DNA from: Spirochaetales bacterium
GTDB taxonomy: Bacteria; Spirochaetota; Spirochaetia; DSM-2461
Length of the DNA stretch: 64,000 bases
Assembly: GCA_003247135.1 (NCBI GenBank)
Contig: QKAW01000038.1
Coordinates: forward strand, 62,001 to 126,000
Direction: 5' to 3'
How positions within the stretch are numbered: the first letter of the stretch is position 1; every line of letters starts with the position of its first letter. Shown piece by piece: positions 1 through 64,000 of this stretch. Under the pieces are notes generated by a model. That model was given only the letters and a program-made list of their open reading frames with translations, was not told the origin of the DNA and did not search any database. Made by a program: the position numbers and the translations under genes.

Positions 1-1331
1 GTGGAGCAGGGACAGGAAAGACTGTTGTTGCCATGCATAGAGCAAAATGGTTGATTGAGAATGTATTTACTAAGCCTACTGATAAAATCTTGTTTACTAC
101 ATATACAAAGAATCTTGCTTCAGATATTAAGGAGAATCTATCCACAATATGTACAACTGAGCAGTTAAAAAAAATTGAAGTAGTTCATATAAATGCATGG
201 GTTTCTGATTTTCTAAGGAAAAGATCATATAAATACTCTTACGTTACACCATCAGAAAGTAGAGATTTATGGGATGAAGCCTATTTACTTTACGATGGAG
301 AAGATGAATTAAATGTTCAGTTCTTTAAGGATGAGTGGACTCGGATTATTCAGCAACAAGAAATTTCTACAGAAAAGGGTTATCTCAAGGCAAAAAGAAC
401 AGGGCGTGGTAGAAGTCTTCAAGTAGGTCAAAGAAAAGCTTTATGGAAGGTTTTTGCAGAATATAGACAATTACTAGATCATAGAATGAAGTTTGAGTAT
501 GAAGATGCTGCCAGAGCTGTAAAACATATACTATTACAATCAAAAGATATTCTTCCTTATAGGAGTGTCATTGTCGATGAGGCTCAGGATTTAGATTTAA
601 TAACGTTCAAACTACTACATTCAATAGCTACGAATAATAGTAATAACAATATGAATCAACTGTTTATTACAGGGGATAGTCATCAGAGAATTTATGGAAA
701 TAAAATTGTACTATCAAAGTGTGGGATTGATATTAGAGGGCGAAGTAGAAGGCTAAAAATAAATTATAGAACTCCTGAAGAAATTAGGTCTTGGGCTCAG
801 AAGGTATTGGATAATAATGAGTTTGATGATCTGGATGGTGGAATTGACTCTATGAAAGGATATCGTTCAGTTCTTCATGGTGAAGCTCCTTCTATTAGAA
901 TTTGTAATTCTTTCTCAGAAGAGGTCTCTGAAATTATTGCATATATTGTTAGTCTTATTAGAGGTGGTTCAAAGGAAGAGGCTATTTGTATTTCTGTAAG
1001 AACAAATGAGCTTGTAGATAGATATAGAGGTGCACTCGAGGCCCAAGGCAAAGATGTCTATGTTGTAAATACAAAAGATGACCTTAGAAAACCCGGGATT
1101 AGAATTGCTACGATGCATAGAGTGAAAGGGTTAGAATTCAATCATATGATATGTCCTAGTGTTAATAAAGATATAGTTCCTCTTAAGTCAGTACTTTACA
1201 CACAAGATAATGAGTTGGCAAAAGAGGAGTTTGAAACTAAAGAAAAATCCCTCTTTTATGTTGCATTAACTAGAGCTAGGAAATCAGTGCTTATTACATG
1301 TTGTAATGAGCCTAGTTCATACATTAAATAA
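1..1331 (+). CDS. UvrD/Rep-like superfamily 1 helicase, 5' end cut by window edge
   Basis: The reading frame is open from the left edge (first full codon at base 3), so the gene starts outside the window and the ATG at 33 is internal. The first visible residues are the Walker A motif GAGTGKT (3-23). Further SF1 motifs follow in order: DEAQD (576-590, Walker B), TGDSHQRIYG, NYRTPEE, TMHRVKGLEF (motif V) and VALTRAR (motif VI). The protein is therefore an ATP-dependent DNA translocase or helicase of the UvrD/DNA helicase IV type. At least 442 residues are visible and the helicase core is nearly complete. The next small reading frame starts 12 nt after the stop with its own ribosome-binding site and is disrupted by an insertion sequence, so this is probably the surviving part of an accessory or defence-type operon. 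The specific system cannot be identified from here. Confidence 0.85.
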   Translation, partial: GAGTGKTVVAMHRAKWLIENVFTKPTDKILFTTYTKNLASDIKENLSTICTTEQLKKIEVVHINAWVSDFLRKRSYKYSYVTPSESRDLWDEAYLLYDGEDELNVQFFKDEWTRIIQQQEISTEKGYLKAKRTGRGRSLQVGQRKALWKVFAEYRQLLDHRMKFEYEDAARAVKHILLQSKDILPYRSVIVDEAQDLDLITFKLLHSIATNNSNNNMNQLFITGDSHQRIYGNKIVLSKCGIDIRGRSRRLKINYRTPEEIRSWAQKVLDNNEFDDLDGGIDSMKGYRSVLHGEAPSIRICNSFSEEVSEIIAYIVSLIRGGSKEEAICISVRTNELVDRYRGALEAQGKDVYVVNTKDDLRKPGIRIATMHRVKGLEFNHMICPSVNKDIVPLKSVLYTQDNELAKEEFETKEKSLFYVALTRARKSVLITCCNEPSSYIK

Positions 1332-1343
1332 AGAGGGTGGGCA

Positions 1344-1489
1344 ATGCCAGAGAATAATTTTATAAAAATAAAGCCAAAAGAAATAGCAGTAGATAATAGT
1401 AAAAAGTCTATTTTTAATTCAATTAATTTTGACTCTAAAAAAATATGACTTTTTAGTAGAAAAAATTAAAGAATTGCCAAGCTTTGTAC
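1344..1489 (+). pseudogene. Small gene frameshifted and cut by an IS66-type element
   Basis: An ATG at 1344 follows GAGGGTGG 12 nt after the helicase stop. The frame encodes 34 residues to a TGA at 1446. Removing one A from the seven-A run at 1437-1443 restores a protein-like continuation (KKYDFLVEKIKELPSFV) up to about 1489, where a sequence resembling an IS66 terminus (GTAAGCTATAATT, from 1490) begins. The simplest reading is a gene co-transcribed with the helicase that lost its 3' part to the insertion and later took, or shows through sequencing error, a homopolymer frameshift. Too little remains to name a family. Confidence 0.5.
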
Positions 1490-1753
1490 GTAAGCTATAA
1501 TTAATCCCTCCTTGAAGAATTTTAGAACTGATTTATACTCCATAAAAAATGGAGGAGTAAATGAAAAAAAGGCAAATCCGAGATTGGAGAGCATTAATAA
1601 CAGAACAGGAAAACAGTATTGATATTTTTTGTAAAGAAAAGGGAAGTCATTATACGTCTTTTTATAAAAATAGGAAAAAATTCCAAGGCTCAAATTTTGT
1701 AGAATTTAAAAAGGTATTAAATTCACTGTTTTCTGCAAAATAGTAATACCCAG
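1490..1753 (+). mobile_element. IS66-type left-end fragment with short tnpA-like ORF
   Basis: The fragment starts with GTAAGC, as many IS66-family ends do, and carries a 60-codon reading frame (1561-1743) preceded by GGAGG. Its N-terminus (MKKRQIRDWRALITEQE, then FCKEKG and TSFYKNRKKF) resembles the helix-turn-helix start of IS66 accessory protein TnpA, and it matches the pattern of the longer tnpA copy at 3991. The protein is shorter than the usual 100 or so residues, and no tnpB or tnpC follows, because an IS21-type end begins at 1754. A perfect 6-bp inverted repeat, CTCCAT/ATGGAG, lies just upstream of the ORF and overlaps its ribosome-binding site. Confidence 0.55.
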
Positions 1754-2130
1754 TGTTGCAATGAAATAATACACACTTCTGCAATGTAAATTCCCCATAA
1801 TTGCAAAAGCCACAGTAAACACCGGGATGGGTAGCCGACCTTTAGATTGACAGATCTTTTTAAGGGGGGCTAAAGCAAAGGATGCTTACTATGGCAGATA
1901 CAATTGATATCAGAGAAATGTTTTTTTCAGAAGGAATAAATAAAAAAGAAATTTCAAAAGAAACATGTTTTGATAGAAAAACTGTGAGTAAATATATTTT
2001 ACATGATGACTGGAATGAACCAGATGAAAATAATAACCAAAGAGAATCAACACTTGAACCGTATAAAGAAGAGATTTATTCATGGATTAAAAATGATCAA
2101 AACCACACCTTTCTGGTTATGAAGGAAAAA
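1754..2130 (+). mobile_element. IS21-family left-end fragment with truncated istA
   Basis: The fragment begins TGTTGCAATGAAA (1754) and repeats the core TGCAATG at 1780 and ATTGCAAAA at about 1799, the multiple terminal repeats typical of IS21 ends. The reading frame from 1882 or 1891 encodes the IstA helix-turn-helix region (MADTIDIREMFFSEG, then ISKETCFDRKTVSKYI and DDWNEP). Homology to IstA stops near WIKNDQ at about 2100. The rest of the open frame, to 2178, is an out-of-frame read into the neighbouring IS1182-like fragment. The catalytic DDE core and istB are missing, so the element cannot move by itself. The 3' boundary is approximate. Confidence 0.65.
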
Positions 2131-2146
2131 CTCCCTAATCTCTTCT

Positions 2147-2567
2147 GGAACTGGCCATCTAATCTGCCCCGCAGGTAAACCAATGTGGTTAAAATGTAAA
2201 AATTTCCACTCAGGGAATGGTTATAGGGGAAAGTCTTATCAAGGACATATTATTAATTGCACAAGTTATTAAGTGAAAAGTAAATGCATAAGAAAAGAAA
2301 ATACAAAAGCTAGGCAAGTCGGAATATTAGAAGAGTCAGAAGATTCAAAGAAAAAAACATTCACCCAAAGGATGAGGGAAAAGTTTGATACAACCTATAG
2401 CCGCAGTGTCTATTCCAGAAGAATGGGAACTGTTGAACCGGTCTTTGGTCATATAAGAGGAACTAAAAAACTTGATAGATTTACTTTGAGAGGCAAAAAA
2501 GGTTCAAATTCAATGGCTACTCTATTGTATTGTGCATAATATAGGAAAATTGAATAAACATAATTAA
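2147..2567 (+). pseudogene. IS1182-like transposase C-terminal remnant (frameshift, internal stop)
   Basis: Translation in frame 2 from about 2147 gives LICPAGKPMWLKCKN, then YRGKSYQGHIINC and, after an in-frame TAA at 2270, KSKCIRKENTKARQVG. The Cys-rich block followed by MGTVEPVFGHIRGTKKLDRF is characteristic of the C-terminal part of IS1182/IS5-like DDE transposases. A frameshift near 2531 is needed to read the expected end VHNIGKLNKHN (stop 2565-2567). Two inactivating lesions and a missing N-terminus make this a dead remnant, joined directly to the IS21 fragment. Confidence 0.65.
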
Positions 2568-2796
2568 TAATAAGGAGAAAAAGCTAAAAGCCATTAGATG
2601 TAGTTTAAGTTCTGCTATATTCATTTTAAAAAAAGGATCAAGCTGGTTTTTTGTTTACTTTAACAAACAATCCATTTTAATTATTTCTATATGGGGTTTT
2701 TCTACAGCCTCGATAAATGGAATTAATGAGTCTTGACTGTATAATTATCTTTTCTTATTATATTTTAATTATTAAAAATAATTAAAGAGAGTTTTT
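2568..2796. other. AT-rich stretch without recognisable gene
   Basis: This stretch lies between the IS1182-like remnant and the small zinc-ribbon gene. It is very AT-rich and I find no convincing reading frame or RNA. It may include the right end of the IS1182-like element, but no inverted-repeat partner can be named because the left end is lost. Confidence 0.4.
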
Positions 2797-3066
2797 ATGA
2801 AATGTCCGAATTGTGGTAAAGATTTATATTCTTTAAGGTTATTATGGCTTACTCCATATTCAAGTTATTCGTGTAAATATTGTAAAAGTAAAATTACAAT
2901 ATTAAAAAGTAATTCTGTTCTTTGGATATTTTTTTTTATAATTATTCTAAATTTTACATATTTACTTGATAAATATATAGAATATAAATATTTCTTCCCA
3001 ATAGCCATGATTTTTTCTGTATCTGTGCTTTTATTGTTTTATTTAAAGTTTAAAAAATTAAAGTGA
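2797..3066 (+). CDS. Small zinc-ribbon membrane protein, unknown function
   Basis: The 89-residue product starts with a four-cysteine zinc-ribbon pattern (MKCPNCGKDL and CKYCKSK) followed by two hydrophobic segments (about residues 42-58 and 64-83) and a short basic tail. It is likely an inner-membrane protein with its metal-binding knuckle in the cytoplasm. An AAAGAGAG ribosome-binding site precedes the ATG. It stands alone among insertion-sequence debris. The window encodes two other zinc-ribbon membrane proteins of different design (at 37161 and 54623). No family name can be given with confidence. Confidence 0.55.
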   Translation: MKCPNCGKDLYSLRLLWLTPYSSYSCKYCKSKITILKSNSVLWIFFFIIILNFTYLLDKYIEYKYFFPIAMIFSVSVLLLFYLKFKKLK

Positions 3067-3631
3067 ATATTTTTAATAAGATATTGGTAAAAATATAATG
3101 CCCCATCCTCTTAAATAGAACCTTTTTATTGATTTCATTTCAGCCAATATTATGATAGAATTTGAAATGATGATAAGATTGTAATAACCTTGAAATATTA
3201 CCGGAATTGTAAAGTCTCAAGAATGCATTCTAGAGATCATGGGAAATCGACTAATAGGGGTAATGGAAGCAAAGCTGTCACCTACCGCCACAGAATTAAC
3301 ACTAACTTATTTCAATAGGAATACTTTCATTCATATCGAGATAAAAATTCCCATATGGATTTACATGCTGGTAAATGAGAGTTGTTAATACCATGTAATC
3401 TTCAATTTGCATTTTATTCTCCAATCATTTTTGGACAAGACTTCCTGAATCATCAGTGTATTTAAAAGAAACCAAATTACTCCAGACTAAGAGCAGATAA
3501 TACTCAGTAGGTTCATCTTGATATAAGAATATATCCATTCAGAAAACAAAATTTTGCAGAGTTATCGTATAAATTGATTTTGGTAACTATTATATTATTT
3601 ACTGTTACTCTATAGATATATAAAATAAAAA
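3067..3631. other. Gene-poor region of about 565 bp with a possible transposase scrap
   Basis: No intact gene is visible. The minus-strand frame 3302-3412, listed separately, is the only stretch with recognisable protein character. A short plus-strand frame from 3241 lies over it and looks like its shadow. The last 100 bases are AT-rich and must contain the promoter of the antitoxin gene at 3632, but no clear -35/-10 pair stands out. Confidence 0.4.
3302..3412 (-). pseudogene. Possible Tn3-type transposase C-terminal scrap
   Basis: A 36-codon minus-strand frame contains LTTLIYQHVNPYGNFYLDMN. The pattern L-T-x-L-I-x-x-H-V-N-x-x-G-x-F-x-L resembles the C-terminal tail of Tn3-family transposases (the 'HIN..G.Y' region). 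There is no upstream coding sequence, so at best this is a remnant. The assignment rests on memory of one short motif and is weak; a random open frame is the alternative. Confidence 0.3.
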
Positions 3632-3835
3632 ATGAATATACAGGAAATATTAAAGGAAGCATTAAATATGCCTCCTAATGAAAAGACACTTTTAATTGAT
3701 GGACTACTAGCGAGTTTTGATGAACCGGATTTGAATCTGGATGCAATATGGAAAACAGAGATAGATAAAAGAGTATCTGCATATATAAGTGGAAAACTTA
3801 AGACCGTACCTTATACTGGATTTCAGGATAAATGA
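3632..3835 (+). CDS. Antitoxin of the 'putative addiction module component' family
   Basis: The 67-residue protein (MNIQEILKEALNMPPNEKT, then LIDGLLASFDEPD and IDKRVSAYISGKLKTV) has the length and pattern of the TIGR02574/PF09720 antitoxins that pair with RelE/ParE-type toxins: an N-terminal 'L..P..E+..L...L..S' segment and a C-terminal 'W..E...R...' helix. The stop codon overlaps the ATG of the toxin remnant downstream (ATGA), the normal arrangement for such pairs. The antitoxin looks intact while the toxin is broken. Confidence 0.75.
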   Translation: MNIQEILKEALNMPPNEKTLLIDGLLASFDEPDLNLDAIWKTEIDKRVSAYISGKLKTVPYTGFQDK

Positions 3836-3948
3836 CGGTTGAATTTTTAGATATAGCATATGAGTAATATATTGATGCTATAGAATATAATGGTTTACAG
3901 GAAATAGGTTTAGGTAAGAAATTTAAAAATGAAATAGATTTAGCATAA
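3832..3948 (+). pseudogene. ParE/RelE-like toxin gene, inactivated
   Basis: The ATG at 3832 overlaps the antitoxin stop. Translation gives MTVEFLDIAYE, a stop TAA at 3865, then YIDAIEYNGLQEIGLGKKF and KNEIDLA with a second stop at 3946. The pattern 'A..EY.DAI.YY....GLG..F..E+..A' is the N-terminal half of ParE/RelE-type toxins. The first stop is one base change from GAA, the residue expected there. The second half of the toxin (catalytic/C-terminal strands) is missing. The gene therefore cannot make a full toxin. Confidence 0.7.
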
Positions 3949-3990
3949 AAAAAAAATTATTAATATAGCACTCTGTGACAGGAGGCAATA

Positions 3991-4293
3991 ATGAAAAGTA
4001 ATAAAACCCATGATGAATGGAAGGAATTAGTTTTTAAATATAACAAATCAGGCTTGTCTATGGCTGAATTTTCAAGAAATAATAATTTAAAACCAACAAC
4101 ATTTGTTTATTGGACTAAAATGTTTAATACAAATGTAAACAAAACATCTAATTTTGTAAAACACCCTAATATTGAGATTAGAAACTATGAACCTGTTCAT
4201 CTCTCGATAAATAATATTAAACTTGAGGTTCCGGCAGATGCACCAACAGAGAAAATAGCTAGAATAATATCTGTTTTAAGGGAAAAAATATGA
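3991..4293 (+). CDS. tnpA: IS66-family accessory protein TnpA
   Basis: The 100-residue protein has the expected layout of IS66 TnpA: an N-terminal helix-turn-helix (DEWKELVFKYNKSGLSMAEF, then NNNLKPTTFVYW) and a C-terminal tail with IKLEVPADAPTEKIARII. GGAGG lies 6 nt before the ATG. Its TGA overlaps the ATG of a broken tnpB (ATGA), the standard translational coupling in IS66 elements. It is a second, longer copy than the fragment at 1561. As the downstream genes are lost it is part of a dead element. Confidence 0.75.
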   Translation: MKSNKTHDEWKELVFKYNKSGLSMAEFSRNNNLKPTTFVYWTKMFNTNVNKTSNFVKHPNIEIRNYEPVHLSINNIKLEVPADAPTEKIARIISVLREKI

Positions 4294-4457
4294 TTATTGA
4301 CTTCTCAAAAGTAGCTATCTATGTCAGACCGGGATTTACAGATATGAGAAAACAGATAAATGGTCTTTCTGTTCTTGTCGAAGATGAAATGAATCTAAAC
4401 TCAGGCTCAGGAAGTTTGTTTCTTTTCTGTAGCAGAGATAAAAAGCAGTTGACGTGA
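4290..4457 (+). pseudogene. tnpB: IS66-family TnpB, truncated
   Basis: The frame encodes MIIDFSKVAIYVRPGFTDMR, then KQINGLSVLVEDEM and LFLFCSRDKKQL before TGA at 4455. This is the N-terminal half of the PF05717 protein ('V.....DMR.G..GL..LV......P..G.+F+F....D++K'). The usual continuation LYWDGDG..L..KRLE is absent, and tnpC (the DDE transposase) is not present, so the element was cut here. The start overlaps the tnpA stop. Confidence 0.7.
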
Positions 4458-4702
4458 TTCTTTAGAAAAACTGGCACCATGGAAATGTGATCCTACAGAA
4501 AGCAATAAAATTATATTATAACCGCCCATAATATTAACGGTTACCAACAAAGAACAATTACATTATTGCTTATTTCCCATTGCTTCGTAAATCTCCCTAG
4601 GTGTTTGCCTGGGATTTTATTTACATAATGGTATTTATTCTCGTAGGTTTTCAGAATACAGATAAAAAAAGCTTCCCTGGAAAGAGAAGCAAGCTTAATA
4701 TA
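4458..4702. other. IS66 debris and spacer before the CobW terminator
   Basis: About 30 bases past the tnpB stop still resemble degraded tnpB. Beyond that I see no gene on either strand. The right end of the IS66 element is not recognisable. The last 40 bases are the terminator of the minus-strand operon that follows. Confidence 0.35.
4664..4690 (-). terminator. Intrinsic terminator of the cobW/methyltransferase operon
   Basis: On the minus strand a hairpin GCTTC...GAAGC (4671-4675 with 4686-4690) is followed directly by seven T residues (4664-4670). It lies just downstream of the CobW-like gene stop at 4703. The stem is short, so efficiency is uncertain. Confidence 0.5.
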
Positions 4703-5614
4703 TCAGGATTTTTTAAAATCTTCCCATAATTGGGTTACTTCATCAAGATAAGTTCCTAATAGAATTATTGTAATACCTGACTCTGTAAACTTTTCTTTAT
4801 CAATCTCAGTTATTTCAATAATTCCATTATTATTACCTAGATAATAATAACTATTATCCAGTTTGTAATAGCCTTTGATTCTCATAGTCTTATCAATCAA
4901 ACTATTGAGGAAAGGGAGAAATTTATCTTTTGAGATATTCAATTGCTCTAAATTCATTCGTTTAGGAGCACTCTGCTTTGTATTACATGACTCGACATTT
5001 CCATGTAAACGGAATTCCTGAAAATCCAGAGACTTGTAATCAAATTCACAAAAATTTGTAAAATAGAACTTTGCATCATTATTCATCTGTTCTATACACT
5101 CTTTAATTTCCTGAACCTGATCAGAATCTACTAAATCAACTTTGTTTAAAATTATCGTATTGGATGAAACAATCTGCCTGTCTACAAAAGCCATGTGTTT
5201 TCTCAGTTTTAAAACATTGGTACAGTCCGCAACACAGAGGACATGCTTTATTCTGTAATTTCCCCAGAGTTTATACTCTCCCAGAAGTTTAGCCATACTA
5301 CTTGGATCAGACATCCCAGAAGTTTCAATAAAAAGTATATCCGGGGCATCATTAATAAAATAATTAAGCCCCATTATAAAATCTGCAGTTAAGCATGAGC
5401 AAAATATAGAACCATTACCAATTTCATAGATCTTGTTGTCACCAAGGTTACTACCACTTTTAATAATAGCACCATCAACAGGAACCTTACCAAAATCATT
5501 AACCAGTAACCCTATTTTCTGATCAGAGTACGAATTAACAAGTTTGTTTAAGAGAGTTGTTTTTCCTGCACCTAAAAATCCTGTAATAATAACGATATCT
5601 ATCATTTTACTCAT
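4703..5614 (-). CDS. CobW/G3E-family P-loop GTPase (metal chaperone type)
   Basis: The 303-residue protein has the G3E family hallmarks: Walker A GFLGAGKTTLLN near the N-terminus, a metal-site motif FCSC in place of the usual CxCC, ETSGMSDPSSM (Walker B/switch region with the family's E-T-S-G) and the guanine-specificity motif NKVD. G3E GTPases hand metal ions (Zn, Co, Ni) to client proteins. Its start has an AAGGA ribosome-binding site and it lies 10 nt after the URO-D/thioredoxin-like gene in one operon. The obvious client is that zinc-type methyltransferase or the cognate corrinoid protein. This client link is inferred from position only. Confidence 0.85.
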   Translation of the reverse strand: MSKMIDIVIITGFLGAGKTTLLNKLVNSYSDQKIGLLVNDFGKVPVDGAIIKSGSNLGDNKIYEIGNGSIFCSCLTADFIMGLNYFINDAPDILFIETSGMSDPSSMAKLLGEYKLWGNYRIKHVLCVADCTNVLKLRKHMAFVDRQIVSSNTIILNKVDLVDSDQVQEIKECIEQMNNDAKFYFTNFCEFDYKSLDFQEFRLHGNVESCNTKQSAPKRMNLEQLNISKDKFLPFLNSLIDKTMRIKGYYKLDNSYYYLGNNNGIIEITEIDKEKFTESGITIILLGTYLDEVTQLWEDFKKS

Positions 5615-5624
5615 AATTAATTCC

Positions 5625-6971
5625 TTATAGTTTCTCTTTTATTGCTTTTGAAAGCTCATCTCTATTAGGTATAAGAGAGATAAATTTTACATCACCATTT
5701 ATTGCAATTGTAGGTAAGTTAGCAACACCTAATTTTCCTAATCTTACAATATTCTCTTTTTCAGTAATTTTTCTTTCAATAATCTCAATCTGATCACCAA
5801 AAATTGATACCATATCATCAGCAGCAGCTTTCATATAACCACAAGCCGCACAAGTTGCAGAGTCAATTGTTAAAACTTCGATCATTACTTTGTCAAGGTT
5901 AGCATAGTCTGGCATCTCTACATCGATGTTTAAATCCTCTCTAACATAGGATTCAAGGAATTTTCTTGTAGAATCAACATTTTGTACAGCTTGACCAATA
6001 CCAATAACATTTTCAATTGGAGTATCGTAAGGCATATCACATCCTGGAGCCAGGATAAAGTTTGTATTACCCATCTGGTCAATTTTCTCAATTGCAGCTT
6101 TCTGACAATCTTTCTGGTTACCTAAAAGCATACAAACTGTTAACTGGATATTTCCACTTAATACTTTGTTATATTTATCTGTAATTTTCTTAGCAGCAAC
6201 AAGGTCGATATTTTCATCGATACTTAAACAGTCTGCACCAGTTTCACACATAACTTCAAGGTTCTTTGTAGCATCACCACAAACGAAGAATGAAGAGAAA
6301 GCACCTTTGCTTCTTATGTGGTCAAATATTTTTTTATACGGAGCAGATATAAACTCTTTAAAAGAGTCAGGTGAAATTTGAGATACAAGAGGGTCAACCG
6401 CACCAATAATATCCATACCTGCTTCAATAAAGTAATCTGATAATGCAATAAATACATCTGCACAGTAGTCAAGAAGTTCCATAACATATTCAGGATCATC
6501 ATACATATCCATAAAGATGTTTGTAGATCTTAAGTGAGACGCTAATGTAAAAGGACCACATGCTAAACCGTATAAAGCAGTTGTTTCACCAACAGAAGTT
6601 TTCATTCTGTTCATAACATCTAATATTAGAGGAATTCTTCCTTCTGTTTTAGATGGAATCTTTTTAGGGATATCTTTTGTGTCTGCAAGAGGGTGAGATT
6701 TTACTGTTGGTGGAGCATCATCTGCCCATAATAGATCACAACCAAGTATCTCAGCTTCAACTTGAAGGTCAAAAATTACTGGTTGACCATCAGGACTATA
6801 CTGCTTGTTAGACTCCATAAGACACTCGTATAATTTATCTGCATCTTGTAAAACTTCTGTTGCTGTATATGATTTTAATTTTCCAATCTGGATCCCTGTA
6901 TATGGAACCCATGGAGTTCTCTCTAATGTTTCATTTTTGAATGCGCTGTAAATAAGTTCTTTACCGTTCAT
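5625..6971 (-). CDS. URO-D-type (MtaA/CmuA-like) methyltransferase with C-terminal thioredoxin-like domain
   Basis: Residues about 1-345 form a uroporphyrinogen decarboxylase-fold domain of the corrinoid methyltransferase branch (LYGLACGPFTLASHL, then FVCGDATKNLEVMCETGADC and FILAPGCDMPYDTP). About residues 360-448 are a separate thioredoxin-like domain with CAACGY and NLPTIAINGDVKF (cis-Pro type). MtaA-family enzymes bind zinc through H-x-C plus a later Cys; here the first site reads F-V-C, so the His is missing, while the late Cys in APGC is kept. GGTAGGAG precedes the ATG. Co-location with CobW, a PocR-AraC regulator and a corrinoid protein implies methyl transfer to or from a corrinoid. 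The methyl donor is unknown. Confidence 0.8.
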   Translation of the reverse strand: MNGKELIYSAFKNETLERTPWVPYTGIQIGKLKSYTATEVLQDADKLYECLMESNKQYSPDGQPVIFDLQVEAEILGCDLLWADDAPPTVKSHPLADTKDIPKKIPSKTEGRIPLILDVMNRMKTSVGETTALYGLACGPFTLASHLRSTNIFMDMYDDPEYVMELLDYCADVFIALSDYFIEAGMDIIGAVDPLVSQISPDSFKEFISAPYKKIFDHIRSKGAFSSFFVCGDATKNLEVMCETGADCLSIDENIDLVAAKKITDKYNKVLSGNIQLTVCMLLGNQKDCQKAAIEKIDQMGNTNFILAPGCDMPYDTPIENVIGIGQAVQNVDSTRKFLESYVREDLNIDVEMPDYANLDKVMIEVLTIDSATCAACGYMKAAADDMVSIFGDQIEIIERKITEKENIVRLGKLGVANLPTIAINGDVKFISLIPNRDELSKAIKEKL

Positions 6972-6985
6972 TTAACTCTCCTACC

Positions 6986-7059
6986 TTTCTAGATGTTTAA
7001 CTTACTTTAAAGGTAAAAATAGTAGAAATATTGAACTTTTTTACTACTTTTTGTTATTT
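6986..7059 (-). promoter_or_regulatory. AT-rich spacer with an inverted-repeat pair, possible operator
   Basis: The gap between the regulator gene and the methyltransferase gene contains the repeats AGTAG and CTACT flanked by A/T runs (about 7019-7053). This could be a regulator-binding site or a weak hairpin that reduces read-through from the regulator gene. No clear -35/-10 pair is visible, so its role is open. Confidence 0.25.
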
Positions 7060-8349
7060 TTAGTGAATTTCCTGGTTGGAAGATAAAATATTTCCTCTTC
7101 TGTCCCTATATTTTCCAGGTGATACACCAGTTAATTTTTTAAATACCTTGCTAAAATAACTCTGATCTTCATAACCTACTAGTCCTGCAATCTCTATAAG
7201 CTGAATGTCTGTATTTTCCAAAAGACTTTTACTTTTATCAATCCTAAGACCATTTAAATAATTTTTAAAAGATACATTCATCTCCTCTTTAAAAATTTTG
7301 CTAAAATATGCGGGACTTAAGAAAACTTTATTAGAAACATCATCAAGAGTAACCTTCTCTGTATAGTGCTCCAGCAGATATTGAACAGATTTATAAATAG
7401 CATCTGCATGCTTTACTTTTTCAAGGTCAAATACAAAGTCTATAAATCGAACCATAATTTTAGTTAACCACTTGCAAAGGTTTTCAACAGATTTAAACTG
7501 ATTTATCTCTTTTAAATAGTTATAATTTAGACCAAAGATCTGTTCTACATTTGCTCCCCCATCCATTGCAGCTCTAGATAACAGAACTACTAACTCCAGC
7601 ACACGGGATTTAATTATTTCAAAATTTTGCCCGGTATTGTAGAAAAGCTCTCCTAAAATTTCATCAAGAAGGGTTTGGGCTCCTTTTTTATCCCCTTTTG
7701 ATATAAGTCTTAAAAGCTCTTTCTCTTTCTCTATAGGGTATGAGTTTTTCTCCTCACCACCCATACTTTTTAAGTGGTGAATATATTCAGAGATATGTGC
7801 CTGTTGGGAATTTAAAACCTGCTCTTCTGCATATTGATGAATATTATAATCTGATAACATAGATGCAGTTGCCATTAGCTGCTCAGATAGTGCTTTTAAT
7901 CTTTTAGGACTTATATGAGGTATTTTTTGAATAATAACCTTCATTTTTTGAATTTCATCATAACTTAGAGATGCATGCTTAAGAATTTCTTCAGAGAAAT
8001 ATTCATCATGGTTTATAAGTAGGACTGGGCCACCAACTAAAGCACCCCGAACAATTCCGTCTATTAATATAGGTACAGTAAAATGGGTTAGTGAAAGTGG
8101 GCAGAAATAAGTATATTTACCACCAAATCTAAGGGCATTATCGCTACCATAGAGGTGAGCCTGCCGGCAATTTATTTCAGTTCCCGTAAAATGATGTAAA
8201 ACTTTACAAAATGTACAAGAGCTTGCAATTTTTCCATTTGGCCCAAGGGTCTCACCGTTTTCATCGGTTAAAAAACACTCTATCCCGGTGGCAAGTTCAA
8301 AATCATTTGCTGCTTGTAATGCTTTTGCTATATCAAAATCGTTCTTCAT
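7060..8349 (-). CDS. AraC-family regulator with PocR sensory domain
   Basis: The N-terminal half carries a PocR domain (PF10114 type): ATGIECFLTDENGE, then SSCTFCKVLHH, a Cys-containing block and VRGALVGGPV. The last 100 or so residues are an AraC-type double helix-turn-helix (SPAYFSKIFKEEMNVSFKNY and VGYEDQSYFSKVFKKLTG). PocR domains sense small organic ligands in propanediol, methanol and related corrinoid pathways. I use the ATG at 8349; a TTG at 8361 in the same frame is possible but has no better ribosome-binding site. The gene sits between the methyltransferase gene (same strand) and the divergent riboswitch-corrinoid gene, and probably controls both. Confidence 0.85.
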   Translation of the reverse strand: MKNDFDIAKALQAANDFELATGIECFLTDENGETLGPNGKIASSCTFCKVLHHFTGTEINCRQAHLYGSDNALRFGGKYTYFCPLSLTHFTVPILIDGIVRGALVGGPVLLINHDEYFSEEILKHASLSYDEIQKMKVIIQKIPHISPKRLKALSEQLMATASMLSDYNIHQYAEEQVLNSQQAHISEYIHHLKSMGGEEKNSYPIEKEKELLRLISKGDKKGAQTLLDEILGELFYNTGQNFEIIKSRVLELVVLLSRAAMDGGANVEQIFGLNYNYLKEINQFKSVENLCKWLTKIMVRFIDFVFDLEKVKHADAIYKSVQYLLEHYTEKVTLDDVSNKVFLSPAYFSKIFKEEMNVSFKNYLNGLRIDKSKSLLENTDIQLIEIAGLVGYEDQSYFSKVFKKLTGVSPGKYRDRRGNILSSNQEIH

Positions 8350-8490
8350 AAAATTCTGCAAACCTCAATAAATTGTAGTACAATTAAAATAAATTATCTA
8401 TAAGTAATAGTATTGTAAAAAAAATATATATGTGTGTAAAAAAATACAAAAAAATGTAATTTTTTATTATACCAGTTAAAAATCAACTAA

Positions 8491-8496
8491 TATAAT
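8491..8496 (+). promoter_or_regulatory. -10 element of the riboswitch-corrinoid protein transcript
   Basis: A perfect TATAAT stands about 15 nt before the first paired base of the riboswitch. The corresponding -35 position is poor (TATACC), consistent with an activator such as the divergently encoded PocR-AraC protein. This is inferred. Confidence 0.4.
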
Positions 8497-8511
8497 TACC
8501 AAAATTAAGAG

Positions 8512-8647
8512 ATATACTACAAAGGAAATGGGGTTTAATCCCCCTACGAGCCCGTCACTGTAAAGGAGTACTAAGCTGTAAGATACCACTGGTTTAACCG
8601 GGAAGGTACAGCAAGGTCTGATCCCGAGTCAGGAAACTTTGGTATAT
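8512..8647 (+). ncRNA. Cobalamin riboswitch aptamer
   Basis: The conserved core is clear: GGAAATGGGGTTTAATCC, then ACGAGCCCGTCACTGTAAAG (close to the consensus GCCACTG box) and, further on, GATCCCGAGTCAGGAAAC (cf. the consensus 'AGxCAGGA' region). A terminal stem ATATAC (8512-8517)/GTATAT (8642-8647) closes the aptamer. It senses adenosyl- or methylcobalamin, or a related corrinoid. It controls the corrinoid protein gene starting at 8708. A hairpin at 8657-8687 may be the expression platform. Confidence 0.92.
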
Positions 8648-8656
8648 AAAAAATTA

Positions 8657-8687
8657 GCAGAATAACTTCGTGGTTCCAGGTTATTGC
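8657..8687 (+). promoter_or_regulatory. Hairpin between the riboswitch and the start codon (candidate expression platform)
   Basis: AATAAC (8661-8666) pairs with GTTATT (8680-8685), extended by GC/GC outside a two-base bulge. There is no T-run behind it, so it is not an intrinsic terminator. It ends 9 nt before the ribosome-binding site GAAGGAG (8696-8702), so control of translation by alternative pairing is more likely than termination. This is inference from position. Confidence 0.4.
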
Positions 8688-8707
8688 ATATTATTGAAGG
8701 AGATTAT

Positions 8708-9343
8708 ATGGCTGATTTTGAGAAGATTTCATTAGCATTACAAAAAGGAAAGGCAAAAGAAGTAACCGAAATGGTTGAAGCGGCAATCGCTGAAGGTGTA
8801 AGTGCTGAGGAGATTCTTAATAAGGGATTAATGTCAGGAATGAACATTATTGGTGAGAAATTTAAAAACAATGAAGTTTATGTACCAGAAGTTTTAATCG
8901 CTGCTAGAGCTATGAATCAGGGTGCTGCCCTATTAAAAGAACTTTTAATTGAAGATGGTGTAAAAGCTACAGGTAAAGTTGTTTTAGGAACTGTAAAAGG
9001 TGACTTACACGATATTGGTAAAAACCTTGTAAGAATGATGATGGAAGGTAAAGGTCTTGAAGTTGTCGATTTAGGTACAGATGTTTCTGCTCAAAAATTC
9101 CTTGACGCTGCTAAAGAACACGATGCAAAAGTTGTTGCATGTTCTGCTTTATTAACAACAACAATGAAAGAGATGGCAAACGTTGTAAAAGCATTTGAAG
9201 ATGCTGGTTTAAGAGACGAAACTACTATCATGATCGGTGGTGCTCCAGTAACACAAAACTACTGTGACTCAATTGGTGCTGATATTTATACAGCTGACGC
9301 TGCTTCTGCTGCTACTGCTGCTTTAGGTATATTTGTTAAATAG
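8708..9343 (+). CDS. Corrinoid (B12-binding) methyl-carrier protein
   Basis: The 211-residue product has the two-domain layout of MtaC/MtbC/MtgC-type corrinoid proteins: an N-terminal helical cap (residues about 5-85) and a Rossmann B12-binding domain with the axial-ligand motif GDLHDIGKNLV (D-x-H-x-x-G), then SALLTTTM and GGAPV. The ATG at 8708 follows GAAGGAG with good spacing; a TTG 24 nt upstream in frame is less likely. The protein should shuttle a methyl group between a substrate-specific methyltransferase and an acceptor. Its partner is likely the URO-D/thioredoxin-like protein on the other strand, and possibly the second URO-D-type protein at 15172. No reductive activator (RamA/RACE type) is in this window. 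Confidence 0.92.
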   Translation: MADFEKISLALQKGKAKEVTEMVEAAIAEGVSAEEILNKGLMSGMNIIGEKFKNNEVYVPEVLIAARAMNQGAALLKELLIEDGVKATGKVVLGTVKGDLHDIGKNLVRMMMEGKGLEVVDLGTDVSAQKFLDAAKEHDAKVVACSALLTTTMKEMANVVKAFEDAGLRDETTIMIGGAPVTQNYCDSIGADIYTADAASAATAALGIFVK

Positions 9344-9366
9344 TTAAATAATAAACCGAGTTTATA

Positions 9367-9395
9367 GGCTGTTGAATCTCAACAGCCTTTTTTTT
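9367..9395 (+). terminator. Intrinsic terminator after the corrinoid protein gene
   Basis: A perfect 9-bp stem GGCTGTTGA/TCAACAGCC with a three-base loop (9367-9387) is followed by eight T residues (9388-9395). It sits 24 nt after the corrinoid gene stop and just before the stop of the convergent plsC-like gene. Confidence 0.9.
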
Positions 9396-9402
9396 ACACA
9401 AA

Positions 9403-10149
9403 TTATTTAAGATTTTCCGCTTTAAGCTCGTCTGTTTTGGCCTGTATAGCATCTCTAATTGCATTTGATAAATCTTTTGTTTTATCATAGTTTGCCGGGT
9501 CGATAGGATCTAAAAAGTACATGTACTGTCTATTAATTTTTCTCCATATAAAACCTTTTTTTGGCATAGATGTATTATTCCCATAAAAACATACAGGGAG
9601 AATTTTTACATTTTTTTTCTTAGCCAGTAGAGCCGCACCATCTCGGAATTTACCTAGCTCACCAGTTTTACTTCTTGTTCCTTCGGGGAAAATAGCTATT
9701 GATACACCGTTATCAAGGTATTTCTCGCAGGATCGCATCATTTTAAACTGACTTTTAGGGTCTTTTCTATTCAGGAGAACATATTTAGCCATTGCCATAA
9801 CCCATCCTAAAAAAGGAACCATAGTAAGTTCTTTTTTTGCAACCCATTTTAATCTAAGCCTCGTAGCTGAAAGAATACAAATATCTGTTAAAGATTGGTG
9901 GTTTGGAGTAATTATATAAGTAGCTTTTTTATCTACATCCTTTAAACCATAAATTTTTGTCCTCCAGAACGGGTTTGCAACCATTAAAACATAACCAACA
10001 GCACAATTCATTCCATGGCTAACAATTCTGTTTTTGTCAAATGGTGTCATAACCAACCACACTATAAAACAGATAGGAGTGTAGGTAATCATAAAAAACA
10101 GAATTATCAGGTAATAAAAAGCTGTTCCTAAAAAATTAATAATAATCAT
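9403..10149 (-). CDS. plsC: 1-acyl-sn-glycerol-3-phosphate acyltransferase (PlsC family)
   Basis: The 248-residue membrane protein has the acyltransferase motif I NHQSLTD (N-H-x4-D) and motif III FPEGTRS, with a hydrophobic N-terminal anchor. It would acylate lysophosphatidic acid to phosphatidic acid in phospholipid synthesis. I choose the ATG at 10149 because it overlaps the era stop (ATGA) and has AAAGGA upstream. A start at 10188 would overlap era by 43 nt with no ribosome-binding site. It is translationally coupled to era. Confidence 0.85.
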   Translation of the reverse strand: MIIINFLGTAFYYLIILFFMITYTPICFIVWLVMTPFDKNRIVSHGMNCAVGYVLMVANPFWRTKIYGLKDVDKKATYIITPNHQSLTDICILSATRLRLKWVAKKELTMVPFLGWVMAMAKYVLLNRKDPKSQFKMMRSCEKYLDNGVSIAIFPEGTRSKTGELGKFRDGAALLAKKKNVKILPVCFYGNNTSMPKKGFIWRKINRQYMYFLDPIDPANYDKTKDLSNAIRDAIQAKTDELKAENLK

Positions 10150-11024
10150 TTTAATATTCCTTTTAGTAAGTAATCTTTTCTTCTCCATCTTTTATTAACT
10201 TTAACTCTTAGGTCAAGTTTAATTTTATATGGGAAAATATTATTTAGTTCTCTCTGAGCTCCAATTCTAATCTTTTTAATAGTTTCACCCTGATGCCCTA
10301 TTACAAAACCTTTTTGGCTCTCCTGCTCAACAGTTAAAAATGCCCTAACAAACATTGTATTGGTTTCTGCATCATAATCAGTATCAGCCATCTCAACGTA
10401 AATTGCATGGGGAACTTCATCCTTAACCCTTCTTATAGCTTTTTCTCTAATTACTTCAGCCATTCTGAATTCAGGTTCCTGATCCGTGTAATAGTCCGGT
10501 GGGTACATATATGGGCCATCTGGACACGCTTCTATTAATCTTTGTTTTAAAAGTTCTATTCCTTCATTTTTTAGAGCAGATACTTCCAGTACAGCTTCGG
10601 GTTTTACATTAACAGCCAATAATCCACGAATTTCCATAATATTTTTTGGTTTTGTATCGATCTTGTTAAGAACTAGAATAAGAGGTTTTTTAGAGTCATT
10701 TACTAATTTAATAATCTCCTGTTCCTCTTTCCCAAGTTCTCTTGTTGAATCAACTACATACATAATAGCGTCAGCTTCACTAATAGAGGAGTGTACATTT
10801 TCCATCATGTAGTTGTTAAACTTTTTCTCAGAAATATGGTACCCGGGAGTATCGAGAAAAACGATTTGCCCTTTATCCTCATCAGTATATATACCTCTGA
10901 TTTTATTTCGGGTAGTTTGTGGTGTTTCTGCTGTAATTGAAATTTTGTAACCACAAATTGTGTTTAAGAGTGTAGATTTCCCTGCTGAGGGTCTTCCTAC
11001 TATTGCTATAAATCCTGATTTCAT
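10146..11024 (-). CDS. era: GTPase Era, 30S ribosome maturation
   Basis: The 292-residue protein shows the Era layout: G1 GRPSAGKSTLLN, G3 DTPGYH, G4 NKID and G5 SALKNEG in the GTPase domain, then a C-terminal KH domain with VIGHQGETIKKI. Era binds the 3' end of 16S rRNA and assists 30S assembly. The ATG has no Shine-Dalgarno sequence; a TATTAT lies 7 nt upstream (11032-11037 on the complement), so the mRNA may be nearly leaderless. The gene is followed by plsC with a 4-nt overlap. Confidence 0.95.
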   Translation of the reverse strand: MKSGFIAIVGRPSAGKSTLLNTICGYKISITAETPQTTRNKIRGIYTDEDKGQIVFLDTPGYHISEKKFNNYMMENVHSSISEADAIMYVVDSTRELGKEEQEIIKLVNDSKKPLILVLNKIDTKPKNIMEIRGLLAVNVKPEAVLEVSALKNEGIELLKQRLIEACPDGPYMYPPDYYTDQEPEFRMAEVIREKAIRRVKDEVPHAIYVEMADTDYDAETNTMFVRAFLTVEQESQKGFVIGHQGETIKKIRIGAQRELNNIFPYKIKLDLRVKVNKRWRRKDYLLKGILK

Positions 11025-11138
11025 AGGATAAATAATAGACTATTTTTATTAAAATAAATACCGCTTTAATAAAAAATAAAATTTGAATATGATAGTAACA
11101 TATAATATTATAGAAATAACCTCAAAAAGGAAGTTCTC

Positions 11139-11738
11139 ATGTATAGAAGATTAGAAGAGGGTGAAGATAAAAAGCCCCCAGTAGCACCGCAGCCGGATGA
11201 ATTAGCACAAAAAATGTTAAAAACCAGAACTATATTATTAACTGGTGAGATAAATAAAGAACTGGGAGAAAAAATTGTAAAGCAATTACTTCTTCTGGAG
11301 GCAGATAGTGATGAGCCAATTAAACTGTTTATAGATTCTCCAGGAGGAGACGCTGATGCAGGGTATGCTATTTATGACATGATCCGGTTTATAAAACCAG
11401 ATGTTTATACAATTGGTATGGGACTTGTTGCAAGTGCCGGAGCATTGGTTCTGTTAGCGGCACCAAAAGAGAGACGAATTGGTCTGCCAAATTCCCATTA
11501 TCTAATCCATCAACCATTAAGTGGAATGAAGGGTGTAGCTTCGGATTTACAGATTCATGCTGAAGAGATTGAAAAACTTAGAGATAAGATTAACAGATTA
11601 ATTTCTGAAGAAACAGGACAAACTGTAGAAAAAGTAAGTGGAGATACAGATCGGGATTTCTGGATGAGTGCCAGTGAATCAGTTGAGTATGGTTTAATCT
11701 CCAGAATTGTAGTAACCAGAGAGGAATTGGAAGCATAA
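11139..11738 (+). CDS. clpP: ClpP-family serine protease subunit
   Basis: The 199-residue protein has the ClpP catalytic triad in context: Ser in GLVASAGALVLLAA, His in LIHQPLSG and Asp in GDTDRDFWMSA. It would form the proteolytic chamber used by ClpA/X/C-type unfoldases. The N-terminus (MYRRLEEGEDKKPPVAPQPD) is longer and more charged than in the standard ClpP, and the GxGAS segment is altered, so this may be a second ClpP paralogue and not the housekeeping one. AAGGAAG precedes the ATG. The stop TAA shares its last A with the purC ATG. Confidence 0.85.
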   Translation: MYRRLEEGEDKKPPVAPQPDELAQKMLKTRTILLTGEINKELGEKIVKQLLLLEADSDEPIKLFIDSPGGDADAGYAIYDMIRFIKPDVYTIGMGLVASAGALVLLAAPKERRIGLPNSHYLIHQPLSGMKGVASDLQIHAEEIEKLRDKINRLISEETGQTVEKVSGDTDRDFWMSASESVEYGLISRIVVTREELEA

Positions 11739-12697
11739 TGATCGACAGAATTCACGCAGGGTTAAACAGTACATTTGAAAAACTGGATGATTCCCAGAAT
11801 ATTCTTGGAAACAGACTTATAAAAGGAAAGGTAAGAGAGATTGTAGACATGGGGGATACCCTTGTTCTGACAACATCTGACAGAATTTCTGCCTTTGACA
11901 GAATTTTATCAACAATCCCATTTAAGGGTGAGGTATTAAACAAACTATCCCTATACTGGTTCGATAATACTAAAGATATTATTGATAACCATATAATCGC
12001 TCAGGTTTCCCCAAGAAGTATTCATGTGAATAAGTGCCAAGTACTCCCTGTAGAAGTTATTGTTCGTGGCTATTTAACAGGATCAGCATGGAGAGATTAT
12101 AAAAAAGGTCTGGATATTTCAGGAATTAAACTTCCGGAAGGTATGAAAATGGATCAGAAATTTGATAAACCAATAATTACACCTTCTACAAAAGCTGAAC
12201 AGGGTGATCATGATATGCCAATATCCTGTGATGATATAGTATCAAAAGGTCTTGTGTCTAAAGAATTGTGGGCAGAAGTTGAAGATAAGGCTATAAAGCT
12301 TTTTAACCGTGGAACTGAACTTGCGGCTAAAAGAGGTCTTATTCTGGTTGATACAAAGTATGAGTTTGGTCTTTTAAATGGAAAACTTGTTATAGTTGAT
12401 GAAATTCATACACCTGACTCCAGCAGATACTGGTACTCGGATAGTTATAAAGAGTCTTTTGATAAGGGTGAAAACCAGAAAAAGGTTGATAAAGAGTTTT
12501 TAAGACAGTGGTTAATGGATCAGGGTTTTATGGGAGATGGTGATGCCCCAGAGATTACATCTCAGATGAGAGTTGATATTGCTCAGAAGTATATAGAAGC
12601 CTACGAGCTTTTAACAGGGCATAAATTTGTACCATCAGAGCTGACACCTGAAGCAGAGAGTAAAAAAATCCTTAAGTATATAACAGATAAAATGTAA
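11738..12697 (+). CDS. purC: Phosphoribosylaminoimidazole-succinocarboxamide synthase (SAICAR synthetase)
   Basis: The 319-residue protein carries the family motifs: GKVREIVDMGDTLVLTTSDR near the N-terminus, EVIVRGYLTGSAW, then PITPSTKAEQGDHD-like FDKPIITPSTKAEQGDHD and LVDTKYEFG. It joins aspartate to CAIR in purine synthesis. It is of the long type (about 300 residues, as in yeast), longer than the 240-residue E. coli enzyme. It overlaps the clpP stop by one base and is followed by a strong terminator. Confidence 0.95.
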   Translation: MIDRIHAGLNSTFEKLDDSQNILGNRLIKGKVREIVDMGDTLVLTTSDRISAFDRILSTIPFKGEVLNKLSLYWFDNTKDIIDNHIIAQVSPRSIHVNKCQVLPVEVIVRGYLTGSAWRDYKKGLDISGIKLPEGMKMDQKFDKPIITPSTKAEQGDHDMPISCDDIVSKGLVSKELWAEVEDKAIKLFNRGTELAAKRGLILVDTKYEFGLLNGKLVIVDEIHTPDSSRYWYSDSYKESFDKGENQKKVDKEFLRQWLMDQGFMGDGDAPEITSQMRVDIAQKYIEAYELLTGHKFVPSELTPEAESKKILKYITDKM

Positions 12698-12699
12698 AA

Positions 12700-12723
12700 G
12701 AGTCCAAAGGGACTCTTTTTTTT
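12700..12723 (+). terminator. Intrinsic terminator after purC
   Basis: GAGTCC (12700-12705) pairs with GGACTC (12710-12715) around a 4-nt loop and is followed by eight T residues. The stem can be extended by flanking AAAA/TTTT, so the hairpin could work on both strands. Confidence 0.85.
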
Positions 12724-12732
12724 GGAGTAATT

Positions 12733-13701
12733 ATGAAGAGAGTCCCTATCATCCTTTTAATACTGTCTACATCCTGTTGTTTACAAAACAGTAATGAATT
12801 TTCTGAATTAACAGTAATGAGCTGGAATGTACAAAATCTCTTTGATGATACAGATGATGGCCAGGAGTACAGTGAGTTTAGTGTTAAAGAGGGATTATGG
12901 AATTCTGATCTATATAATTTAAGACTAAAAAATATTACAAAAATAATCGAGTTAAATAATCCGGATATTGTTGCTCTCCAGGAGATTGAGGGCATAAATG
13001 TTCTTAGAGACATTGTTAAAATACTCCCAGATTATAAATATTTTATATCAACCTGGGATGAGGGTCCAATTCAAATTGGATTTATTTCCAGATATCCAAT
13101 AAAAAACAGTAACTTAATATCTTTTTATAAACGTGAATTGAGGTCAATCCTCGATGTTACTTTTTCTGTTGGAGATCGGGAACTGCATATAATAAATAAT
13201 CACTGGAAATCAAAGCTTGGGGGCTTTACTGAAACTCTTAGGTTGGAAAGTAGCATAGCTCTTCAGAAAAGATTATCTGAAATTAGGGATCATGAGGTTT
13301 TAGTGCTTGGGGATTTTAATGAAAATTTTAATGAGTATCAAAGAGTAAAAAAATCATATAATACTGGTCTAATGTTTGAAGCCCGGGGAAAAGGCCTCTA
13401 TATTAAGGGTGGAAATGTAGAAGAGGGTGAGTTTTATACAGTCTGGTCAAAAACTGATTTTGAAGGCTCTTATAAATATAAAGGGGAGTGGGAGACCATT
13501 GATAACTTTATATTAAATTCCAGGCTTATGGATAAGAGTGATTTTTATCTGGATATTTTTTTTGTATATAATGATCCTGCCATGTTTACAAGCAGCGGAG
13601 ATATTAAAAAATGGATAACAGAGTATAAGACTGGTTTTTCAGACCATCTTCCAATAGTACTAAAGCTTAAAGCAGATGGTATTATTACTACTTTGGAATA
13701 A
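12733..13701 (+). CDS. Lipoprotein of the endonuclease/exonuclease/phosphatase fold
   Basis: The protein (322 aa) starts with a lipoprotein signal (MKRVPIILLILSTSCC, lipobox LSTSC) and continues with the EEP fold: MSWNVQNLFDD, ALQEIEG (metal-binding Glu), NNHWKSKLG, LGDFNEN (D-x-N) and SDHLPIVLKL (terminal D-H). It should be a metal-dependent phosphodiesterase or phosphatase outside the cytoplasm, anchored to a membrane. Substrate (DNA, lipid or other) is not evident. GGAG precedes the ATG just after the purC terminator. Its last 14 bases overlap the convergent rmuC gene. Confidence 0.8.
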   Translation: MKRVPIILLILSTSCCLQNSNEFSELTVMSWNVQNLFDDTDDGQEYSEFSVKEGLWNSDLYNLRLKNITKIIELNNPDIVALQEIEGINVLRDIVKILPDYKYFISTWDEGPIQIGFISRYPIKNSNLISFYKRELRSILDVTFSVGDRELHIINNHWKSKLGGFTETLRLESSIALQKRLSEIRDHEVLVLGDFNENFNEYQRVKKSYNTGLMFEARGKGLYIKGGNVEEGEFYTVWSKTDFEGSYKYKGEWETIDNFILNSRLMDKSDFYLDIFFVYNDPAMFTSSGDIKKWITEYKTGFSDHLPIVLKLKADGIITTLE

Positions 13702-14479
13702 TATTTTCACCTTCCTCAATAAGCTTTTCACACAGAGTTAGTGACTGTTTAAGATTTTTAATGTGGTTATTTGATATTTGAAACTGTTTATTAAGTTTAT
13801 CATAGTTAATTTTAAGAGCCTCAATTTTCTCCATTATCTCATTCTGTCTTATATTAAAAGTAAATCCTTTTAATCCGTATACAACTGTCTGAATAAATGA
13901 GAAGAGAGTGGATGGACTGCAAGCTAGAATTCCCATCTTAAGAAGTGTGTCGGTTAATACTCCATTATCTTCAATAAATGCCTTGTAGTACAACTTTTCT
14001 GATGGAATATACATAATAGCAAAGTTTAGAGTTCCCTCAGTTGGTGAAATATATTTTTTGGCAATATCATCAGCATGTTTAATAAAAGTTTTTATTGTCT
14101 GCTGGTTTACCGGTTTATCCTGTAATAGTAGCTCATTTACACTCTGTATTGGAAATTTTGAGTCTATAGGAACAATATATTTTCCGGTTCTAACTATAGC
14201 GTCAACTCTGGAACCATTTTTAAAGCCGTACTGAAACTCGTAACTTCCTGCAGGCAAGTAGTTTTTTAAAAGTTCTTTAAGTAGTGTCTCTCCAGCTTCA
14301 CCTCTTAAATATGGTAGGGTAAATATTGATGATAAACTTTTCACTTCGTTTTCTATACTGTCTAACTGTTTTAGTCTTGCCTCCAAATCCGGTGTGTCTC
14401 TACTTGGTTTTAGTTTTATTATAATGATTACAATAAGTATAAAAAGTAAAATATTTATAGTGATGGAGATATTTAGCAT
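13688..14479 (-). CDS. rmuC: RmuC-family protein, short form
   Basis: The 263-residue protein has one N-terminal membrane segment, a short coiled coil and the RmuC core (LRGEAGETLLKELLKNYLP, then FKNGSRVDAIVRTG and PIDSKFPI), ending in a coiled coil. The core is related to restriction-endonuclease folds (D-A-I ... D-S-K) and RmuC limits inversions at repeats in E. coli. It is shorter than the usual 400-500 residues because the coiled-coil arms are reduced. No Shine-Dalgarno precedes the ATG; TATAGT ends 5 nt upstream. Confidence 0.8.
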   Translation of the reverse strand: MLNISITINILLFILIVIIIIKLKPSRDTPDLEARLKQLDSIENEVKSLSSIFTLPYLRGEAGETLLKELLKNYLPAGSYEFQYGFKNGSRVDAIVRTGKYIVPIDSKFPIQSVNELLLQDKPVNQQTIKTFIKHADDIAKKYISPTEGTLNFAIMYIPSEKLYYKAFIEDNGVLTDTLLKMGILACSPSTLFSFIQTVVYGLKGFTFNIRQNEIMEKIEALKINYDKLNKQFQISNNHIKNLKQSLTLCEKLIEEGENIIPK

Positions 14480-14552
14480 GTGTAACTATAACTTATAATT
14501 TCTTATGATAAAACTGATTTTTCTATAATATTAATGCCATTGGACTTATCTT

Positions 14553-15116
14553 TTATTTTACCTGTGCAATTATAAAAAGTGAGTCTGAATCCTCAAATTC
14601 CCGATAACAGACCTTTGATAAAACATTGAACTTTTTAGATACAATCTCTGTTAACTCACTCTCCCGGTAATATTTGAATAGTAGCCCTTCAATCTCCTGA
14701 TCTTCACTTCCTAGCCAGAATGTGTGTGCAATAATACCCTTGGGATTCAGATTGATAAATTGACTGTTAAGGGATAATTCAAGCTCTTCCCGGGTTAAAT
14801 GGTGCAATACTTTATTTGAGAAAATGCAGTCGAATTTCTGGTGTAAATTAATATTTGTCGCATTTAACTTTAAAACCGGTATATTATGAAATTTAATCTT
14901 TAACCTTTTTATAAACTCTTCAGAGAGGTCGGAAGCTATAACTCTATATATTGATGAGAGATAATCCAGATCAAAACCCGGGCCACTTCCAAGTTCTAGA
15001 AGAGAGCTTCCTTTACTTAGAAATTTCTCTAACTCACTATATAGTAGAGTTCCATCATACTCTGTACACATATCGATATATTTATCTATATTTTCAGAAT
15101 TGTCATAGAATCCCAT
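14553..15116 (-). CDS. Class I SAM-dependent methyltransferase
   Basis: The 187-residue protein has the class I motif I LLELGSGPGFDLDYLSS, motif II VIASDLSEEFI and motif III/post I FDCIFSNKVLHHL. These bind S-adenosylmethionine. The substrate cannot be inferred from sequence. GGGAGGT precedes the ATG. It lies between rmuC and the URO-D-type gene on the same strand, with 55 nt to the latter, and is probably in the same transcript. Confidence 0.8.
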   Translation of the reverse strand: MGFYDNSENIDKYIDMCTEYDGTLLYSELEKFLSKGSSLLELGSGPGFDLDYLSSIYRVIASDLSEEFIKRLKIKFHNIPVLKLNATNINLHQKFDCIFSNKVLHHLTREELELSLNSQFINLNPKGIIAHTFWLGSEDQEIEGLLFKYYRESELTEIVSKKFNVLSKVCYREFEDSDSLFIIAQVK

Positions 15117-15171
15117 GGTAACCTCCCGGGCTATACTATAAATGATAATTTGCTTTTGATGAAATTACAAA

Positions 15172-16431
15172 TTATCTGTACGTTTTAACTGTATCAACCA
15201 TGGCCATGATATTTTCAACCGGGGTGTCTCCAACAATATTATGAATTGCGTTAAAGACATAACCGCCACCCTTAGAAAATATTTCCAATCTCTCTCTAAC
15301 TTCTTTAATAACCTGTTCTCTGGTCCCAAATGGAAGTGTTTGCTGGGTATCTACTCCACCTCCCCAAAAAGTTAACTTATCACCATACCTCTCTTTAAGA
15401 ATTTGGGGATTCATTCCCTTTGCCGAACATTGCACCGGATTTAAAATATCTACTCCAGCTTCAATAAAATCATCCAGCAGATCCACTACAGAACCACAGG
15501 AGTGGTAAAATGTTTTCCAGCTGGTGTTTTTATGAACCCAGTCATTAATTCTCTTGTTAAAGGGTTTATATAAATCTCTATATACCTCAATTGATGCAAA
15601 AAGTCCATTCTGTGTTCCAAAATCAGTCCCACTAAGCCAGATGACCTGAACTCTATCCCCTACAGCTTGTCGGTATATCTCAAGGTTTTTTAATGCAACT
15701 TCTGCTTTTAATTCAAAAACTTCTTTAATATATTCCGGATACAAAAGGTGTGCCATTAACCAATCTTCCATATTTCTGATACCTTGAGGTTTATCCTTTC
15801 TCCAGCATGCCGGGAGTGTAAATACATCACCAAAATCACCACCACCACACATTCCAACTATGCCGTATTCTGTTTCATGGAACAGACGGTTTGACTCTTT
15901 TTCAAAATATTTAGCTGTTTCATCATCAAATACTGAGAAATCTTTTTTAAAATCTTCTATCGGGGTAAGTTTTTCCGGATTAAATTCCCCACCTCTTTGG
16001 ATATTGTCAAAAAAGTACCCATTCTCTGGTATTACCATACTTGCAGGAACTGAGTTGTCTCCCTGTGGGTAGATATAAGTGTAACCACTCTCATCTGTTG
16101 AAAATTTCATATCCCCTGCAACATAAGTTGGGGTTCCATCCGGCATGGACCATCTTTTCCAATTCTCATTTTTTACACCAACAACATTATTAGGGTTCCA
16201 CAATCCCACAACGTCGGCACCAATTGCTTTTAAAACGTCTTCGTCAACCTGTCCTAAAATTTGTGCCTGTTCTTGAACTGTAACAGGTTTCTCTTTTAAA
16301 CCAAGTGCATTTCTTAATCTGTATAGTGCACTGGCATTGATACCTGTTTGAGATGTTGCTCCCAAATCAAAAACAACTCTATCTGGTTCCTGATGGTTTA
16401 TTGTTCTTATTAATCTCTCTCTGGATGTCAT
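15172..16431 (-). CDS. URO-D-family protein, probable corrinoid-linked methyltransferase
   Basis: The 419-residue protein starts MTSRERLIRTINHQEPDRV, the usual opening of non-haem URO-D-family methyltransferases. It has FYHSCGSVVDLLDDFIEAG (an H-x-C zinc-type motif), then GVDILNPVQCSAKGM and a glycine-rich GGGVDTQQTLPFGT loop. It is not a heme-pathway HemE, which is shorter and lacks the H-x-C pair. Such proteins usually work with a corrinoid protein, and one is encoded 6 kb away. AAGAGGA precedes the ATG. The substrate is unknown. Confidence 0.75.
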   Translation of the reverse strand: MTSRERLIRTINHQEPDRVVFDLGATSQTGINASALYRLRNALGLKEKPVTVQEQAQILGQVDEDVLKAIGADVVGLWNPNNVVGVKNENWKRWSMPDGTPTYVAGDMKFSTDESGYTYIYPQGDNSVPASMVIPENGYFFDNIQRGGEFNPEKLTPIEDFKKDFSVFDDETAKYFEKESNRLFHETEYGIVGMCGGGDFGDVFTLPACWRKDKPQGIRNMEDWLMAHLLYPEYIKEVFELKAEVALKNLEIYRQAVGDRVQVIWLSGTDFGTQNGLFASIEVYRDLYKPFNKRINDWVHKNTSWKTFYHSCGSVVDLLDDFIEAGVDILNPVQCSAKGMNPQILKERYGDKLTFWGGGVDTQQTLPFGTREQVIKEVRERLEIFSKGGGYVFNAIHNIVGDTPVENIMAMVDTVKTYR

Positions 16432-16625
16432 TTAATTTCCTCTTATTAAGGTAAATATAGCACTTAAAATATTTAATAAAATGGATATTATTACTAAAAA
16501 TATGGACAATATTATTGTTTAACTACTAATTTTTCTAATAATAGATAATTGGGTTAAATAGCCATTTCGGGGTAGAAATTACCATAATATGATATTTTAT
16601 CTAGCTTTTTTTTATTATTTTTTGA
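16432..16625. promoter_or_regulatory. AT-rich divergent control region upstream of the RND pump operon
   Basis: The 233-bp gap between the divergent URO-D and pump genes is strongly AT-rich with repeated elements (ATGGATATTATTA and ATGGACAATATTATTG; GGTAGAAATTACC as an inverted repeat at about 16571-16583). If the pump promoter is sigma-54 dependent, activator sites would be expected here. No binding protein can be named. Confidence 0.3.
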
Positions 16626-16641
16626 TGGCATAAAATTTGCT
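16626..16641 (+). promoter_or_regulatory. Candidate sigma-54 (-24/-12) promoter of the RND pump operon
   Basis: TGGCATAAAATTTGCT has GG (16627-16628) and GC (16639-16640) separated by exactly 10 bases, the invariant spacing of RpoN promoters, with TGGCA and TTGC contexts close to the consensus TGGCACG-N4-TTGC. Predicted transcription start is near 16652; GGAG (16656-16659) and ATG (16665) follow. RpoN is not in the window. Confidence 0.5.
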
Positions 16642-16664
16642 TAATCCATTGTCATGGAGTTAAT

Positions 16665-17705
16665 ATGATAAAAAAAATAATTTTTACATGTTTATTTATA
16701 ATAATTTTAGTGTGTTGTAAAAAAACAGAAGAAGTAAAAGAGATAGTTAGTGATAACAAGAGTGATTATATCCCGGTAACAATAGTTAAAGCAGTTAAGG
16801 CAGAGTTTAATGAATATTTTGATTATTATGGAAGAACCCAGGGGATTAATAGAGCAAGTATCAAGTCCGTAACAGGGGGCAATGTTGAATCGATTGCTGT
16901 AAAAGAAGGTGCTATTGTAAAAGTTGGAGACTCATTGGGTTCTGTTTCATTAGAAAGAGCAAAATTAGTTTATGAAACAGCTGTCCTTAATGAGAGAATC
17001 AGCAAAGAAAATTATTTAAACCAAAAAAGGTTTCTGGAGAGTGGGAGCTCAACACCATTGGATGTTGACAGGTCAAATTTAGCTTGGCTAAACAGTAAGG
17101 GGCAACTTTTAGATGCAAAAAAAGCATATGATTCAGCTATGTGTCTGTCTCCTATTGATGGTGTTGTAGTTCTAAGAAATATAAATTTGGAAGATGATAT
17201 TTCACCCGGGGAAGATATGTTTCTAATAGAGGATCTTTCAGTAATTGAGATGCATATTGGAATTCCAGAGGAGGAAATTAAAGGTATACATGAAGGGAGC
17301 ATCGCATTAGTAACTACTGATATATATCCGGAAAGAGTTTGGAATGGAAAAATTACTAGGCTTTCAAGAAGAAGTTCAGAGAGAAATTTGACCTATGATG
17401 CCATTGTAACGGTTAAGAATACCGATGGAACCCTTATGTCTGGTTCAACAGCTAAAGTTAGAATTCTTGGTAATAGCTATAAAAATATTGTAGTTCCATC
17501 AGAAGTTGTGTTAAGAGATGGAGAAGAGAGTTATGTTATGGTTGCAAAAGGTGACAAAGCAGAGAGAAGAGTTGTTCAAATTGCAGCAAATAATAGTGAG
17601 GAAATTGTCATATCTTCTGGACTGCAAGAAGGGGATACATTAATTAGAGAAGGTTTACATCTTTTAAAAGATTCACAGGATATAAAAATCCTGGAAGGAG
17701 TCTGA
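16665..17705 (+). CDS. RND efflux periplasmic adaptor lipoprotein (MFP)
   Basis: The 346-residue protein has a lipoprotein signal (lipobox ILVCC near residue 18) and the membrane-fusion layout: a lipoyl half (SVTGGNVESIAVKEGAIVK), a short hairpin, the second lipoyl half (CLSPIDGVVVLRNINLED), a beta-barrel and a C-terminal membrane-proximal domain. It links the inner-membrane RND pump to the outer-membrane channel. The hairpin is short compared with AcrA. It is the first gene of a three-gene operon (adaptor, permease, TolC-like) with 1-nt spacing to the permease. Confidence 0.9.
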   Translation: MIKKIIFTCLFIIILVCCKKTEEVKEIVSDNKSDYIPVTIVKAVKAEFNEYFDYYGRTQGINRASIKSVTGGNVESIAVKEGAIVKVGDSLGSVSLERAKLVYETAVLNERISKENYLNQKRFLESGSSTPLDVDRSNLAWLNSKGQLLDAKKAYDSAMCLSPIDGVVVLRNINLEDDISPGEDMFLIEDLSVIEMHIGIPEEEIKGIHEGSIALVTTDIYPERVWNGKITRLSRRSSERNLTYDAIVTVKNTDGTLMSGSTAKVRILGNSYKNIVVPSEVVLRDGEESYVMVAKGDKAERRVVQIAANNSEEIVISSGLQEGDTLIREGLHLLKDSQDIKILEGV

Positions 17706-17706
17706 A

Positions 17707-20700
17707 GTGATAAAATTTTTTGTAAATAAATTTATTCCCGTAATTTGCTTTGCACTTTTAATTGTTATCATAGGAGTAGATGCTTATAGAACACTGCCAA
17801 GGGAAGCTGATCCAGAAATTAAAGTCCCATGGATAATGGTTAATACCAGCTATCCCGGAGTAGCCGCAAAAGATATTGAATCCTTAATTACTGTTAAACT
17901 TGAAAATGAACTTGATGGTTTAGATGGTCTGGAAACTATTACTTCAAGTACTTATCAGAGTTATTCTGCTATCTGGCTGGAATTTTCTGCTGATGTAACT
18001 GTAGAAGAGGCTTTAAGACTTGTTAAGGATAGGGTTGATGGAGTTAAAGGTTCACTTCCCCAGGATGCGGAAGATCCATATGTGAAAGAGGTTACAATGT
18101 CGGATTGGGCCCCTGTTTTAACAGTTGTTCTATCCCATCCTAAAGGAGTAGGTGTTTTAGATCAATTTGCTAATGACCTTAAGGAGAAGTTAAATAGCGT
18201 TTCAGGAGTCCTTGAAGTAGATATGTCTGGGAATCAGACAATGGAAGTAGCAATAGAATTGGATCCAATAAAACTGGAGCATTATAACTTTAGTATAGAT
18301 GATGTTAGATACGGAATTATGGGTGAACATACAACAATTCCTGGAGGAATTCTAAAGAGCAGCAAAAAGAACTGGTCTCTTTCCGTAACAGGAGAGATAA
18401 AAGATGTTAATAATTTTCAGAATATAATAATTTCAAATGAAGGTAAAAAGGTTAAATTAAGGGATTTGGGAAGTGTTACATTTAAAAAAGAAAATCCTGA
18501 ATCTTTAGCCAGAATTAATGGGAATGATGCAATTACATTAAATATCAAGAAAAAAGTTGGATCAGATGTAAGTAAGTTAATTCTTGATGCAAAAAAAATT
18601 ATAGAAGATGAAAAACCGAGTATTCCATCAGGAGGAGATATTGTCATAACATCTGATACTTCGGAAATTATCGAAAGTAGTATTGCAGATCTTGAAAACA
18701 ATATGTTTACAAGTATAATCCTTGTTCTGTTTGTTACTTTTCTGTTTTTAGGTAAAACCAACTCTATCTTTGTATCTATTGCAATTCCATTTTCCATGTT
18801 GATTTCTTTTTTTGTTTTAAAAGTTATGGGAATTACATTAAACCAGATGGTTTTATTTAGTTTAATCCTGGCTTTAGGAATGCTAGTTGATAATGGAATA
18901 GTTATTGTAGAAAATATTTTCAGGCATGCTGCAATGGGTAAAACTAGAATGGAAGCAGCTATTGATGGTACAAAGGAGGTTGCTGGGGCAATTATTGCTT
19001 CAACAATGACAACTTGTCTTGTTTTCTTTCCTATCCTTTTTATGCCTGGGATTATGGGTGATTATATGTCATTTATACCAAAGACCGTGATTGTTGTTCT
19101 TCTGGCGTCCATGACAGTTGGGTTAACAATAACACCAGTTTTTTGCTCCAGATTTCTGAGAATGACTGAAAAATCAAGAAAAAAAATGCTGGAAGGTAGT
19201 GGGCTTTTTGGAAGAATTCAGGCACTTTACTACAGATTTCTTAATTATGCTGTTCTCAGAGCTAAACGATTTATCACAATATCTGTGATTATTTGTTTTA
19301 CAGGAATAATTCTTTATGCTGTTTTTGGAAGAGAGCCAAATTTTTTTCCAGAGATGGATCCTGAGCAGGTGAGGGTTTCAATAGAGGCTCCTAATGGGAC
19401 TTCAATATATGAAACAGATAAAATTGTAAGAAAAGTGGAGGAAGTTGTTAAAAACTCTCCAGCATCCCTTGCTAGTTATACCTCCCAGACAAATAGTGGA
19501 GGAAAGGGATCTGTTACAGTTAATTATCTTCCTTATAATGAGAGGAAAATAAAGGGTGAATCAGCCCAAATTATATTAAAAGAGAGATTAAAGGATATAA
19601 CCGGAGGCAAAATCAGCGTTGATAGTCAGACAGGAATGGGTGGTAGTGCCATATCCTATAGAGTTGTAGGTGATAATTATAGTGTTTTGGGAGACATTAG
19701 CGATAAAGTAATGGCTATTATTAATAACTATGATGAAGTAAAAATTTCTGGATCAGATTTTGAAGATTCAGATCCGGAATTTATCATAGAGATAGATAGA
19801 GCTAAAGCAGCATATTATGGTCTAACAACCCAGGCTATAGCATCAACTATTAGAAGTTCAATAAATGGTACTACAGTGGGTAAGTTTAGAGAGGATGAAA
19901 AAGAGTATAATATCAATATCAGATATATTGAGGAATCCAGAAATTCTATCGACAGTTTAAAGAAATTACAATTATCAGTTGATGGAAAACGTATAGCACT
20001 TGAAAATGTGGCATCTATTAAGCCAAGTACAACAGTAGGAGTAATAAAAAGGGATGCCCTTAGACGAACAGTGAATGTATATGCCAGTTTTAAAAAAGAT
20101 ATTGATAATACTGCAACAATTACAAAAGAAATTTCTGATCAGATTAATGAGTTAAAAAAACAATTACCAAAGGGATATGATATTCTCCTCGGTGCAGATG
20201 GTGAGATGCAAAACGAAGCAACAGGTTTTTTGATGAATGCCTTTATCATTGCTCTTTTTCTAATTTTTATATTATTGATTGGACAATTTAACTCGGTAGC
20301 TGATCCATTCATTAGTCTAATATCATCATTTTTAGCTGTAGGAGGAGTTTTTTGGGGATTTTTCATTTTTAATATGAGTTTTGGAATAATCATGTCAGGC
20401 ATAGGTTGTATTTCATTAATAGGAGTTGCTGTTAATAACTGTATTGTACTGGTTGATTACACAAATGTTCTTATAAAAGATGGTTACAACTGGAGAATGG
20501 CAATCCCAGAGGCCGGAAAGACCAGATTAAAGCCTGTTATTCTTACCGCATTGACTACAGTTTTGGCATTAATTCCAATGGGATTAGGAATAAGTTTTGA
20601 TCTACAAACATTTGGTATTCAGTTTGATTCTGAGACAGCAGATATGTGGAAATCCTTTGCTTGGGCAATGATGTTCGGTTTATCATTTTCAACATTTTTA

Positions 20701-20841
20701 ACCTTGGTTATTGTACCTGTTATGCTAAGTATAAAGCATAGAACATTGGAGAAAATTTCAAACAATAAAAATAGAGAAACTCAGAATATTTCTATGGTTC
20801 AGAATGAAACAGAACTTGAATTTGTAAAAAGGGATGCTTAG
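17707..20841 (+). CDS. RND efflux permease (AcrB/MdtBC-like)
   Basis: The 1044-residue protein has two repeats of one plus five membrane segments and large periplasmic loops. It opens FVNKFIPVICFALLI and carries PREADPEI and SYPGVAAKDIE typical of the HAE/HME families. The TM4 segment GMLVDNGIVIVEN holds the proton-relay Asp; only the first of the usual D-D pair positions is clear. It exports hydrophobic compounds by proton antiport. The GTG start is supported by GGAGT upstream. The next gene begins one base after its stop. Confidence 0.92.
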   Translation: MIKFFVNKFIPVICFALLIVIIGVDAYRTLPREADPEIKVPWIMVNTSYPGVAAKDIESLITVKLENELDGLDGLETITSSTYQSYSAIWLEFSADVTVEEALRLVKDRVDGVKGSLPQDAEDPYVKEVTMSDWAPVLTVVLSHPKGVGVLDQFANDLKEKLNSVSGVLEVDMSGNQTMEVAIELDPIKLEHYNFSIDDVRYGIMGEHTTIPGGILKSSKKNWSLSVTGEIKDVNNFQNIIISNEGKKVKLRDLGSVTFKKENPESLARINGNDAITLNIKKKVGSDVSKLILDAKKIIEDEKPSIPSGGDIVITSDTSEIIESSIADLENNMFTSIILVLFVTFLFLGKTNSIFVSIAIPFSMLISFFVLKVMGITLNQMVLFSLILALGMLVDNGIVIVENIFRHAAMGKTRMEAAIDGTKEVAGAIIASTMTTCLVFFPILFMPGIMGDYMSFIPKTVIVVLLASMTVGLTITPVFCSRFLRMTEKSRKKMLEGSGLFGRIQALYYRFLNYAVLRAKRFITISVIICFTGIILYAVFGREPNFFPEMDPEQVRVSIEAPNGTSIYETDKIVRKVEEVVKNSPASLASYTSQTNSGGKGSVTVNYLPYNERKIKGESAQIILKERLKDITGGKISVDSQTGMGGSAISYRVVGDNYSVLGDISDKVMAIINNYDEVKISGSDFEDSDPEFIIEIDRAKAAYYGLTTQAIASTIRSSINGTTVGKFREDEKEYNINIRYIEESRNSIDSLKKLQLSVDGKRIALENVASIKPSTTVGVIKRDALRRTVNVYASFKKDIDNTATITKEISDQINELKKQLPKGYDILLGADGEMQNEATGFLMNAFIIALFLIFILLIGQFNSVADPFISLISSFLAVGGVFWGFFIFNMSFGIIMSGIGCISLIGVAVNNCIVLVDYTNVLIKDGYNWRMAIPEAGKTRLKPVILTALTTVLALIPMGLGISFDLQTFGIQFDSETADMWKSFAWAMMFGLSFSTFLTLVIVPVMLSIKHRTLEKISNNKNRETQNISMVQNETELEFVKRDA

Positions 20842-22092
20842 ATGAGAAAAATAAATTTATTAGTACTGATAATAATTTCAGTATTTCATATGTATGGGAT
20901 TGAGTTAAATCTGGATTCAGCAGTTAAAATGTCAGAAGATAATAATATTGGATTAAAGAGATCACTTCTTGAACTGGAAGGAAAGAGTAGGGGGGTAGAT
21001 GCAGCATACAATGTGTTTTACCCAAATCTGTCAGGTAATATTGCAATATCAAGAAGTAATAATAAAAGTGTGTATCAAGGCTCTGATACAAGTCTTGTAA
21101 TGGGTTATGAACTTTCTCTAAACATTACTCCAGCCCTCTTTGAGGCTATTAATATTCTTAAAAGAGACTATGAGCTTGGTTTAATAAATTACTTACAAAC
21201 AAAAAGAGCCTTGGAATCCAATGTTAAGCAGATATTCTATAATTTAATTCTCCTTCAGGAACAGAAGAAATTATTGGATGATACTATTAAAACTATGAAA
21301 AGCAGGTATGAGATTACAAAACTAAACTATGATGCAGGGCTTGTTTCGGAGATAGAATTATTAAAGGTTCAGGTTTCCTATGAAAATTTAAAACCGGAAC
21401 TGAATAACCTGATAAATGTTTATAACTCTGCTTTGGCAAATTTCAAAATTATGCTTGGTATTGATTATAGTGAGGAAGTAGTAATAATTGGTACTATACA
21501 GCCGGAAATTATATCCATTCCAGATCAGGAAATTGTAGATCAGGGATTAAAAAATAGCAGCACTCTGTTAATGTTAAACAAAACTACAAAATTATTTGAG
21601 TCTCAAAAAAAAGCGGCTCTCTTAAAAAGCTTTTTACCAGTTGCTAATATTTCTTACTCATCAGGGACGATTTATAATGATGGAGATTTTACTAATGATA
21701 ATGGTTCTCTATCTCTTGCTGTTTTTTTCTCTTTCTCTTCTCTACTTCCAAATAGCAAAGAGCGAGTAGAAATGGAGAATCTAGATAGAAGAATTGAGGA
21801 TATTAATCTTCAAAACATTGACGCAATTAATAGTACCAGATTACAGGTTATAAATTTATTAAACAGTTTAAAAAACTCGATCAGAATTCAGGAAGGTTTA
21901 GAGCTTACTGTTAGTTTGGCAAAAAAAAGCTTAACTGCTATTGAGAAGGCATACATTTCAAGAACAACTGTTCTTTTAGAGGTTCAAAATGCCCAGAATG
22001 AGTATAATAAAGCCAGATTGGAGCTTTTAAAAGAACAATATTATTATACGATTAATAAAATAAAGCTCGATGAGATTACAGCTTCAATGTAG
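20842..22092 (+). CDS. TolC-family outer-membrane efflux channel
   Basis: The 416-residue protein has a signal peptide (RKINLLVLIIISVFHMYGIE) and the alternating long coiled-coil and short beta segments of the outer-membrane efflux family: LDSAVKMSEDNNIGLKR, LNYDAGLVSEIELLKVQVSY and a second repeat ending AYISRTTVLLEVQNAQNEY. Trimers form the outer-membrane exit duct for the adaptor-permease pair encoded immediately upstream. The ATG directly follows the permease TAG. Confidence 0.88.
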   Translation: MRKINLLVLIIISVFHMYGIELNLDSAVKMSEDNNIGLKRSLLELEGKSRGVDAAYNVFYPNLSGNIAISRSNNKSVYQGSDTSLVMGYELSLNITPALFEAINILKRDYELGLINYLQTKRALESNVKQIFYNLILLQEQKKLLDDTIKTMKSRYEITKLNYDAGLVSEIELLKVQVSYENLKPELNNLINVYNSALANFKIMLGIDYSEEVVIIGTIQPEIISIPDQEIVDQGLKNSSTLLMLNKTTKLFESQKKAALLKSFLPVANISYSSGTIYNDGDFTNDNGSLSLAVFFSFSSLLPNSKERVEMENLDRRIEDINLQNIDAINSTRLQVINLLNSLKNSIRIQEGLELTVSLAKKSLTAIEKAYISRTTVLLEVQNAQNEYNKARLELLKEQYYYTINKIKLDEITASM

Positions 22093-22132
22093 TAAAATCT
22101 ATAATTTTTATCAGGAAGGGGTATAATAATTT

Positions 22133-23017
22133 ATGGATGATTTTATTAAAGATGGATTTAAAGATCAGAGAATAATTAGAATACCGGAAACTGTCACTAA
22201 TAGTTTTACTGATGACGGATTATTAAAAAGATTGTACATAACAGATATAGGCTTTTTTCCAAATGCAAATTATCACAAAATTCACCGGAAACAGGGAGCT
22301 AAAGTTCATATATGTATTTTTTGTATTGATGGTAAAGGCTGGATAAGAACACCTGAGGGTTTACTAACTCTTAAGGAGAGGGAGTTTACTATTATTCCAG
22401 CCAATACACCCCACTCCTATGGTTCTACATTAAAAACTCCCTGGAGTATCTATTGGTTTCATTTTAGTGGGGATGATTCAAATGAAATAGTAATGGATTA
22501 TGGAAACAAAATAGTTAAAACAGAACTTGACAGTGAACAGTCTATTTTTTTTATAGAAAATTTTGATCATATTTATTTAATGCTTGAGAAAGGTTATAAC
22601 CGAGGAAACCTTGTGGTAATTTTTAGACTTTTTGGCTATTTATTAACCAGAACTATTATAATTTTTCAGAATAATAGACACCTTCATGGAAGAGCAACCA
22701 TTAATGTTGAACTTTCCATAGATTTTATGAGAAAAAACCTGAATGCAAATATTTCACTAAGTAATTTGGCTGAAGATGCAAATCTTTCCATACAGCAATA
22801 CTCTTTAATATTCAAGAAAATTACGGGCTACTCTCCTATACACTACTTTCAATTATTAAAGATTCAAAAAGCATGCTTTATGTTAGATACTACATTGTTG
22901 AATATTTCAGAAGTTGCACAGCTGGTCGGTTATGAAGATCCTCTCTACTTTTCAAGAATTTTTAAAAAAATTAACGGAAAATCTCCCAGAGAGTATAGGA
23001 AAATAAAAAAAGGATAA
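22133..23017 (+). CDS. AraC-family regulator with N-terminal cupin
   Basis: Residues about 30-140 form a cupin-like ligand pocket (GWIRTPEGLLTL, then FTIIPANTPHSYG and WFHFSG). The C-terminal 100 residues are the AraC double helix-turn-helix (ISLSNLAEDANLSIQQY and AQLVGYEDPLYFSRIFKKIN). AGGAAGGGG lies 11 nt before the ATG and TATAAT at 22100-22105 could drive it independently of the pump operon 40 nt upstream. It may regulate the pump or a sugar pathway; nothing in the sequence decides. Confidence 0.82.
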   Translation: MDDFIKDGFKDQRIIRIPETVTNSFTDDGLLKRLYITDIGFFPNANYHKIHRKQGAKVHICIFCIDGKGWIRTPEGLLTLKEREFTIIPANTPHSYGSTLKTPWSIYWFHFSGDDSNEIVMDYGNKIVKTELDSEQSIFFIENFDHIYLMLEKGYNRGNLVVIFRLFGYLLTRTIIIFQNNRHLHGRATINVELSIDFMRKNLNANISLSNLAEDANLSIQQYSLIFKKITGYSPIHYFQLLKIQKACFMLDTTLLNISEVAQLVGYEDPLYFSRIFKKINGKSPREYRKIKKG

Positions 23018-23027
23018 TATTTTGTAT

Positions 23028-23603
23028 TTAAAAAAGAGTTATATCTCCTGGTTTAACAGTTTTTATCTCTTCTTTTGGAACCTGGGTAATAGGTATTTTT
23101 TTTACAAAGACACTGTACTTCCCTGTATAGAATAAAATTTTTCTTCCTTTTATCCCTCCAATATCACTACTAATGAGTTTTATATTCTCTGCTTTTAGAT
23201 AAGCAAGTATGAATTCAATGTTTTGCTCACCTATTGTTTTACTTTCCCTGTTATGAAAGAGAATATTACTACCACCAAAGATTTTTGCTTTTAAAAATTT
23301 CTTCTCACCACCTGCTTTAATTACACTATTTACAAGTAGTTCCATTGCGTAGGAGCCATAACGGAGGGAGTTGCTTTCAAAAAAAGTGTCAGTAAACTGA
23401 TACTCCTTATTAATAAATATATTCGAGGGTTTTTCCGGGAGCATAAAATGGTTCATTCCACAAACTCTATTTACTTCATCGTATAGACAAACAGCAATAC
23501 AAGATCCTAGAACTGTTGAAATTATTTCAGTCCTGTTTGTCACATAAAACTCACCTGGATAGATATTTTTCTGAATATGTTTTTTTAGAATTTCCTGAAC
23601 CAC
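23028..23603 (-). CDS. cheD: Chemoreceptor glutamine deamidase CheD
   Basis: The 191-residue protein has the catalytic Cys in VLGSCIAVCLYDE and His in GMNHFMLPE, followed by KAKIFGGSNI and IGEQNIEF, all CheD hallmarks. It deamidates receptor glutamines and can interact with CheC in adaptation. The rest of the chemotaxis genes are elsewhere. The C-terminal 30 residues (KKIPITQVPKEEIKTV) extend past the core. It converges with the AraC gene and diverges from argJ. Confidence 0.9.
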   Translation of the reverse strand: MVQEILKKHIQKNIYPGEFYVTNRTEIISTVLGSCIAVCLYDEVNRVCGMNHFMLPEKPSNIFINKEYQFTDTFFESNSLRYGSYAMELLVNSVIKAGGEKKFLKAKIFGGSNILFHNRESKTIGEQNIEFILAYLKAENIKLISSDIGGIKGRKILFYTGKYSVFVKKIPITQVPKEEIKTVKPGDITLF

Positions 23604-23722
23604 TTTTAACCTTTAATAAATTATACCTTTATTACTATTGTATATCTATTACAACCCACCCAACTATGTAAAAAAAAGTTTTTTATTTACTACTGGTGTC
23701 AATTTGCTGGTTCTATAAATGA

Positions 23723-23751
23723 TTGACCAATATCATTTATGTAAATAAAAT
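23723..23751 (+). promoter_or_regulatory. Sigma-70 promoter of argJ, with start codon at the predicted +1
   Basis: TTGACC (23723-23728), a 17-bp spacer and TAAAAT (23746-23751) form a strong promoter. The GTG start of argJ is only 6 nt after the -10 element, so transcription should begin at or next to the start codon. There is no ribosome-binding site, which suggests a leaderless mRNA. Confidence 0.6.
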
Positions 23752-23757
23752 GTTCTT

Positions 23758-25038
23758 GTGGAAATTTATAATAATAAAGATGAGTATGAAAATGATGTTA
23801 AGGGCAGATCTTTCCTGCCAAAAGGTTTTAAAGCAGGTGTAGTTTCTTTAACTTTTTTCCCAAAAGAGAAAAAGGTGGATAAACCATTTCCAATGAATTT
23901 ATCACTTATATTACTAGATAAGAAAACTGACTCATTTGCAGGTGTTTTTACTAAGAACAGTTTTCCAGGGCATCCAATAGTCCATGGAAGAGGTGTTTTA
24001 GGTTCTGAATTTGTTCAGGGTGTATTAATTAATAACAAAATATCAAATGTTAGATGTCCCGGAGGGTTAGATACTATTGATAAAATTTTAACTGGCTTCT
24101 CTACTGAGTTTGGAGTAGATAAAAATTATATGTTTTCCTCATCAACAGGTATTATTGGCTGGAGATTGCCAGAGAAGGAAATACTTGAGGCAGTTGAGAA
24201 ACTTCCAAATGTGATGCAGTCAGAAACAATTTTCCCAGTTGCCAAAGCTATTATGACAACAGATAACTTTCCAAAAGTTAGAAGTGTTAATATTGGTGAA
24301 GGCAGGATTGTTGGTATAGCTAAAGGAGCAGGAATGATTGAGCCAAATATGGCAACTATGCTTCTTTTTATACTAACCGACATCAAAATTGGCAGAGAGG
24401 ATTTAAGACCCCTTTTTAAAAGAGTTATAGATAAAACATTTAATAGAATTTCTATAGATAGCGACCAAAGTACAAGCGATACAGGTTTAATTTTTAGCTC
24501 CAACCTTGTGGATGGAGTCTCTCTGCCAGAATTTGAAAAAGGACTTCTGGAAATTTGTTCAGATCTAAGTGAAGATGTTGTTCGAAATGGTGAAGGAACA
24601 GCCCATGTTATTGAAGTTAAAGTGAAAGGCGTTTTAAATCAGAAAGATGGACTACTAATTGGGAAAGCAATAGTTAATGCTCCGCTTCTAAAAGCAGCAA
24701 TTTATGGAAACGATCCAAATTTAGGGAGGCTTTTACAAGCTATTGGAGATGTTACAGGTAGTGAGGGAATTAATATAGATCCTGATAATATTACATTAAA
24801 AATGGGAGATTTTACTCTTTATGAAAAGGGAGCTTTTGTATTAAATGAAGAGTTGGAGTTACAACTCTTTTCATATTTAAAGGAGAGAGCTTTTAATGAG
24901 AAATCCATTGGATATCCCGAGCATAGGAATAATGTTAAAATTGTGGTAGATTTACATAGTGGTCAGGAAGAAGTTACGGTATTCGGTTCTGATTTATCCT
25001 ACGAATATGTTAGGGAAAATGCTGATTATCGGTCATAA
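23758..25038 (+). CDS. argJ: ArgJ: glutamate N-acetyltransferase / ornithine acetyltransferase
   Basis: The 426-residue protein has the family's motifs: AGVFTKNSFPGHPI, NNKISNVRC, SSTGIIG and EPNMATMLLF, whose Thr is the nucleophile exposed by self-cleavage into alpha and beta chains. It recycles the acetyl group in arginine synthesis, and may also make N-acetylglutamate. The GTG at 23758 is the only plausible start; it lacks a Shine-Dalgarno sequence and sits 6 nt after a -10 element. No other arg genes are in the window. Confidence 0.9.
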   Translation: MEIYNNKDEYENDVKGRSFLPKGFKAGVVSLTFFPKEKKVDKPFPMNLSLILLDKKTDSFAGVFTKNSFPGHPIVHGRGVLGSEFVQGVLINNKISNVRCPGGLDTIDKILTGFSTEFGVDKNYMFSSSTGIIGWRLPEKEILEAVEKLPNVMQSETIFPVAKAIMTTDNFPKVRSVNIGEGRIVGIAKGAGMIEPNMATMLLFILTDIKIGREDLRPLFKRVIDKTFNRISIDSDQSTSDTGLIFSSNLVDGVSLPEFEKGLLEICSDLSEDVVRNGEGTAHVIEVKVKGVLNQKDGLLIGKAIVNAPLLKAAIYGNDPNLGRLLQAIGDVTGSEGINIDPDNITLKMGDFTLYEKGAFVLNEELELQLFSYLKERAFNEKSIGYPEHRNNVKIVVDLHSGQEEVTVFGSDLSYEYVRENADYRS

Positions 25039-25054
25039 ATAAAAGGAATGTTAA

Positions 25055-26032
25055 GTGAGTGAAGTAAAAGTAGATGATAAAATTACAGAAGCCGGGAAAC
25101 TTATTCAGAGTGCCAGAGCAGAAATTAGTACCAGAATTGTAGGACAGAAGAAATTTATTGATGGTCTTATAATGGGTATAGTTGCTGGTGGACATATTCT
25201 TGTTGAGGGAGTTCCGGGACTGGCAAAAACTCTGGCAGTTAATACTTTGTCGGATGTTTTTGATACTGATTTTAAAAGAATACAGTTTACCCCGGATTTA
25301 CTACCGGCAGACCTTATAGGTACAATGATATTTAAACAGGAAAGTGGGGACTTTGTAGCAAGAAAAGGACCTATTTTTTCCAATATCATATTGGCTGATG
25401 AGATAAACAGAGCTCCGGCAAAGGTTCAGGCTGCATTACTGGAGGCAATGGCTGAAAAGCAGGTAACTATAGGTGGAAACTCCTATAAACTTCCTTCACC
25501 CTTCTTCGTTCTTGCTACACAGAACCCTATAGAGCAAGAGGGAACCTATCAGCTTCCGGAAGCTCAGTTGGATCGATTTATGATGAAACTTCTTGTAGAC
25601 TATCCAACACCTGAAGAAGAGCTTCAAATATTGAAGTTAATGGGAAAAGACTCTCCAATAAGTGTTAAAAGACTTTTAACTCCGGAAATGATAGAGAGCA
25701 TAAGAGCAGTAACAGAGAGTATTGAAATAGATGAAATGATAGAGAAGTATATTGTTTCTATTGTGACAGCTTCCAGAGTTAAAGACAGGAAATACCCCTT
25801 TGTAAGATTAATAGAGTATGGTGCTTCACCTAGAGCAACAATTTACATCTATAGATGTTGTAAGGTAAGAGCTCTCTTTGAAGGCAGGGGATATGTTCTG
25901 CCGGAAGATGTAAAAAGTGTTGTGTATGATGTTTTAAGACATCGGATTGTACTCTCTTATGAAGCTGAAGCTGAAGCACTTACAGCAGATGATGTTATAA
26001 AGGAAATTTTGGCTTCAGTTCCGGTACCTTAA
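25055..26032 (+). CDS. moxR: MoxR-family AAA+ ATPase
   Basis: The 325-residue protein has Walker A GVPGLAKT, Walker B ILADEINRAPAKVQAALLEAM, sensor 1 ATQNPIEQEGTYQLPEAQLDRF and the C-terminal lid. MoxR ATPases act as chaperones for von Willebrand factor (VWA) partner proteins, here the BatA/BatB pair. It is the first gene of an operon with DUF58, DUF4381-like, batA, batB, batC and batD. The GTG start has AAGGA at proper distance. Its stop TAA overlaps the next ATG by one base. Confidence 0.92.
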   Translation: MSEVKVDDKITEAGKLIQSARAEISTRIVGQKKFIDGLIMGIVAGGHILVEGVPGLAKTLAVNTLSDVFDTDFKRIQFTPDLLPADLIGTMIFKQESGDFVARKGPIFSNIILADEINRAPAKVQAALLEAMAEKQVTIGGNSYKLPSPFFVLATQNPIEQEGTYQLPEAQLDRFMMKLLVDYPTPEEELQILKLMGKDSPISVKRLLTPEMIESIRAVTESIEIDEMIEKYIVSIVTASRVKDRKYPFVRLIEYGASPRATIYIYRCCKVRALFEGRGYVLPEDVKSVVYDVLRHRIVLSYEAEAEALTADDVIKEILASVPVP

Positions 26033-26904
26033 TGGAGGATATGGACTTTTCTGGTAGAGTTAAAAGACTCCAGATAATATCTACTCAACTAATTGAAGGA
26101 ATGTTCTCAGGTAACTACAGGTCAACTTTTAAAGGCCCGGGGTTAGAGTTTAATGAAGTTCGTGAGTATCTTCCTGGTGATGATGTTAGATTCATTGACT
26201 GGAATGTAACATCCAGAATGCAGGCCCCATATACTAAAACCTTTAAAGAAGAACGTGAACTAATATTAAATATTGTAATGGATGTCTCTGCATCACTTTC
26301 TGAAGTCGGCGGTGGAAGAAGTAAAAAAGCTGTAGCTGAAACTCTTCTGGGTATTATTGCATTTGCCGCTGTTGCAAATAATGACAGAGTTGGTGTTTTA
26401 ATGTTTTCCGATATTATTGAGCACTCTGTATCTCCGATGAAGGGGAAGAAGCATGTTTTGAGATTAATTCATGATGTTCTTACTCTTAAACCAAAGAAAA
26501 AAGGTTCCGATCTTGCTCTTGCCCTACGAACAGCCCAGGAATCTATGAAAAAAAGAGGGATTTGCTTTATTATTTCAGATTTTAGATCAGCTAATTATTA
26601 TAAGGAATTATCTATACTTTCCAGAAAACAGGATGTTATTGCTGTAAGAATAATAGATAACCTGGAGAGAGAGTATCCCCCTTCAGGGTTAATACCTCTG
26701 GAAGACCCGGAAACCGGAAAGATTATAAATGGTTTCGGAAGAAGCAAAAGGTTCAGGAAAGAGTACCGGGAATTCTGGGAACTTGAGCGTATACACTGGA
26801 TAAATAATTGTAAAAAACTTGGAATAGGAATTCTTGAGATAGATACAGAGGAAGACCCGGGTCAAGCTCTGCTAAAATTCTTTAACAGAAGGAAAAAAAG
26901 GTGA
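26032..26904 (+). CDS. DUF58 protein of the MoxR-Bat operon
   Basis: The 290-residue protein contains FKGPGLEFNEVREYLPGDDV and RFIDWNVTSRM, the DUF58 signature, and a VWA-like fold with the MIDAS-type D-V-S-A-S in VMDVSASLSE. DUF58 proteins nearly always sit next to MoxR and are likely its direct partners at the membrane. It overlaps moxR by one base and the next gene by four. Confidence 0.88.
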   Translation: MEDMDFSGRVKRLQIISTQLIEGMFSGNYRSTFKGPGLEFNEVREYLPGDDVRFIDWNVTSRMQAPYTKTFKEERELILNIVMDVSASLSEVGGGRSKKAVAETLLGIIAFAAVANNDRVGVLMFSDIIEHSVSPMKGKKHVLRLIHDVLTLKPKKKGSDLALALRTAQESMKKRGICFIISDFRSANYYKELSILSRKQDVIAVRIIDNLEREYPPSGLIPLEDPETGKIINGFGRSKRFRKEYREFWELERIHWINNCKKLGIGILEIDTEEDPGQALLKFFNRRKKR

Positions 26905-27773
26905 GAAGTAAGTTTCTGGTTCTTTTTTTTACTCTATCTCTGTTTTTGTTTTCTGAAGAACTTCAGGTTGTAAGAAGTGTATACTCCCCAAAAGAGTTTT
27001 ATGTAGGGGATATGGTAACCCTTCTTATCTATGTAAAAACTCCATTCGAGGGTGAACTTCTGCCTCCAGAGGAGATTCCTGAAAGTGACTGGATAAATAT
27101 AAAAAGTGTAAATCTGGTAGAGAATGGTATTGAGGAATCAATTATCAGGATATCTTTTACATCCTTTACACCTGGTCTTCGTGTTTTGCCTGATATCTAT
27201 CTGGGAGAGCATTTATTAAAGGATTTTAAAATTCAAACCCTTTCTATATTGGACGATCAATTTACAGAGTTACAGGAGCCCTCACCTCAAATGGTTCCAC
27301 CTGGGACAAATTTACTTGTCGTTTTTATATTATTGGGGATAGTACTTGGACCATATCTGATTTTTATATTCTTCAAGGCAATGATCCAATCTATTAAACT
27401 TGCAATAAATAAGTATAAAAGAGAGAAACCATTTAGGGATTATTATAAAATTCTAAAACAGTTAAAAAATGAGATAGAGGTAAACAGTGTTCGTAATTTT
27501 TACGTAAAAATAACTGAACACTTAAGAATATACCTCTCTATAAGATTTAATAAGGAGTTTTATTCAGCAACTACCATGGAAATGTCAAATCTTTTAAAAA
27601 GTATTATGGATCAGGATTCATCCGAGGAGCTTTTATCAATATGTCGTTTTGCTGATTTGGTAAAATTTAGCCATACTACAGCTTCTCCATTACATAGAAA
27701 TAAAGATTTAAGAACAATACTTGAGATAGTTCATCAACTGGAAGGTAAGGAGCGTTCAAATGCTCGTATTTAA
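26901..27773 (+). CDS. Membrane protein with one TM (DUF4381-like) in the Bat operon
   Basis: The 290-residue protein has a signal peptide (KFLVLFFTLSLFLFSEE), a periplasmic beta-rich domain (residues about 20-125), one membrane helix (about 137-160) and a helical cytoplasmic part (FRDYYKILKQLKNEIEVNS, then FYVKITEHLRIYLSIRFN). This layout fits the short protein that occurs between DUF58 and batA in aerotolerance operons, including DUF4381 members. The GTG start overlaps the DUF58 stop (GTGA). Its 3' end overlaps batA by 14 nt. Confidence 0.7.
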   Translation: MRSKFLVLFFTLSLFLFSEELQVVRSVYSPKEFYVGDMVTLLIYVKTPFEGELLPPEEIPESDWINIKSVNLVENGIEESIIRISFTSFTPGLRVLPDIYLGEHLLKDFKIQTLSILDDQFTELQEPSPQMVPPGTNLLVVFILLGIVLGPYLIFIFFKAMIQSIKLAINKYKREKPFRDYYKILKQLKNEIEVNSVRNFYVKITEHLRIYLSIRFNKEFYSATTMEMSNLLKSIMDQDSSEELLSICRFADLVKFSHTTASPLHRNKDLRTILEIVHQLEGKERSNARI

Positions 27774-28764
27774 CTCCCCCCAGTTTTTTATATTAATACT
27801 AATAATCCCGGTAATTTTTATATTTCAGAATTTAAGAGTAAAAAATCGTGGAGCATTGCTCTTTTCACATACTGTTTGGAGTGGAAGCAGCTTAAAATCA
27901 AATCAGTTTGAAGTAAAGTTTTTAAGAAATATTTCAGGACTATTTATGTATTTGGGAATTCTCTTTGTAATTTTTGCTTTAACAGACCCATCAATTGTTG
28001 ACGGTGAAAGTAATTATCTATCCAGAGGTGTTGATATTATGATTATACTGGATGAATCCCCAAGTATGTCAGCAAAGGATTTTCCTCCTGTAAACAGGTT
28101 TGAATCTGCTAAAGAGATAATAAATAAATTTATAGATGGTAGAGAGAATGATTTTGTTGGTGTAGTCTCTTTTGGTGATGACGCGGTTTTAAGAGTGCCA
28201 TTAACATTGGATTATAAAACTGTAAAGAAAAGCGTAAATGAGTTAAAAATAATGAGTATGGGTGAAGGAACAGCTATAGGGATGGGTTTAGCAGTAAGTG
28301 TACTTCACCTAAAAAACAGTAGTTCTACATCCAGAGTTATAATTCTATTAACAGATGGGGTAAATAATGCAGGGGAAGTTCTGCCCCTTTCCGCAGCTAA
28401 AGCAGCCAAAGAGTTAGGAATAAAAGTTTACACAATCGGAATTGGGGGGGTAGATCCTGTCGAAATCGAATTTGTTAATCCTAAAACCGGAACAATAGTT
28501 AAAGGTGATCTTCCTGAAGGAGGATTTGATCAGACCCTTCTTGAATCAATAGCATCACTTACCGGTGGAAAATTTTACAAGGCTTCAAGTCCTGGAATGC
28601 TGGAAACAGTTCTTCAGGGGATAGATTATCTAGAAGCAAGCAAGAAAATAGTTGAAACAAAAATAAAAAGCAAACCTGTATATTATGTATTTATTATTGG
28701 AGGGTTCTTTTTCCTTTTAGCATATTTTATTATCAGAAAAGGTATTTTGGGAGAGATCCTATGA
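27760..28764 (+). CDS. batA: BatA: membrane-anchored VWA-domain protein
   Basis: The 334-residue protein has two N-terminal membrane helices, a VWA domain with MIDAS motif ILDESPSMSAKD (D-x-S-x-S), the Thr in GTAIGMGLAVSV and the Asp in LLTDGVNNAGE, and a C-terminal membrane helix. BatA and BatB are paralogues in a periplasmic complex linked to oxygen or stress tolerance in Bacteroides and spirochaetes. It overlaps the previous gene by 14 nt and batB by 4. Confidence 0.88.
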   Translation: MLVFNSPQFFILILIIPVIFIFQNLRVKNRGALLFSHTVWSGSSLKSNQFEVKFLRNISGLFMYLGILFVIFALTDPSIVDGESNYLSRGVDIMIILDESPSMSAKDFPPVNRFESAKEIINKFIDGRENDFVGVVSFGDDAVLRVPLTLDYKTVKKSVNELKIMSMGEGTAIGMGLAVSVLHLKNSSSTSRVIILLTDGVNNAGEVLPLSAAKAAKELGIKVYTIGIGGVDPVEIEFVNPKTGTIVKGDLPEGGFDQTLLESIASLTGGKFYKASSPGMLETVLQGIDYLEASKKIVETKIKSKPVYYVFIIGGFFFLLAYFIIRKGILGEIL

Positions 28765-29747
28765 GAATTACAAACCCAGAACTACTTTGGCTATATTTCC
28801 TTCTTATCCCTATTTTTATTTTAATGATATTATTCTATTTTAGTGGAATAAATGATCTAAGAAAACTAACAGGGACCTGGAGGTTTGTCTCAATAAAAAG
28901 AGTTTTTAGAGTTCGTTACATAGTTTCTAACCTGTTGTTTCTACTCTCTCTTCTTTCATTATTAATAGGATTAAGTGGTTTAACATGGCAGAAAAAACCG
29001 GAAAAAGATGACTCAACGGGACTTGAAGTTATGTTTGTTCTGGATGTTTCAAGAAGTATGCTTGCCCAGGATATCCTTCCTACACGATTAGACAAATCCG
29101 TATCCCTAATAACAACTTTGATTGATAGTGTTAATAATAGTAAGTTTGGAGTAATAGTTTTTAAGGGAGAAGCTGTTATCTCTGTGCCAATAACAGAGGA
29201 TAAACTTGCATTGGAGTCATTTTTAACAACTGTTTCTCCAAATATTATAACTACTCCAGGGTCAAATCAGGAAAAAGCATTAAAATTGGCACTTTCAGGT
29301 TTTTCAGGGAACAGCTCAAATAAACGTATAATTTTGATGGTAAGTGATGGTGAGTCATTAGAAGGGGATATATTTAAAGTCGTAACTGATGCAGTAAATG
29401 AAGATATTCCAATTTTTACTGTTGCTGCAGGTACCCAAACAGGTTCTACAATAGTTGTTGGAGATACCACAGTAAAAAATAAATATGGAAAAGAGGTTGT
29501 CTCCAGAACAGATTATTCTCTACTGGAGAATCTGTCAGAATTAACCTATGGTAAATTTTACAAACTTGAAGAGACACAGGTAATTGCCCATGTAAGCCAG
29601 GATATAAAGTCTCTGGAATACGATAAAGCCGGTGGACGTATTAAGTATATAAATGTAATTCAATATAGACCATTTCTATTTTTGGCCCTTGTTTTTTTAT
29701 GTCTTTATATTTTTGTTAAGGAGTGGAGATGGTCAGAAATATTTTAA
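28761..29747 (+). CDS. batB: BatB: membrane-anchored VWA-domain protein
   Basis: The 328-residue protein shares BatA's layout: N-terminal helices, VWA domain with VLDVSRSMLAQD (D-x-S-x-S), TTPGSNQEKALKLAL and MVSDGESLEGD, and a C-terminal membrane helix. Its ATG overlaps the batA stop (ATGA) and its 3' end overlaps batC by about 19 nt. It would pair with BatA and the TPR lipoprotein BatC in the periplasm. Confidence 0.88.
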   Translation: MRITNPELLWLYFLLIPIFILMILFYFSGINDLRKLTGTWRFVSIKRVFRVRYIVSNLLFLLSLLSLLIGLSGLTWQKKPEKDDSTGLEVMFVLDVSRSMLAQDILPTRLDKSVSLITTLIDSVNNSKFGVIVFKGEAVISVPITEDKLALESFLTTVSPNIITTPGSNQEKALKLALSGFSGNSSNKRIILMVSDGESLEGDIFKVVTDAVNEDIPIFTVAAGTQTGSTIVVGDTTVKNKYGKEVVSRTDYSLLENLSELTYGKFYKLEETQVIAHVSQDIKSLEYDKAGGRIKYINVIQYRPFLFLALVFLCLYIFVKEWRWSEIF

Positions 29748-30316
29748 AACTTACACTTTTTATAATTATCTCTCTCTTTTTTAACTCATGTAATAGAATT
29801 GTAGATGGAAGTACTCTTCTTTCCGGAAACCAGAAATTCAGAAGTGGCGATTATCAAGGGGCAATTATTAACTATTTAAAAGGTGTTGACTCTCAGATAA
29901 ATCGAGACTATTTTTATTACAATTTAGGGAATGTATATAGTGCTCTTGGAGAGTCTCCATCCGCATTCTCTGTCTGGGAATTAACAGATGGGGGTGAAAG
30001 TTCTCAGCTAAAATTTAGTCTAGAATATAATAAAGGTTATCTTAAATATCAGGAAGGTAATTATGAAGAGGCATACTCTCATTTCAGAAATGCGTTACAA
30101 CTGATGCCATCAAATTTACATGCAAAAATAAATCTGGAATTGAGTCTTAATAAAATAAGTGCAGCAACAAATAATCAGCAAAGCAGAACCACAAGTGTCC
30201 CTGAAAAAATAGGAGAATCAGACGAGACTGCAAGAATACTTGATTATGTAAAACAGAAGGAGGCAATGACTTGGGGTGTAGACTATCAACCACGGGAATT
30301 AGAAAACGACTGGTAG
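29729..30316 (+). CDS. batC: BatC: TPR lipoprotein
   Basis: The 195-residue protein has a lipoprotein signal (MVRNILKLTLFIIISLFF then NSC) and at least two tetratricopeptide repeats (FRSGDYQGAIINYLKGVD and YQEGNYEEAYSHFRNAL). The ATG at 29729 is preferred to the in-frame GTG at 29723, which lies inside the Shine-Dalgarno AAGGAG. It overlaps batB upstream and batD downstream, so translation of the three genes is coupled. Confidence 0.8.
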   Translation: MVRNILKLTLFIIISLFFNSCNRIVDGSTLLSGNQKFRSGDYQGAIINYLKGVDSQINRDYFYYNLGNVYSALGESPSAFSVWELTDGGESSQLKFSLEYNKGYLKYQEGNYEEAYSHFRNALQLMPSNLHAKINLELSLNKISAATNNQQSRTTSVPEKIGESDETARILDYVKQKEAMTWGVDYQPRELENDW

Positions 30317-32289
30317 TAATATTCATTCTAGTCTTTACTTCATTTTTAAATAGTTTAGAGATGGATGTCCTGCCTGATATTTTAATAACAGGTCGGGTAA
30401 TTACTCTGAAAATTCAGACTGAAATACTGGATTCTACGGAAATAGAGGTAAGTGAGCTTGTTATTCCTAAAGGATTAGAACTTATTTCTGGACCGGTAAT
30501 AAGGCCATATTACTCAAAAATTGATGGAGTAACTCAACGACTTCACCAGATAACCTGGGCTCTTAGAAGTACATCTTCAGGAATTTATATCCTGCCAGAA
30601 ATTGAAATTAAAACCGATATTGCTGTTTTTACTGTAGAAGTACCAACTGTAACAGTATTTGAAAACGATGAAAAGTTTAATAAATATCCACTAATAGTCT
30701 CCTGGAATAGTAATATTAAAAGAGAGATCTTTGTAGGAGAATCACTACCTTTAATAGTTGAAGCATACAATTTGGAAGAGATAAATTTTCCAGACAGGGT
30801 TATTTCAACAAAACCCAGAAGAGGGGAGATTATTGAAGTCTCAGGTTTAGGGGAGATTAATCCTGAAAAAGTAGGGGATGCAGATCTCTACAGGGTTGCA
30901 GTTGCGTCATGGATATATACACCATTTGAGGCTGGGAAAGTTTCAATACCATCTGTTAGAATTGATATAAATGGTCTAACACGTTATACAGAAGAACTTG
31001 AACTTACTGTAAAACCCTTACCTGAAGTAAATGCCACCGGAGGAGTTGGAGAATTTATTATAACAACAGATATTTCTGACTCTCAGGTAACACCTGAGGA
31101 TTTCTTTCATTATCGTGTAAAGATCTCGGGACAGGGAAACATCCCATACATAAAATTTCCTGAAGTAGAATACTCAGGGTTAATTTTAATAGATAAAAAA
31201 GAGAGTGAATCAATTGGATATAGTGATGAAGGTTTTCTTGGGTGGAGAGAGATTGACTATACTTTACAAGCTCTGGATTCCGGAGTAAAAGAGATTGTTC
31301 TTTCTGGAGTTAGCTGGATAGATAATGATGGTAAGGATATATTTTTTAATGGAAATATTACCCATATAAATGTCGTTTCTGTTAAAGTTGTTGAAGAGGA
31401 TATTTTACCATTTTTATCACTACTGCGAAGTCAGGATATTATTTCATCATACAGGTTCTTTTTCTATAAGAAACCCCAGTTATGGGGACTTCTATTTATA
31501 AGTCTGTTAATAACTCTAATTATTAAATTTGTTAAGAGTATACGTAAAACAAGAAAAAACAAAACACTTTTAATGGCTGTTGTTCTTTCTCAGCTGCTTT
31601 TTACCTCAGCTATTTTTGTAAAAGGCCTGGAATACCAGAGCGAATTAGTAGAAGCAGATAATTATATCGATTCCGGAGAGTATACAAAGGCTTTAGCAAT
31701 TTATGATGGATTGACTGATAAAATGCCAAATAACTATGGACTCTTTATAAATAAATCTATTCTTAATGATAAACTTGGTTACATATCTAAAGCTGTATAT
31801 AACATACGTATAGCAGAGAGAATAGCACCAAATAATAGTGTAATTGGGGAAATAAAAAAATATCTTTCAAAATCAGAAGAGTCTAACCTTAAACAGGCAA
31901 AAACAGCAAATCCGATTAATCCAGACTATATTTTTATACTTTTAATAATATTTTTTAATATACTAGTCCTTGTTATTTTTAGCTTAATAAAAAACCATAA
32001 CATAACATCTTTTTCACTATTTTTTACTGTTCTGTTAATATGTCTTTTCTTGGGAGTTATGCTCTTTTTTGTTCATGGGAAAAACAGTGTTAAAGCCGGA
32101 ATAATTTCAGAACAGAATGCCTCACTAATCAAGGTTCCAAATGAAAATGCTATGGAATGGCTAACATTGGATGAGGGAAACTGTGTTTATATAAATGGAG
32201 AGTGGGAAGATAAATATTTAATAAAAACCGAGTATGGATTACAAGGATGGATTTCCAAAAACTCAATTCTTGTATTGGAGGAGAGATAA
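30271..32289 (+). CDS. batD: BatD-BatE-like fusion: BatD domain, TPR and SH3-like tail
   Basis: The 672-residue protein starts at a TTG (30271) supported by AAGGAGG 7 nt upstream, inside batC. Residues about 1-395 are the BatD-type tandem beta domains after a signal peptide; a membrane helix follows near 405-422. Residues about 455-525 carry TPR-like helices (ADNYIDSGEYTKALAIYDGL) as in BatE, then two membrane helices (about 548-600) and an SH3-like tail (WLTLDEGNCVYINGEW, LQGWISKNSIL). In many genomes batD and batE are separate genes, so this is a fusion. Confidence 0.8.
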   Translation: MGCRLSTTGIRKRLVVIFILVFTSFLNSLEMDVLPDILITGRVITLKIQTEILDSTEIEVSELVIPKGLELISGPVIRPYYSKIDGVTQRLHQITWALRSTSSGIYILPEIEIKTDIAVFTVEVPTVTVFENDEKFNKYPLIVSWNSNIKREIFVGESLPLIVEAYNLEEINFPDRVISTKPRRGEIIEVSGLGEINPEKVGDADLYRVAVASWIYTPFEAGKVSIPSVRIDINGLTRYTEELELTVKPLPEVNATGGVGEFIITTDISDSQVTPEDFFHYRVKISGQGNIPYIKFPEVEYSGLILIDKKESESIGYSDEGFLGWREIDYTLQALDSGVKEIVLSGVSWIDNDGKDIFFNGNITHINVVSVKVVEEDILPFLSLLRSQDIISSYRFFFYKKPQLWGLLFISLLITLIIKFVKSIRKTRKNKTLLMAVVLSQLLFTSAIFVKGLEYQSELVEADNYIDSGEYTKALAIYDGLTDKMPNNYGLFINKSILNDKLGYISKAVYNIRIAERIAPNNSVIGEIKKYLSKSEESNLKQAKTANPINPDYIFILLIIFFNILVLVIFSLIKNHNITSFSLFFTVLLICLFLGVMLFFVHGKNSVKAGIISEQNASLIKVPNENAMEWLTLDEGNCVYINGEWEDKYLIKTEYGLQGWISKNSILVLEER

Positions 32290-32291
32290 TT

Positions 32292-32765
32292 ATGGATTTT
32301 GACCAGATTCTAAAACAATGGGAAAATAGCTGTAATAATAATTCCTCAAATAAAAAATCAAAAAAAAGAGAAGATAAAAGTAGAGAGGACTTAACTATGA
32401 AGTCCTTGTTGGAAATGTATCCTCCCGACGAAGATTCCCTTAACCAATATACACCTAAACCTACAGAAAGGCAGAAAAGAAGAAATTATAGACGAATGAA
32501 GCCCCAGGAAACATTGGATCTCCATGGTTATACACTTATGTCTGCAATAATTGAACTTGAGGATTTTCTTAATAGATGTAAAAAGAGAAGAATAGAAAAA
32601 ATATTAATTATTCATGGTAAAGGTCTACACTCTCCAGATGGAGATTCAATCTTAAGAAAAGGTATAATCGATAAACTAAAAACTCTTAACTTTATAGGTG
32701 AAATTGGACACCCCTCAGAAAAGGAGGGGGGTGCTGGTGCTACATGGGCTGTACTTAAATATTAA
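32292..32765 (+). CDS. Smr-domain protein
   Basis: The 157-residue protein has a charged N-terminal part and a C-terminal Smr domain with [13 protein letters not shown] (D-L-H-G), IHGKGLHS (H-G-K-G) and a closing segment [12 protein letters not shown]. Smr domains are nicking or RNA endonucleases linked to mismatch repair (MutS2) or ribosome rescue. The ATG at 32292 follows GGAGGAGA. An in-frame TTG at 32247 inside batD is rejected. The 3' end overlaps the convergent infA by 4 nt. Confidence 0.85.
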
Positions 32766-32980
32766 CGCTCTCTGAAAATAATTCTTCCACGAGTTAAATC
32801 ATAAGGAGAAAGAGCAACCGTAACCTTGTCTCCTGGTACAATTCGAATAAAATGTTTTCTCATCTTACCTGATAAATGAGCTAAAATAATATGCCCATTT
32901 TGTAGTTCTACTCTAAACTGAGTGTTAGGCAGGGCTTCATTTACAACACCCTGTACTTCTATTGCTTCTTCTTTAGACAA
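32762..32980 (-). CDS. infA: Translation initiation factor IF-1
   Basis: The 72-residue OB-fold protein matches IF-1 over its length: [38 protein letters not shown], then [20 protein letters not shown] and RI. It occupies the ribosomal A site region during initiation. The start is TTG at 32980 with CAGGAGT 7 nt before it, an unusual start for a core factor. A strong promoter lies upstream. Confidence 0.95.
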
Positions 32981-33006
32981 AAAAGACTCCTGAAAAATTT
33001 TTTATA

Positions 33007-33035
33007 ATTTTATTCATAATAATCTTCTATGTCAA
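33007..33035 (-). promoter_or_regulatory. Sigma-70 promoter of infA
   Basis: On the minus strand TTGACA (33030-33035), a 17-bp spacer and TAAAAT (33007-33012) give a near-consensus promoter. A second consensus TTGACA reading the other way (33040-33045) serves the divergent DksA/TraR-type gene, so the two -35 boxes are back to back. Confidence 0.7.
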
Positions 33036-33102
33036 CTACTTGACAATAATGCATATAATAGTATATTTAATGCTAATTTATCTTAAGTTTAAGGATAGTA
33101 TA

Positions 33103-33462
33103 ATGACTGAAAGTTTTTTAGAAGAGATGAGAGTTCGATTAGAAGAAAAAAAGAGAGATGTTGTTGAACTGCTTGCTTCGGAATATAATGCATTTCAAGC
33201 TACAAACAGCTCTAGTGGAAGAGATCTTGTGGATTTGGCATCAAATGATTTTGATAAACAGATTCTGGATGTGTCCAGTGCTTTGGAAGTAAAAACATTA
33301 AACAAAATTAATTCTGCAATTACAAGAATGAAAAATGGTCACTATGGAATTTGTGCTCAATGTAGTCAATCAATAGGCGAAGAAAGATTGAAAGCAATGC
33401 CATACGCTGTTGTTTGTGTTAAATGTAAAACAAAAAACGAGCGGTTAAATAATAAAGATTAA
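33103..33462 (+). CDS. DksA/TraR-type zinc-finger protein
   Basis: The 119-residue protein has an N-terminal coiled-coil part (ESFLEEMRVRLEEKKRD) and a C-terminal four-cysteine zinc finger (GICAQCSQSIGEERL, then VCVKCKTKNE) as in DksA/TraR proteins that bind the RNA polymerase secondary channel. The N-terminal coiled coil tip lacks the clear D-x-x-D-x-A of DksA; the segment reads DLVDLASNDFD. AAGGA precedes the ATG at 33103. It has its own TTGACA promoter (33040). Confidence 0.82.
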   Translation: MTESFLEEMRVRLEEKKRDVVELLASEYNAFQATNSSSGRDLVDLASNDFDKQILDVSSALEVKTLNKINSAITRMKNGHYGICAQCSQSIGEERLKAMPYAVVCVKCKTKNERLNNKD

Positions 33463-33481
33463 AAAAAACTAAGGCTCCCAA

Positions 33482-33517
33482 AATTTCCTCCGATAATGAA
33501 TTTATCAGGAGGAAATT
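33482..33517 (+). promoter_or_regulatory. Hairpin sequestering the ribosome-binding site of the next gene
   Basis: AATTTCCTCC-GATAA (33482-33496) pairs with TTATC-(A)-GGAGGAAATT (33502-33517), a 15-bp stem with one bulged A and a five-base loop. The 3' arm contains the full Shine-Dalgarno GGAGG, 5 nt before the GTG start at 33518. There is no T-run, so it is not an intrinsic terminator. It should block translation unless opened. Confidence 0.75.
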
Positions 33518-33886
33518 GTGATTAATTCTGTTTCATCGCAAATAGGAAGTATACCTAGCGTTTATAATATTGCTGATAACTCTTCAAAAATTGAGGTTCC
33601 GGTACCTTCAAGTGTCTCGGTTTATGCTCAGTTTAAATATGTTAGAGGTGTTCCTGCATCTTCCGGTCAAAATCCTGTTTCATTATCAAGGGCACAAATT
33701 ATTGATAGTATGGTTTCCTATTTAAATAACAGTCCTGATAAGTATGAATTAGATAAAAGAGAGGATTTTACTCTCCAGGAATTGGGACAGGAAGTTCATA
33801 AAGTTGTTAACGATAGTAAACCGGCTTTTCACTCTATGCCTGGAATAAGCATGGATACCGGTCTTATTTTTAATCTATCAGCATAG
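33518..33886 (+). CDS. Unknown 122-residue protein with hairpin-masked ribosome-binding site
   Basis: I do not recognise this protein. It starts at GTG (33518) with GGAGG 5 nt upstream, and has a low-complexity Ser/Val/Pro-rich N-terminal third (SVSSQIGSIPSVYNI and VPVPSSVSVY) and a more structured second half with SRAQIIDSMVSYLNN and FTLQELGQEVHKVV. There is no signal peptide or membrane segment. The composition and the 'SVSSQIG' opening recall small cytoplasmic or flagella-related spirochaete proteins, but no function is claimed. Its stop abuts the stop of the convergent gene. Confidence 0.6.
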   Translation: MINSVSSQIGSIPSVYNIADNSSKIEVPVPSSVSVYAQFKYVRGVPASSGQNPVSLSRAQIIDSMVSYLNNSPDKYELDKREDFTLQELGQEVHKVVNDSKPAFHSMPGISMDTGLIFNLSA

Positions 33887-34516
33887 TTATACTTCATGTT
33901 TTAAATAACTTGATGAACCATGGCCAGGATATATTTTTGTATTCTCGGGATAGTTTTTGAGTTTTTTAAGACTTTGCATCAGAGTATTATAGTTTCCACC
34001 AACAAAATCAGTTCTACCAATACCACCATTAAAAAGTGTATCCCCTGTAAACATTAAACCCGCTTTTTCAGCATAAAAACAGCAGCTTCCTGGAGAGTGT
34101 CCAGGTGTATGTATTACTTTTAAACCAAATTCTTCAAGCTCATTATTATCAGATAGTAGCTGGTCAGCCTCCGGAGTCTCTTTGTAATAGGCTTTAATGT
34201 AATAATCCAAACTACCACCAATATAGTTAAACATCTCTTTTAACTTGTCTAATCCACTGCTTCCAAGGAAGCTGGAATCTTCGTTATGGATATAAACAGG
34301 CACATTATATCTGTTTTTTATATCACTTACAGCACCAATATGATCAAAATGTCCGTGGGTTAATAAAATCCCCTTAATAGATAACTCTTTTCTATTAACA
34401 GCATCAATAATTTTTTCAGCATCTGAACCTGGATCAATAATTACTGCCAGATTATCTTTATAATTGAATAGATAGGTATTTACTTCTAAATCACCTGTTA
34501 TTATTTTCTCTATCAT
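33887..34516 (-). CDS. MBL-fold hydrolase, glyoxalase II-like
   Basis: The 209-residue protein has the metallo-beta-lactamase zinc motif THGHFDHIG (H-x-H-x-D-H), then HTPGHSPGS and TGDTLFNGGIGRTDF and a final GHG. It belongs to the glyoxalase II-like hydrolase group. I choose the ATG at 34516 (MIEKIITGDLEVNTYL) because an upstream start at 34561 would run through the divergent gene's start. Only 14 nt separate the two divergent start codons, and neither gene has a Shine-Dalgarno sequence. Confidence 0.85.
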   Translation of the reverse strand: MIEKIITGDLEVNTYLFNYKDNLAVIIDPGSDAEKIIDAVNRKELSIKGILLTHGHFDHIGAVSDIKNRYNVPVYIHNEDSSFLGSSGLDKLKEMFNYIGGSLDYYIKAYYKETPEADQLLSDNNELEEFGLKVIHTPGHSPGSCCFYAEKAGLMFTGDTLFNGGIGRTDFVGGNYNTLMQSLKKLKNYPENTKIYPGHGSSSYLKHEV

Positions 34517-34530
34517 AGTAGTATAATAAA

Positions 34531-35409
34531 ATGATTTTAGGTGTTTTGGGAACTCTGGCATATATTATTTTTTTTATTATTATTCCGGGAATAGGAGCGG
34601 TTCATCTTCGTAGGCGTTGGGCAGCATTCAGGGATCTTATTAGTGTATATACAAAATTGCCAGTTCTTGAATATCATAATATCAAATTAGGAGAACAATA
34701 CTCTTTTAAAGGCAGGCTAGAGTCAATAAAAGCAGATAATATTCTTTGGTTAAAAGGTGAGTCCCTATCAATAAATATAAATCTTAAGGATCAGGATATT
34801 TATACAGTATCCCACACCAATGAGTCTATTTATAAAACTAATTGGACTGATATTTCATCGATTATAGAAGGCACCCAATTTATAGTTTTTGGTTTTCTTA
34901 CCTATAAAAATGGTAATCCTTTTCTAACCGGTAATGAGGTTGAACCACTTCTTGTTATTTTAAGTGAGAATGAAGAGGTTAACTTCGAAACTCTTCTGGT
35001 TAATGGAAGGGATAAAAACGAATTATGGAACAGCTATTCTCCCTATTCATATATAACAGGAGTTTTGCTTCTAATTATTTTTAGTTATTTTTCCTATAAA
35101 ACCAGTTTTGATAAACTTATATCCTTTTATCTACTTCTAATTGCAGGGACTCCATTCTATTTTATTATCCCTCCGGGGCTGATATTCTATCTAAAATATA
35201 GAAAACTTTGGGATAAATCTGTTAGATGGTCAATACTGTCTGATCTAAAGAAATTCAGGGATGATTACTACTGTGCAGATAAATATAGAAAGATTTCAAA
35301 AAGTAGAGAAAGAGTCTCTCTACTTTATTATTTATTAGGTTATATATGTAATATTTCAATAGCAGGGGTTATTCTCTATACTGCATTTCAAGTTATTCTG
35401 TTTCACTAG
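34531..35409 (+). CDS. Membrane protein of unknown function
   Basis: The 292-residue protein has an N-terminal membrane helix (ILGVLGTLAYIIFFIIIPG), a soluble beta-rich domain of about 140 residues with an SH3-like or OB-like pattern (YSFKGRLESIKADNILWLKG), then two close membrane helices (about 173-210) and a last one (about 265-288). I do not recognise the family. TATAAT or TAGTAT lies only 3-6 nt before the ATG and there is no ribosome-binding site. Its TAG overlaps the stop of the convergent DbpA-domain gene. Confidence 0.6.
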   Translation: MILGVLGTLAYIIFFIIIPGIGAVHLRRRWAAFRDLISVYTKLPVLEYHNIKLGEQYSFKGRLESIKADNILWLKGESLSININLKDQDIYTVSHTNESIYKTNWTDISSIIEGTQFIVFGFLTYKNGNPFLTGNEVEPLLVILSENEEVNFETLLVNGRDKNELWNSYSPYSYITGVLLLIIFSYFSYKTSFDKLISFYLLLIAGTPFYFIIPPGLIFYLKYRKLWDKSVRWSILSDLKKFRDDYYCADKYRKISKSRERVSLLYYLLGYICNISIAGVILYTAFQVILFH

Positions 35410-35888
35410 ATATCTTTCTTTGCAAAATTTACAGTTAATTTTCTACCTCTGTATTCTTTTTCGTTTAATTGATTAACAACAATATCAGCCTGTTCCTCAT
35501 CAATATTAACAAAAGAGTAGTTGTCCAAAATCTTAATATTACCTATTGATTCTTTGCTGATGTCGGCAGTTTTGGAAATTAATTGTATTAAATCTGAGGG
35601 ATAAACACGTCTATTTTTACCAATATTGATAAAAATTGATTTCTCGCCCTCTTTTTTTGTAACTTTTTTCTTCTTGCTAAAATTTCCAGTGTTCCCTCCA
35701 AGGTACTCTTTTAATAAAAACGCTGAAACATATGATCTCATATGGAATGGGACATGCTTTTTAAAAATCTTTTTTAATAATATTAATGAGTCTAAATCCT
35801 GATAACTCCCTATTGACTCCAAAATGCTTTTTATAGCTGGTTGTACACTCATGTCTAAAGTTGCAAACTCCTCTTTGTTGTTGCTCAC
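35406..35888 (-). CDS. Stand-alone DbpA-type RNA-binding domain protein
   Basis: The C-terminal 78 residues (IFINIGKNRRVYPSDLIQLI, then ISKESIGNIKILDNYSFVNI and KEYRGRKLTVNFAKK) form the RRM-like DbpA/CsdA RNA-binding domain normally found behind a DEAD-box helicase. Here there is no helicase core. The first 80 residues are helical and unassigned, with a basic stretch (KKKKVTKKEG) between. It may be an RNA chaperone or ribosome-assembly helper. The GTG start has AAGGAG upstream. Confidence 0.75.
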   Translation of the reverse strand: MSNNKEEFATLDMSVQPAIKSILESIGSYQDLDSLILLKKIFKKHVPFHMRSYVSAFLLKEYLGGNTGNFSKKKKVTKKEGEKSIFINIGKNRRVYPSDLIQLISKTADISKESIGNIKILDNYSFVNIDEEQADIVVNQLNEKEYRGRKLTVNFAKKDI

Positions 35889-36052
35889 CTTAACTCCTTA
35901 ATAATTTGTATTAGATGTAAATAAATTAAAAATTATAATAATCTAAAAAAATTAAAGATGAAAGTAGTTAAAAGTAATAAGAATAAAAGCTTTTGTAAAA
36001 ATCCTTGAAAAATAGTATTATTATATTATCTTTAATTTAGGATGTAATTAAA

Positions 36053-37180
36053 ATGAAAGAGAATGATCAAATTTCAAAAGTAACTAATGATATAAAAGGG
36101 TTAAAAGCTGAGTTAACTGAACTGGCAGCACAATTAGGCGGGGTTGTATATGATTCCGAGGTTAACCTTCCGGATACAAATATAATTTCAGAGATAGATT
36201 CTATGGAAAAATCAATTCCTGAAATAAAAAAGAAGATGGAAAAACTAAAAAGTTACAACCTTTCAATTAGTGAAGCGGAAGATGGTTTAAAACAGTGTAC
36301 TGAAAAAATAAAAGAGTACAAGGGAAAAATAAAACCTATAATGGAAAAAGTCGGGGTTGAACTTTATTGCTATATCGGTGAGAAAGAGTTGGCATACACC
36401 ACTATTAAATTAATTTATGACAAGATAAAGAAGGGTGAAGCCAGGTCCGAAGAACTTGAGAATTCACTTACTCTTCTAATGCAGAATCAGTCAAAACTTT
36501 CTGTTACGGATTTTGTAAAAAGACCCTTTAAGATTAATAATATTAAGCATGAGATAAAACAAAATAATAAAGAGAGTTTAAAAAACTTCAGGGATCTTGG
36601 CCAGGTTTATGTGGAAATTCCCCAACTGATAGAGGAAGAGAGTAATGAATCACTTCTAGATGTTCTTCAGGAGTATAAGGATATTGTAAAAAATATAAAG
36701 AGTCAGGAAGAAAAAGAGCAGAATTTACAGAACAGAATCAAGGAGAATGAGAAAAAAATTGAAGAAGATTCCCATGGTGTTAAACTAAAAAGTCTGTACA
36801 GTAATTTTGAGAAAGAGATTGTTGATATTCAGAGCGGTATAGCCAACAAACTTATAGAATTGGGTTTCTATTTTGGAAGTCTTGCGGATTTTAACTGCGA
36901 AATTAGCGAGATTAATGCTAAAAAACATCTTTTTGACTTAAAACAAGGGGAAATAGGCAAGAAAGAGAGCTTGTTAATATATTTGGAGAATGTTGTAAAA
37001 GAGAAACAGATTCAGAAAGATATTAAAGAGAGACAAAAAAGTATTCAGATAGAGGAAGATCATATTGCAATGAGACAGAAGAGTCTTGCAGAGCATAAGG
37101 TAAGTTTACAATCGTTGGAAGATGAAGCTGAAAAACTAGGTAAATGGCTGGAGGAAAACTCTATGTCTGATCAAATCTAA
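36053..37180 (+). CDS. Coiled-coil protein of unknown function
   Basis: The 375-residue product is almost entirely predicted coiled coil, rich in Glu, Lys and Leu, with no signal peptide or membrane helix. A short less helical region (KRPFKINNIKHEIKQ, about residues 160-178) breaks it. It resembles myosin/SMC-like filler matches, so homology-based naming would be unreliable. AGGATG precedes the ATG and a TTGAAA-like promoter lies 45 nt upstream. The last 20 bases overlap the convergent zinc-ribbon gene. Confidence 0.6.
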   Translation: MKENDQISKVTNDIKGLKAELTELAAQLGGVVYDSEVNLPDTNIISEIDSMEKSIPEIKKKMEKLKSYNLSISEAEDGLKQCTEKIKEYKGKIKPIMEKVGVELYCYIGEKELAYTTIKLIYDKIKKGEARSEELENSLTLLMQNQSKLSVTDFVKRPFKINNIKHEIKQNNKESLKNFRDLGQVYVEIPQLIEEESNESLLDVLQEYKDIVKNIKSQEEKEQNLQNRIKENEKKIEEDSHGVKLKSLYSNFEKEIVDIQSGIANKLIELGFYFGSLADFNCEISEINAKKHLFDLKQGEIGKKESLLIYLENVVKEKQIQKDIKERQKSIQIEEDHIAMRQKSLAEHKVSLQSLEDEAEKLGKWLEENSMSDQI

Positions 37181-37826
37181 AGTATAGAAACATTAGAAAA
37201 AGTGACGTTGGCAACAGTATTGATGTAGTAATAAGTGACCATGTTATTGAGTCACTTATTAAATCATTTACTATAATAAGTAGTACATTGGTAAATATAG
37301 TAATAATAACTGACCTTAAGAGTTTGGATTTTACAAATTTAAATATAAAATATGCCGAAACTGAAAAAAGCTGAATCATTATTAAAGATGGAAGTGCATA
37401 TAATTTATACCATTTAAAATCACCGGTTAAAATATCAATAAAGAATAGAAATATTGAAAGAAGAAAATTTAAAGTTAAGTAAATAAGAAATGGGTGTTTT
37501 TTAAGATTTATTACCGAGGTAATACTTAAGTAGATATATAAAATTGAGCAGGTTGAAATTAGGGACCATGACAGTGTGTTGTTTAAGTAAAAATCTATAC
37601 CACTTGTAAGTAAAATCTGCATTAGAGTAATAAATCCAAAAAAATGCACAAAAATCCAATCTGTTGGTTTTTTTTGTGAGTTAATTATAGATATTTTATT
37701 TATCTCCTTTGGGTAGAGTGGAGGAAGATCCTTTCTTCCCTGGGGAAATTCTATTTCAGTTTCACATAGTGGACAGAATGTGTATCTGTCATTTAGTTTT
37801 ACTCCGCAGTAGAGACAGTATGGCAT
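37161..37826 (-). CDS. Zinc-ribbon multi-pass membrane protein (DUF6320-like)
   Basis: The 221-residue protein begins with a zinc ribbon (MPYCLYCGVKLNDRYTFCPL, CxxC...CxxC), then an acidic linker and six predicted membrane helices. This layout matches DUF6320-type proteins, which in other genomes sit next to condensation-fold acyltransferases, as here (the acyltransferase gene is 2 nt upstream). It may anchor or assist that enzyme at the membrane. GGAGT precedes the ATG. The domain name is from memory and not certain. Confidence 0.55.
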   Translation of the reverse strand: MPYCLYCGVKLNDRYTFCPLCETEIEFPQGRKDLPPLYPKEINKISIINSQKKPTDWIFVHFFGFITLMQILLTSGIDFYLNNTLSWSLISTCSILYIYLSITSVINLKKHPFLIYLTLNFLLSIFLFFIDILTGDFKWYKLYALPSLIMIQLFSVSAYFIFKFVKSKLLRSVIITIFTNVLLIIVNDLISDSITWSLITTSILLPTSLFLMFLYFRFDQT

Positions 37827-37828
37827 TA

Positions 37829-39085
37829 TTAACTCCTGTTACTTTCAATTTCAACTGAAATACCATCTTTTACAAGATGGGTAAAGAATAGTTTTTCAAG
37901 CATGCTCTCTTTTACAGTACTTCCAAAGGATATTGCTAAAGTATCCTTATTTGTAACAACTCCCACTTTTATTTTACAAAGGGTTGAAGGTGGAGGAATA
38001 AATTCCAGTTTTTTTATATGGTCTTCAATCTTATTATCAAATTTTACTATGCCCATGTTTGAAATGCTTGTTGAGTATTTACTCTCACCCATTTTTATAT
38101 ATAAAGATTTTAAAATTATGTTTTTAACAAATAAAGGTATAAGTTTTGTCTCCATCTGGCCCCGGATATTACGGGAAATTTGTCTCGAAATATACTTTTC
38201 ATTTACTTCGACCTGCATAAAATGGTGAATGATTTTCAAAATCTCATCAAAGGTGAAATTCCCCAATTCTGGATCAAAACTTGGTTCAATACTCAGGAAA
38301 AAGTTTCTTAAACTTACAGAAGGGAACATTTTTCTCAGGTTAATAGGTACCATTAATCTGAAGGGTTTAGATAGTTTTCTCTTTTTCCTTGGAGATAATC
38401 CCTGATAAATAGATTGTAATGAGAAACCAAGTACAGATAAAAGATACTCTGTTATTGTAACTCCGTAATTTTTTGCAACTTGTTTAACCTCTGCAGAATT
38501 GGTAAAACCGGATATTACATAGTAAACATCTTTCATCTCTGATTTCCATGGAACATGGAAGGCTTTATCACTTTTTCTTGGGGGAGGTATTTGGGGTTTA
38601 AAATACTTTTTAAATGAATCTTCAAGATAATCTTCCAGTAGGTTCTCAGTTATCTCCTGTAACTCGATATTGTAGCCCAACTCAATGTAGTATCTGTGTA
38701 TAACTCTTTGAAGAAAGAAAAAAGCACCTGTTCCATCTGTTGCAGCATGGCTTACTTCCAGGGAAATTCTGTTATGGAAAGCTTTAAGTTGTATAGGGTG
38801 TACTCCCCGTCTTTTTATTGGAATTTTTCGGCAGGGATAGAGGCTGTCCTGAGTTACAAGTAGTCGTTTTTTGTTTTCTTCAAAATAAAACCAGAAAAAT
38901 CCCCTTCTGCACTGTACATTAAACATTGGTAGATCTTTTAAACTTTTATCCAATGCATATTGCAACTTCTCAATCTTAACAGGATTATCCAAAGTTACCG
39001 AGACTCTAAATACAGTAGTCAGCCTTTCAGAAATTATTGAGGGATAAAAGATTCCTGCATTATCCAGTGGAAACCATTTATTCAT
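37829..39085 (-). CDS. Condensation-fold acyltransferase (alcohol acetyltransferase-like)
   Basis: The 418-residue protein has the chloramphenicol acetyltransferase/condensation-type active site H-x-x-x-D-G in SHAATDGTGAFFFL and FRLMVPINLRKMFPS (the structural R/NLR motif). It would transfer an acyl group from CoA or a carrier to an alcohol or amine. No carrier-protein or adenylation domain is nearby, which favours a stand-alone alcohol/wax-ester-type enzyme. TATAAT ends 6 nt before the ATG with no ribosome-binding site. The zinc-ribbon gene follows after 2 nt. Confidence 0.75.
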   Translation of the reverse strand: MNKWFPLDNAGIFYPSIISERLTTVFRVSVTLDNPVKIEKLQYALDKSLKDLPMFNVQCRRGFFWFYFEENKKRLLVTQDSLYPCRKIPIKRRGVHPIQLKAFHNRISLEVSHAATDGTGAFFFLQRVIHRYYIELGYNIELQEITENLLEDYLEDSFKKYFKPQIPPPRKSDKAFHVPWKSEMKDVYYVISGFTNSAEVKQVAKNYGVTITEYLLSVLGFSLQSIYQGLSPRKKRKLSKPFRLMVPINLRKMFPSVSLRNFFLSIEPSFDPELGNFTFDEILKIIHHFMQVEVNEKYISRQISRNIRGQMETKLIPLFVKNIILKSLYIKMGESKYSTSISNMGIVKFDNKIEDHIKKLEFIPPPSTLCKIKVGVVTNKDTLAISFGSTVKESMLEKLFFTHLVKDGISVEIESNRS

Positions 39086-39113
39086 TCAGTAATTATATTA
39101 GAAAAATGTACCC

Positions 39114-39142
39114 TTGAATACAATTATTAACTATTGTAACAT
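39114..39142 (+). promoter_or_regulatory. Sigma-70 promoter of the ispD-like gene, with start codon at the predicted +1
   Basis: TTGAAT (39114-39119), a 17-bp spacer and TAACAT (39137-39142) are followed after 6 nt by the ATG (39149), with no ribosome-binding site. The divergent acyltransferase promoter (TATAAT on the minus strand, 39092-39097) lies within the same 63-bp gap. Confidence 0.5.
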
Positions 39143-39148
39143 TCAAAA

Positions 39149-39835
39149 ATGTTTTCTGTAATTTTGTTATCTGGTGGAGTAGGTTCCAGATCAGGAAAAA
39201 ATATTCCAAAACAGTATTGCGATCTTCAGGGTAAGAGAGTTATTAATTACTGCCTGGACTCAATTAAAGATGCCGGGTTATTGGAAGAGATTGTTATCGT
39301 TTACGGTGATGGATTTCTGGATCTTGTTAAAGAGATAATGGAACCATACCAAAATTTCTTTAAGACAATAAAATATGTTCCAGGAGGGGAAACCAGACAG
39401 GATTCCGTTATGTCAGGCCTTGATGCTTGCTCTTACGGAAATATTCTTCTTCATGAGTCTGCAAGACCCTTGATCACCTCAGATGATTTAAAAAAAGTAG
39501 CAGAATATCCAGAGGATAATGTTACAATGGGTATAGATATTCCATTTACTGTGTTAAGAAAAAGTAATGGCTTTATTGAGTCAATTCTAGAGCGGGAAAC
39601 TCTGTTTAATGTACAACTACCCCAGAAATTTAACAGGGAAACCCTTCTGAATGCTCATAAAAATGCCAAAAAACATAAAAAAACTTTTACTGATGACTCT
39701 TCCCTTGTTTTTTACTATAATAGTAAAGTTGCTGTAATAAACGGCTCAGAAGAGAATATAAAATTAACAACAGCAAATGACTTTTCTATTGCAGAAAGAA
39801 TACTCAATAATCGAAATAATAGGCAGGATAATTAG
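39149..39835 (+). CDS. ispD: IspD/TarI-family cytidylyltransferase
   Basis: The 228-residue protein has the nucleotide-binding start ILLSGGVGSRSGKNIPKQY (G-x-G-x-R-x4-P-K), PGGETRQDSVMSGL, HESARPLI and the C-terminal TDDSS and KLTTANDF. It transfers CMP to methylerythritol phosphate (isoprenoid synthesis) or, in the TarI branch, to ribitol phosphate. The canonical H-D-A-A-R-P reads H-E-S-A-R-P, a small deviation. ispD is the more likely role, but the isoprenoid genes usually seen nearby are absent. It overlaps the next gene by one base. Confidence 0.75.
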   Translation: MFSVILLSGGVGSRSGKNIPKQYCDLQGKRVINYCLDSIKDAGLLEEIVIVYGDGFLDLVKEIMEPYQNFFKTIKYVPGGETRQDSVMSGLDACSYGNILLHESARPLITSDDLKKVAEYPEDNVTMGIDIPFTVLRKSNGFIESILERETLFNVQLPQKFNRETLLNAHKNAKKHKKTFTDDSSLVFYYNSKVAVINGSEENIKLTTANDFSIAERILNNRNNRQDN

Positions 39836-40638
39836 TGAATTTAACTTTATTGGAATCAGTTTCAGATCTTTTGAATTTAGTAAAAAAAGAGACCGGGAAG
39901 GAAGTAGTTATTGTAAAGGATAGTTCATTAAAATCTTTAGTTGAAGCCAAAACCGCCAGAAAAAATGATGTTAATCATATAATAAAGTATTCTGGGAAGT
40001 CATCCCCTGATTTAAATTATATAATTGCAACTAAGGCTATACAAATGCTTAGAATATACAGAACTCTACCTGAAAAGAGAGTTTTTCCTGTTGCTTTTCA
40101 GAACCATTTAAATAATGCCAGAATGGGAATAGCACTTGAAGTTGATTTGAAACCCCATTTAAAGGTTGTTTTAAATGATCATAATTTAACAGCAACATGG
40201 ATATTAAGTTTAATTAATCAGTTAACAAGTCAACCAGTCAACATTAATATAGAGAAAGAGATTTATAGTAATTTCCCTGAGTTAAGGGAGTCTCAAAACA
40301 GAGTTATTTCAAAACAGTTCACAGATTTTAATATGACTTTATCTAAAGAAGTGGAGAATCTAAGCCCATCAATAATATATAACAGCTCTGCAATAATGAA
40401 TTATGTATATTTAAAATCAATAGATGATATTTCCGGTTCAGAATTTATTTCAAATCTTAATTATATTGTAAAAAGACATAAATGTGATAAATTATATGAA
40501 TATACAAAAAATAATTTAGTAGACAGTGTAGAGTCCGATGTGTTAATGATTAAATATTGGGCAGATTTCTTTAATATGTCACAGTGGTTTACCTGGATTG
40601 ATTTTGAAGATTTATATAAGGACAGTAGTGATGCGTAA
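39835..40638 (+). CDS. Unknown 267-residue protein
   Basis: I do not recognise this protein. It starts at GTG (39835), overlapping the ispD-like stop, and has no signal peptide or membrane helix. The first 110 residues look alpha/beta (KKETGKEVVIVKDSSLKSLV and KVVLNDHNLTATWILSLI); the rest is mostly helical with a Ser/Asn-rich linker. It is translationally coupled to both neighbours, since the MMPL gene start lies within its last codons. It may serve the MMPL transporter, but only position suggests that. Confidence 0.55.
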   Translation: MNLTLLESVSDLLNLVKKETGKEVVIVKDSSLKSLVEAKTARKNDVNHIIKYSGKSSPDLNYIIATKAIQMLRIYRTLPEKRVFPVAFQNHLNNARMGIALEVDLKPHLKVVLNDHNLTATWILSLINQLTSQPVNINIEKEIYSNFPELRESQNRVISKQFTDFNMTLSKEVENLSPSIIYNSSAIMNYVYLKSIDDISGSEFISNLNYIVKRHKCDKLYEYTKNNLVDSVESDVLMIKYWADFFNMSQWFTWIDFEDLYKDSSDA

Positions 40639-42946
40639 AATAATAAGTTTCTGTGTGAAATATTCAAAATTAACTATATCAGCTTTTATTCTGTTAACAC
40701 TTTTTTTTGGCTGGAAAGCCACATCTGTAAAAATTGATTCAGACTTAAAAAATATTCTTCCTAAAGAAGAAAATAGTAATTTTGATAATCTTGATTCATA
40801 TCTTTTTATAGGAATTCGAAGTTTAGGAGATGACGATCTACTCACTATAGAAGGATTAAAAGAGTTATCAAGAACAGTTGATGAGATTGAAAAATTACCT
40901 GAAATTAAACAGTCAATAACCATATTTAATACAGATACCTTACTGGTTGGAGATAGTGGAAGGCTATTGTCCGGAACTACACTTCCGGGAAGTAAGGTTC
41001 CTGAAACAGAAGAAGAGCTGGAAAAATTCCGAAAAAGCATACTTAATGATCCATTTTTTGAAAATTTACTTGTTTGCGATAATGGAACATATATTATTAG
41101 TGCCTTTTTAACTGAGAGTGCATCGGATAATAATGTTTTTTTTAATAAAGAGTTAAAACGAATCGTTGAACCTTTAAAGAGTTTTTATGAGGTGAGTATT
41201 GCTGGTGATCTAGTATTGGTAAATAGAGCTGAATTTTATCTTTCAAGGGATTTTTCAACTCTTCTAATTGCCGCTCTAATAGTAATGCTTGTTGTACTCT
41301 TTATCAGTTTTAGGGCCAGAAGAGCACTTTTACTTCCAATTATGGTGGTTTTAATGGGTGTTATCTGGACTGTTGGTTTTATATCCCTGGCAGGTTTTAA
41401 ACTGTCTGTTGTAACCTGCGTTGTTCCTGCTCTTGTTCTTACAATTGGGAGTTCCTATACAATACATGTTTTAAATGAGTTTTTTAGAAACGCTCCCGAT
41501 GGTCCTACTGGAGATAAAAAGTGGATATCCGATGCTATTAACCATGTAAATAAGACTATTATTATGGCGTCATTAACAACTATTTTAGGGTTCTTGAGTC
41601 TTCTTGCAGGTAGTCAGGAAGTTATTAAGCAGTTTGCTTTATCAGTCAGCTTTGGGGTTGCATCTACTGCAGTTCTGTCGCTGTTTCTCCTACCTTCGGT
41701 TTTCTCACTTTTAAATGATCCAAAACAGTTACATCTGGATGTAACCAATGACGGTTTTTTAACAGTATTTATAAGTAAAACAGGTAAATACATTGTAAAG
41801 TTCAGATTTTTATTAATTGCTTTAGGTCTTTTATTAGGTGCAGGTACACTGTTTTTAATACCAAAATTAACTGTTGGTTCAGACTATTACAGCTATTTCC
41901 CAAAGGGAGATCCAGTAATAAAAGAGTTAATGTATGTAACCAGAATGGGTGGTGGCACAACATGGATAAATTTAACCCTGGAAGCACCGGAAGGTACTGA
42001 AGGTTATTTTGGAACCTACCAGGGACTTGAGTTACAATCCAGAATTGAGGAAGAGATTAAGAGTAATCCTTATGTCTATGATGTAATTTCAGTTGTTTCC
42101 TATCTTAAAAAAATAAATTATTTACGGTTTGGTAATTATGAAATTCCATCCAGAGTAGGGCTAATACTTCTATTAAAAAGAACCTTTGCCAATATGATGG
42201 ACACTAATGATGGGCTTTTTAAAGAGGTAACCCTTGTTGAGGATAATTACAATAAGGTCACATTTCTTATCAGAATATTTGATAAAAACAGAGGTATTCC
42301 TTTAGCTGAGAATGATTTTCCCGAATTTTTATCTTCAATCGATGATGCTGTATCAATTGCTAAGGTTGAAAATATAAAAACAGACCTGTGGGGTATTGGT
42401 TATGTTGCTAATACTGTGTCCAGAATATTATTAAAAGATCAGGTAGCAACCCTTATCCTATCGTTTTTTCTAGTATTTCTGGTTGCATGTATCTATTTTA
42501 AATCAATATATTACGGTTTAGTTACAATAATTCCTTTAATTACAGCGGTTTGTACAAATTATATTTTTATGGTTCTATGTAATATACCTTTGGATGTAAC
42601 AACGATAATGGTTTCCAGTGTGGCTATTGGGGTAGGTGTGGATGATGCAATTCATTTTCTAATTCAGTATAAGGTTCAATTAAAGAAATATCCTTCTGAC
42701 ATACATAGAGTCTTATATAATACTTTTAAAATAACTGGAAGACCAATTGTTCTTACAACTGTTTCAATTGTTTCCGGAATGCTTGTTCTTATTTTGGCAA
42801 GTTTTGTCCCAATAGGTTATTTTGGTATACTGGTTTCAATAGCACTTCTTGGAGCACTTCTGGGGACTCTTTTTTTCCTTCCTGCAGTACTGGTAGTAAT
42901 GTTTAATTTAAAGAGAATCTTTCTTAACTTTGGTTCTAGAAGTTAA
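40631..42946 (+). CDS. MMPL/patched-like RND-superfamily transporter
   Basis: The 771-residue protein has the MMPL/SSD layout: one membrane helix, a periplasmic domain, five helices (SFRARRALLLPIMVVLMGV and TTILGFLSLL), then a repeat of the same pattern ending with VAIGVGVDDAIHFLIQY and TVSIVSGMLVLIL. The G-x-x-x-D in each half is the proton-coupling site. Substrate is probably a lipid or hopanoid-like molecule. The ATG at 40631 is preferred over 40598 because it overlaps the preceding stop closely. The 3' end overlaps the convergent permease gene by 39 nt. Confidence 0.85.
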   Translation: MRKIISFCVKYSKLTISAFILLTLFFGWKATSVKIDSDLKNILPKEENSNFDNLDSYLFIGIRSLGDDDLLTIEGLKELSRTVDEIEKLPEIKQSITIFNTDTLLVGDSGRLLSGTTLPGSKVPETEEELEKFRKSILNDPFFENLLVCDNGTYIISAFLTESASDNNVFFNKELKRIVEPLKSFYEVSIAGDLVLVNRAEFYLSRDFSTLLIAALIVMLVVLFISFRARRALLLPIMVVLMGVIWTVGFISLAGFKLSVVTCVVPALVLTIGSSYTIHVLNEFFRNAPDGPTGDKKWISDAINHVNKTIIMASLTTILGFLSLLAGSQEVIKQFALSVSFGVASTAVLSLFLLPSVFSLLNDPKQLHLDVTNDGFLTVFISKTGKYIVKFRFLLIALGLLLGAGTLFLIPKLTVGSDYYSYFPKGDPVIKELMYVTRMGGGTTWINLTLEAPEGTEGYFGTYQGLELQSRIEEEIKSNPYVYDVISVVSYLKKINYLRFGNYEIPSRVGLILLLKRTFANMMDTNDGLFKEVTLVEDNYNKVTFLIRIFDKNRGIPLAENDFPEFLSSIDDAVSIAKVENIKTDLWGIGYVANTVSRILLKDQVATLILSFFLVFLVACIYFKSIYYGLVTIIPLITAVCTNYIFMVLCNIPLDVTTIMVSSVAIGVGVDDAIHFLIQYKVQLKKYPSDIHRVLYNTFKITGRPIVLTTVSIVSGMLVLILASFVPIGYFGILVSIALLGALLGTLFFLPAVLVVMFNLKRIFLNFGSRS

Positions 42947-43720
42947 TATTAAGGCAACCAGAGTTAGAATATAGGGAAAGGCCAGTATGATATCTGATGG
43001 AATGGCCATTTTCTGACTGAAATTTGAAAATATCTGAGTTATTGAAAATATTAAACAGCCAAAAAATATACCTATAGGATGTTTTCTTCCCAGATAGATT
43101 ATCACAAGGGAAATCCATCCTCGACCTGCGCTAATATTGGGAATAAAACTTCTTAACTCCATAGCAAGAAATATTCCTCCTAATCCTGCCAGAATCCCTG
43201 AAACAATAACAGCTGAAATTCTGTAGAAGTCCGGATTAATATTTGAATACATTAGAGTTTTTTTACTTATTCCCCTTATTCTTAATCTCAGCCCATATCT
43301 TGTCTTATTAATTATAAACATTGTCAATAAGGGAAGAATAAGGGCAACTACGATTAGCCAGGAACTATCAAGTCGGGTAGTTCTTTCAAGAAATATAACT
43401 CCCTTGGTATTAAAAAGTTTAAATTCAATGGTAGAAATTAATCCGAAAAAGCCCATATTTACAGCTAGTCCTGTAATTATGGAATTAGCTTTAAGCTTAA
43501 CTGTTAAATAACTATGAATAAAAGATAAAAGTATTATCAGAATAAGAGCAAGGGTAATACCTAAAAAGTAAGAACCAGTTATTTTGTAAATAGTTATAAA
43601 TAAAAATGCAGACATTGTCATGTAACCTTCTATTGCTACATTTGTTGTTCCTGAGTATTCAGTATACAAACCTCCAATTGAAGCTAGTAAAAATGGTGTC
43701 ATAGCCTGAAAAATGTCCAT
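42908..43720 (-). CDS. ABC importer permease, NupQ/BmpC-like
   Basis: The 270-residue protein has eight or so membrane helices of the branched-chain/ribose-type permease class. LASIGGLYTEYSGTTNVAIE at the N-terminus and NISAGRGWISLVIIYLGRKH are typical of the second permease in BMP-dependent nucleoside importers. It follows the first permease gene with no gap and completes the operon BMP - ATPase - permease - permease. Its final 39 bases overlap the MMPL gene on the other strand. Confidence 0.85.
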   Translation of the reverse strand: MDIFQAMTPFLLASIGGLYTEYSGTTNVAIEGYMTMSAFLFITIYKITGSYFLGITLALILIILLSFIHSYLTVKLKANSIITGLAVNMGFFGLISTIEFKLFNTKGVIFLERTTRLDSSWLIVVALILPLLTMFIINKTRYGLRLRIRGISKKTLMYSNINPDFYRISAVIVSGILAGLGGIFLAMELRSFIPNISAGRGWISLVIIYLGRKHPIGIFFGCLIFSITQIFSNFSQKMAIPSDIILAFPYILTLVALILTSRTKVKKDSL

Positions 43721-44742
43721 TATTTCTTATTCCTGTAAATAATCTGCTCTTTTATTATTTTTGATGAAATTACAAAAAAGAGCACACTTTTAACAATAGT
43801 AGATACTTCTATTGTTAAATCCGAGGTTATTGTTGCATAGTTGGAACCAGAATCAAGATAAGAGTATAATAGAGATGTAACTATTATCATAATAGACTTG
43901 GAACCAGCTAAAAGTGCAGAGGATAGGCCGTTCCATCCTAAATTATTACTAAAACCAACTATGACCGCATGATGATTTCCTAATACAAGAAGAACACCAG
44001 CCAGTCCGTGTAATGAGCCACTTAACGTAAGCCCGGAAATTTTATATATATTACTGTTTATCCCCATGGAATGGGCAAACTTTGTATTTCTGCCAGATAT
44101 TTTAAATTCATAGCCTAAAATAGTGTATTTTAAAATAAAGGAACTTATTACTACTATTACTAAAGCAATAACAAAACCTGATGAAAGGGTAGAGGGTGGT
44201 AGTATATTTTTCAATTTATAAAGGTCATTGATTTTATCTGATGCCAGAATATTGCTTCCCTCTTTTAAAAATTTCTGGGTAATAAAGTAGTTACAGATAT
44301 GAATTGTAGCCATGGATAGAAGATATGTGGAAATTAGACTGTTAACATGATATCTGGAGTCAAGCCATGCTGAAAGCCAGGTAATTAATCCTGTAGCAAT
44401 AATTGCTATTAAAATTATTAATCCAAGAGTCCCGTAATTTGCATATCTATCAAAATATACACTTAAAAGAGCAGTAATAGTTGCTCCTAAAAAAACCTGA
44501 CCTTCTCCTCCTAAATTAAAACTATTGGATTTTAATGCAATATATGCACCCAGGGATGTTAATAAAAGGGGTGATGAACTGTTTAACATATTTCCTAAGT
44601 GATATGTATTACTGAATGGTCCAGAGAAAAATGAGGTAAGTGACAAGAGAGGGTCATTACTAAGAAGAAATATCAATATAGTTGTTGGGCAAAGTATTAA
44701 CAGTAATATTAGTATTACTGGGTGTTTAAAAAGTCTAATCAT
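43720..44742 (-). CDS. ABC importer permease, NupP-like
   Basis: The 340-residue protein has about ten membrane helices with the coupling motif region GEGQVFLGATITALLS and NLGWNGLSSALLAGSKS, as in the first permease of BMP-type importers. Its ATG overlaps the ATPase stop by 8 nt, and its stop shares one base with the next gene. It forms the membrane pore with the 270-residue permease. Substrate specificity is set by the binding protein and cannot be read here. Confidence 0.85.
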   Translation of the reverse strand: MIRLFKHPVILILLLILCPTTILIFLLSNDPLLSLTSFFSGPFSNTYHLGNMLNSSSPLLLTSLGAYIALKSNSFNLGGEGQVFLGATITALLSVYFDRYANYGTLGLIILIAIIATGLITWLSAWLDSRYHVNSLISTYLLSMATIHICNYFITQKFLKEGSNILASDKINDLYKLKNILPPSTLSSGFVIALVIVVISSFILKYTILGYEFKISGRNTKFAHSMGINSNIYKISGLTLSGSLHGLAGVLLVLGNHHAVIVGFSNNLGWNGLSSALLAGSKSIMIIVTSLLYSYLDSGSNYATITSDLTIEVSTIVKSVLFFVISSKIIKEQIIYRNKK

Positions 44743-46105
44743 TGATTATTCCTGAAGAAAATTTTCCAATAATTTCCTGGGAAGCACTACCATCATTTTT
44801 TAATTCTTTAATAATATTTCCTTTATACATAACAAAAATTCTGTTAGAAAGTTTTAGAATCTCATCAATATCCGATGATAGTAAAATAATACCCCTGTTT
44901 CTATCTTTTAATAACTTTATCTGGTTGTAGATATTATTGGAACTCTCCAGATCTATACCCCATGTTGGTGAACATAGTACAAGAATTTCAGGATCAGTAT
45001 CTAGAACCCGGGCAAGAACTGTTTTTTGCAGATTTCCCCCGCTTAAAGTTCCTGTAATTGAATTTATATAACCTTTTATATTAAACTTTCTGATTAATCC
45101 ATTACAGTAATCATTAATCCTTTTTGTTTGAAGCAACCCTATTTTAGAAAAATTAAAACGTTTTTTCGCGATCATAGTCTCTTTTAGTAGAGAGTTTAAT
45201 TCAACACCTTTTCCTAATCTGTCTGAAGGGACATACCCTATATTTTCATTTTTTAAGCTTATCTCTTCAAGGTCATTTTCAAGAGTATGAAGTCCACAAT
45301 CTCCATAGCCTGTTATTCCAATAATTTCATTTTCATGAATTGATGTTTTTAGTTGTTTGGTATTAAAACTGTATAAAACCTTGCCAACACTGTTAGTTGT
45401 ATTGATTATTGTTTTTACAATGTCTGATCCACTCATATGTCTGGAAATTTCATCCAGATTAACATTTTTTGTTTCAACAGTTTCTATATACTGACCTTTT
45501 CTCATAATAGTGAAGCGGTCAGAAATTGATTCGATATCCTTAATCTTGTGGGAAATTATAATAATTGTTTTTCCATTTTTTTTTAATGACAGAAGAGTTT
45601 CTCTAAGTTTATGAGCTTCATTATCACTTAAGGCAGATGTTGGTTCATCAAAGATTAATATATCAGAATTGTTAAATATTATTTTAATAATCTCTACAAG
45701 TTGCTTTTGACCAATAGACAGGTTTCCAACTTTTTCATTAATATCCAGATGGAAACCATATTTATCTAGAATCCTTTTGATACTTTCCTTGGATTGCTTA
45801 TTATCTATAAGAAAACCCATTTTGCATGGTTCAACACCAATAATTATATTCTCAAGTATGGATAACTCATCAATTAATCTAAAATGTTGAGAAACCATAC
45901 CTGTGTTACCGGAAATGGTTATTTCTCCAGAATCACATTTTTCAATATTGTGAAGAATTTTCATCAGTGTTGATTTTCCAGCACCATTTTCTCCAACAAT
46001 TGCGTGAATCTCTCCCTGTTTAACACTCAATCTCATGTTATCTAGAGCCTGAGTGTTATTTACATGGAAATATTTACAGATGTGATTCATCTCAATAATA
46101 TTCAT
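44735..46105 (-). CDS. ABC importer ATPase with two nucleotide-binding domains (NupO/RbsA type)
   Basis: The 456-residue protein holds two ABC domains. The first has Walker A GENGAGKSTLM, signature LSIGQKQLVEI and Walker B ILIFDEPTSAL. The second has signature LSGGNLQKTVLAR and WGIDL, but its P-loop region (GITGYGDCGLHTLE) lacks the Lys, as is usual for this sugar/nucleoside class. The second Walker B reads ILVLCSPTWG, with Cys-Ser where D-E is expected, a further loss. It is shorter than the usual 500 residues. It energises the two permeases downstream. Confidence 0.88.
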   Translation of the reverse strand: MNIIEMNHICKYFHVNNTQALDNMRLSVKQGEIHAIVGENGAGKSTLMKILHNIEKCDSGEITISGNTGMVSQHFRLIDELSILENIIIGVEPCKMGFLIDNKQSKESIKRILDKYGFHLDINEKVGNLSIGQKQLVEIIKIIFNNSDILIFDEPTSALSDNEAHKLRETLLSLKKNGKTIIIISHKIKDIESISDRFTIMRKGQYIETVETKNVNLDEISRHMSGSDIVKTIINTTNSVGKVLYSFNTKQLKTSIHENEIIGITGYGDCGLHTLENDLEEISLKNENIGYVPSDRLGKGVELNSLLKETMIAKKRFNFSKIGLLQTKRINDYCNGLIRKFNIKGYINSITGTLSGGNLQKTVLARVLDTDPEILVLCSPTWGIDLESSNNIYNQIKLLKDRNRGIILLSSDIDEILKLSNRIFVMYKGNIIKELKNDGSASQEIIGKFSSGIIND

Positions 46106-47088
46106 TATTTTTTAATGTTCTTAATAACAACACTCATTTTGGTTTTTATATCTTCCGGAACATATTTTTGATAAAGATCATCACTTTCAATAAAATCTAT
46201 ATAACCATCTTTTGCAGAGAACGTATCAGCTTTACCAAAAGGAAGTTTACCGTTTATAAAATCTGTAACAAGCTTATAGGTTAACTCCTTCTGTTTAATA
46301 ATTGTACTACCAACAATAGTTCCCGGAGCTTTATCATAACCATTACTGTCAAAATGAATAAGATATTTTCCTAAATCCTGGCACTTGCTTATAACCCCTT
46401 GAGTTGCTCCACCGGATATTGATAAAAATACATCAGCCCCTTCACTTATCATTAAGTCAGTAAGTTCCGATGCCTTAGTTGCATCCCACCAGTTTCCAAC
46501 AACTCTTAGATCAACGCTTATTTCTGGATCTACATCATTAAGACCTTTTTTGAAACCAGGAATAAGAACATCGTCTAGAACCGGATAGTGTTGAGCAACA
46601 ATCATCCCGACCTTTTTATCCCTATTGGCTCCATCCATATTACTTAGTGTTACCAGTCCTGCCATATATCCTGCCATATAAGCTTGGTCAAACTGTTTAT
46701 ATTCTGCAGTATATATATTTTTGTTCCCTTCAAGTTTTCCATCTAAACAGAGAAATTTCTGATTTGGAAAGTCCTTGGAAACCTCATTCATAATTTCCGG
46801 GATAGATGGATTTGAACTTATTATTAAATCATACAGACCTGTAGCAGCAATATCTTTTATCATATTAGGCCAGTCTGCGGTATTAAAACCACCTTCTATA
46901 GTCTTTATTTCAATACTAAGAGCTTTAGCTGCTTCACGAACACCTGCATCCAAATCCTCATAAATAGGACTTCCGGCAACAACACCCGGGATAAAAACCG
47001 CTATCTTTTTTACTTGTAACTCAGGTGCTGATTTTGAATAGAGTTGAACAGTACCAATTATCATTAAAAAAACTATAAATTTCTTCAT
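46105..47088 (-). CDS. BMP-family substrate-binding protein
   Basis: The 327-residue protein has a signal peptide (KKFIVFLMIIGTVQLYS) without a lipobox Cys, and the BMP/PnrA layout: AVFIPGVVAGSPIYEDLDAG, YMAGYMAGLVTL, KKVGMIVAQHYPVLDDV and GADVFLSISGGATQG. BMP proteins bind purine nucleosides or other sugars; the adjacent FGGY kinase argues for a sugar- or polyol-type ligand. In spirochaetes most BMP proteins are lipoproteins, so a cleaved, soluble form is somewhat unusual. It is the first gene of the importer operon. Confidence 0.88.
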   Translation of the reverse strand: MKKFIVFLMIIGTVQLYSKSAPELQVKKIAVFIPGVVAGSPIYEDLDAGVREAAKALSIEIKTIEGGFNTADWPNMIKDIAATGLYDLIISSNPSIPEIMNEVSKDFPNQKFLCLDGKLEGNKNIYTAEYKQFDQAYMAGYMAGLVTLSNMDGANRDKKVGMIVAQHYPVLDDVLIPGFKKGLNDVDPEISVDLRVVGNWWDATKASELTDLMISEGADVFLSISGGATQGVISKCQDLGKYLIHFDSNGYDKAPGTIVGSTIIKQKELTYKLVTDFINGKLPFGKADTFSAKDGYIDFIESDDLYQKYVPEDIKTKMSVVIKNIKK

Positions 47089-47133
47089 TTAAAACCTCTG
47101 TTTATTAATATATTGCTTTTAGTTTAGAAAGTC

Positions 47134-47170
47134 TATCACACGGTTGAAATCCTTATAAACAAGTGTGATA
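47134..47170. promoter_or_regulatory. Inverted repeat between the importer and kinase genes (candidate operator)
   Basis: TATCACAC (47134-47141) and GTGTGATA (47163-47170) are perfect 8-bp inverted arms separated by 21 bp in the 89-bp divergent gap. The right arm overlaps the -10 element of the kinase promoter, so a bound regulator would block it. The regulator is not identified. Confidence 0.5.
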
Positions 47171-47172
47171 AT
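47144..47172 (+). promoter_or_regulatory. Sigma-70 promoter of the FGGY kinase gene, with start codon at the predicted +1
   Basis: TTGAAA (47144-47149), a 17-bp spacer and GATAAT (47167-47172) are followed after 5 nt by the ATG at 47178. No ribosome-binding site fits in the gap, so a leaderless mRNA is likely. Confidence 0.5.
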
Positions 47173-47177
47173 TAGGT

Positions 47178-48308
47178 ATGGTTTTTACAATAGATATCGG
47201 CACTACTTTTATTAAAATAGCAGTATTTGATTATACAGGAGCAGTAAAATATGCAGAAAAAAGATCTGCAGGTTTTTCAGTCGGTTCTGATCAGTTCGAG
47301 GTGGATCCTCTAAAATGGGCAACCATGTTAAAAAAGCTCTGTACAGGAGTTCCTGTCAAGATTCTCTTAGATGTGGAGTGTATTGTTGTAAGTGGTAATG
47401 GCCCAACATTTATTCCTGTTGATAAAAGTGGTGTTCCTGTCGGTAATGCACTGTTGTGGTCTGATAACAGGGCAATCGCAGTTGCCGATGAGATAGAAAC
47501 CAGACTTGGATACCCACTTCTTCCCAATTTTTTTCTTAGCAAGGCATACTGGTTCAAAAAAGAGTTAAATGATAAATACAGAAGAACAGAGACTTTTTTG
47601 TCTTGCCCAGAGTATATATCCTTTTTATTAACAGGGGAAAAATTTACTCTATTACAGGATCCCGGGTTTATGGATTACTATTGGGATGATGAAAAGATAG
47701 ATAAATTGGGTTTAGATAGAAAAAAATTTCCGGAATATATTACACCATATCAGATATATGGTTATTTTAAAGCTCAGGACATAATACCGGAACTTACTCA
47801 AAAAATACCTGTAATCTGTGGAGGTGCAGATTACTCTATGTCTCTTCTTGGAACTGGTGCTGTTAATGAGGGGATTGTTTGCGATAGGACCGGAACTTCT
47901 GAAGGTATTAATTTTACATCTTCCATTAATCAGCAGATTACAGGTTTAAGAACACTGCCCCATATTTCAAAAGGAAAATTTACAATTGCCGGTTTAATAC
48001 CAGAGGCCGGCTCCTATCTTCTTAATGGAGATTTAACAAAAATAGTAGATGAATACTCAAAGATTATTGATAAATTCTTGGGTAATGGACTAAAAGTTAA
48101 TGAAATTAGGGTTGTTGGCGGACATGCAACAGTGGATAAATTAAACAGATTAAAAGCGGAAGCTTTTCCCTTTCCTCTAAAAATATACCCAGAGTGGTCA
48201 GATCTTGCTGGTAATGCTGTACTTGGCAGCGTTATTATCGGTAAGTATAAAAGTATAGAATTAGCTTGTTCTAGTATGATAAAGGAAAAAATCTGTTACA
48301 ACGTTTAG
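47178..48308 (+). CDS. FGGY-family carbohydrate kinase, short form
   Basis: The 376-residue protein starts with FTIDIGTTFIKIAVFD (phosphate-1 loop of the actin-like ATPase fold) and has GGADYSMSLLGTGAVNEG (phosphate-2 region), DRTGTSEGINF and VVGGHATVDKLNRLKAEAF (adenosine loop). FGGY kinases phosphorylate sugars, polyols or AI-2. It is well below the usual 480-520 residues, with the C-terminal half shortened. It is divergent from the BMP-type importer, so it probably phosphorylates the imported compound or a breakdown product. Confidence 0.8.
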   Translation: MVFTIDIGTTFIKIAVFDYTGAVKYAEKRSAGFSVGSDQFEVDPLKWATMLKKLCTGVPVKILLDVECIVVSGNGPTFIPVDKSGVPVGNALLWSDNRAIAVADEIETRLGYPLLPNFFLSKAYWFKKELNDKYRRTETFLSCPEYISFLLTGEKFTLLQDPGFMDYYWDDEKIDKLGLDRKKFPEYITPYQIYGYFKAQDIIPELTQKIPVICGGADYSMSLLGTGAVNEGIVCDRTGTSEGINFTSSINQQITGLRTLPHISKGKFTIAGLIPEAGSYLLNGDLTKIVDEYSKIIDKFLGNGLKVNEIRVVGGHATVDKLNRLKAEAFPFPLKIYPEWSDLAGNAVLGSVIIGKYKSIELACSSMIKEKICYNV

Positions 48309-49885
48309 TAGTACTCATGTTTATTGGAATTTTTTTATCCGCATGTAAGACAGTTGATCTGAAAACAGATAAAGAACTTGAAAATAGTGAAATTATTGCC
48401 TCAGAAAATGAGATTAGCATAGATAATTTTAATGATGAGTCTGAATATATAATAAAACTTGTAGAGTCTTACATCTCTCAGGATTATAAAGATCTAAAGG
48501 ATGAATTATTGCAAAATATTCAAAAAATTGCATTAAGTAAAAATTTGGATTATGAAAATATAGTGTTACTGGTCAAGAATTCTGATAATGCCAGGGAGTT
48601 ATCAAGTTTAATCAGTAAACTGGACACAAAATCTATAGCTGATTATTATAAATTTTTAATTAAATCTAAAACAGAATTTAAACTGGAATTACTTGAATTT
48701 GCCGGCTCAATATTTCTTAACATGGGTATTATAGAGGAAAATTATGCTGTAGCTGAGAAGTCTGAGCGTCTTGCAATACTATACTCTAGCGGATTTCTAA
48801 ACAGTTCATCAATTATTAACTGGATTGCTGACAAATTAAAAGAGAAAGATGAGGAGATAATAACAGCTTCAATAGTTGCATTATCAAAACAGGGAAATCC
48901 AGGACTTCTAGTTCTTTCAAATAACATAGGTGTTTTACCACAGAGATTAAGAATTTCTACAGTAGATCTATTAATTTATAATAAAATAGATAATGTTTAT
49001 GGGAATTTGCCATCCCTATTAGTTGATTCAAACAGTGTTCTTACTGATAGAATTATTAAACTCTTCTCAGAACTTGGTAAAAGAGGCCTTCCCTATGTAT
49101 ATACAGCATTAAAAATATCACCTGTTCCTGTAAAAACCAGACTTTTGGAAATTTTGGAGTTATATGAAGATAAACCATATATCACAAAGATTGATTATTT
49201 ATTGGATATACCACAATTACAGGAAAATCTGATACATAAAATATTTCATCATAATGATATATACAGCTTAAGGAATATTTTTCTTCGAAATAATTTAGAT
49301 ATTATAACAATGACAGTAAAATATGGTTTTGAAATTAATTCAAAGCTACTTTTTCAGGATTCTAGAGTGAGGAATGTTGTCCTTGAAAACTGTATTAAGA
49401 TATTTAAACAGGAAGAAGTTCAAAAATATTTTAATTATATAGGTCTTGATAATGTATATTATCTGGAGTATCTGGAAATTGTAGAACTATATCAAAGACT
49501 GGATTTTATTATTAAGTTTGAATCTGAGAATGGAGAAAGTGACTTTGTAACAAGATATTTTGAACTTGAACAGAGAAGAATTATAGAGGATAAGGAATCA
49601 ACTCTTTTTTTTGAAGGAATGACTAAGTGGCTTGAAAATGGTGATATAACACATTTGGAGCAGTCTAAAAATATAAAAAAAGCTGAAGAGTTAAATGAGT
49701 TATCAATTGATAGAGAGTTTAATGATTATTTGAATTCTTTATCATTTGAACAGCAGCAGGTTATAGAGTTATATAAAAAATATAAGGGTGAAATTTCATC
49801 AAAGTATAAGACTCTAACTTATCGATTAAAGGATTTCTGCAGATATCTTTTTCAGGAGCGAGGATATCTGGTATTACTTGAATAA
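48293..49885 (+). CDS. Lipoprotein with helical-repeat (HEAT-like) body
   Basis: An ATG at 48317 gives MFIGIFLSAC, a lipobox with no basic n-region and no ribosome-binding site. Starting at the CTG at 48293 (AAAGGA 6 nt upstream) gives MLQRLVVLMFIGIFLSAC, a normal lipoprotein signal, overlapping the kinase gene by 16 nt. I give the longer start as the more likely one. The mature 500-residue protein is helical, with HEAT-like repeats in the middle (ASIVALSKQGNPGLLVLSNN and LGKRGLPYVYTALK). Function is unknown; it is likely a surface or periplasmic scaffold. Confidence 0.6.
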   Translation: MLQRLVVLMFIGIFLSACKTVDLKTDKELENSEIIASENEISIDNFNDESEYIIKLVESYISQDYKDLKDELLQNIQKIALSKNLDYENIVLLVKNSDNARELSSLISKLDTKSIADYYKFLIKSKTEFKLELLEFAGSIFLNMGIIEENYAVAEKSERLAILYSSGFLNSSSIINWIADKLKEKDEEIITASIVALSKQGNPGLLVLSNNIGVLPQRLRISTVDLLIYNKIDNVYGNLPSLLVDSNSVLTDRIIKLFSELGKRGLPYVYTALKISPVPVKTRLLEILELYEDKPYITKIDYLLDIPQLQENLIHKIFHHNDIYSLRNIFLRNNLDIITMTVKYGFEINSKLLFQDSRVRNVVLENCIKIFKQEEVQKYFNYIGLDNVYYLEYLEIVELYQRLDFIIKFESENGESDFVTRYFELEQRRIIEDKESTLFFEGMTKWLENGDITHLEQSKNIKKAEELNELSIDREFNDYLNSLSFEQQQVIELYKKYKGEISSKYKTLTYRLKDFCRYLFQERGYLVLLE

Positions 49886-49893
49886 TTCAGAGC

Positions 49894-49926
49894 AAAAAAA
49901 AACGTAACCTGTATAGATTACGTTTT
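49894..49926 (-). terminator. Intrinsic terminator of the tRNA operon
   Basis: On the minus strand AAAACGTAA (from 49926) pairs with TTACGTTTT (ending at 49899), then a run of T follows (49894-49898). It is 2 nt after the last tRNA-Asp gene. It lies 8 nt after the stop of the convergent lipoprotein gene and may serve both. Confidence 0.75.
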
Positions 49927-49927
49927 A

Positions 49928-50001
49928 CGAGAACAACGGGGATCGAACCCGTGATCTTCGGCTTGACAGGCCGACGCGATAACCATCTTCGCTATGCTCC
50001 C
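49928..50001 (-). tRNA. tRNA-Asp (GUC), copy 1
   Basis: On the minus strand: acceptor GGGAGCA paired with TGTTCTC, D arm, anticodon arm TCGGC-CTGTCAA-GCCGA with anticodon GTC, and T arm ACGGG-TTCGATC-CCCGT. The discriminator is G, as for tRNA-Asp. CCA is not encoded. The gene and its flanks form an 85-bp tandem repeat with copy 2. Confidence 0.95.
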
Positions 50002-50044
50002 AATTTGTTGATTAGCGCTAGTTTACAATTAGTAAACCAGAGTA

Positions 50045-50118
50045 CGAGAACAACGGGGATCGAACCCGTGATCTTCGGCTTGACAGGCCGACGCGATAAC
50101 CATCTTCGCTATGCTCCC
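50045..50118 (-). tRNA. tRNA-Asp (GUC), copy 2
   Basis: The sequence is identical to copy 1 over the tRNA, including the anticodon GTC. The identity extends from TACGAG (50043) to TTTGTTG (50127), matching 49926-50010, so the two genes arose by recent tandem duplication. It lies upstream of copy 1 in the same transcript. Confidence 0.95.
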
Positions 50119-50139
50119 AATTTGTTGCTTCCTAAAAAA

Positions 50140-50212
50140 TACCCCGGAGCCGAATTGAACGGCCGACCTATCGCTTAGGAGGCGATTGCTCTATCCCCTG
50201 AGCTACCGGGGC
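50140..50212 (-). tRNA. tRNA-Arg (CCU)
   Basis: On the minus strand: acceptor GCCCCGG paired with CCGGGGT (last pair G-T), D arm GCTC-AGGGGATA-GAGC, anticodon arm ATCGC-CTCCTAA-GCGAT (anticodon CCT) and T arm GGCCG-TTCAATT-CGGCT. The discriminator is A. CCA is not encoded. It is the first gene of the tRNA operon. Confidence 0.93.
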
Positions 50213-50547
50213 GCTAACAACGAAGATGATATTAAAACGTCAAACAAAAAGAGTCAACACGTTTAATATAAAATTCATTTATTTAGATAATATTATTTTA
50301 AGTTTTTTATAATAATTGTTTCCATTTTTACCGAAAATGTAATTATTGCACATTAAGATTGAAGAATATAAAATTTTTTACTGTAATTTTTAAAGATATA
50401 TATTAAACTGATTAAAGTAAAAATATAAATAAAAATATTTTCAGATTATTAAATGAATTATTTCAAAGTGTTGTTTATATCGACATTTTTATAGTTAAGT
50501 ATATTGGTGCATGTTCTGATTATATAAGATGGAAGGTCTATTTTTTT
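50213..50547. other. Divergent control region between the tRNA operon and the HD-GYP gene
   Basis: The region is AT-rich (50260-50460 especially). It holds the tRNA promoter at its left end and must hold the promoter of the HD-GYP gene at its right end, where TATATAAG at about 50521 precedes GGAAGG (50531). A minus-strand open frame here is a chance reading across the gene start. No RNA gene is seen. Confidence 0.5.
50229..50257 (-). promoter_or_regulatory. Sigma-70 promoter of the tRNA operon
   Basis: On the minus strand TTGACT (50252-50257), a 17-bp spacer and TAATAT (50229-50234) form a strong promoter 16 nt upstream of tRNA-Arg. Confidence 0.8.
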
Positions 50548-52092
50548 ATGAGTGATGATATCTTGTTTGTTGATGAAAGTGGAGAAACAGTAGTTAATAA
50601 ACTGAAAAATGAAAATTGGAAGATTCTTATAGTTGATGATGAAAGAGAAATTCATCTGGTTACAAAACATGTACTTAAAGACTTTAATTTTATGGATAGG
50701 GGTATCGATTTTTACCATGCCTATAGTGCAGAAGAAGCAAAACAGGTGTTGCAGGAAAACAGTGGAATAGCTTTAATTTTCCTTGATGTGGTTATGGAAA
50801 CTGATGATGCAGGACTTAAATTGATAGAGTGGGTAAGATCTTTTCTTGAAAACAGGTTTATTAGAATTGTTCTTAGAACCGGCCAACCTGGACTAGCCCC
50901 TGAAAAAGAAGTAATACTTAATTATGATATAGATGATTACAGAGCAAAAACTGAATTAACAGCGGTTAGATTATTTACAACAACAGTAGCCTCCCTTAGA
51001 GCCTATAGAATAATGATGGACCAGGAAGAGAATCGAAAAGCTCTAGAAGCTCTTGTTAAGACATCCTGGAGTATAAGTTCTACAAGAACAGCTGAAGCAT
51101 TTCTTAATGGGATAATGCCACAAATAAGCTCTTTTATGTCTCTTGGCGAGCACTCATTTTTCTCTAAAATTGATAAAATTGATGGAAAGTATGTATTAAA
51201 CTCAATTCTAAGTACAGGTCGTTTCAGTAATTATCATGAAGTTGGAGGATGGCTAACAATTCATGAACATGAGATTGTTGATATAGCACTTAATGAAGGG
51301 CATCATGTTTTTGAAGATAAAATAGTGGTAGGGGTATTGCTGAATAATGATCCTGTTAACAGGAGATTGATCTTTATTGAGAGTAATGACAAGATAAAAA
51401 ATCTTGATATATCTGTTCTAAAGATATTTTTATCAAGTCTTGATTCTGCTTATGAAAATATGAAGTTATCTTCGGAAATTGAGGATGCTCATGTTTCAAA
51501 AATAACTATGCAAAAAACTCTGCTGGACAGGTTGAATAATGCAATTTCTATAAGATCCAAAGAGACCGCAGGTCATATGCAAAGAGTTTCAGACAGCTCA
51601 ACATTATTGGCAAAGTACTATGGTTGTACCAATGATTATATAGAATTACTAAGAACTGCTTCACCAATGCATGATATTGGAAAGATTGGTATCCCGGACT
51701 CTATTTTGCTTAAAGAGGGACCTTTAACAAAAGAAGAGAGAGAGATAATCAATACTCATACAACACTAGGGCAGGATATGTTTTTAGGGGATGAATCTCC
51801 TTTGATTGTGATGATTAGAGAGATAACCGGTGGACATCATGAGAAATGGGATGGAACCGGTTATCCAAACAGATTGTCCGGGGATAGTATTCCTCTTTCC
51901 GGACGAATTACCGCTATCTGCGATGTTTTTGATGCTCTACTTTCGGAAAGACCTTATAAAAAATCATTTAATTTTGATAAAACTATGGAAATAATGCTTA
52001 GTGGAAAAGGGACTCATTTTGATCCGGATTTATTGGATCTCTTTTTAGTGCATATTGATGAGATGAGAGAGATTTCTCAGTCATATCAATAA
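50548..52092 (+). CDS. Response regulator with DUF3369 and HD-GYP phosphodiesterase domains
   Basis: The 514-residue protein has a receiver domain (ILIVDDEREIHLVTKHVL, phospho-acceptor Asp in LIFLDVVME), a DUF3369 domain (residues about 155-330) and a C-terminal HD-GYP domain with MHDIGKIGIPD and GHHEKWDGTGYPN. All catalytic residues of the HD and GYP motifs are present, so it should hydrolyse cyclic di-GMP. GGAAGG lies rather far (about 12 nt) before the ATG. It is followed by a PhoB-PhoR-like pair, but these have their own start. Confidence 0.92.
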   Translation: MSDDILFVDESGETVVNKLKNENWKILIVDDEREIHLVTKHVLKDFNFMDRGIDFYHAYSAEEAKQVLQENSGIALIFLDVVMETDDAGLKLIEWVRSFLENRFIRIVLRTGQPGLAPEKEVILNYDIDDYRAKTELTAVRLFTTTVASLRAYRIMMDQEENRKALEALVKTSWSISSTRTAEAFLNGIMPQISSFMSLGEHSFFSKIDKIDGKYVLNSILSTGRFSNYHEVGGWLTIHEHEIVDIALNEGHHVFEDKIVVGVLLNNDPVNRRLIFIESNDKIKNLDISVLKIFLSSLDSAYENMKLSSEIEDAHVSKITMQKTLLDRLNNAISIRSKETAGHMQRVSDSSTLLAKYYGCTNDYIELLRTASPMHDIGKIGIPDSILLKEGPLTKEEREIINTHTTLGQDMFLGDESPLIVMIREITGGHHEKWDGTGYPNRLSGDSIPLSGRITAICDVFDALLSERPYKKSFNFDKTMEIMLSGKGTHFDPDLLDLFLVHIDEMREISQSYQ

Positions 52093-52170
52093 TTTTTAAT
52101 CAATTTCTAACAGTAGTTGAATATATTTAAAATGATTTATTTATAATAATAAGCTAAGGAGTTCTCTACA

Positions 52171-52860
52171 GTGTCCCATGAAACAATTTTAATCATAGAA
52201 GATGAAAAAGATATTCTTGAACTTATTGCATTTAATCTGGAGTGTACCGGTTATAAAGTTTTTAAAGCTTCCAATGGAGAAGACGGCCTAAAGATTGCTA
52301 ATAGTGAAATGCCTGATATAATAATCCTGGATTTAATGATGCCAGGAATTGATGGTTTTGATGTTTGCAGGAAATTGAAACAGGAAAAACTGACACGTAA
52401 TATTCCAATTATAATGTTAACAGCTAGAGGGGAAGATACAGATATTGTATCAGGTCTGGAACTTGGGGCAGAAGATTATGTAACAAAACCATTTAGCCCA
52501 AAAATTCTAATTGCCAGAATAAGAGCTGTTTTAAGAAGATCTTCTGACGTAAAGGAGATCGGAGAAAAACTGAATGTTGCTGGAATATCTCTGGATATAA
52601 GCAGACACCTGGTTGAGATAGATTCTGAAGAAATAGAGTTATCATCTACAGAATTCGATATATTAAAAACATTAATGCTCTCCCCTGGTTGGGTTTTTTC
52701 CAGGAATCAGATAATTGATGCTGTAAAAGGGTCTAATTATCCAGTTACTCAGCGTTCAGTTGATGTTCAGATACTAGGTTTACGAAAAAAGCTGGGAGAT
52801 AAGGGTTTGTATATAGAGACTGTTAGAGGTGTTGGCTACAGATTAAAAGAGAGTTTATGA
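52171..52860 (+). CDS. OmpR/PhoB-type response regulator
   Basis: The 229-residue protein has a receiver domain (IIEDEKDILELIAFNL, phospho-Asp in IILDLMMPGIDG, Thr in IMLTARGED, Lys in YVTKPFSP) and a C-terminal winged helix (ELSSTEFDILKTLM, then VTQRSVDVQILGLRKKLGD). The sequence is close to PhoB. It starts at GTG with AAGGAG upstream. The stop overlaps the next ATG (ATGA). Phosphate regulation is plausible but no pst genes are nearby. Confidence 0.9.
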   Translation: MSHETILIIEDEKDILELIAFNLECTGYKVFKASNGEDGLKIANSEMPDIIILDLMMPGIDGFDVCRKLKQEKLTRNIPIIMLTARGEDTDIVSGLELGAEDYVTKPFSPKILIARIRAVLRRSSDVKEIGEKLNVAGISLDISRHLVEIDSEEIELSSTEFDILKTLMLSPGWVFSRNQIIDAVKGSNYPVTQRSVDVQILGLRKKLGDKGLYIETVRGVGYRLKESL

Positions 52861-54623
52861 AAAATAGAAGCATTTTCACAAACCTTTTCTCAATCTTCTT
52901 TGTTATTATAGTTATATCGATTGGTACATCGGCAATTTACAGTATAACAACCTTTAAAAATTATATCTTTCAAATAGAAAAGGATGAATTAATAGAAAAA
53001 ACAGATATTCTATACTCTCTGTTTCCTGATATCACCCTTAAAGATATAGAAGGAATTAACAGTTTTACTAACTCAGCTTTAGATAAATCTACTCGGATTA
53101 CAGTAATAAACAGATTAGGAGTTGTTATTTCTGATTCTGTTACCGACTCTGAAACAATGGACAACCACCTGCACAGGCCTGAGATTCAAAGGAATCTTGA
53201 GGGTGAATCAGAAGTTTTTTCCAGATTTAGCAATACATTAAAAGAGAATATGATCTATTACTCAATTCCAATAAATAATAATGGAGAGATTAATGGTTTT
53301 TTAAGAACATCTATCTCTGTTGAATCTATAGAGAAAAGGGTAAGAATTGTAACTCTAACAATCTCAATAATTAGTATAATTCTTGTACTTCTTGCTATAG
53401 GTTTATGCTACATAATTGCAATTAATTTCAGTACAACAATAAATTCTATTAAAAGAGTAGCAGGCTGTTATGCTGTTGGGGATTTCAATAATTCTCTGGC
53501 AGAAAAAGGACCTATGGAGATTGTACTATTATCCAGATCTATCAACAGTATGGGTCGCTTTCTTCAAGAGAGAATTATGACAATTGTTAAGCAGAAAAAC
53601 CGTTATAAATCAATGCTGGAAAGTATGAGGGAGCCTGTAATCAGGGTAAATAATAATCTTATAATTGAGGAAATAAATAACTCAGGGGAAAAGCTTTTTA
53701 ATATTGTTAGTCAGAATATTATTGGAAAAGAACTGTCAGATATTTCTGATAACCGGGAATTTCTTGATTTTGTAAAAAAATCCATGTCTGGGAAATCTTC
53801 TCAGGAATCAATTATTAGATTTATTATCGACAAAGAGTATAATATACAGGTAAACAGCTCAATTCTTTATGATGCTGATAAAAAGAAACTTGGGTTACTA
53901 CTAGTTCTAAACGACTTAACAGACAGAGTTAGACTTGAGGAGATGAGAAAGGAATTTGTAGCAAATGTATCCCATGAGCTAAGAACACCTACAACTGCAA
54001 TACAGGGATATATAGAAACTCTGTTAAACAATGATCTAAATAAAGAGCAGATGCAGACATTTTTAGAAACTGTTTACCGTCATAGTATTAGGTTAAATAG
54101 CATAATAGATGATCTATTAATGCTTGCAGGTTTAGAGAAAAAGGAGTCCTCATTTATAATGGAAGACTTTCCTGTTACAGACCTTCTTTCAAGTATAATT
54201 AATGTTGTTAGTATAAAAGCTGATGAATCCAATATTAAACTAATAGTTAACAGTTCAGAAAATCATAATATTTATGCCCATCCCATTTTGGCAGAACAGG
54301 CAATAACAAATATTATAACAAACAGTATAAAATATAGTTATAATGGGAGTGATGTTTGTATTAATACATTCCAGGACACAAGTGGCCTCACTGTAGAGGT
54401 AGTTGACAAAGGTTGCGGTATTCCAAAAGAAAATCAGGAACTGATTTTTGAAAGATTTTATCGTGTAGATAAAGCCAGAAGCAGAGACAAGGGGGGTACA
54501 GGTTTGGGACTCTCAATTGTAAAGAAAGTAATGGATATTCATGGAGGAACTGCTTCTCTGGTAAGCGAGATAAATAAAGGTACAACCTTTAAACTTTTTT
54601 TTCCTAATAAAAGGAGTCATTAA
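52857..54623 (+). CDS. PhoR-like sensor histidine kinase
   Basis: The 588-residue protein has two membrane helices flanking a periplasmic sensor domain (about residues 30-165), a HAMP linker, a PAS domain (about 255-355), and the kinase core: H-box FVANVSHELRTPTTAIQGY, N-box NIITNSIKYS, G1 VDKGCGIP, G2 GGTGLGLSIVKK. It should phosphorylate the response regulator encoded immediately upstream with a 4-nt overlap. The last base of its stop is the A of the next ATG. Confidence 0.92.
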   Translation: MKNRSIFTNLFSIFFVIIVISIGTSAIYSITTFKNYIFQIEKDELIEKTDILYSLFPDITLKDIEGINSFTNSALDKSTRITVINRLGVVISDSVTDSETMDNHLHRPEIQRNLEGESEVFSRFSNTLKENMIYYSIPINNNGEINGFLRTSISVESIEKRVRIVTLTISIISIILVLLAIGLCYIIAINFSTTINSIKRVAGCYAVGDFNNSLAEKGPMEIVLLSRSINSMGRFLQERIMTIVKQKNRYKSMLESMREPVIRVNNNLIIEEINNSGEKLFNIVSQNIIGKELSDISDNREFLDFVKKSMSGKSSQESIIRFIIDKEYNIQVNSSILYDADKKKLGLLLVLNDLTDRVRLEEMRKEFVANVSHELRTPTTAIQGYIETLLNNDLNKEQMQTFLETVYRHSIRLNSIIDDLLMLAGLEKKESSFIMEDFPVTDLLSSIINVVSIKADESNIKLIVNSSENHNIYAHPILAEQAITNIITNSIKYSYNGSDVCINTFQDTSGLTVEVVDKGCGIPKENQELIFERFYRVDKARSRDKGGTGLGLSIVKKVMDIHGGTASLVSEINKGTTFKLFFPNKRSH

Positions 54624-54961
54624 TGGAAGAAATTATTAATTATATAGTTTTCATACTTCTAATTTTATTGCTTTTTCTATCACTTGCCCATAAACGATTT
54701 AAGATAAATGGTGTAAAAAGGTATGCAACACTTTTACAATCAGCATTTATGGGAATAATTTACATTGTTACTATTTTATTTAAGAACAATAAAATTTCTG
54801 TATATTTAGCATTATTACTAACTGTTCTGGTGATTGCAGTCACAATAAAATTAAGAAAAAAGGTCTTCCCCTATATATTCAAATGCGAAAAGTGTGGAAA
54901 TAGACTCAATTTTAAACATATTCTTTTTTATGATGATTTATTTTGCGAAAAATGCTCCTAA
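54623..54961 (+). CDS. Small membrane protein with C-terminal zinc ribbon
   Basis: The 112-residue protein has three hydrophobic segments (about residues 3-20, 34-50 and 57-74) and a C-terminal Cys4 knuckle (FKCEKCGNRL and FCEKCS). It is the reverse layout of the zinc-ribbon membrane protein at 2797, where the ribbon comes first. Its ATG overlaps the kinase stop by one base, so it is made together with the PhoBR-like pair; a helper role is possible but unproven. Confidence 0.6.
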   Translation: MEEIINYIVFILLILLLFLSLAHKRFKINGVKRYATLLQSAFMGIIYIVTILFKNNKISVYLALLLTVLVIAVTIKLRKKVFPYIFKCEKCGNRLNFKHILFYDDLFCEKCS

Positions 54962-54966
54962 AATTG

Positions 54967-54995
54967 TTGACTGAGTAGTGTAATCATACTATAAC
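54967..54995 (+). promoter_or_regulatory. Sigma-70 promoter of the ROK regulator gene
   Basis: TTGACT (54967-54972), a 17-bp spacer and TATAAC (54990-54995) precede the ATG at 55036. The spacer and flanks contain an imperfect inverted repeat (TAGTGTAATCATACTA), a possible autoregulatory operator. Confidence 0.6.
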
Positions 54996-55035
54996 TAATT
55001 GTTGATTTAATAAACAAACAAAGAGGTATGGTAAA

Positions 55036-56115
55036 ATGGCAGATAACAAAGCCTTTCAAAGAAAAGCAAATATAGCTTTGGTAATGCAGTCTATCAGGAT
55101 AAACAAAAATATATCCAGAATTGATATATCAAGAGAGTTAGGCCTTGATCGTTCAACAATTACAAATATTGTGTCAAAATTAATAGACAATGGAGTTCTT
55201 CTTGAACTTGCAGATGTTGAAGCAATATCCAAGGGAGGAAGGAAACCGGTTCTTCTGGGAATAAACAGAAATTTTGGACAAGTACTTGGTCTTGAAATTG
55301 GGGATAGTTTTTATAAAGCTACACTGTTGTCTATTGATGGTTCAACAATATGGAATAAATGCGGTGAGTTCAATTCTTCATCTGTTAATGATGCTGTACA
55401 AATTATATATAAAGATCTTGAGCAGGATATAAAAATGAATGAGATACCTCTCCTTGGTATAGGAGTAGGAATTCCTGGTCAGGTAAATACAGTTAAAAAT
55501 AGAGTGCTTAAAACTGATATCTGTTTAAAAAATCAGGAAACAATTGAGAATTTTATGAATATGCCAGTTATAATAGATAATGATTCCAATTGTTGTGCAT
55601 GGGGAATCTTGGAAGACTTTAAACAGGAAGCTTTACAAAATTTCTTATATACCAGAATTGATATAGATTCGAAGATAAATTCAGGGAGTAGTAGTAATAT
55701 TGGATTTGGAATTGTTGTAAACGGGGAAGTTTATTATGGAAGTAATTTCTCTTCCGGGGAGATAATAAGCAGTATGGTTGATGGCATTAAATCTACAGAC
55801 ACTGATGAAATAAATGCATATATGGAAAGGTTAGTAGAAAGACTTTCAATTTTTGTAGCTTTTTTAAATCCCAGTCATATTTTTCTTGGAGGAGAGTTTG
55901 TTAAGTACCAGTCTACATTAAACAGCATATTTAAAGACTCCTCAATGAAGGATAGATGCAAATTGGCATATACCACCAGACCACAGTTTGATGTCTCTTT
56001 TGGAGCAGCCAGTATGTTTATAGAAAGGTTATTCAAAGTTCCAGTTCTTGATTCTACCGGAAAGAGTCTTCTTAGTTGGGAAATTGTTTTGGAAAGAATA
56101 AAAAAAATATTGTGA
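55036..56115 (+). CDS. ROK-family transcriptional regulator
   Basis: The 359-residue protein has an N-terminal MarR/XylR-type winged helix (INKNISRIDISRELGLDRST and ITNIVSKLIDNGVL) and a C-terminal ROK domain (VLGLEIGDSFYKATLLSIDG, LGIGVGIPGQVN, DNDSNCCAWG). The zinc-binding C-x-C-x4-C motif of ROK sugar kinases is missing, so it is a sugar-responsive repressor and not a kinase. AGAGG precedes the ATG. No sugar operon follows; the target is unknown. Confidence 0.85.
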   Translation: MADNKAFQRKANIALVMQSIRINKNISRIDISRELGLDRSTITNIVSKLIDNGVLLELADVEAISKGGRKPVLLGINRNFGQVLGLEIGDSFYKATLLSIDGSTIWNKCGEFNSSSVNDAVQIIYKDLEQDIKMNEIPLLGIGVGIPGQVNTVKNRVLKTDICLKNQETIENFMNMPVIIDNDSNCCAWGILEDFKQEALQNFLYTRIDIDSKINSGSSSNIGFGIVVNGEVYYGSNFSSGEIISSMVDGIKSTDTDEINAYMERLVERLSIFVAFLNPSHIFLGGEFVKYQSTLNSIFKDSSMKDRCKLAYTTRPQFDVSFGAASMFIERLFKVPVLDSTGKSLLSWEIVLERIKKIL

Positions 56116-56146
56116 TTTTTTTAAGAAATGGTGTTATTCTGTTTAT

Positions 56147-57256
56147 GTGAATTATAAGTTAAAAATATTTAATAATGAGATAAAATTTGATCTATTTGGA
56201 ATTACAACATTTTTGTTAGGAATTGTTGGCTTTTTTTTATTCTTTATTGCCCTATATAAATTAGGGAATATAAGACATATTTTGCTATTTATAATATCTG
56301 TCACAATTTTGGCTCTTTTTTTCGGCCGTTACTCAATATTCCTTCACAATAAATTTGATTTATATAAAGATATTCATAATCTCAACAAAAAGAAATTGAA
56401 TGATATAAAAAAAACAGAACTCTTGCTTGAGTTTGGGGACTTGTGTTCCTGGCAATATTCTCATAAAGCCGGAATTTTAAAATTTGATATATTAAATTCA
56501 AAGATTTTTGGTAATACTAAGAACTACTATACTTCTCAAGAGATGATCAGAAACAGGTATATAAAAAAAATATTTGATAAAGCAGAAGAGCAGCCATTAA
56601 GAATATTAGATGAAGAGATCTACTTTCCATATTTAAATAAATGGATGCTAGTGAGAGGTAAAAGTGTAGATTATGATATCAATAATAAACCCACGCAGTA
56701 CATCGGGATTCTGTTTGATATTACTGAGAGAAAAGATACACTTAAAAAACTTGAAGAAAAATCTATAACTGATGACTTAACAGGATTAAAAAACAGAAGA
56801 TATTTTTTTGAAATTTTTAATAGAGAGTTGGCTCTTTTCGAAAGAAGCAGACAGAATTTTACCCTTGCTATGATTGATCTTGATTTCTTTAAGCAGATTA
56901 ATGATACATACGGACATTTGGCAGGAGATCAGATCTTAAAGGATTTTGCCAATTTATTAGTTCAGGAAGTTAGACCTTATGACCTGGTTGCAAGATTTGG
57001 GGGGGAAGAGTTTATAATACTTTTTCCTAATACATCAAAAATAATAGCTGAAGCAATAATTAAAAGAGTTCAAGATCGAGTGGAACAGCATACATGTAAA
57101 TTTAACGAACATGTAATAAATTTTACCTTCTCATGCGGTATCGGAGAAACTTCTGAAATAGGCCAGTATACTGAAAAGGAATTTATATCTATAATAGACA
57201 TCAGGCTTTATAAAGCAAAAGAGCTTGGAAGAAACCTGGTTATTACTGGAGGATAA
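56147..57256 (+). CDS. Membrane-bound PAS-GGDEF diguanylate cyclase
   Basis: The 369-residue protein has two membrane helices (about residues 14-60), a PAS domain (about 85-200) and a GGDEF domain with DLDFFKQINDTYGHLAGD and the active-site loop RFGGEEFII. An inhibitory RxxD site (RPYD) lies five residues before GGEEF. It should make cyclic di-GMP, opposing the HD-GYP protein 5 kb upstream. The GTG start has no Shine-Dalgarno; TATTCT ends 6 nt before it. Confidence 0.9.
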   Translation: MNYKLKIFNNEIKFDLFGITTFLLGIVGFFLFFIALYKLGNIRHILLFIISVTILALFFGRYSIFLHNKFDLYKDIHNLNKKKLNDIKKTELLLEFGDLCSWQYSHKAGILKFDILNSKIFGNTKNYYTSQEMIRNRYIKKIFDKAEEQPLRILDEEIYFPYLNKWMLVRGKSVDYDINNKPTQYIGILFDITERKDTLKKLEEKSITDDLTGLKNRRYFFEIFNRELALFERSRQNFTLAMIDLDFFKQINDTYGHLAGDQILKDFANLLVQEVRPYDLVARFGGEEFIILFPNTSKIIAEAIIKRVQDRVEQHTCKFNEHVINFTFSCGIGETSEIGQYTEKEFISIIDIRLYKAKELGRNLVITGG

Positions 57257-57257
57257 T

Positions 57258-57464
57258 TTGCTTGATTTGGATTTAAAAGAGGTTATAGAGGTCTCAGGTT
57301 GTGGAATGATTATAAAATTGACTAAAAGCGGTAGTGATATTCTTTTAAATTTTGAATCTGAAGATGGTGGTCGTACAATAAGAATTCAACCCCATGAGAC
57401 AGACAAGAAAACTCTTGTTCTATCAATGGATAAGCCTAAATCACCATTCACAGTCGTAAAATAG
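57258..57464 (+). CDS. Unknown 68-residue protein
   Basis: I do not recognise this protein. A TTG at 57258 with GGAGGA (57248-57253) upstream is the likely start, just after the GGDEF stop. It has an all-beta pattern (VIEVSGCGMIIKLTKSGSD, ILLNFESEDGGRTIRIQPHE) and no signal or membrane segment. It directly abuts the EamA gene (stop then ATG without gap), so the three genes form one transcript. Confidence 0.55.
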   Translation: MLDLDLKEVIEVSGCGMIIKLTKSGSDILLNFESEDGGRTIRIQPHETDKKTLVLSMDKPKSPFTVVK

Positions 57465-58367
57465 ATGAATAGTTATATCGGGGAGCTAGCCTCTCTTGGT
57501 ACTGTTTTTTGCTGGGTTATATGTGCTTTAGCCTTTGAAAGCGCCGGCAAAAAAATTGGGTCAATGCCTGTAAATTTAATAAGACTAATTTTTGCTCTTA
57601 TTCTGATATCAATATATACTTATTTTTCAAGAGGATATTTTTTCCCTGTAGATGCAACTCCCAAGGCCTGGTTGTGGTTATCCATTTCCGGTGTAGTAGG
57701 TTTTTTTATTGGTGATCTCTGTCTTTTTAGAGCTTTTGTTCTGATTGGTTCCAGAATTTCCCTATTAATATACTCATTAGCTCCCCCAATATCTGCAGTT
57801 ATTGGTTTAGTTGTTTTTAATGAACATATGACTTTCTGGGCTATATTCGGTATGATAATTACAATAGCTGGAATTTCTCTTGTTATATTAAAGAAAAACA
57901 GCAAGAAAATTGTTTTAAATCATCCTGTGGAAGGAGTAATTCTGGCTGTTTTAGGAGCTCTGGGTCAAGCCTTTGGTATTGGCTTAAGCAAACTTGGCAT
58001 GCAGATAACTGAGGATCAATTCTATGATCCCTTTGCGTCCACTCAGATAAGAATAATTTCCGCATCAATCTGTTTTTTACTTCTATTTACATTTCTTGGT
58101 AAATGGAGAGAGCTTTTTAACTCTTTTAATAATAGAAGGGCAATTACCCAGGTGGCTGTAGGTTCAGTTTTCGGTCCATTTATCGGGGTCTCTCTATCTC
58201 TATTAGCTGTTAGTTATACTTCTATGGGAATTGCTTCCACAATTATGGCAATTATTCCTGTAGTTGCAATATTTCCACATATAATAATATATAAAGTAAA
58301 AATTGAGATAAGAGAGATTCTGGGGACTATCCTGGCTGTAGTTGGTGTAGCATTTCTATTTATCTAG
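57465..58367 (+). CDS. EamA-family (DMT) transporter
   Basis: The 300-residue protein has ten membrane helices in two EamA repeats. The first contains GDLCLFRAFVLIGSRISLLI and ISAVIGLVVFNEHMT; the second ends VVAIFPHIIIYKVKIEIREI with GTILAVVGVAFLF. DMT transporters export or import metabolites such as amino acids or nucleotide sugars. The substrate is unknown. The 3' end overlaps the convergent M14-like gene by 12 nt. Confidence 0.88.
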   Translation: MNSYIGELASLGTVFCWVICALAFESAGKKIGSMPVNLIRLIFALILISIYTYFSRGYFFPVDATPKAWLWLSISGVVGFFIGDLCLFRAFVLIGSRISLLIYSLAPPISAVIGLVVFNEHMTFWAIFGMIITIAGISLVILKKNSKKIVLNHPVEGVILAVLGALGQAFGIGLSKLGMQITEDQFYDPFASTQIRIISASICFLLLFTFLGKWRELFNSFNNRRAITQVAVGSVFGPFIGVSLSLLAVSYTSMGIASTIMAIIPVVAIFPHIIIYKVKIEIREILGTILAVVGVAFLFI

Positions 58368-59183
58368 ATATTCTATAATGGCCTCAATACCTTTTAGGCT
58401 TCTGTTTCTGTTTTCAGCTCTATTATCTGCATCTAGTTCTACATCCATGGCATAGACATTTTCCAGAGTACTTGTATATGCAATTAGTTCTCCACGAAAT
58501 CTTTCAAGAATTGCTATAGCAGGGGAGTAAATAAGTTCAGGAGTAAACCCGGAGGCAGATGCAAATGTATTAACAAGAGTCCAGATTCGACCTTTTACAA
58601 TAATATCATCGTTAGAAACAATATACTCAGGATATACTTTTCCTCCTGTCATATATCCATGAAATGAGATAATAATAAGAAGTTTGTGTCTATTGCTTAA
58701 GTTTTCTATTGTTTCTATTAAGATTCTTGTTGATGGAAGTTTTTTATCTAAAAAATCTCTGTTGGGGTCTATATAGTATTTTATGTTATTGCTGTAGGTC
58801 GCATTATTTCCATAGAAGATTCGGTAATAAAGAGTTTTGTTGAAATCCTTTGGATTACTGGTTTTCAGTAGATAGCCACTACTATTTAGATGATCGGCCA
58901 GGTATCCCCTTCGTAAAACATCAGTATTACTTAGGGTCGGATTGGTTTCTGGAATATAATATATGGTTAAATTACTGGTTAACTTCTCTTTAATGTAATT
59001 TACAACTTCAACAGTTCCCTGTTCATCACCGTGGATTCCTCCAAGAATTAGAACAGCATCTTCAGTCTCTTTATTATTTTCGTAAAGAATAATGCTCTTA
59101 TACCCAGAGTCAAAACCCAAATCTGTCTGTGGATATACTAATGAACTAAATAGTAAGAGTATAGGAATATAACTTGCTTTCAT
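58356..59183 (-). CDS. M14/AstE-like zinc peptidase or deacylase, exported
   Basis: The 275-residue protein has a signal peptide (KASYIPILLLFSSLVYPQ) and the zinc-hydrolase pattern: ILGGIHGDEQGTVEVV (H-x-x-E), IDPNRDF (substrate-binding R) and SFHGY (third zinc His). An E in the C-terminal part (TSTLENVYAMDVELD) could be the catalytic base. It should trim a peptide or amide outside the cytoplasm. It is 52 nt downstream of the ECF S-component and may produce or process the imported compound. Confidence 0.75.
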   Translation of the reverse strand: MKASYIPILLLFSSLVYPQTDLGFDSGYKSIILYENNKETEDAVLILGGIHGDEQGTVEVVNYIKEKLTSNLTIYYIPETNPTLSNTDVLRRGYLADHLNSSGYLLKTSNPKDFNKTLYYRIFYGNNATYSNNIKYYIDPNRDFLDKKLPSTRILIETIENLSNRHKLLIIISFHGYMTGGKVYPEYIVSNDDIIVKGRIWTLVNTFASASGFTPELIYSPAIAILERFRGELIAYTSTLENVYAMDVELDADNRAENRNRSLKGIEAIIEYLDK

Positions 59184-59235
59184 TCTTATTCTAAAGCTAG
59201 TTTATTAATATGAGTTCTGCAAGTTATATTCTTTT

Positions 59236-59757
59236 TTATTTTTCCTCTTTTCTGATTATTTTACTTGCAACAAGGAAGAGAATTCTTCCTCCAACAAGTC
59301 CACCAAAAAGTTGAATTGTGTTTGTTGGAAAAACTTCTCCGATAGCCATTTCAAGTCCACCTATTTCCTTTAAAAAGAAAGCTTCCCCAATAAAATATGT
59401 TGCAACCATTAATATTCCACCTGATAAAAGAATTAACAGATGAATTAATCCCTTCTTTTTATAAGAAATATAGGCCATGGATGCCTCTAAGCCCTTGGCA
59501 ATAAGTGTAATTGGAGCAAAAACACCATATCCTAGGAACATATCTGCACTAGCTGCACCTAGACCGGCAACAAGAAACGCAATAAGTATCTCACTGCTTT
59601 TACTCTTGCCAAAAAAGTAAGCAATAAATAATCCTGAGAATACTACTGCTACATCACTGAAATTAAAAAAACCGACACCAACAGGAACAGTTATAAAAAC
59701 TGTAGTTAGAGTTACTGTGGCATATAATACCAGCAGTGTTATTAGTCTTTTTGTCAT
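59236..59757 (-). CDS. ECF transporter substrate-binding (S) component
   Basis: The 173-residue protein has five or six membrane helices and the pattern of the PF07155/ECF-ribofla_trS-type S proteins: VGFFNFSDVAVVFSGLFIAY, GLGAASADMFLGYGVFAP and ITLIAKGLEASMAY. S components bind vitamins or their precursors and topple in the membrane during transport. The substrate is not readable from sequence. GGGGAG precedes the ATG, which overlaps the T-component stop by one base. Confidence 0.8.
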   Translation of the reverse strand: MTKRLITLLVLYATVTLTTVFITVPVGVGFFNFSDVAVVFSGLFIAYFFGKSKSSEILIAFLVAGLGAASADMFLGYGVFAPITLIAKGLEASMAYISYKKKGLIHLLILLSGGILMVATYFIGEAFFLKEIGGLEMAIGEVFPTNTIQLFGGLVGGRILFLVASKIIRKEEK

Positions 59758-60386
59758 TAAAAACTCCCCTTTATTTTATTTTCTCTATCAATTAAAAGTT
59801 CATACTTATTGTCAAAATTTCTATATATTCCAAAGAATAGGGATAATGGAACTGCCAGGTAGTGTAATATTTTCCCTAACCCTTTATTTGTTAAATTATC
59901 AGGGTGAAACTCATAATAAATTCTGAGCCTCTCCATAACTTCTATTCCTGAAATCATTAATATATATAAAATTTTACTTTGTCTATTGTTTTTACAAACT
60001 AGAATAAGATCAATTAAATTTATTTTGGATAACATAATGTTAACAAAGGCGAATATGTTGGGAATAATAAATACTCTTAGTAAAATTGATTCCCAACGCT
60101 GTTGATAAAACTGGTTTGCAAAGTTCCAACTGTTGCTCAATCCTTTATACAGGTAAAATATTGTATGAAGAAGAACAATTACAATAAACAGAAATTTTGT
60201 AAAATTTAGAAAAAGGTATAACTGCTCCCTGTTTTGTGTAATGTAGTAAATCAGAAAAAGTGAAAAAACTGAGATCTGATAAACAATACTACCTCTTAAC
60301 ATGGAAGCTGTTAAATAAATAAATGTAAATATAAAAATTAAAGTTATGATGAACTTGATTCTGGCTTTAGTTATCATGGATAACAA
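59757..60386 (-). CDS. ECF transporter T component, divergent
   Basis: The 209-residue protein has five or so membrane helices and an amphipathic region (VMERLRIYYEFHPDNLTNKG) at the place of the EcfT coupling helices. The usual A-R-G motifs are not visible. It is shorter than most EcfT proteins (about 250-270). The TTG at 60386 with AGGAGGT 5 nt upstream is the start; an in-frame ATG at 60377 is too far from the ribosome-binding site. It overlaps the Walker-half ATPase by 20 nt. The call rests mainly on position between ATPase and S genes. Confidence 0.6.
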   Translation of the reverse strand: MLSMITKARIKFIITLIFIFTFIYLTASMLRGSIVYQISVFSLFLIYYITQNREQLYLFLNFTKFLFIVIVLLHTIFYLYKGLSNSWNFANQFYQQRWESILLRVFIIPNIFAFVNIMLSKINLIDLILVCKNNRQSKILYILMISGIEVMERLRIYYEFHPDNLTNKGLGKILHYLAVPLSLFFGIYRNFDNKYELLIDRENKIKGSF

Positions 60387-60969
60387 CTTCTACCTCCTGA
60401 TTACACTTTTTCAAATAAATTGTTCTAGCATTATCAATTTCAAGTATGTGAGAAATTATATAAACACTCTTATTATTAAACTGATTAATTAATTCGAGAA
60501 ATACATCACTACTTTTAAAGTATTTATCAGCTTCATCAAATATAACAACATCTACAATATCCCTGTATTTTTTACACTCATTTATAATAAATTCGCTTTT
60601 TGCACAGTTATCCGGTTTAAGTGTTTTTTCTTCATTAAAATCAAGAACTGTTTTCTCATGGCTGTCATCATTCAAAAAAATAGTTTTAAAGAATGAACCA
60701 CTTTTTTTTAAACCAAGAACAAACTCTTTTACCAGGAATATTAAGTTAAAGGATAGAATTTGATTCTCAATATCCTGACCAAAATAGAGGGTTTTTATGT
60801 TGTTAGCTTTAAGTTCTTTAAGTAAAATACCTTCAATAAATCTTGTTTTACCAACCCCATTGTCCCCTTTTATCAGGGAAATGGAATGAGAAGAAACATC
60901 AAGGGTTTTATCAAATTTATAAATAATATTGGCTGTCTGGTCAGAGTATTTCAGTTTATCTAATAACAT
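60367..60969 (-). CDS. ECF ATPase half with Walker A/B but no LSGGQ signature
   Basis: The 200-residue ABC-type protein has Walker A SLIKGDNGVGKTRFIEG, Q-loop YFGQDIENQILSFNL, Walker B VVIFDEADKYF and H-loop YIISHIL. Between the Q-loop and Walker B, where LSGGQ should stand, the sequence reads LKPDNCAKSEFIINE: no signature. Alone it could bind ATP but not complete the opposite site of an ABC dimer. Its start overlaps the 3' end of the signature-half gene by 14 nt, and the T-component gene follows with a 20-nt overlap. The two half-proteins are therefore made together. Confidence 0.8.
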   Translation of the reverse strand: MLLDKLKYSDQTANIIYKFDKTLDVSSHSISLIKGDNGVGKTRFIEGILLKELKANNIKTLYFGQDIENQILSFNLIFLVKEFVLGLKKSGSFFKTIFLNDDSHEKTVLDFNEEKTLKPDNCAKSEFIINECKKYRDIVDVVIFDEADKYFKSSDVFLELINQFNNKSVYIISHILEIDNARTIYLKKCNQEVEVVIHDN

Positions 60970-61300
60970 CTATTCCTCTTTCTGAAAGATATTCTGTCAA
61001 AAGTTGGTATTTTTGAGATGTTAAAGACTCTTTAATATTATCTATCTGAATTTCTGCTTTTGGGATGTTTTTTTTCTTTATAATGTGACATAGGGTAACA
61101 AGGAAAGCTAGAGATCTCTGCCCCCCGCTTAAATGGTTAATATCCTTATTTATTTCAATATCCATTTCAAATATATTATTCATCTCTTTAAGAATATTTT
61201 TTTCAGTTTCCTGGAAATCAAAAATATCATTTAGAATGAGTTCATCCTTTATCCTGTTAGATATAAATTCATGTCCATAATCTATTTTTAATCTGAGCAT
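60956..61300 (-). CDS. ECF ATPase half with LSGGQ signature but no P-loop
   Basis: The 114-residue protein starts at the Q-loop end of an ECF ATPase: DYGHEFISNRIKDELIL matches the 'QDPEHQF..NTV.DE+.FG' region with the Q-loop Gln replaced. It carries the signature INHLSGGQRSLAFLVTLC and a degraded Walker B (AEIQIDNIKESL, catalytic Glu replaced by Asn). It ends at VIR, before the H-loop. No Walker A region exists upstream in any frame back to the nudC promoter. The ATG at 61300 follows AAGGGAGA; a longer start at 61336 is less likely. It complements the Walker-half protein. Confidence 0.75.
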   Translation of the reverse strand: MLRLKIDYGHEFISNRIKDELILNDIFDFQETEKNILKEMNNIFEMDIEINKDINHLSGGQRSLAFLVTLCHIIKKKNIPKAEIQIDNIKESLTSQKYQLLTEYLSERGIDVIR

Positions 61301-61382
61301 TGTTCTCCCTTGTAGAAACATGATATAGAAATACAAAAAATTGGGCTAGACTATTTTGCTTTCATAATATGAACTATTTATA

Positions 61383-61388
61383 TATAAT
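61383..61388 (+). promoter_or_regulatory. -10 element of nudC, 6 nt before the start codon
   Basis: A perfect TATAAT is separated from the nudC ATG (61395) by GAAAAA only. There is no ribosome-binding site. The -35 position (TTTCAT, 61360-61365, 17-bp spacing) is weak. This fits a leaderless mRNA. Confidence 0.45.
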
Positions 61389-61394
61389 GAAAAA

Positions 61395-62051
61395 ATGAAA
61401 TTTAATGGAAATAGTGTAAAAATTAGCTCCCTGGGGAGTTCAGTAAAAGATAAACTTGAATTTGTTGATTCTGATTATATTCAGATAAAAGATTTAATGA
61501 ATATTTTAGATAAAGATGAGATGGACAATCTTTTATTGGACTATCAGAAATATTCCTGGGACAGAAGATCTACATTCTGTGGTGTTTGTGGTAGTAAAAC
61601 AGAGTATGACGAGAAGGAAAACTGTAAAATCTGCCCATCCTGTAAGGAAAGATTTTATCCGGCTCAATTTCCTGCAGTAATTGTTGCAATATTTAAGGAT
61701 GATGAAATTCTTCTGGCTCATAATGTAAATTTCCCTGATAAACTATACTCCATAATTGCAGGGTTTGTTGATCTTGGAGAGAGTCTTGAAGATGCTGTAA
61801 GAAGAGAGATTAAAGAGGAAGTAGGATTGAATGTAAAGAATATTAAATATTTTTCAAGTCAGAATTGGGGTTTTACATCATCTCTTATGCTAGGTTTTAC
61901 AGCAGAATATGAGTCTGGAGATATTGTTATTGATCAGGTTGAAATTGCTAAGGCAGCATGGTTTAAATGTGATAACCTTCCAGAACTTCCACCAAAAATA
62001 AGCATTGCCAGAAAACTTATTGATAGTTTTATTGAAAAAAACAGGAAGTAG
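61395..62051 (+). CDS. nudC: NAD(+)/NADH diphosphatase, Nudix family
   Basis: The 218-residue protein has the NudC layout: a Cys4 zinc ribbon (FCGVCGSKTEYDEKENCKIC then PSCKERFYP), a Nudix box GFVDLGESLEDAVRREIKEE ... V, and SQNWGFTSSLMLGF, close to the NudC-specific SQPWPFPxS motif but with two changes (N for P, G for P). It cleaves NADH to NMNH and AMP and may remove NAD caps from RNA. The N-terminal NudC domain is short. It is divergent from the ECF operon. Confidence 0.85.
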   Translation: MKFNGNSVKISSLGSSVKDKLEFVDSDYIQIKDLMNILDKDEMDNLLLDYQKYSWDRRSTFCGVCGSKTEYDEKENCKICPSCKERFYPAQFPAVIVAIFKDDEILLAHNVNFPDKLYSIIAGFVDLGESLEDAVRREIKEEVGLNVKNIKYFSSQNWGFTSSLMLGFTAEYESGDIVIDQVEIAKAAWFKCDNLPELPPKISIARKLIDSFIEKNRK

Positions 62052-63002
62052 ATGAAGCTAGTAAATTTCTTTGGATTAGTTTTTCTTTTATATGGTTGTA
62101 TAAGCCTGGAGTATCCTTCAGATGAAATAATTAAAGAGAGAGAGTATTTAAAGGAAAACAGATCCTATATTCTGGATGAGTGGGCACCTGCAATTAATGA
62201 TTATGACAAGTATTATAAAAGTTTTCTAAATGGTGTTGAAAATGGAGAATATTATCCAATATGGTTTAATTCATTAGGTATAAAAAACCATGGAGTAATC
62301 TATCTTCCGGAGAAAAAGCTTCATGGGACTGTTCTAATGGTACATGGTTACGCCGGGAATTCTTTAGGTTTTAGATATATCGCCTCAAAACTTCTTCAGG
62401 AGGGCTACAGTATTGCTACACTTTCACTCCCTGGACATGAAATTTCTGATGGAGAGAGAGGAGATATAGAGGATTTTAGAGAGTATGGTGAACTTGTAAA
62501 TGACTATATTAAATTTCTACGTGTTAAAGGTTTCAATGTTGAATATGCTATCGGCCATAGTACAGGTTGCTCTTCTTTAATTATTTACAATGAGTTGTAT
62601 GGCTGGAATTTCAAGAAAGTTGTTTTTATAGCTCCTCTTATCCAGTCTGTTTATTGGTTACCATCTAAAGTTGTAAGATTTCTTTCTAAACCCTTTATTA
62701 ATTATTATAATACAAAGTGGCGAGATACCATGGCTTTATATATTTTTCCTATACACTGGTTTGACGAGTTAATTGAGTGGAATGATGATTTAAGGTTCTA
62801 CAAGAAGCAGGATGAAAAGATTCTTCTGTTTCAGGGGGAACAGGATGATGTCGTAAATTGGAAATATAACATCCCTAAAATCAGATCAATTTATCCAGAT
62901 TTAGAAGTTGTTAAATATAAGGAGGGCAACCATACCATGTTTATAAGTGATGTAGGTATAGGTTCCGAGATAATTAACAAGATTGTTAACTATTTTCTAT
63001 AG
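62052..63002 (+). CDS. Alpha/beta-hydrolase lipoprotein (monoacylglycerol lipase-like)
   Basis: The 316-residue protein has a lipoprotein signal (KLVNFFGLVFLLYGC) and an alpha/beta-hydrolase domain: GTVLMVHGYAGNSLGFRY (oxyanion HG), nucleophile elbow GHSTGCSS, acid in LFQGEQDDVVNW and His in EGNHTMF. It resembles monoacylglycerol lipases and lysophospholipases. It would act outside the cytoplasm, anchored by lipid. It begins at the base after the nudC stop, so the two genes share a transcript. Its 3' end overlaps the convergent 2TM gene by 13 nt. Confidence 0.85.
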   Translation: MKLVNFFGLVFLLYGCISLEYPSDEIIKEREYLKENRSYILDEWAPAINDYDKYYKSFLNGVENGEYYPIWFNSLGIKNHGVIYLPEKKLHGTVLMVHGYAGNSLGFRYIASKLLQEGYSIATLSLPGHEISDGERGDIEDFREYGELVNDYIKFLRVKGFNVEYAIGHSTGCSSLIIYNELYGWNFKKVVFIAPLIQSVYWLPSKVVRFLSKPFINYYNTKWRDTMALYIFPIHWFDELIEWNDDLRFYKKQDEKILLFQGEQDDVVNWKYNIPKIRSIYPDLEVVKYKEGNHTMFISDVGIGSEIINKIVNYFL

Positions 63003-64000
63003 AGATCATCATAGCTTTCAAGTAAATCCTTGTAGTATTGAGCCAGTTCAAGGGATTTTTCTGTAAAATCATCCAAAATAGAGCTGTCTTCTAGGGTTGT
63101 GTTACTACTTAGACTAATAAGCTCAAGTTTTAAATGCTTTAAACTATTAATAGAAGTTGTAATTTTTATTCCAAGAATCTCTTTTTGTTCTTTAATTTTT
63201 TCTATAGTTGCCAGGTGTTTATCTATATCTTTAATAAGTTTATCATACTCTTGTATAAGTATTTTAGATTCAGATTTCTCCTGTTTAGCAATCATATCAC
63301 TCTTCTCGTTTAACAGATCCTGTTCATTAACTTCTTCAAGGGAGTTGTTTAGGTCCTCCTCTTTTTTTGTTAACAGTTCAATCGTATCTACATAGTTATC
63401 TATTTTTGGAAGAAGATCCGAAGCAAAATTTTTGAATTTGTATCTAATTCCATCAATTACTTCAATTATAGACTCTTTTAACTTAAGTGCACTCTCAAGT
63501 TGTGGGTTTATTTTTTCTTCCATTTTTCTTGTATATATATTTGTACTTATTCTTTCTCTATTTTGATGTCTTGAGAATTGTCCCCAATGACTTGCGACAC
63601 CTACCGCCATACCAATTATAGGAATAAATGACCACATAAATCCGGAGGAGGTTAATAGATTTATCATTAAAAGGTATATAGCTACAGAAGCATTAGATAT
63701 AATATGCAACATAAAATTTTTTCTTGATTTATGATAAATAATAAGGTTTTCAAGTTCTGTGTCTGTTATATTCGGGTTATCATTAATGTCCTGCAGGTTT
63801 TTAAATGCTACAAGTCTTTCACCCCAGTGGGAAGCAACACCAATTCCCCAGCCCCCAACAACAAAAAGAAACCATGGATAACCACTTGATGTCATCATAT
63901 TTAATAAAAAAAGACCCAGATTTACCGCTATATAGGTAACCAGATGGCTGTGTAATTCATTGATTGTTTTTAACTCTTTCTTTTGAAGTTCGGTTTTATA
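62990..64000 (-). CDS. Protein with two 2TM domains and C-terminal coiled coil, 5' end cut by window edge
   Basis: The frame is open to the right edge, so the gene continues beyond 64000; the ATG at 63898 is internal. The visible N-terminal part has two tandem copies of a 2TM (PF13239-like) unit: HLVTYIAVNLGLFLLNMMTS, SSGYPWFLFVVGGWGIGVAS, HWGE; and HIISNASVAIYLLMINLLTS, SSGFMWSFIPIIGMAVGVAS, HWGQ. Each ends with G-V-A-S-H-W-G. About 200 residues of coiled coil follow, rich in Glu, Lys and Leu. 2TM units are often linked to histidine kinases or LytTR regulators; here the partner is a coiled coil. It probably forms a membrane-anchored oligomer. Confidence 0.7.
   Translation of the reverse strand, partial: YKTELQKKELKTINELHSHLVTYIAVNLGLFLLNMMTSSGYPWFLFVVGGWGIGVASHWGERLVAFKNLQDINDNPNITDTELENLIIYHKSRKNFMLHIISNASVAIYLLMINLLTSSGFMWSFIPIIGMAVGVASHWGQFSRHQNRERISTNIYTRKMEEKINPQLESALKLKESIIEVIDGIRYKFKNFASDLLPKIDNYVDTIELLTKKEEDLNNSLEEVNEQDLLNEKSDMIAKQEKSESKILIQEYDKLIKDIDKHLATIEKIKEQKEILGIKITTSINSLKHLKLELISLSSNTTLEDSSILDDFTEKSLELAQYYKDLLESYDDLYRK

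Follow-up and report, generated by a model that had tools for sequence, protein, structure and literature searches.

A long-running question about ABC motors is whether they need two bound ATPs, and what purpose a degenerate site serves. The ATP of an ECF motor is held by one NBD and contacted by LSGGQ of its partner; as the dimer closes, it bends the coupling helices of the T protein, anchored in grooves on the two NBDs (PMC10368641). The operon described here, found in a 64,000-nucleotide stretch of DNA from a Spirochaetales bacterium (hereafter the window), raises this question because only one of its two ATPase proteins has a P-loop. We consider it probable that the operon encodes a reduced ECF-type (ABC) nutrient importer, from which the degenerate ATP site has been removed and in which one composite site is left. 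With slightly better than even confidence, we also regard it as a functional importer motor of ABC type that has only one nucleotide-binding site, the partner NBD having been reduced to a signature module without a P-loop as the decay of an already degenerate site ran to completion. The heterodimer, a cycle that uses one ATP, the EcfT role of the T protein, the substrate and transport itself are all things that we infer from sequence.

The operon, its two ATPase proteins and their conservation

The four genes overlap on the minus strand, in the order signature, walker, T and S (Table 1). Inspection of the ORFs confirmed the coordinates and frames of the original prediction, as well as its overlaps of 14 nt (signature/walker) and 20 nt (walker/T); T and S share 1 nt. 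A second species of the genus (G001) carries all four genes in identical order, with overlaps of 11, 20 and 4 nt, and in both species a NudC-like gene is divergently transcribed from the operon, across a gap of 94 bp in the window and 71 bp in G001. Such a neighbour could point to a substrate connected with pyridine or flavin nucleotides. No riboswitch was found upstream of the operon. The window genome has FlaA genes (PF04620), of which 14 control genomes have none, in keeping with a spirochaete host.

Table 1. Genes of the reduced operon, motifs of its ATPase proteins and the neighbouring gene (positions in the window)
Feature	Position	Strand	Basis or comparison
Signature subunit (putative EcfA1 remnant), 114 aa	61300..60956	-	ORF; 50% identical in G001
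LSGGQ signature motif, residues 57-61	61132..61118	-	sequence; identical in G001
Walker subunit (EcfA2), 200 aa	60969..60367	-	ORF; 52% identical in G001
Walker A GDNGVGKT, residues 35-42	60867..60844	-	sequence; G[D/E]NGVGK[T/S] across both species
Q-loop glutamine Q65, in FGQDIENQI	60775..60777	-	invariant, both species
Region expected to hold the signature (LDFNEEKTLKPDNCAKSEFIIN), without LSGGQ, poorly conserved	60580..60645	-	two-species comparison
Walker B VVIFDE, residues 141-146	60549..60532	-	invariant, both species
H-loop (switch) histidine H174, in SH	60448..60450	-	invariant, both species
Putative EcfT-like membrane subunit, 209 aa, TTG start	60386..59757	-	57% identical in G001
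ECF S component, PF07155 family, 173 aa	59757..59236	-	Pfam; 78% identical in G001
NudC-like NADH pyrophosphatase gene	61395-62051	+	divergent from operon

The signature protein has a Q-loop-like start, followed by a helical region, LSGGQRS, a vestigial Walker B strand (IQIDN) and a D-loop, and it contains neither a P-loop core nor an H-loop, its C-terminus falling before the latter. The helical region, LSGGQ, the degraded Walker B, the lack of a P-loop and the end before the H-loop had been predicted from the window, and the protein is conserved in G001, where LSGGQRS and its surroundings are kept. A sequencing error or the simple frameshift of one standard gene, the latter already discounted in the original prediction, is ruled out by the same layout in G001 and by the absence of an upstream P-loop. 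Only 15 open codons precede the signature ATG in frame, and in both species a P-loop pattern is absent from every minus-strand frame upstream of the signature gene, which also rules out a hidden P-loop exon; the 94-bp gap to NudC likewise means that no P-loop is concealed there.

By profile comparison, the signature protein is best described as a fragment of an ABC domain that begins near the Q-loop and ends with the strand preceding the H-loop. In hhalign it scored 40.8 against NBD1 of the fused EcfA proteins described below (E 5e-6) and 40.6 against ordinary EcfA (E 8e-6), scores that none of 60 shuffles retaining LSGGQ reached in either comparison, and 16.3 against NBD2. Beyond LSGGQ the similarity extends over the Walker B strand and the D-loop, which keep the expected spacing (D-N-x3-S-L). 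A model made by AlphaFold without an alignment (pLDDT 52) has an order of predicted strands and helices that fits an ABC domain. An HMM search with the single sequence was not significant, scoring no higher than LSGGQ-keeping shuffles, and Pfam and NCBIfam gave no ABC domain above cut-off, the best weak Pfam match being SMC_N (E 0.005).

The walker protein has Walker A, Q-loop, Walker B (which continues as VVIFDEAD) and H-loop and is missing LSGGQ, as predicted, and the same is true of its counterpart in G001. The original description of an ATPase divided into two incomplete proteins, though right in its essentials, holds for the 114-aa fragment but not for the 200-aa protein. To judge from its motif spacing, the latter is no half but an NBD that is nearly complete and has a degenerate signature, since the roughly 80 residues from the Q-loop Gln to the Walker B Asp resemble the spacing of a full NBD2 in the relatives (76 in L057). 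The walker protein is, on the profile evidence, specifically related to NBD2 of fused EcfA: its hhalign score against that domain is 72.5 (E 7e-11), reached by none of 60 shuffles that keep Walker A, compared with 49.1 against ordinary EcfA and 36.1 against NBD1, each equalled by one of the 60. When the P-loop was masked, it still scored above all 300 shuffles, against NBD2 only, and a global alignment to NBD2 covers its whole length (E 9e-12).

As was predicted, the pair could in principle build a complete ABC site, but only one; the complementary motifs are kept in two species. At the retained composite site, 20 of 22 residues are identical between the species, compared with 159 of 314 overall (Fisher p 7e-5), while the positions of the lost site have 3-5 of 13 identical (retained versus lost site, p 8e-5 to 0.002). 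Both ATPase genes are under purifying selection, with dN/dS of about 0.14-0.17, close to the values for T (0.19) and NudC (0.10) (NG86; all are rough, dS being saturated).

Profile searches were run with the walker protein over 393 genomes of the phylum, with the signature and T proteins over 296 genomes and with the S protein over 395 genomes of the class. Neither these nor further contig scans found the reduced operon beyond the window genome (G000) and G001, so that the proposed HMM survey of spirochaete genomes shows the pair conserved, with its retained-site motifs, in G001 only besides the window genome. It is absent from G002, of the same genus, an assembly that is 81% complete and is without NudC too. 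A weak walker match in another genome (L134 of G290) proved to be an ordinary ABC ATPase with LSGG, beside a metal-type permease and a binding protein, and the weak matches to the signature profile were other ABC-like proteins. Judged by its sequence and distribution, the reduced operon appears to be a variant of ECF transporters, conserved at the level of the genus, that has lost the second ATP site.

Fused relatives in the class and the proposed origin of the pair

The S-component search uncovered distant relatives within the same class, in which S mostly lies in an operon with T and one fused protein of two ABC domains, in the gene order NBD1-NBD2-T-S. We read 20 of these fused EcfA proteins (from L054-L067 and L116-L125; the motifs of L061, L120 and L124 were read directly from the sequences). 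All 20 carry [LT]SGG[EQ] as the signature of NBD1, and in 19 the switch histidine of that domain is replaced (by TSK, SSK, ASK, ASR or AEK), L118 being the only one with a His. NBD2 is the mirror image: full P-loop, acidic Walker B (DEAD, DELD, DEGD or DEPD) and His are present in every one of the 20, and its signature is degenerate in every one (MSYGARKR, LSFGARKR, MSYPLRKA and similar). The first Gly of the NBD1 P-loop is replaced by Ala in six proteins of family f9 and in L054 and L055 (APFN.GK, APPESGK); in one fused family this P-loop reads APFN.GK[ST]. By these motifs, the fused relatives have one consensus site (NBD2 Walker plus NBD1 signature) and one degenerate site, and such a lopsided fused EcfA is an obvious candidate for the precursor state of the reduced pair. 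Within the family, the fused operon is present in another genus (g4) and rearranged in a further one (g5). No synteny was seen between reduced and fused operons; in G011 the S locus and NudC are on separate contigs, and in G005 the two are far apart.

The ancestor would have had an operon of a fused EcfA (NBD1-NBD2), T and S. Its NBD1 would have supplied LSGGQ, with the switch histidine gone, and its NBD2 Walker A, Walker B and the histidine, with LSGGQ gone; given these losses, only one composite ATP site would have been catalytic. In the present genus the useless site may then have been removed, NBD1 shrinking to 114 aa that keep the helical and signature region and have lost the nucleotide-binding core, and NBD2 remaining a near-complete ATPase while losing the last trace of its signature. 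We place the origin of the signature protein in NBD1, rather than in another EcfA, because the operon order matches NBD1-NBD2-T-S, the scores against NBD1 and ordinary EcfA being equal.

In the resulting motor, the small and large proteins would pair head to tail, so that LSGGQ of the small one closes over a single ATP on the large one, and no second ATP could be bound in a P-loop. The signature protein would offer both LSGGQ and a helical surface for T, whose long helices would dock on the surfaces of both NBDs and relay the closure of the dimer to S.

Alternative explanations and known systems

Since the two proteins have complementary motifs and are translationally coupled, one may also consider that they are a single NBD split into two chains, with the signature protein completing the walker protein in cis and two such units dimerising to give two ordinary ATP sites. 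We regard such an A2B2 arrangement as unlikely, because the walker protein keeps the full helical segment of about 80 residues and can be aligned with NBD2 from end to end, because the signature protein would contribute a second, redundant Walker B strand and D-loop, and because the signature gene occupies the place of NBD1, the other half of the heterodimer. Alternatively, S (and T) could be powered by a housekeeping ECF motor encoded elsewhere, with the odd ATPase pair having a regulatory or other role. Group II ECF transporters share motors, and ordinary EcfA and EcfT genes do exist elsewhere in the same genus (L069-L072); against this, the coupling of the ATPase genes to T and S is found in each of the two species, and the relatives of S have a dedicated fused EcfA and T of their own, so that we find this explanation quite unlikely.

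Large motif losses, restriction to one genus and absence from G002 (incomplete as that assembly is, and missing NudC as well) are what one might expect of pseudogenes in a decaying operon left from a lost transporter. This reading is very improbable, given that all four overlapping frames are intact in both species, with ATPase proteins only about 50% identical, that dN/dS is about 0.15 and that catalytic residues are preferentially conserved. Finally, the signature protein might be an unrelated small protein bearing LSGGQRS by chance, leaving the walker protein to act alone or as a homodimer, a view to which the weak SMC_N match and the lack of a Pfam or NCBIfam ABC domain above cut-off lend something. 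We give it hardly any credence, as LSGGQRS is conserved together with its surroundings, the ABC profile similarity exceeds that of 60 of 60 shuffles and spans the Walker B strand and D-loop at the right spacing, and the predicted order of strands and helices fits.

Taken as a reduced importer with one composite site, the system can be compared with several known ones. It shares with the fused EcfA-T-S operons of the class (n=20) the S family, the gene order and the division of labour between an NBD1 signature and the Walker A/B and His of NBD2; there, however, EcfA is one chain with a P-loop in both domains, whereas here the two domains are represented by separate proteins, of which the one standing in for NBD1 lacks the nucleotide-binding core. 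Group I/II ECF transporters, such as Lactobacillus ECF-FolT2 (PMC10368641), have two NBD-derived subunits, T and S, with ATP and LSGGQ meeting in trans, an arrangement that our pair would share together with its putative T; in contrast to our pair, they have nucleotides in both full-length NBDs and X-Arg-X anchor motifs in T. The ABC exporters TM287/288, TAP, CFTR, MRP1 and Pdr5 resemble it in having one catalytic and one dead composite site (here judged from sequence), but their dead site retains a P-loop domain and ATP, unlike this putative importer, which has no second P-loop.

In Pdr5 the whole composite site is deviant, with LNVEQ in place of LSGGQ (PMC8421411, PMC7756269), which makes it a precedent for an entirely dead composite site, albeit one where ATP is still kept (PMC8421411). 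A dead site is usually held to persist because the ATP bound there serves as glue (PMC7756269). In the present pair, the whole nucleotide-binding core of the dead site has seemingly been deleted and the signature surface kept, with relatives that show intermediate stages. In agreement with the original prediction, the searches made in openly available literature turned up no importer of ECF or ABC type in which the NBD partner lacks a P-loop. If functional, the pair would mean that an ECF importer can run on one ATP and one P-loop domain; it would also provide a minimal natural system in which to test a single ATP site without engineered mutants.

The T and S proteins

The S component is assigned by Pfam (PF07155, E 1e-10, above cut-off), and in hhalign the S protein of the window matches those of the fused operons with E 3e-19. 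The T protein is harder to place: it has no match to PF02361, belongs to no recognisable Pfam or NCBIfam family and gave no significant similarity to EcfT in profile comparison. A PDB sequence search returned nothing significant, and Foldseek with the low-confidence models of the T and signature proteins gave no matches at E below 0.001. Against an EcfT profile, the T protein of the window ranked 2-3 among 600 shuffles, while that of G001 did not rank high. Its AlphaFold model, made from the single sequence without an alignment (pLDDT 57), has four long helices followed by two more. Position, size and this predicted helix layout fit EcfT, and we treat the protein as a putative EcfT.

The two-species alignment bore out the predicted lack of A-R-G motifs in T, in which the Arg residues of EVMERL and GIYR are invariant; the TTG start is also common to both species. 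The missing A-R-G motifs, together with the change in the NBDs, suggest that T has co-evolved with a changed docking surface.

Two further observations concern the fused operons. In family f9 (L117, L118, L120, L123, L124; L104/L115) the S gene adjoins guaA, encoding GMP synthase, a neighbour that may point to a substrate of this S family related to purines or derived from nucleotides. In one genome (G288, L055 635-1819, minus strand), T and S are themselves fused in a single open frame of 394 aa.
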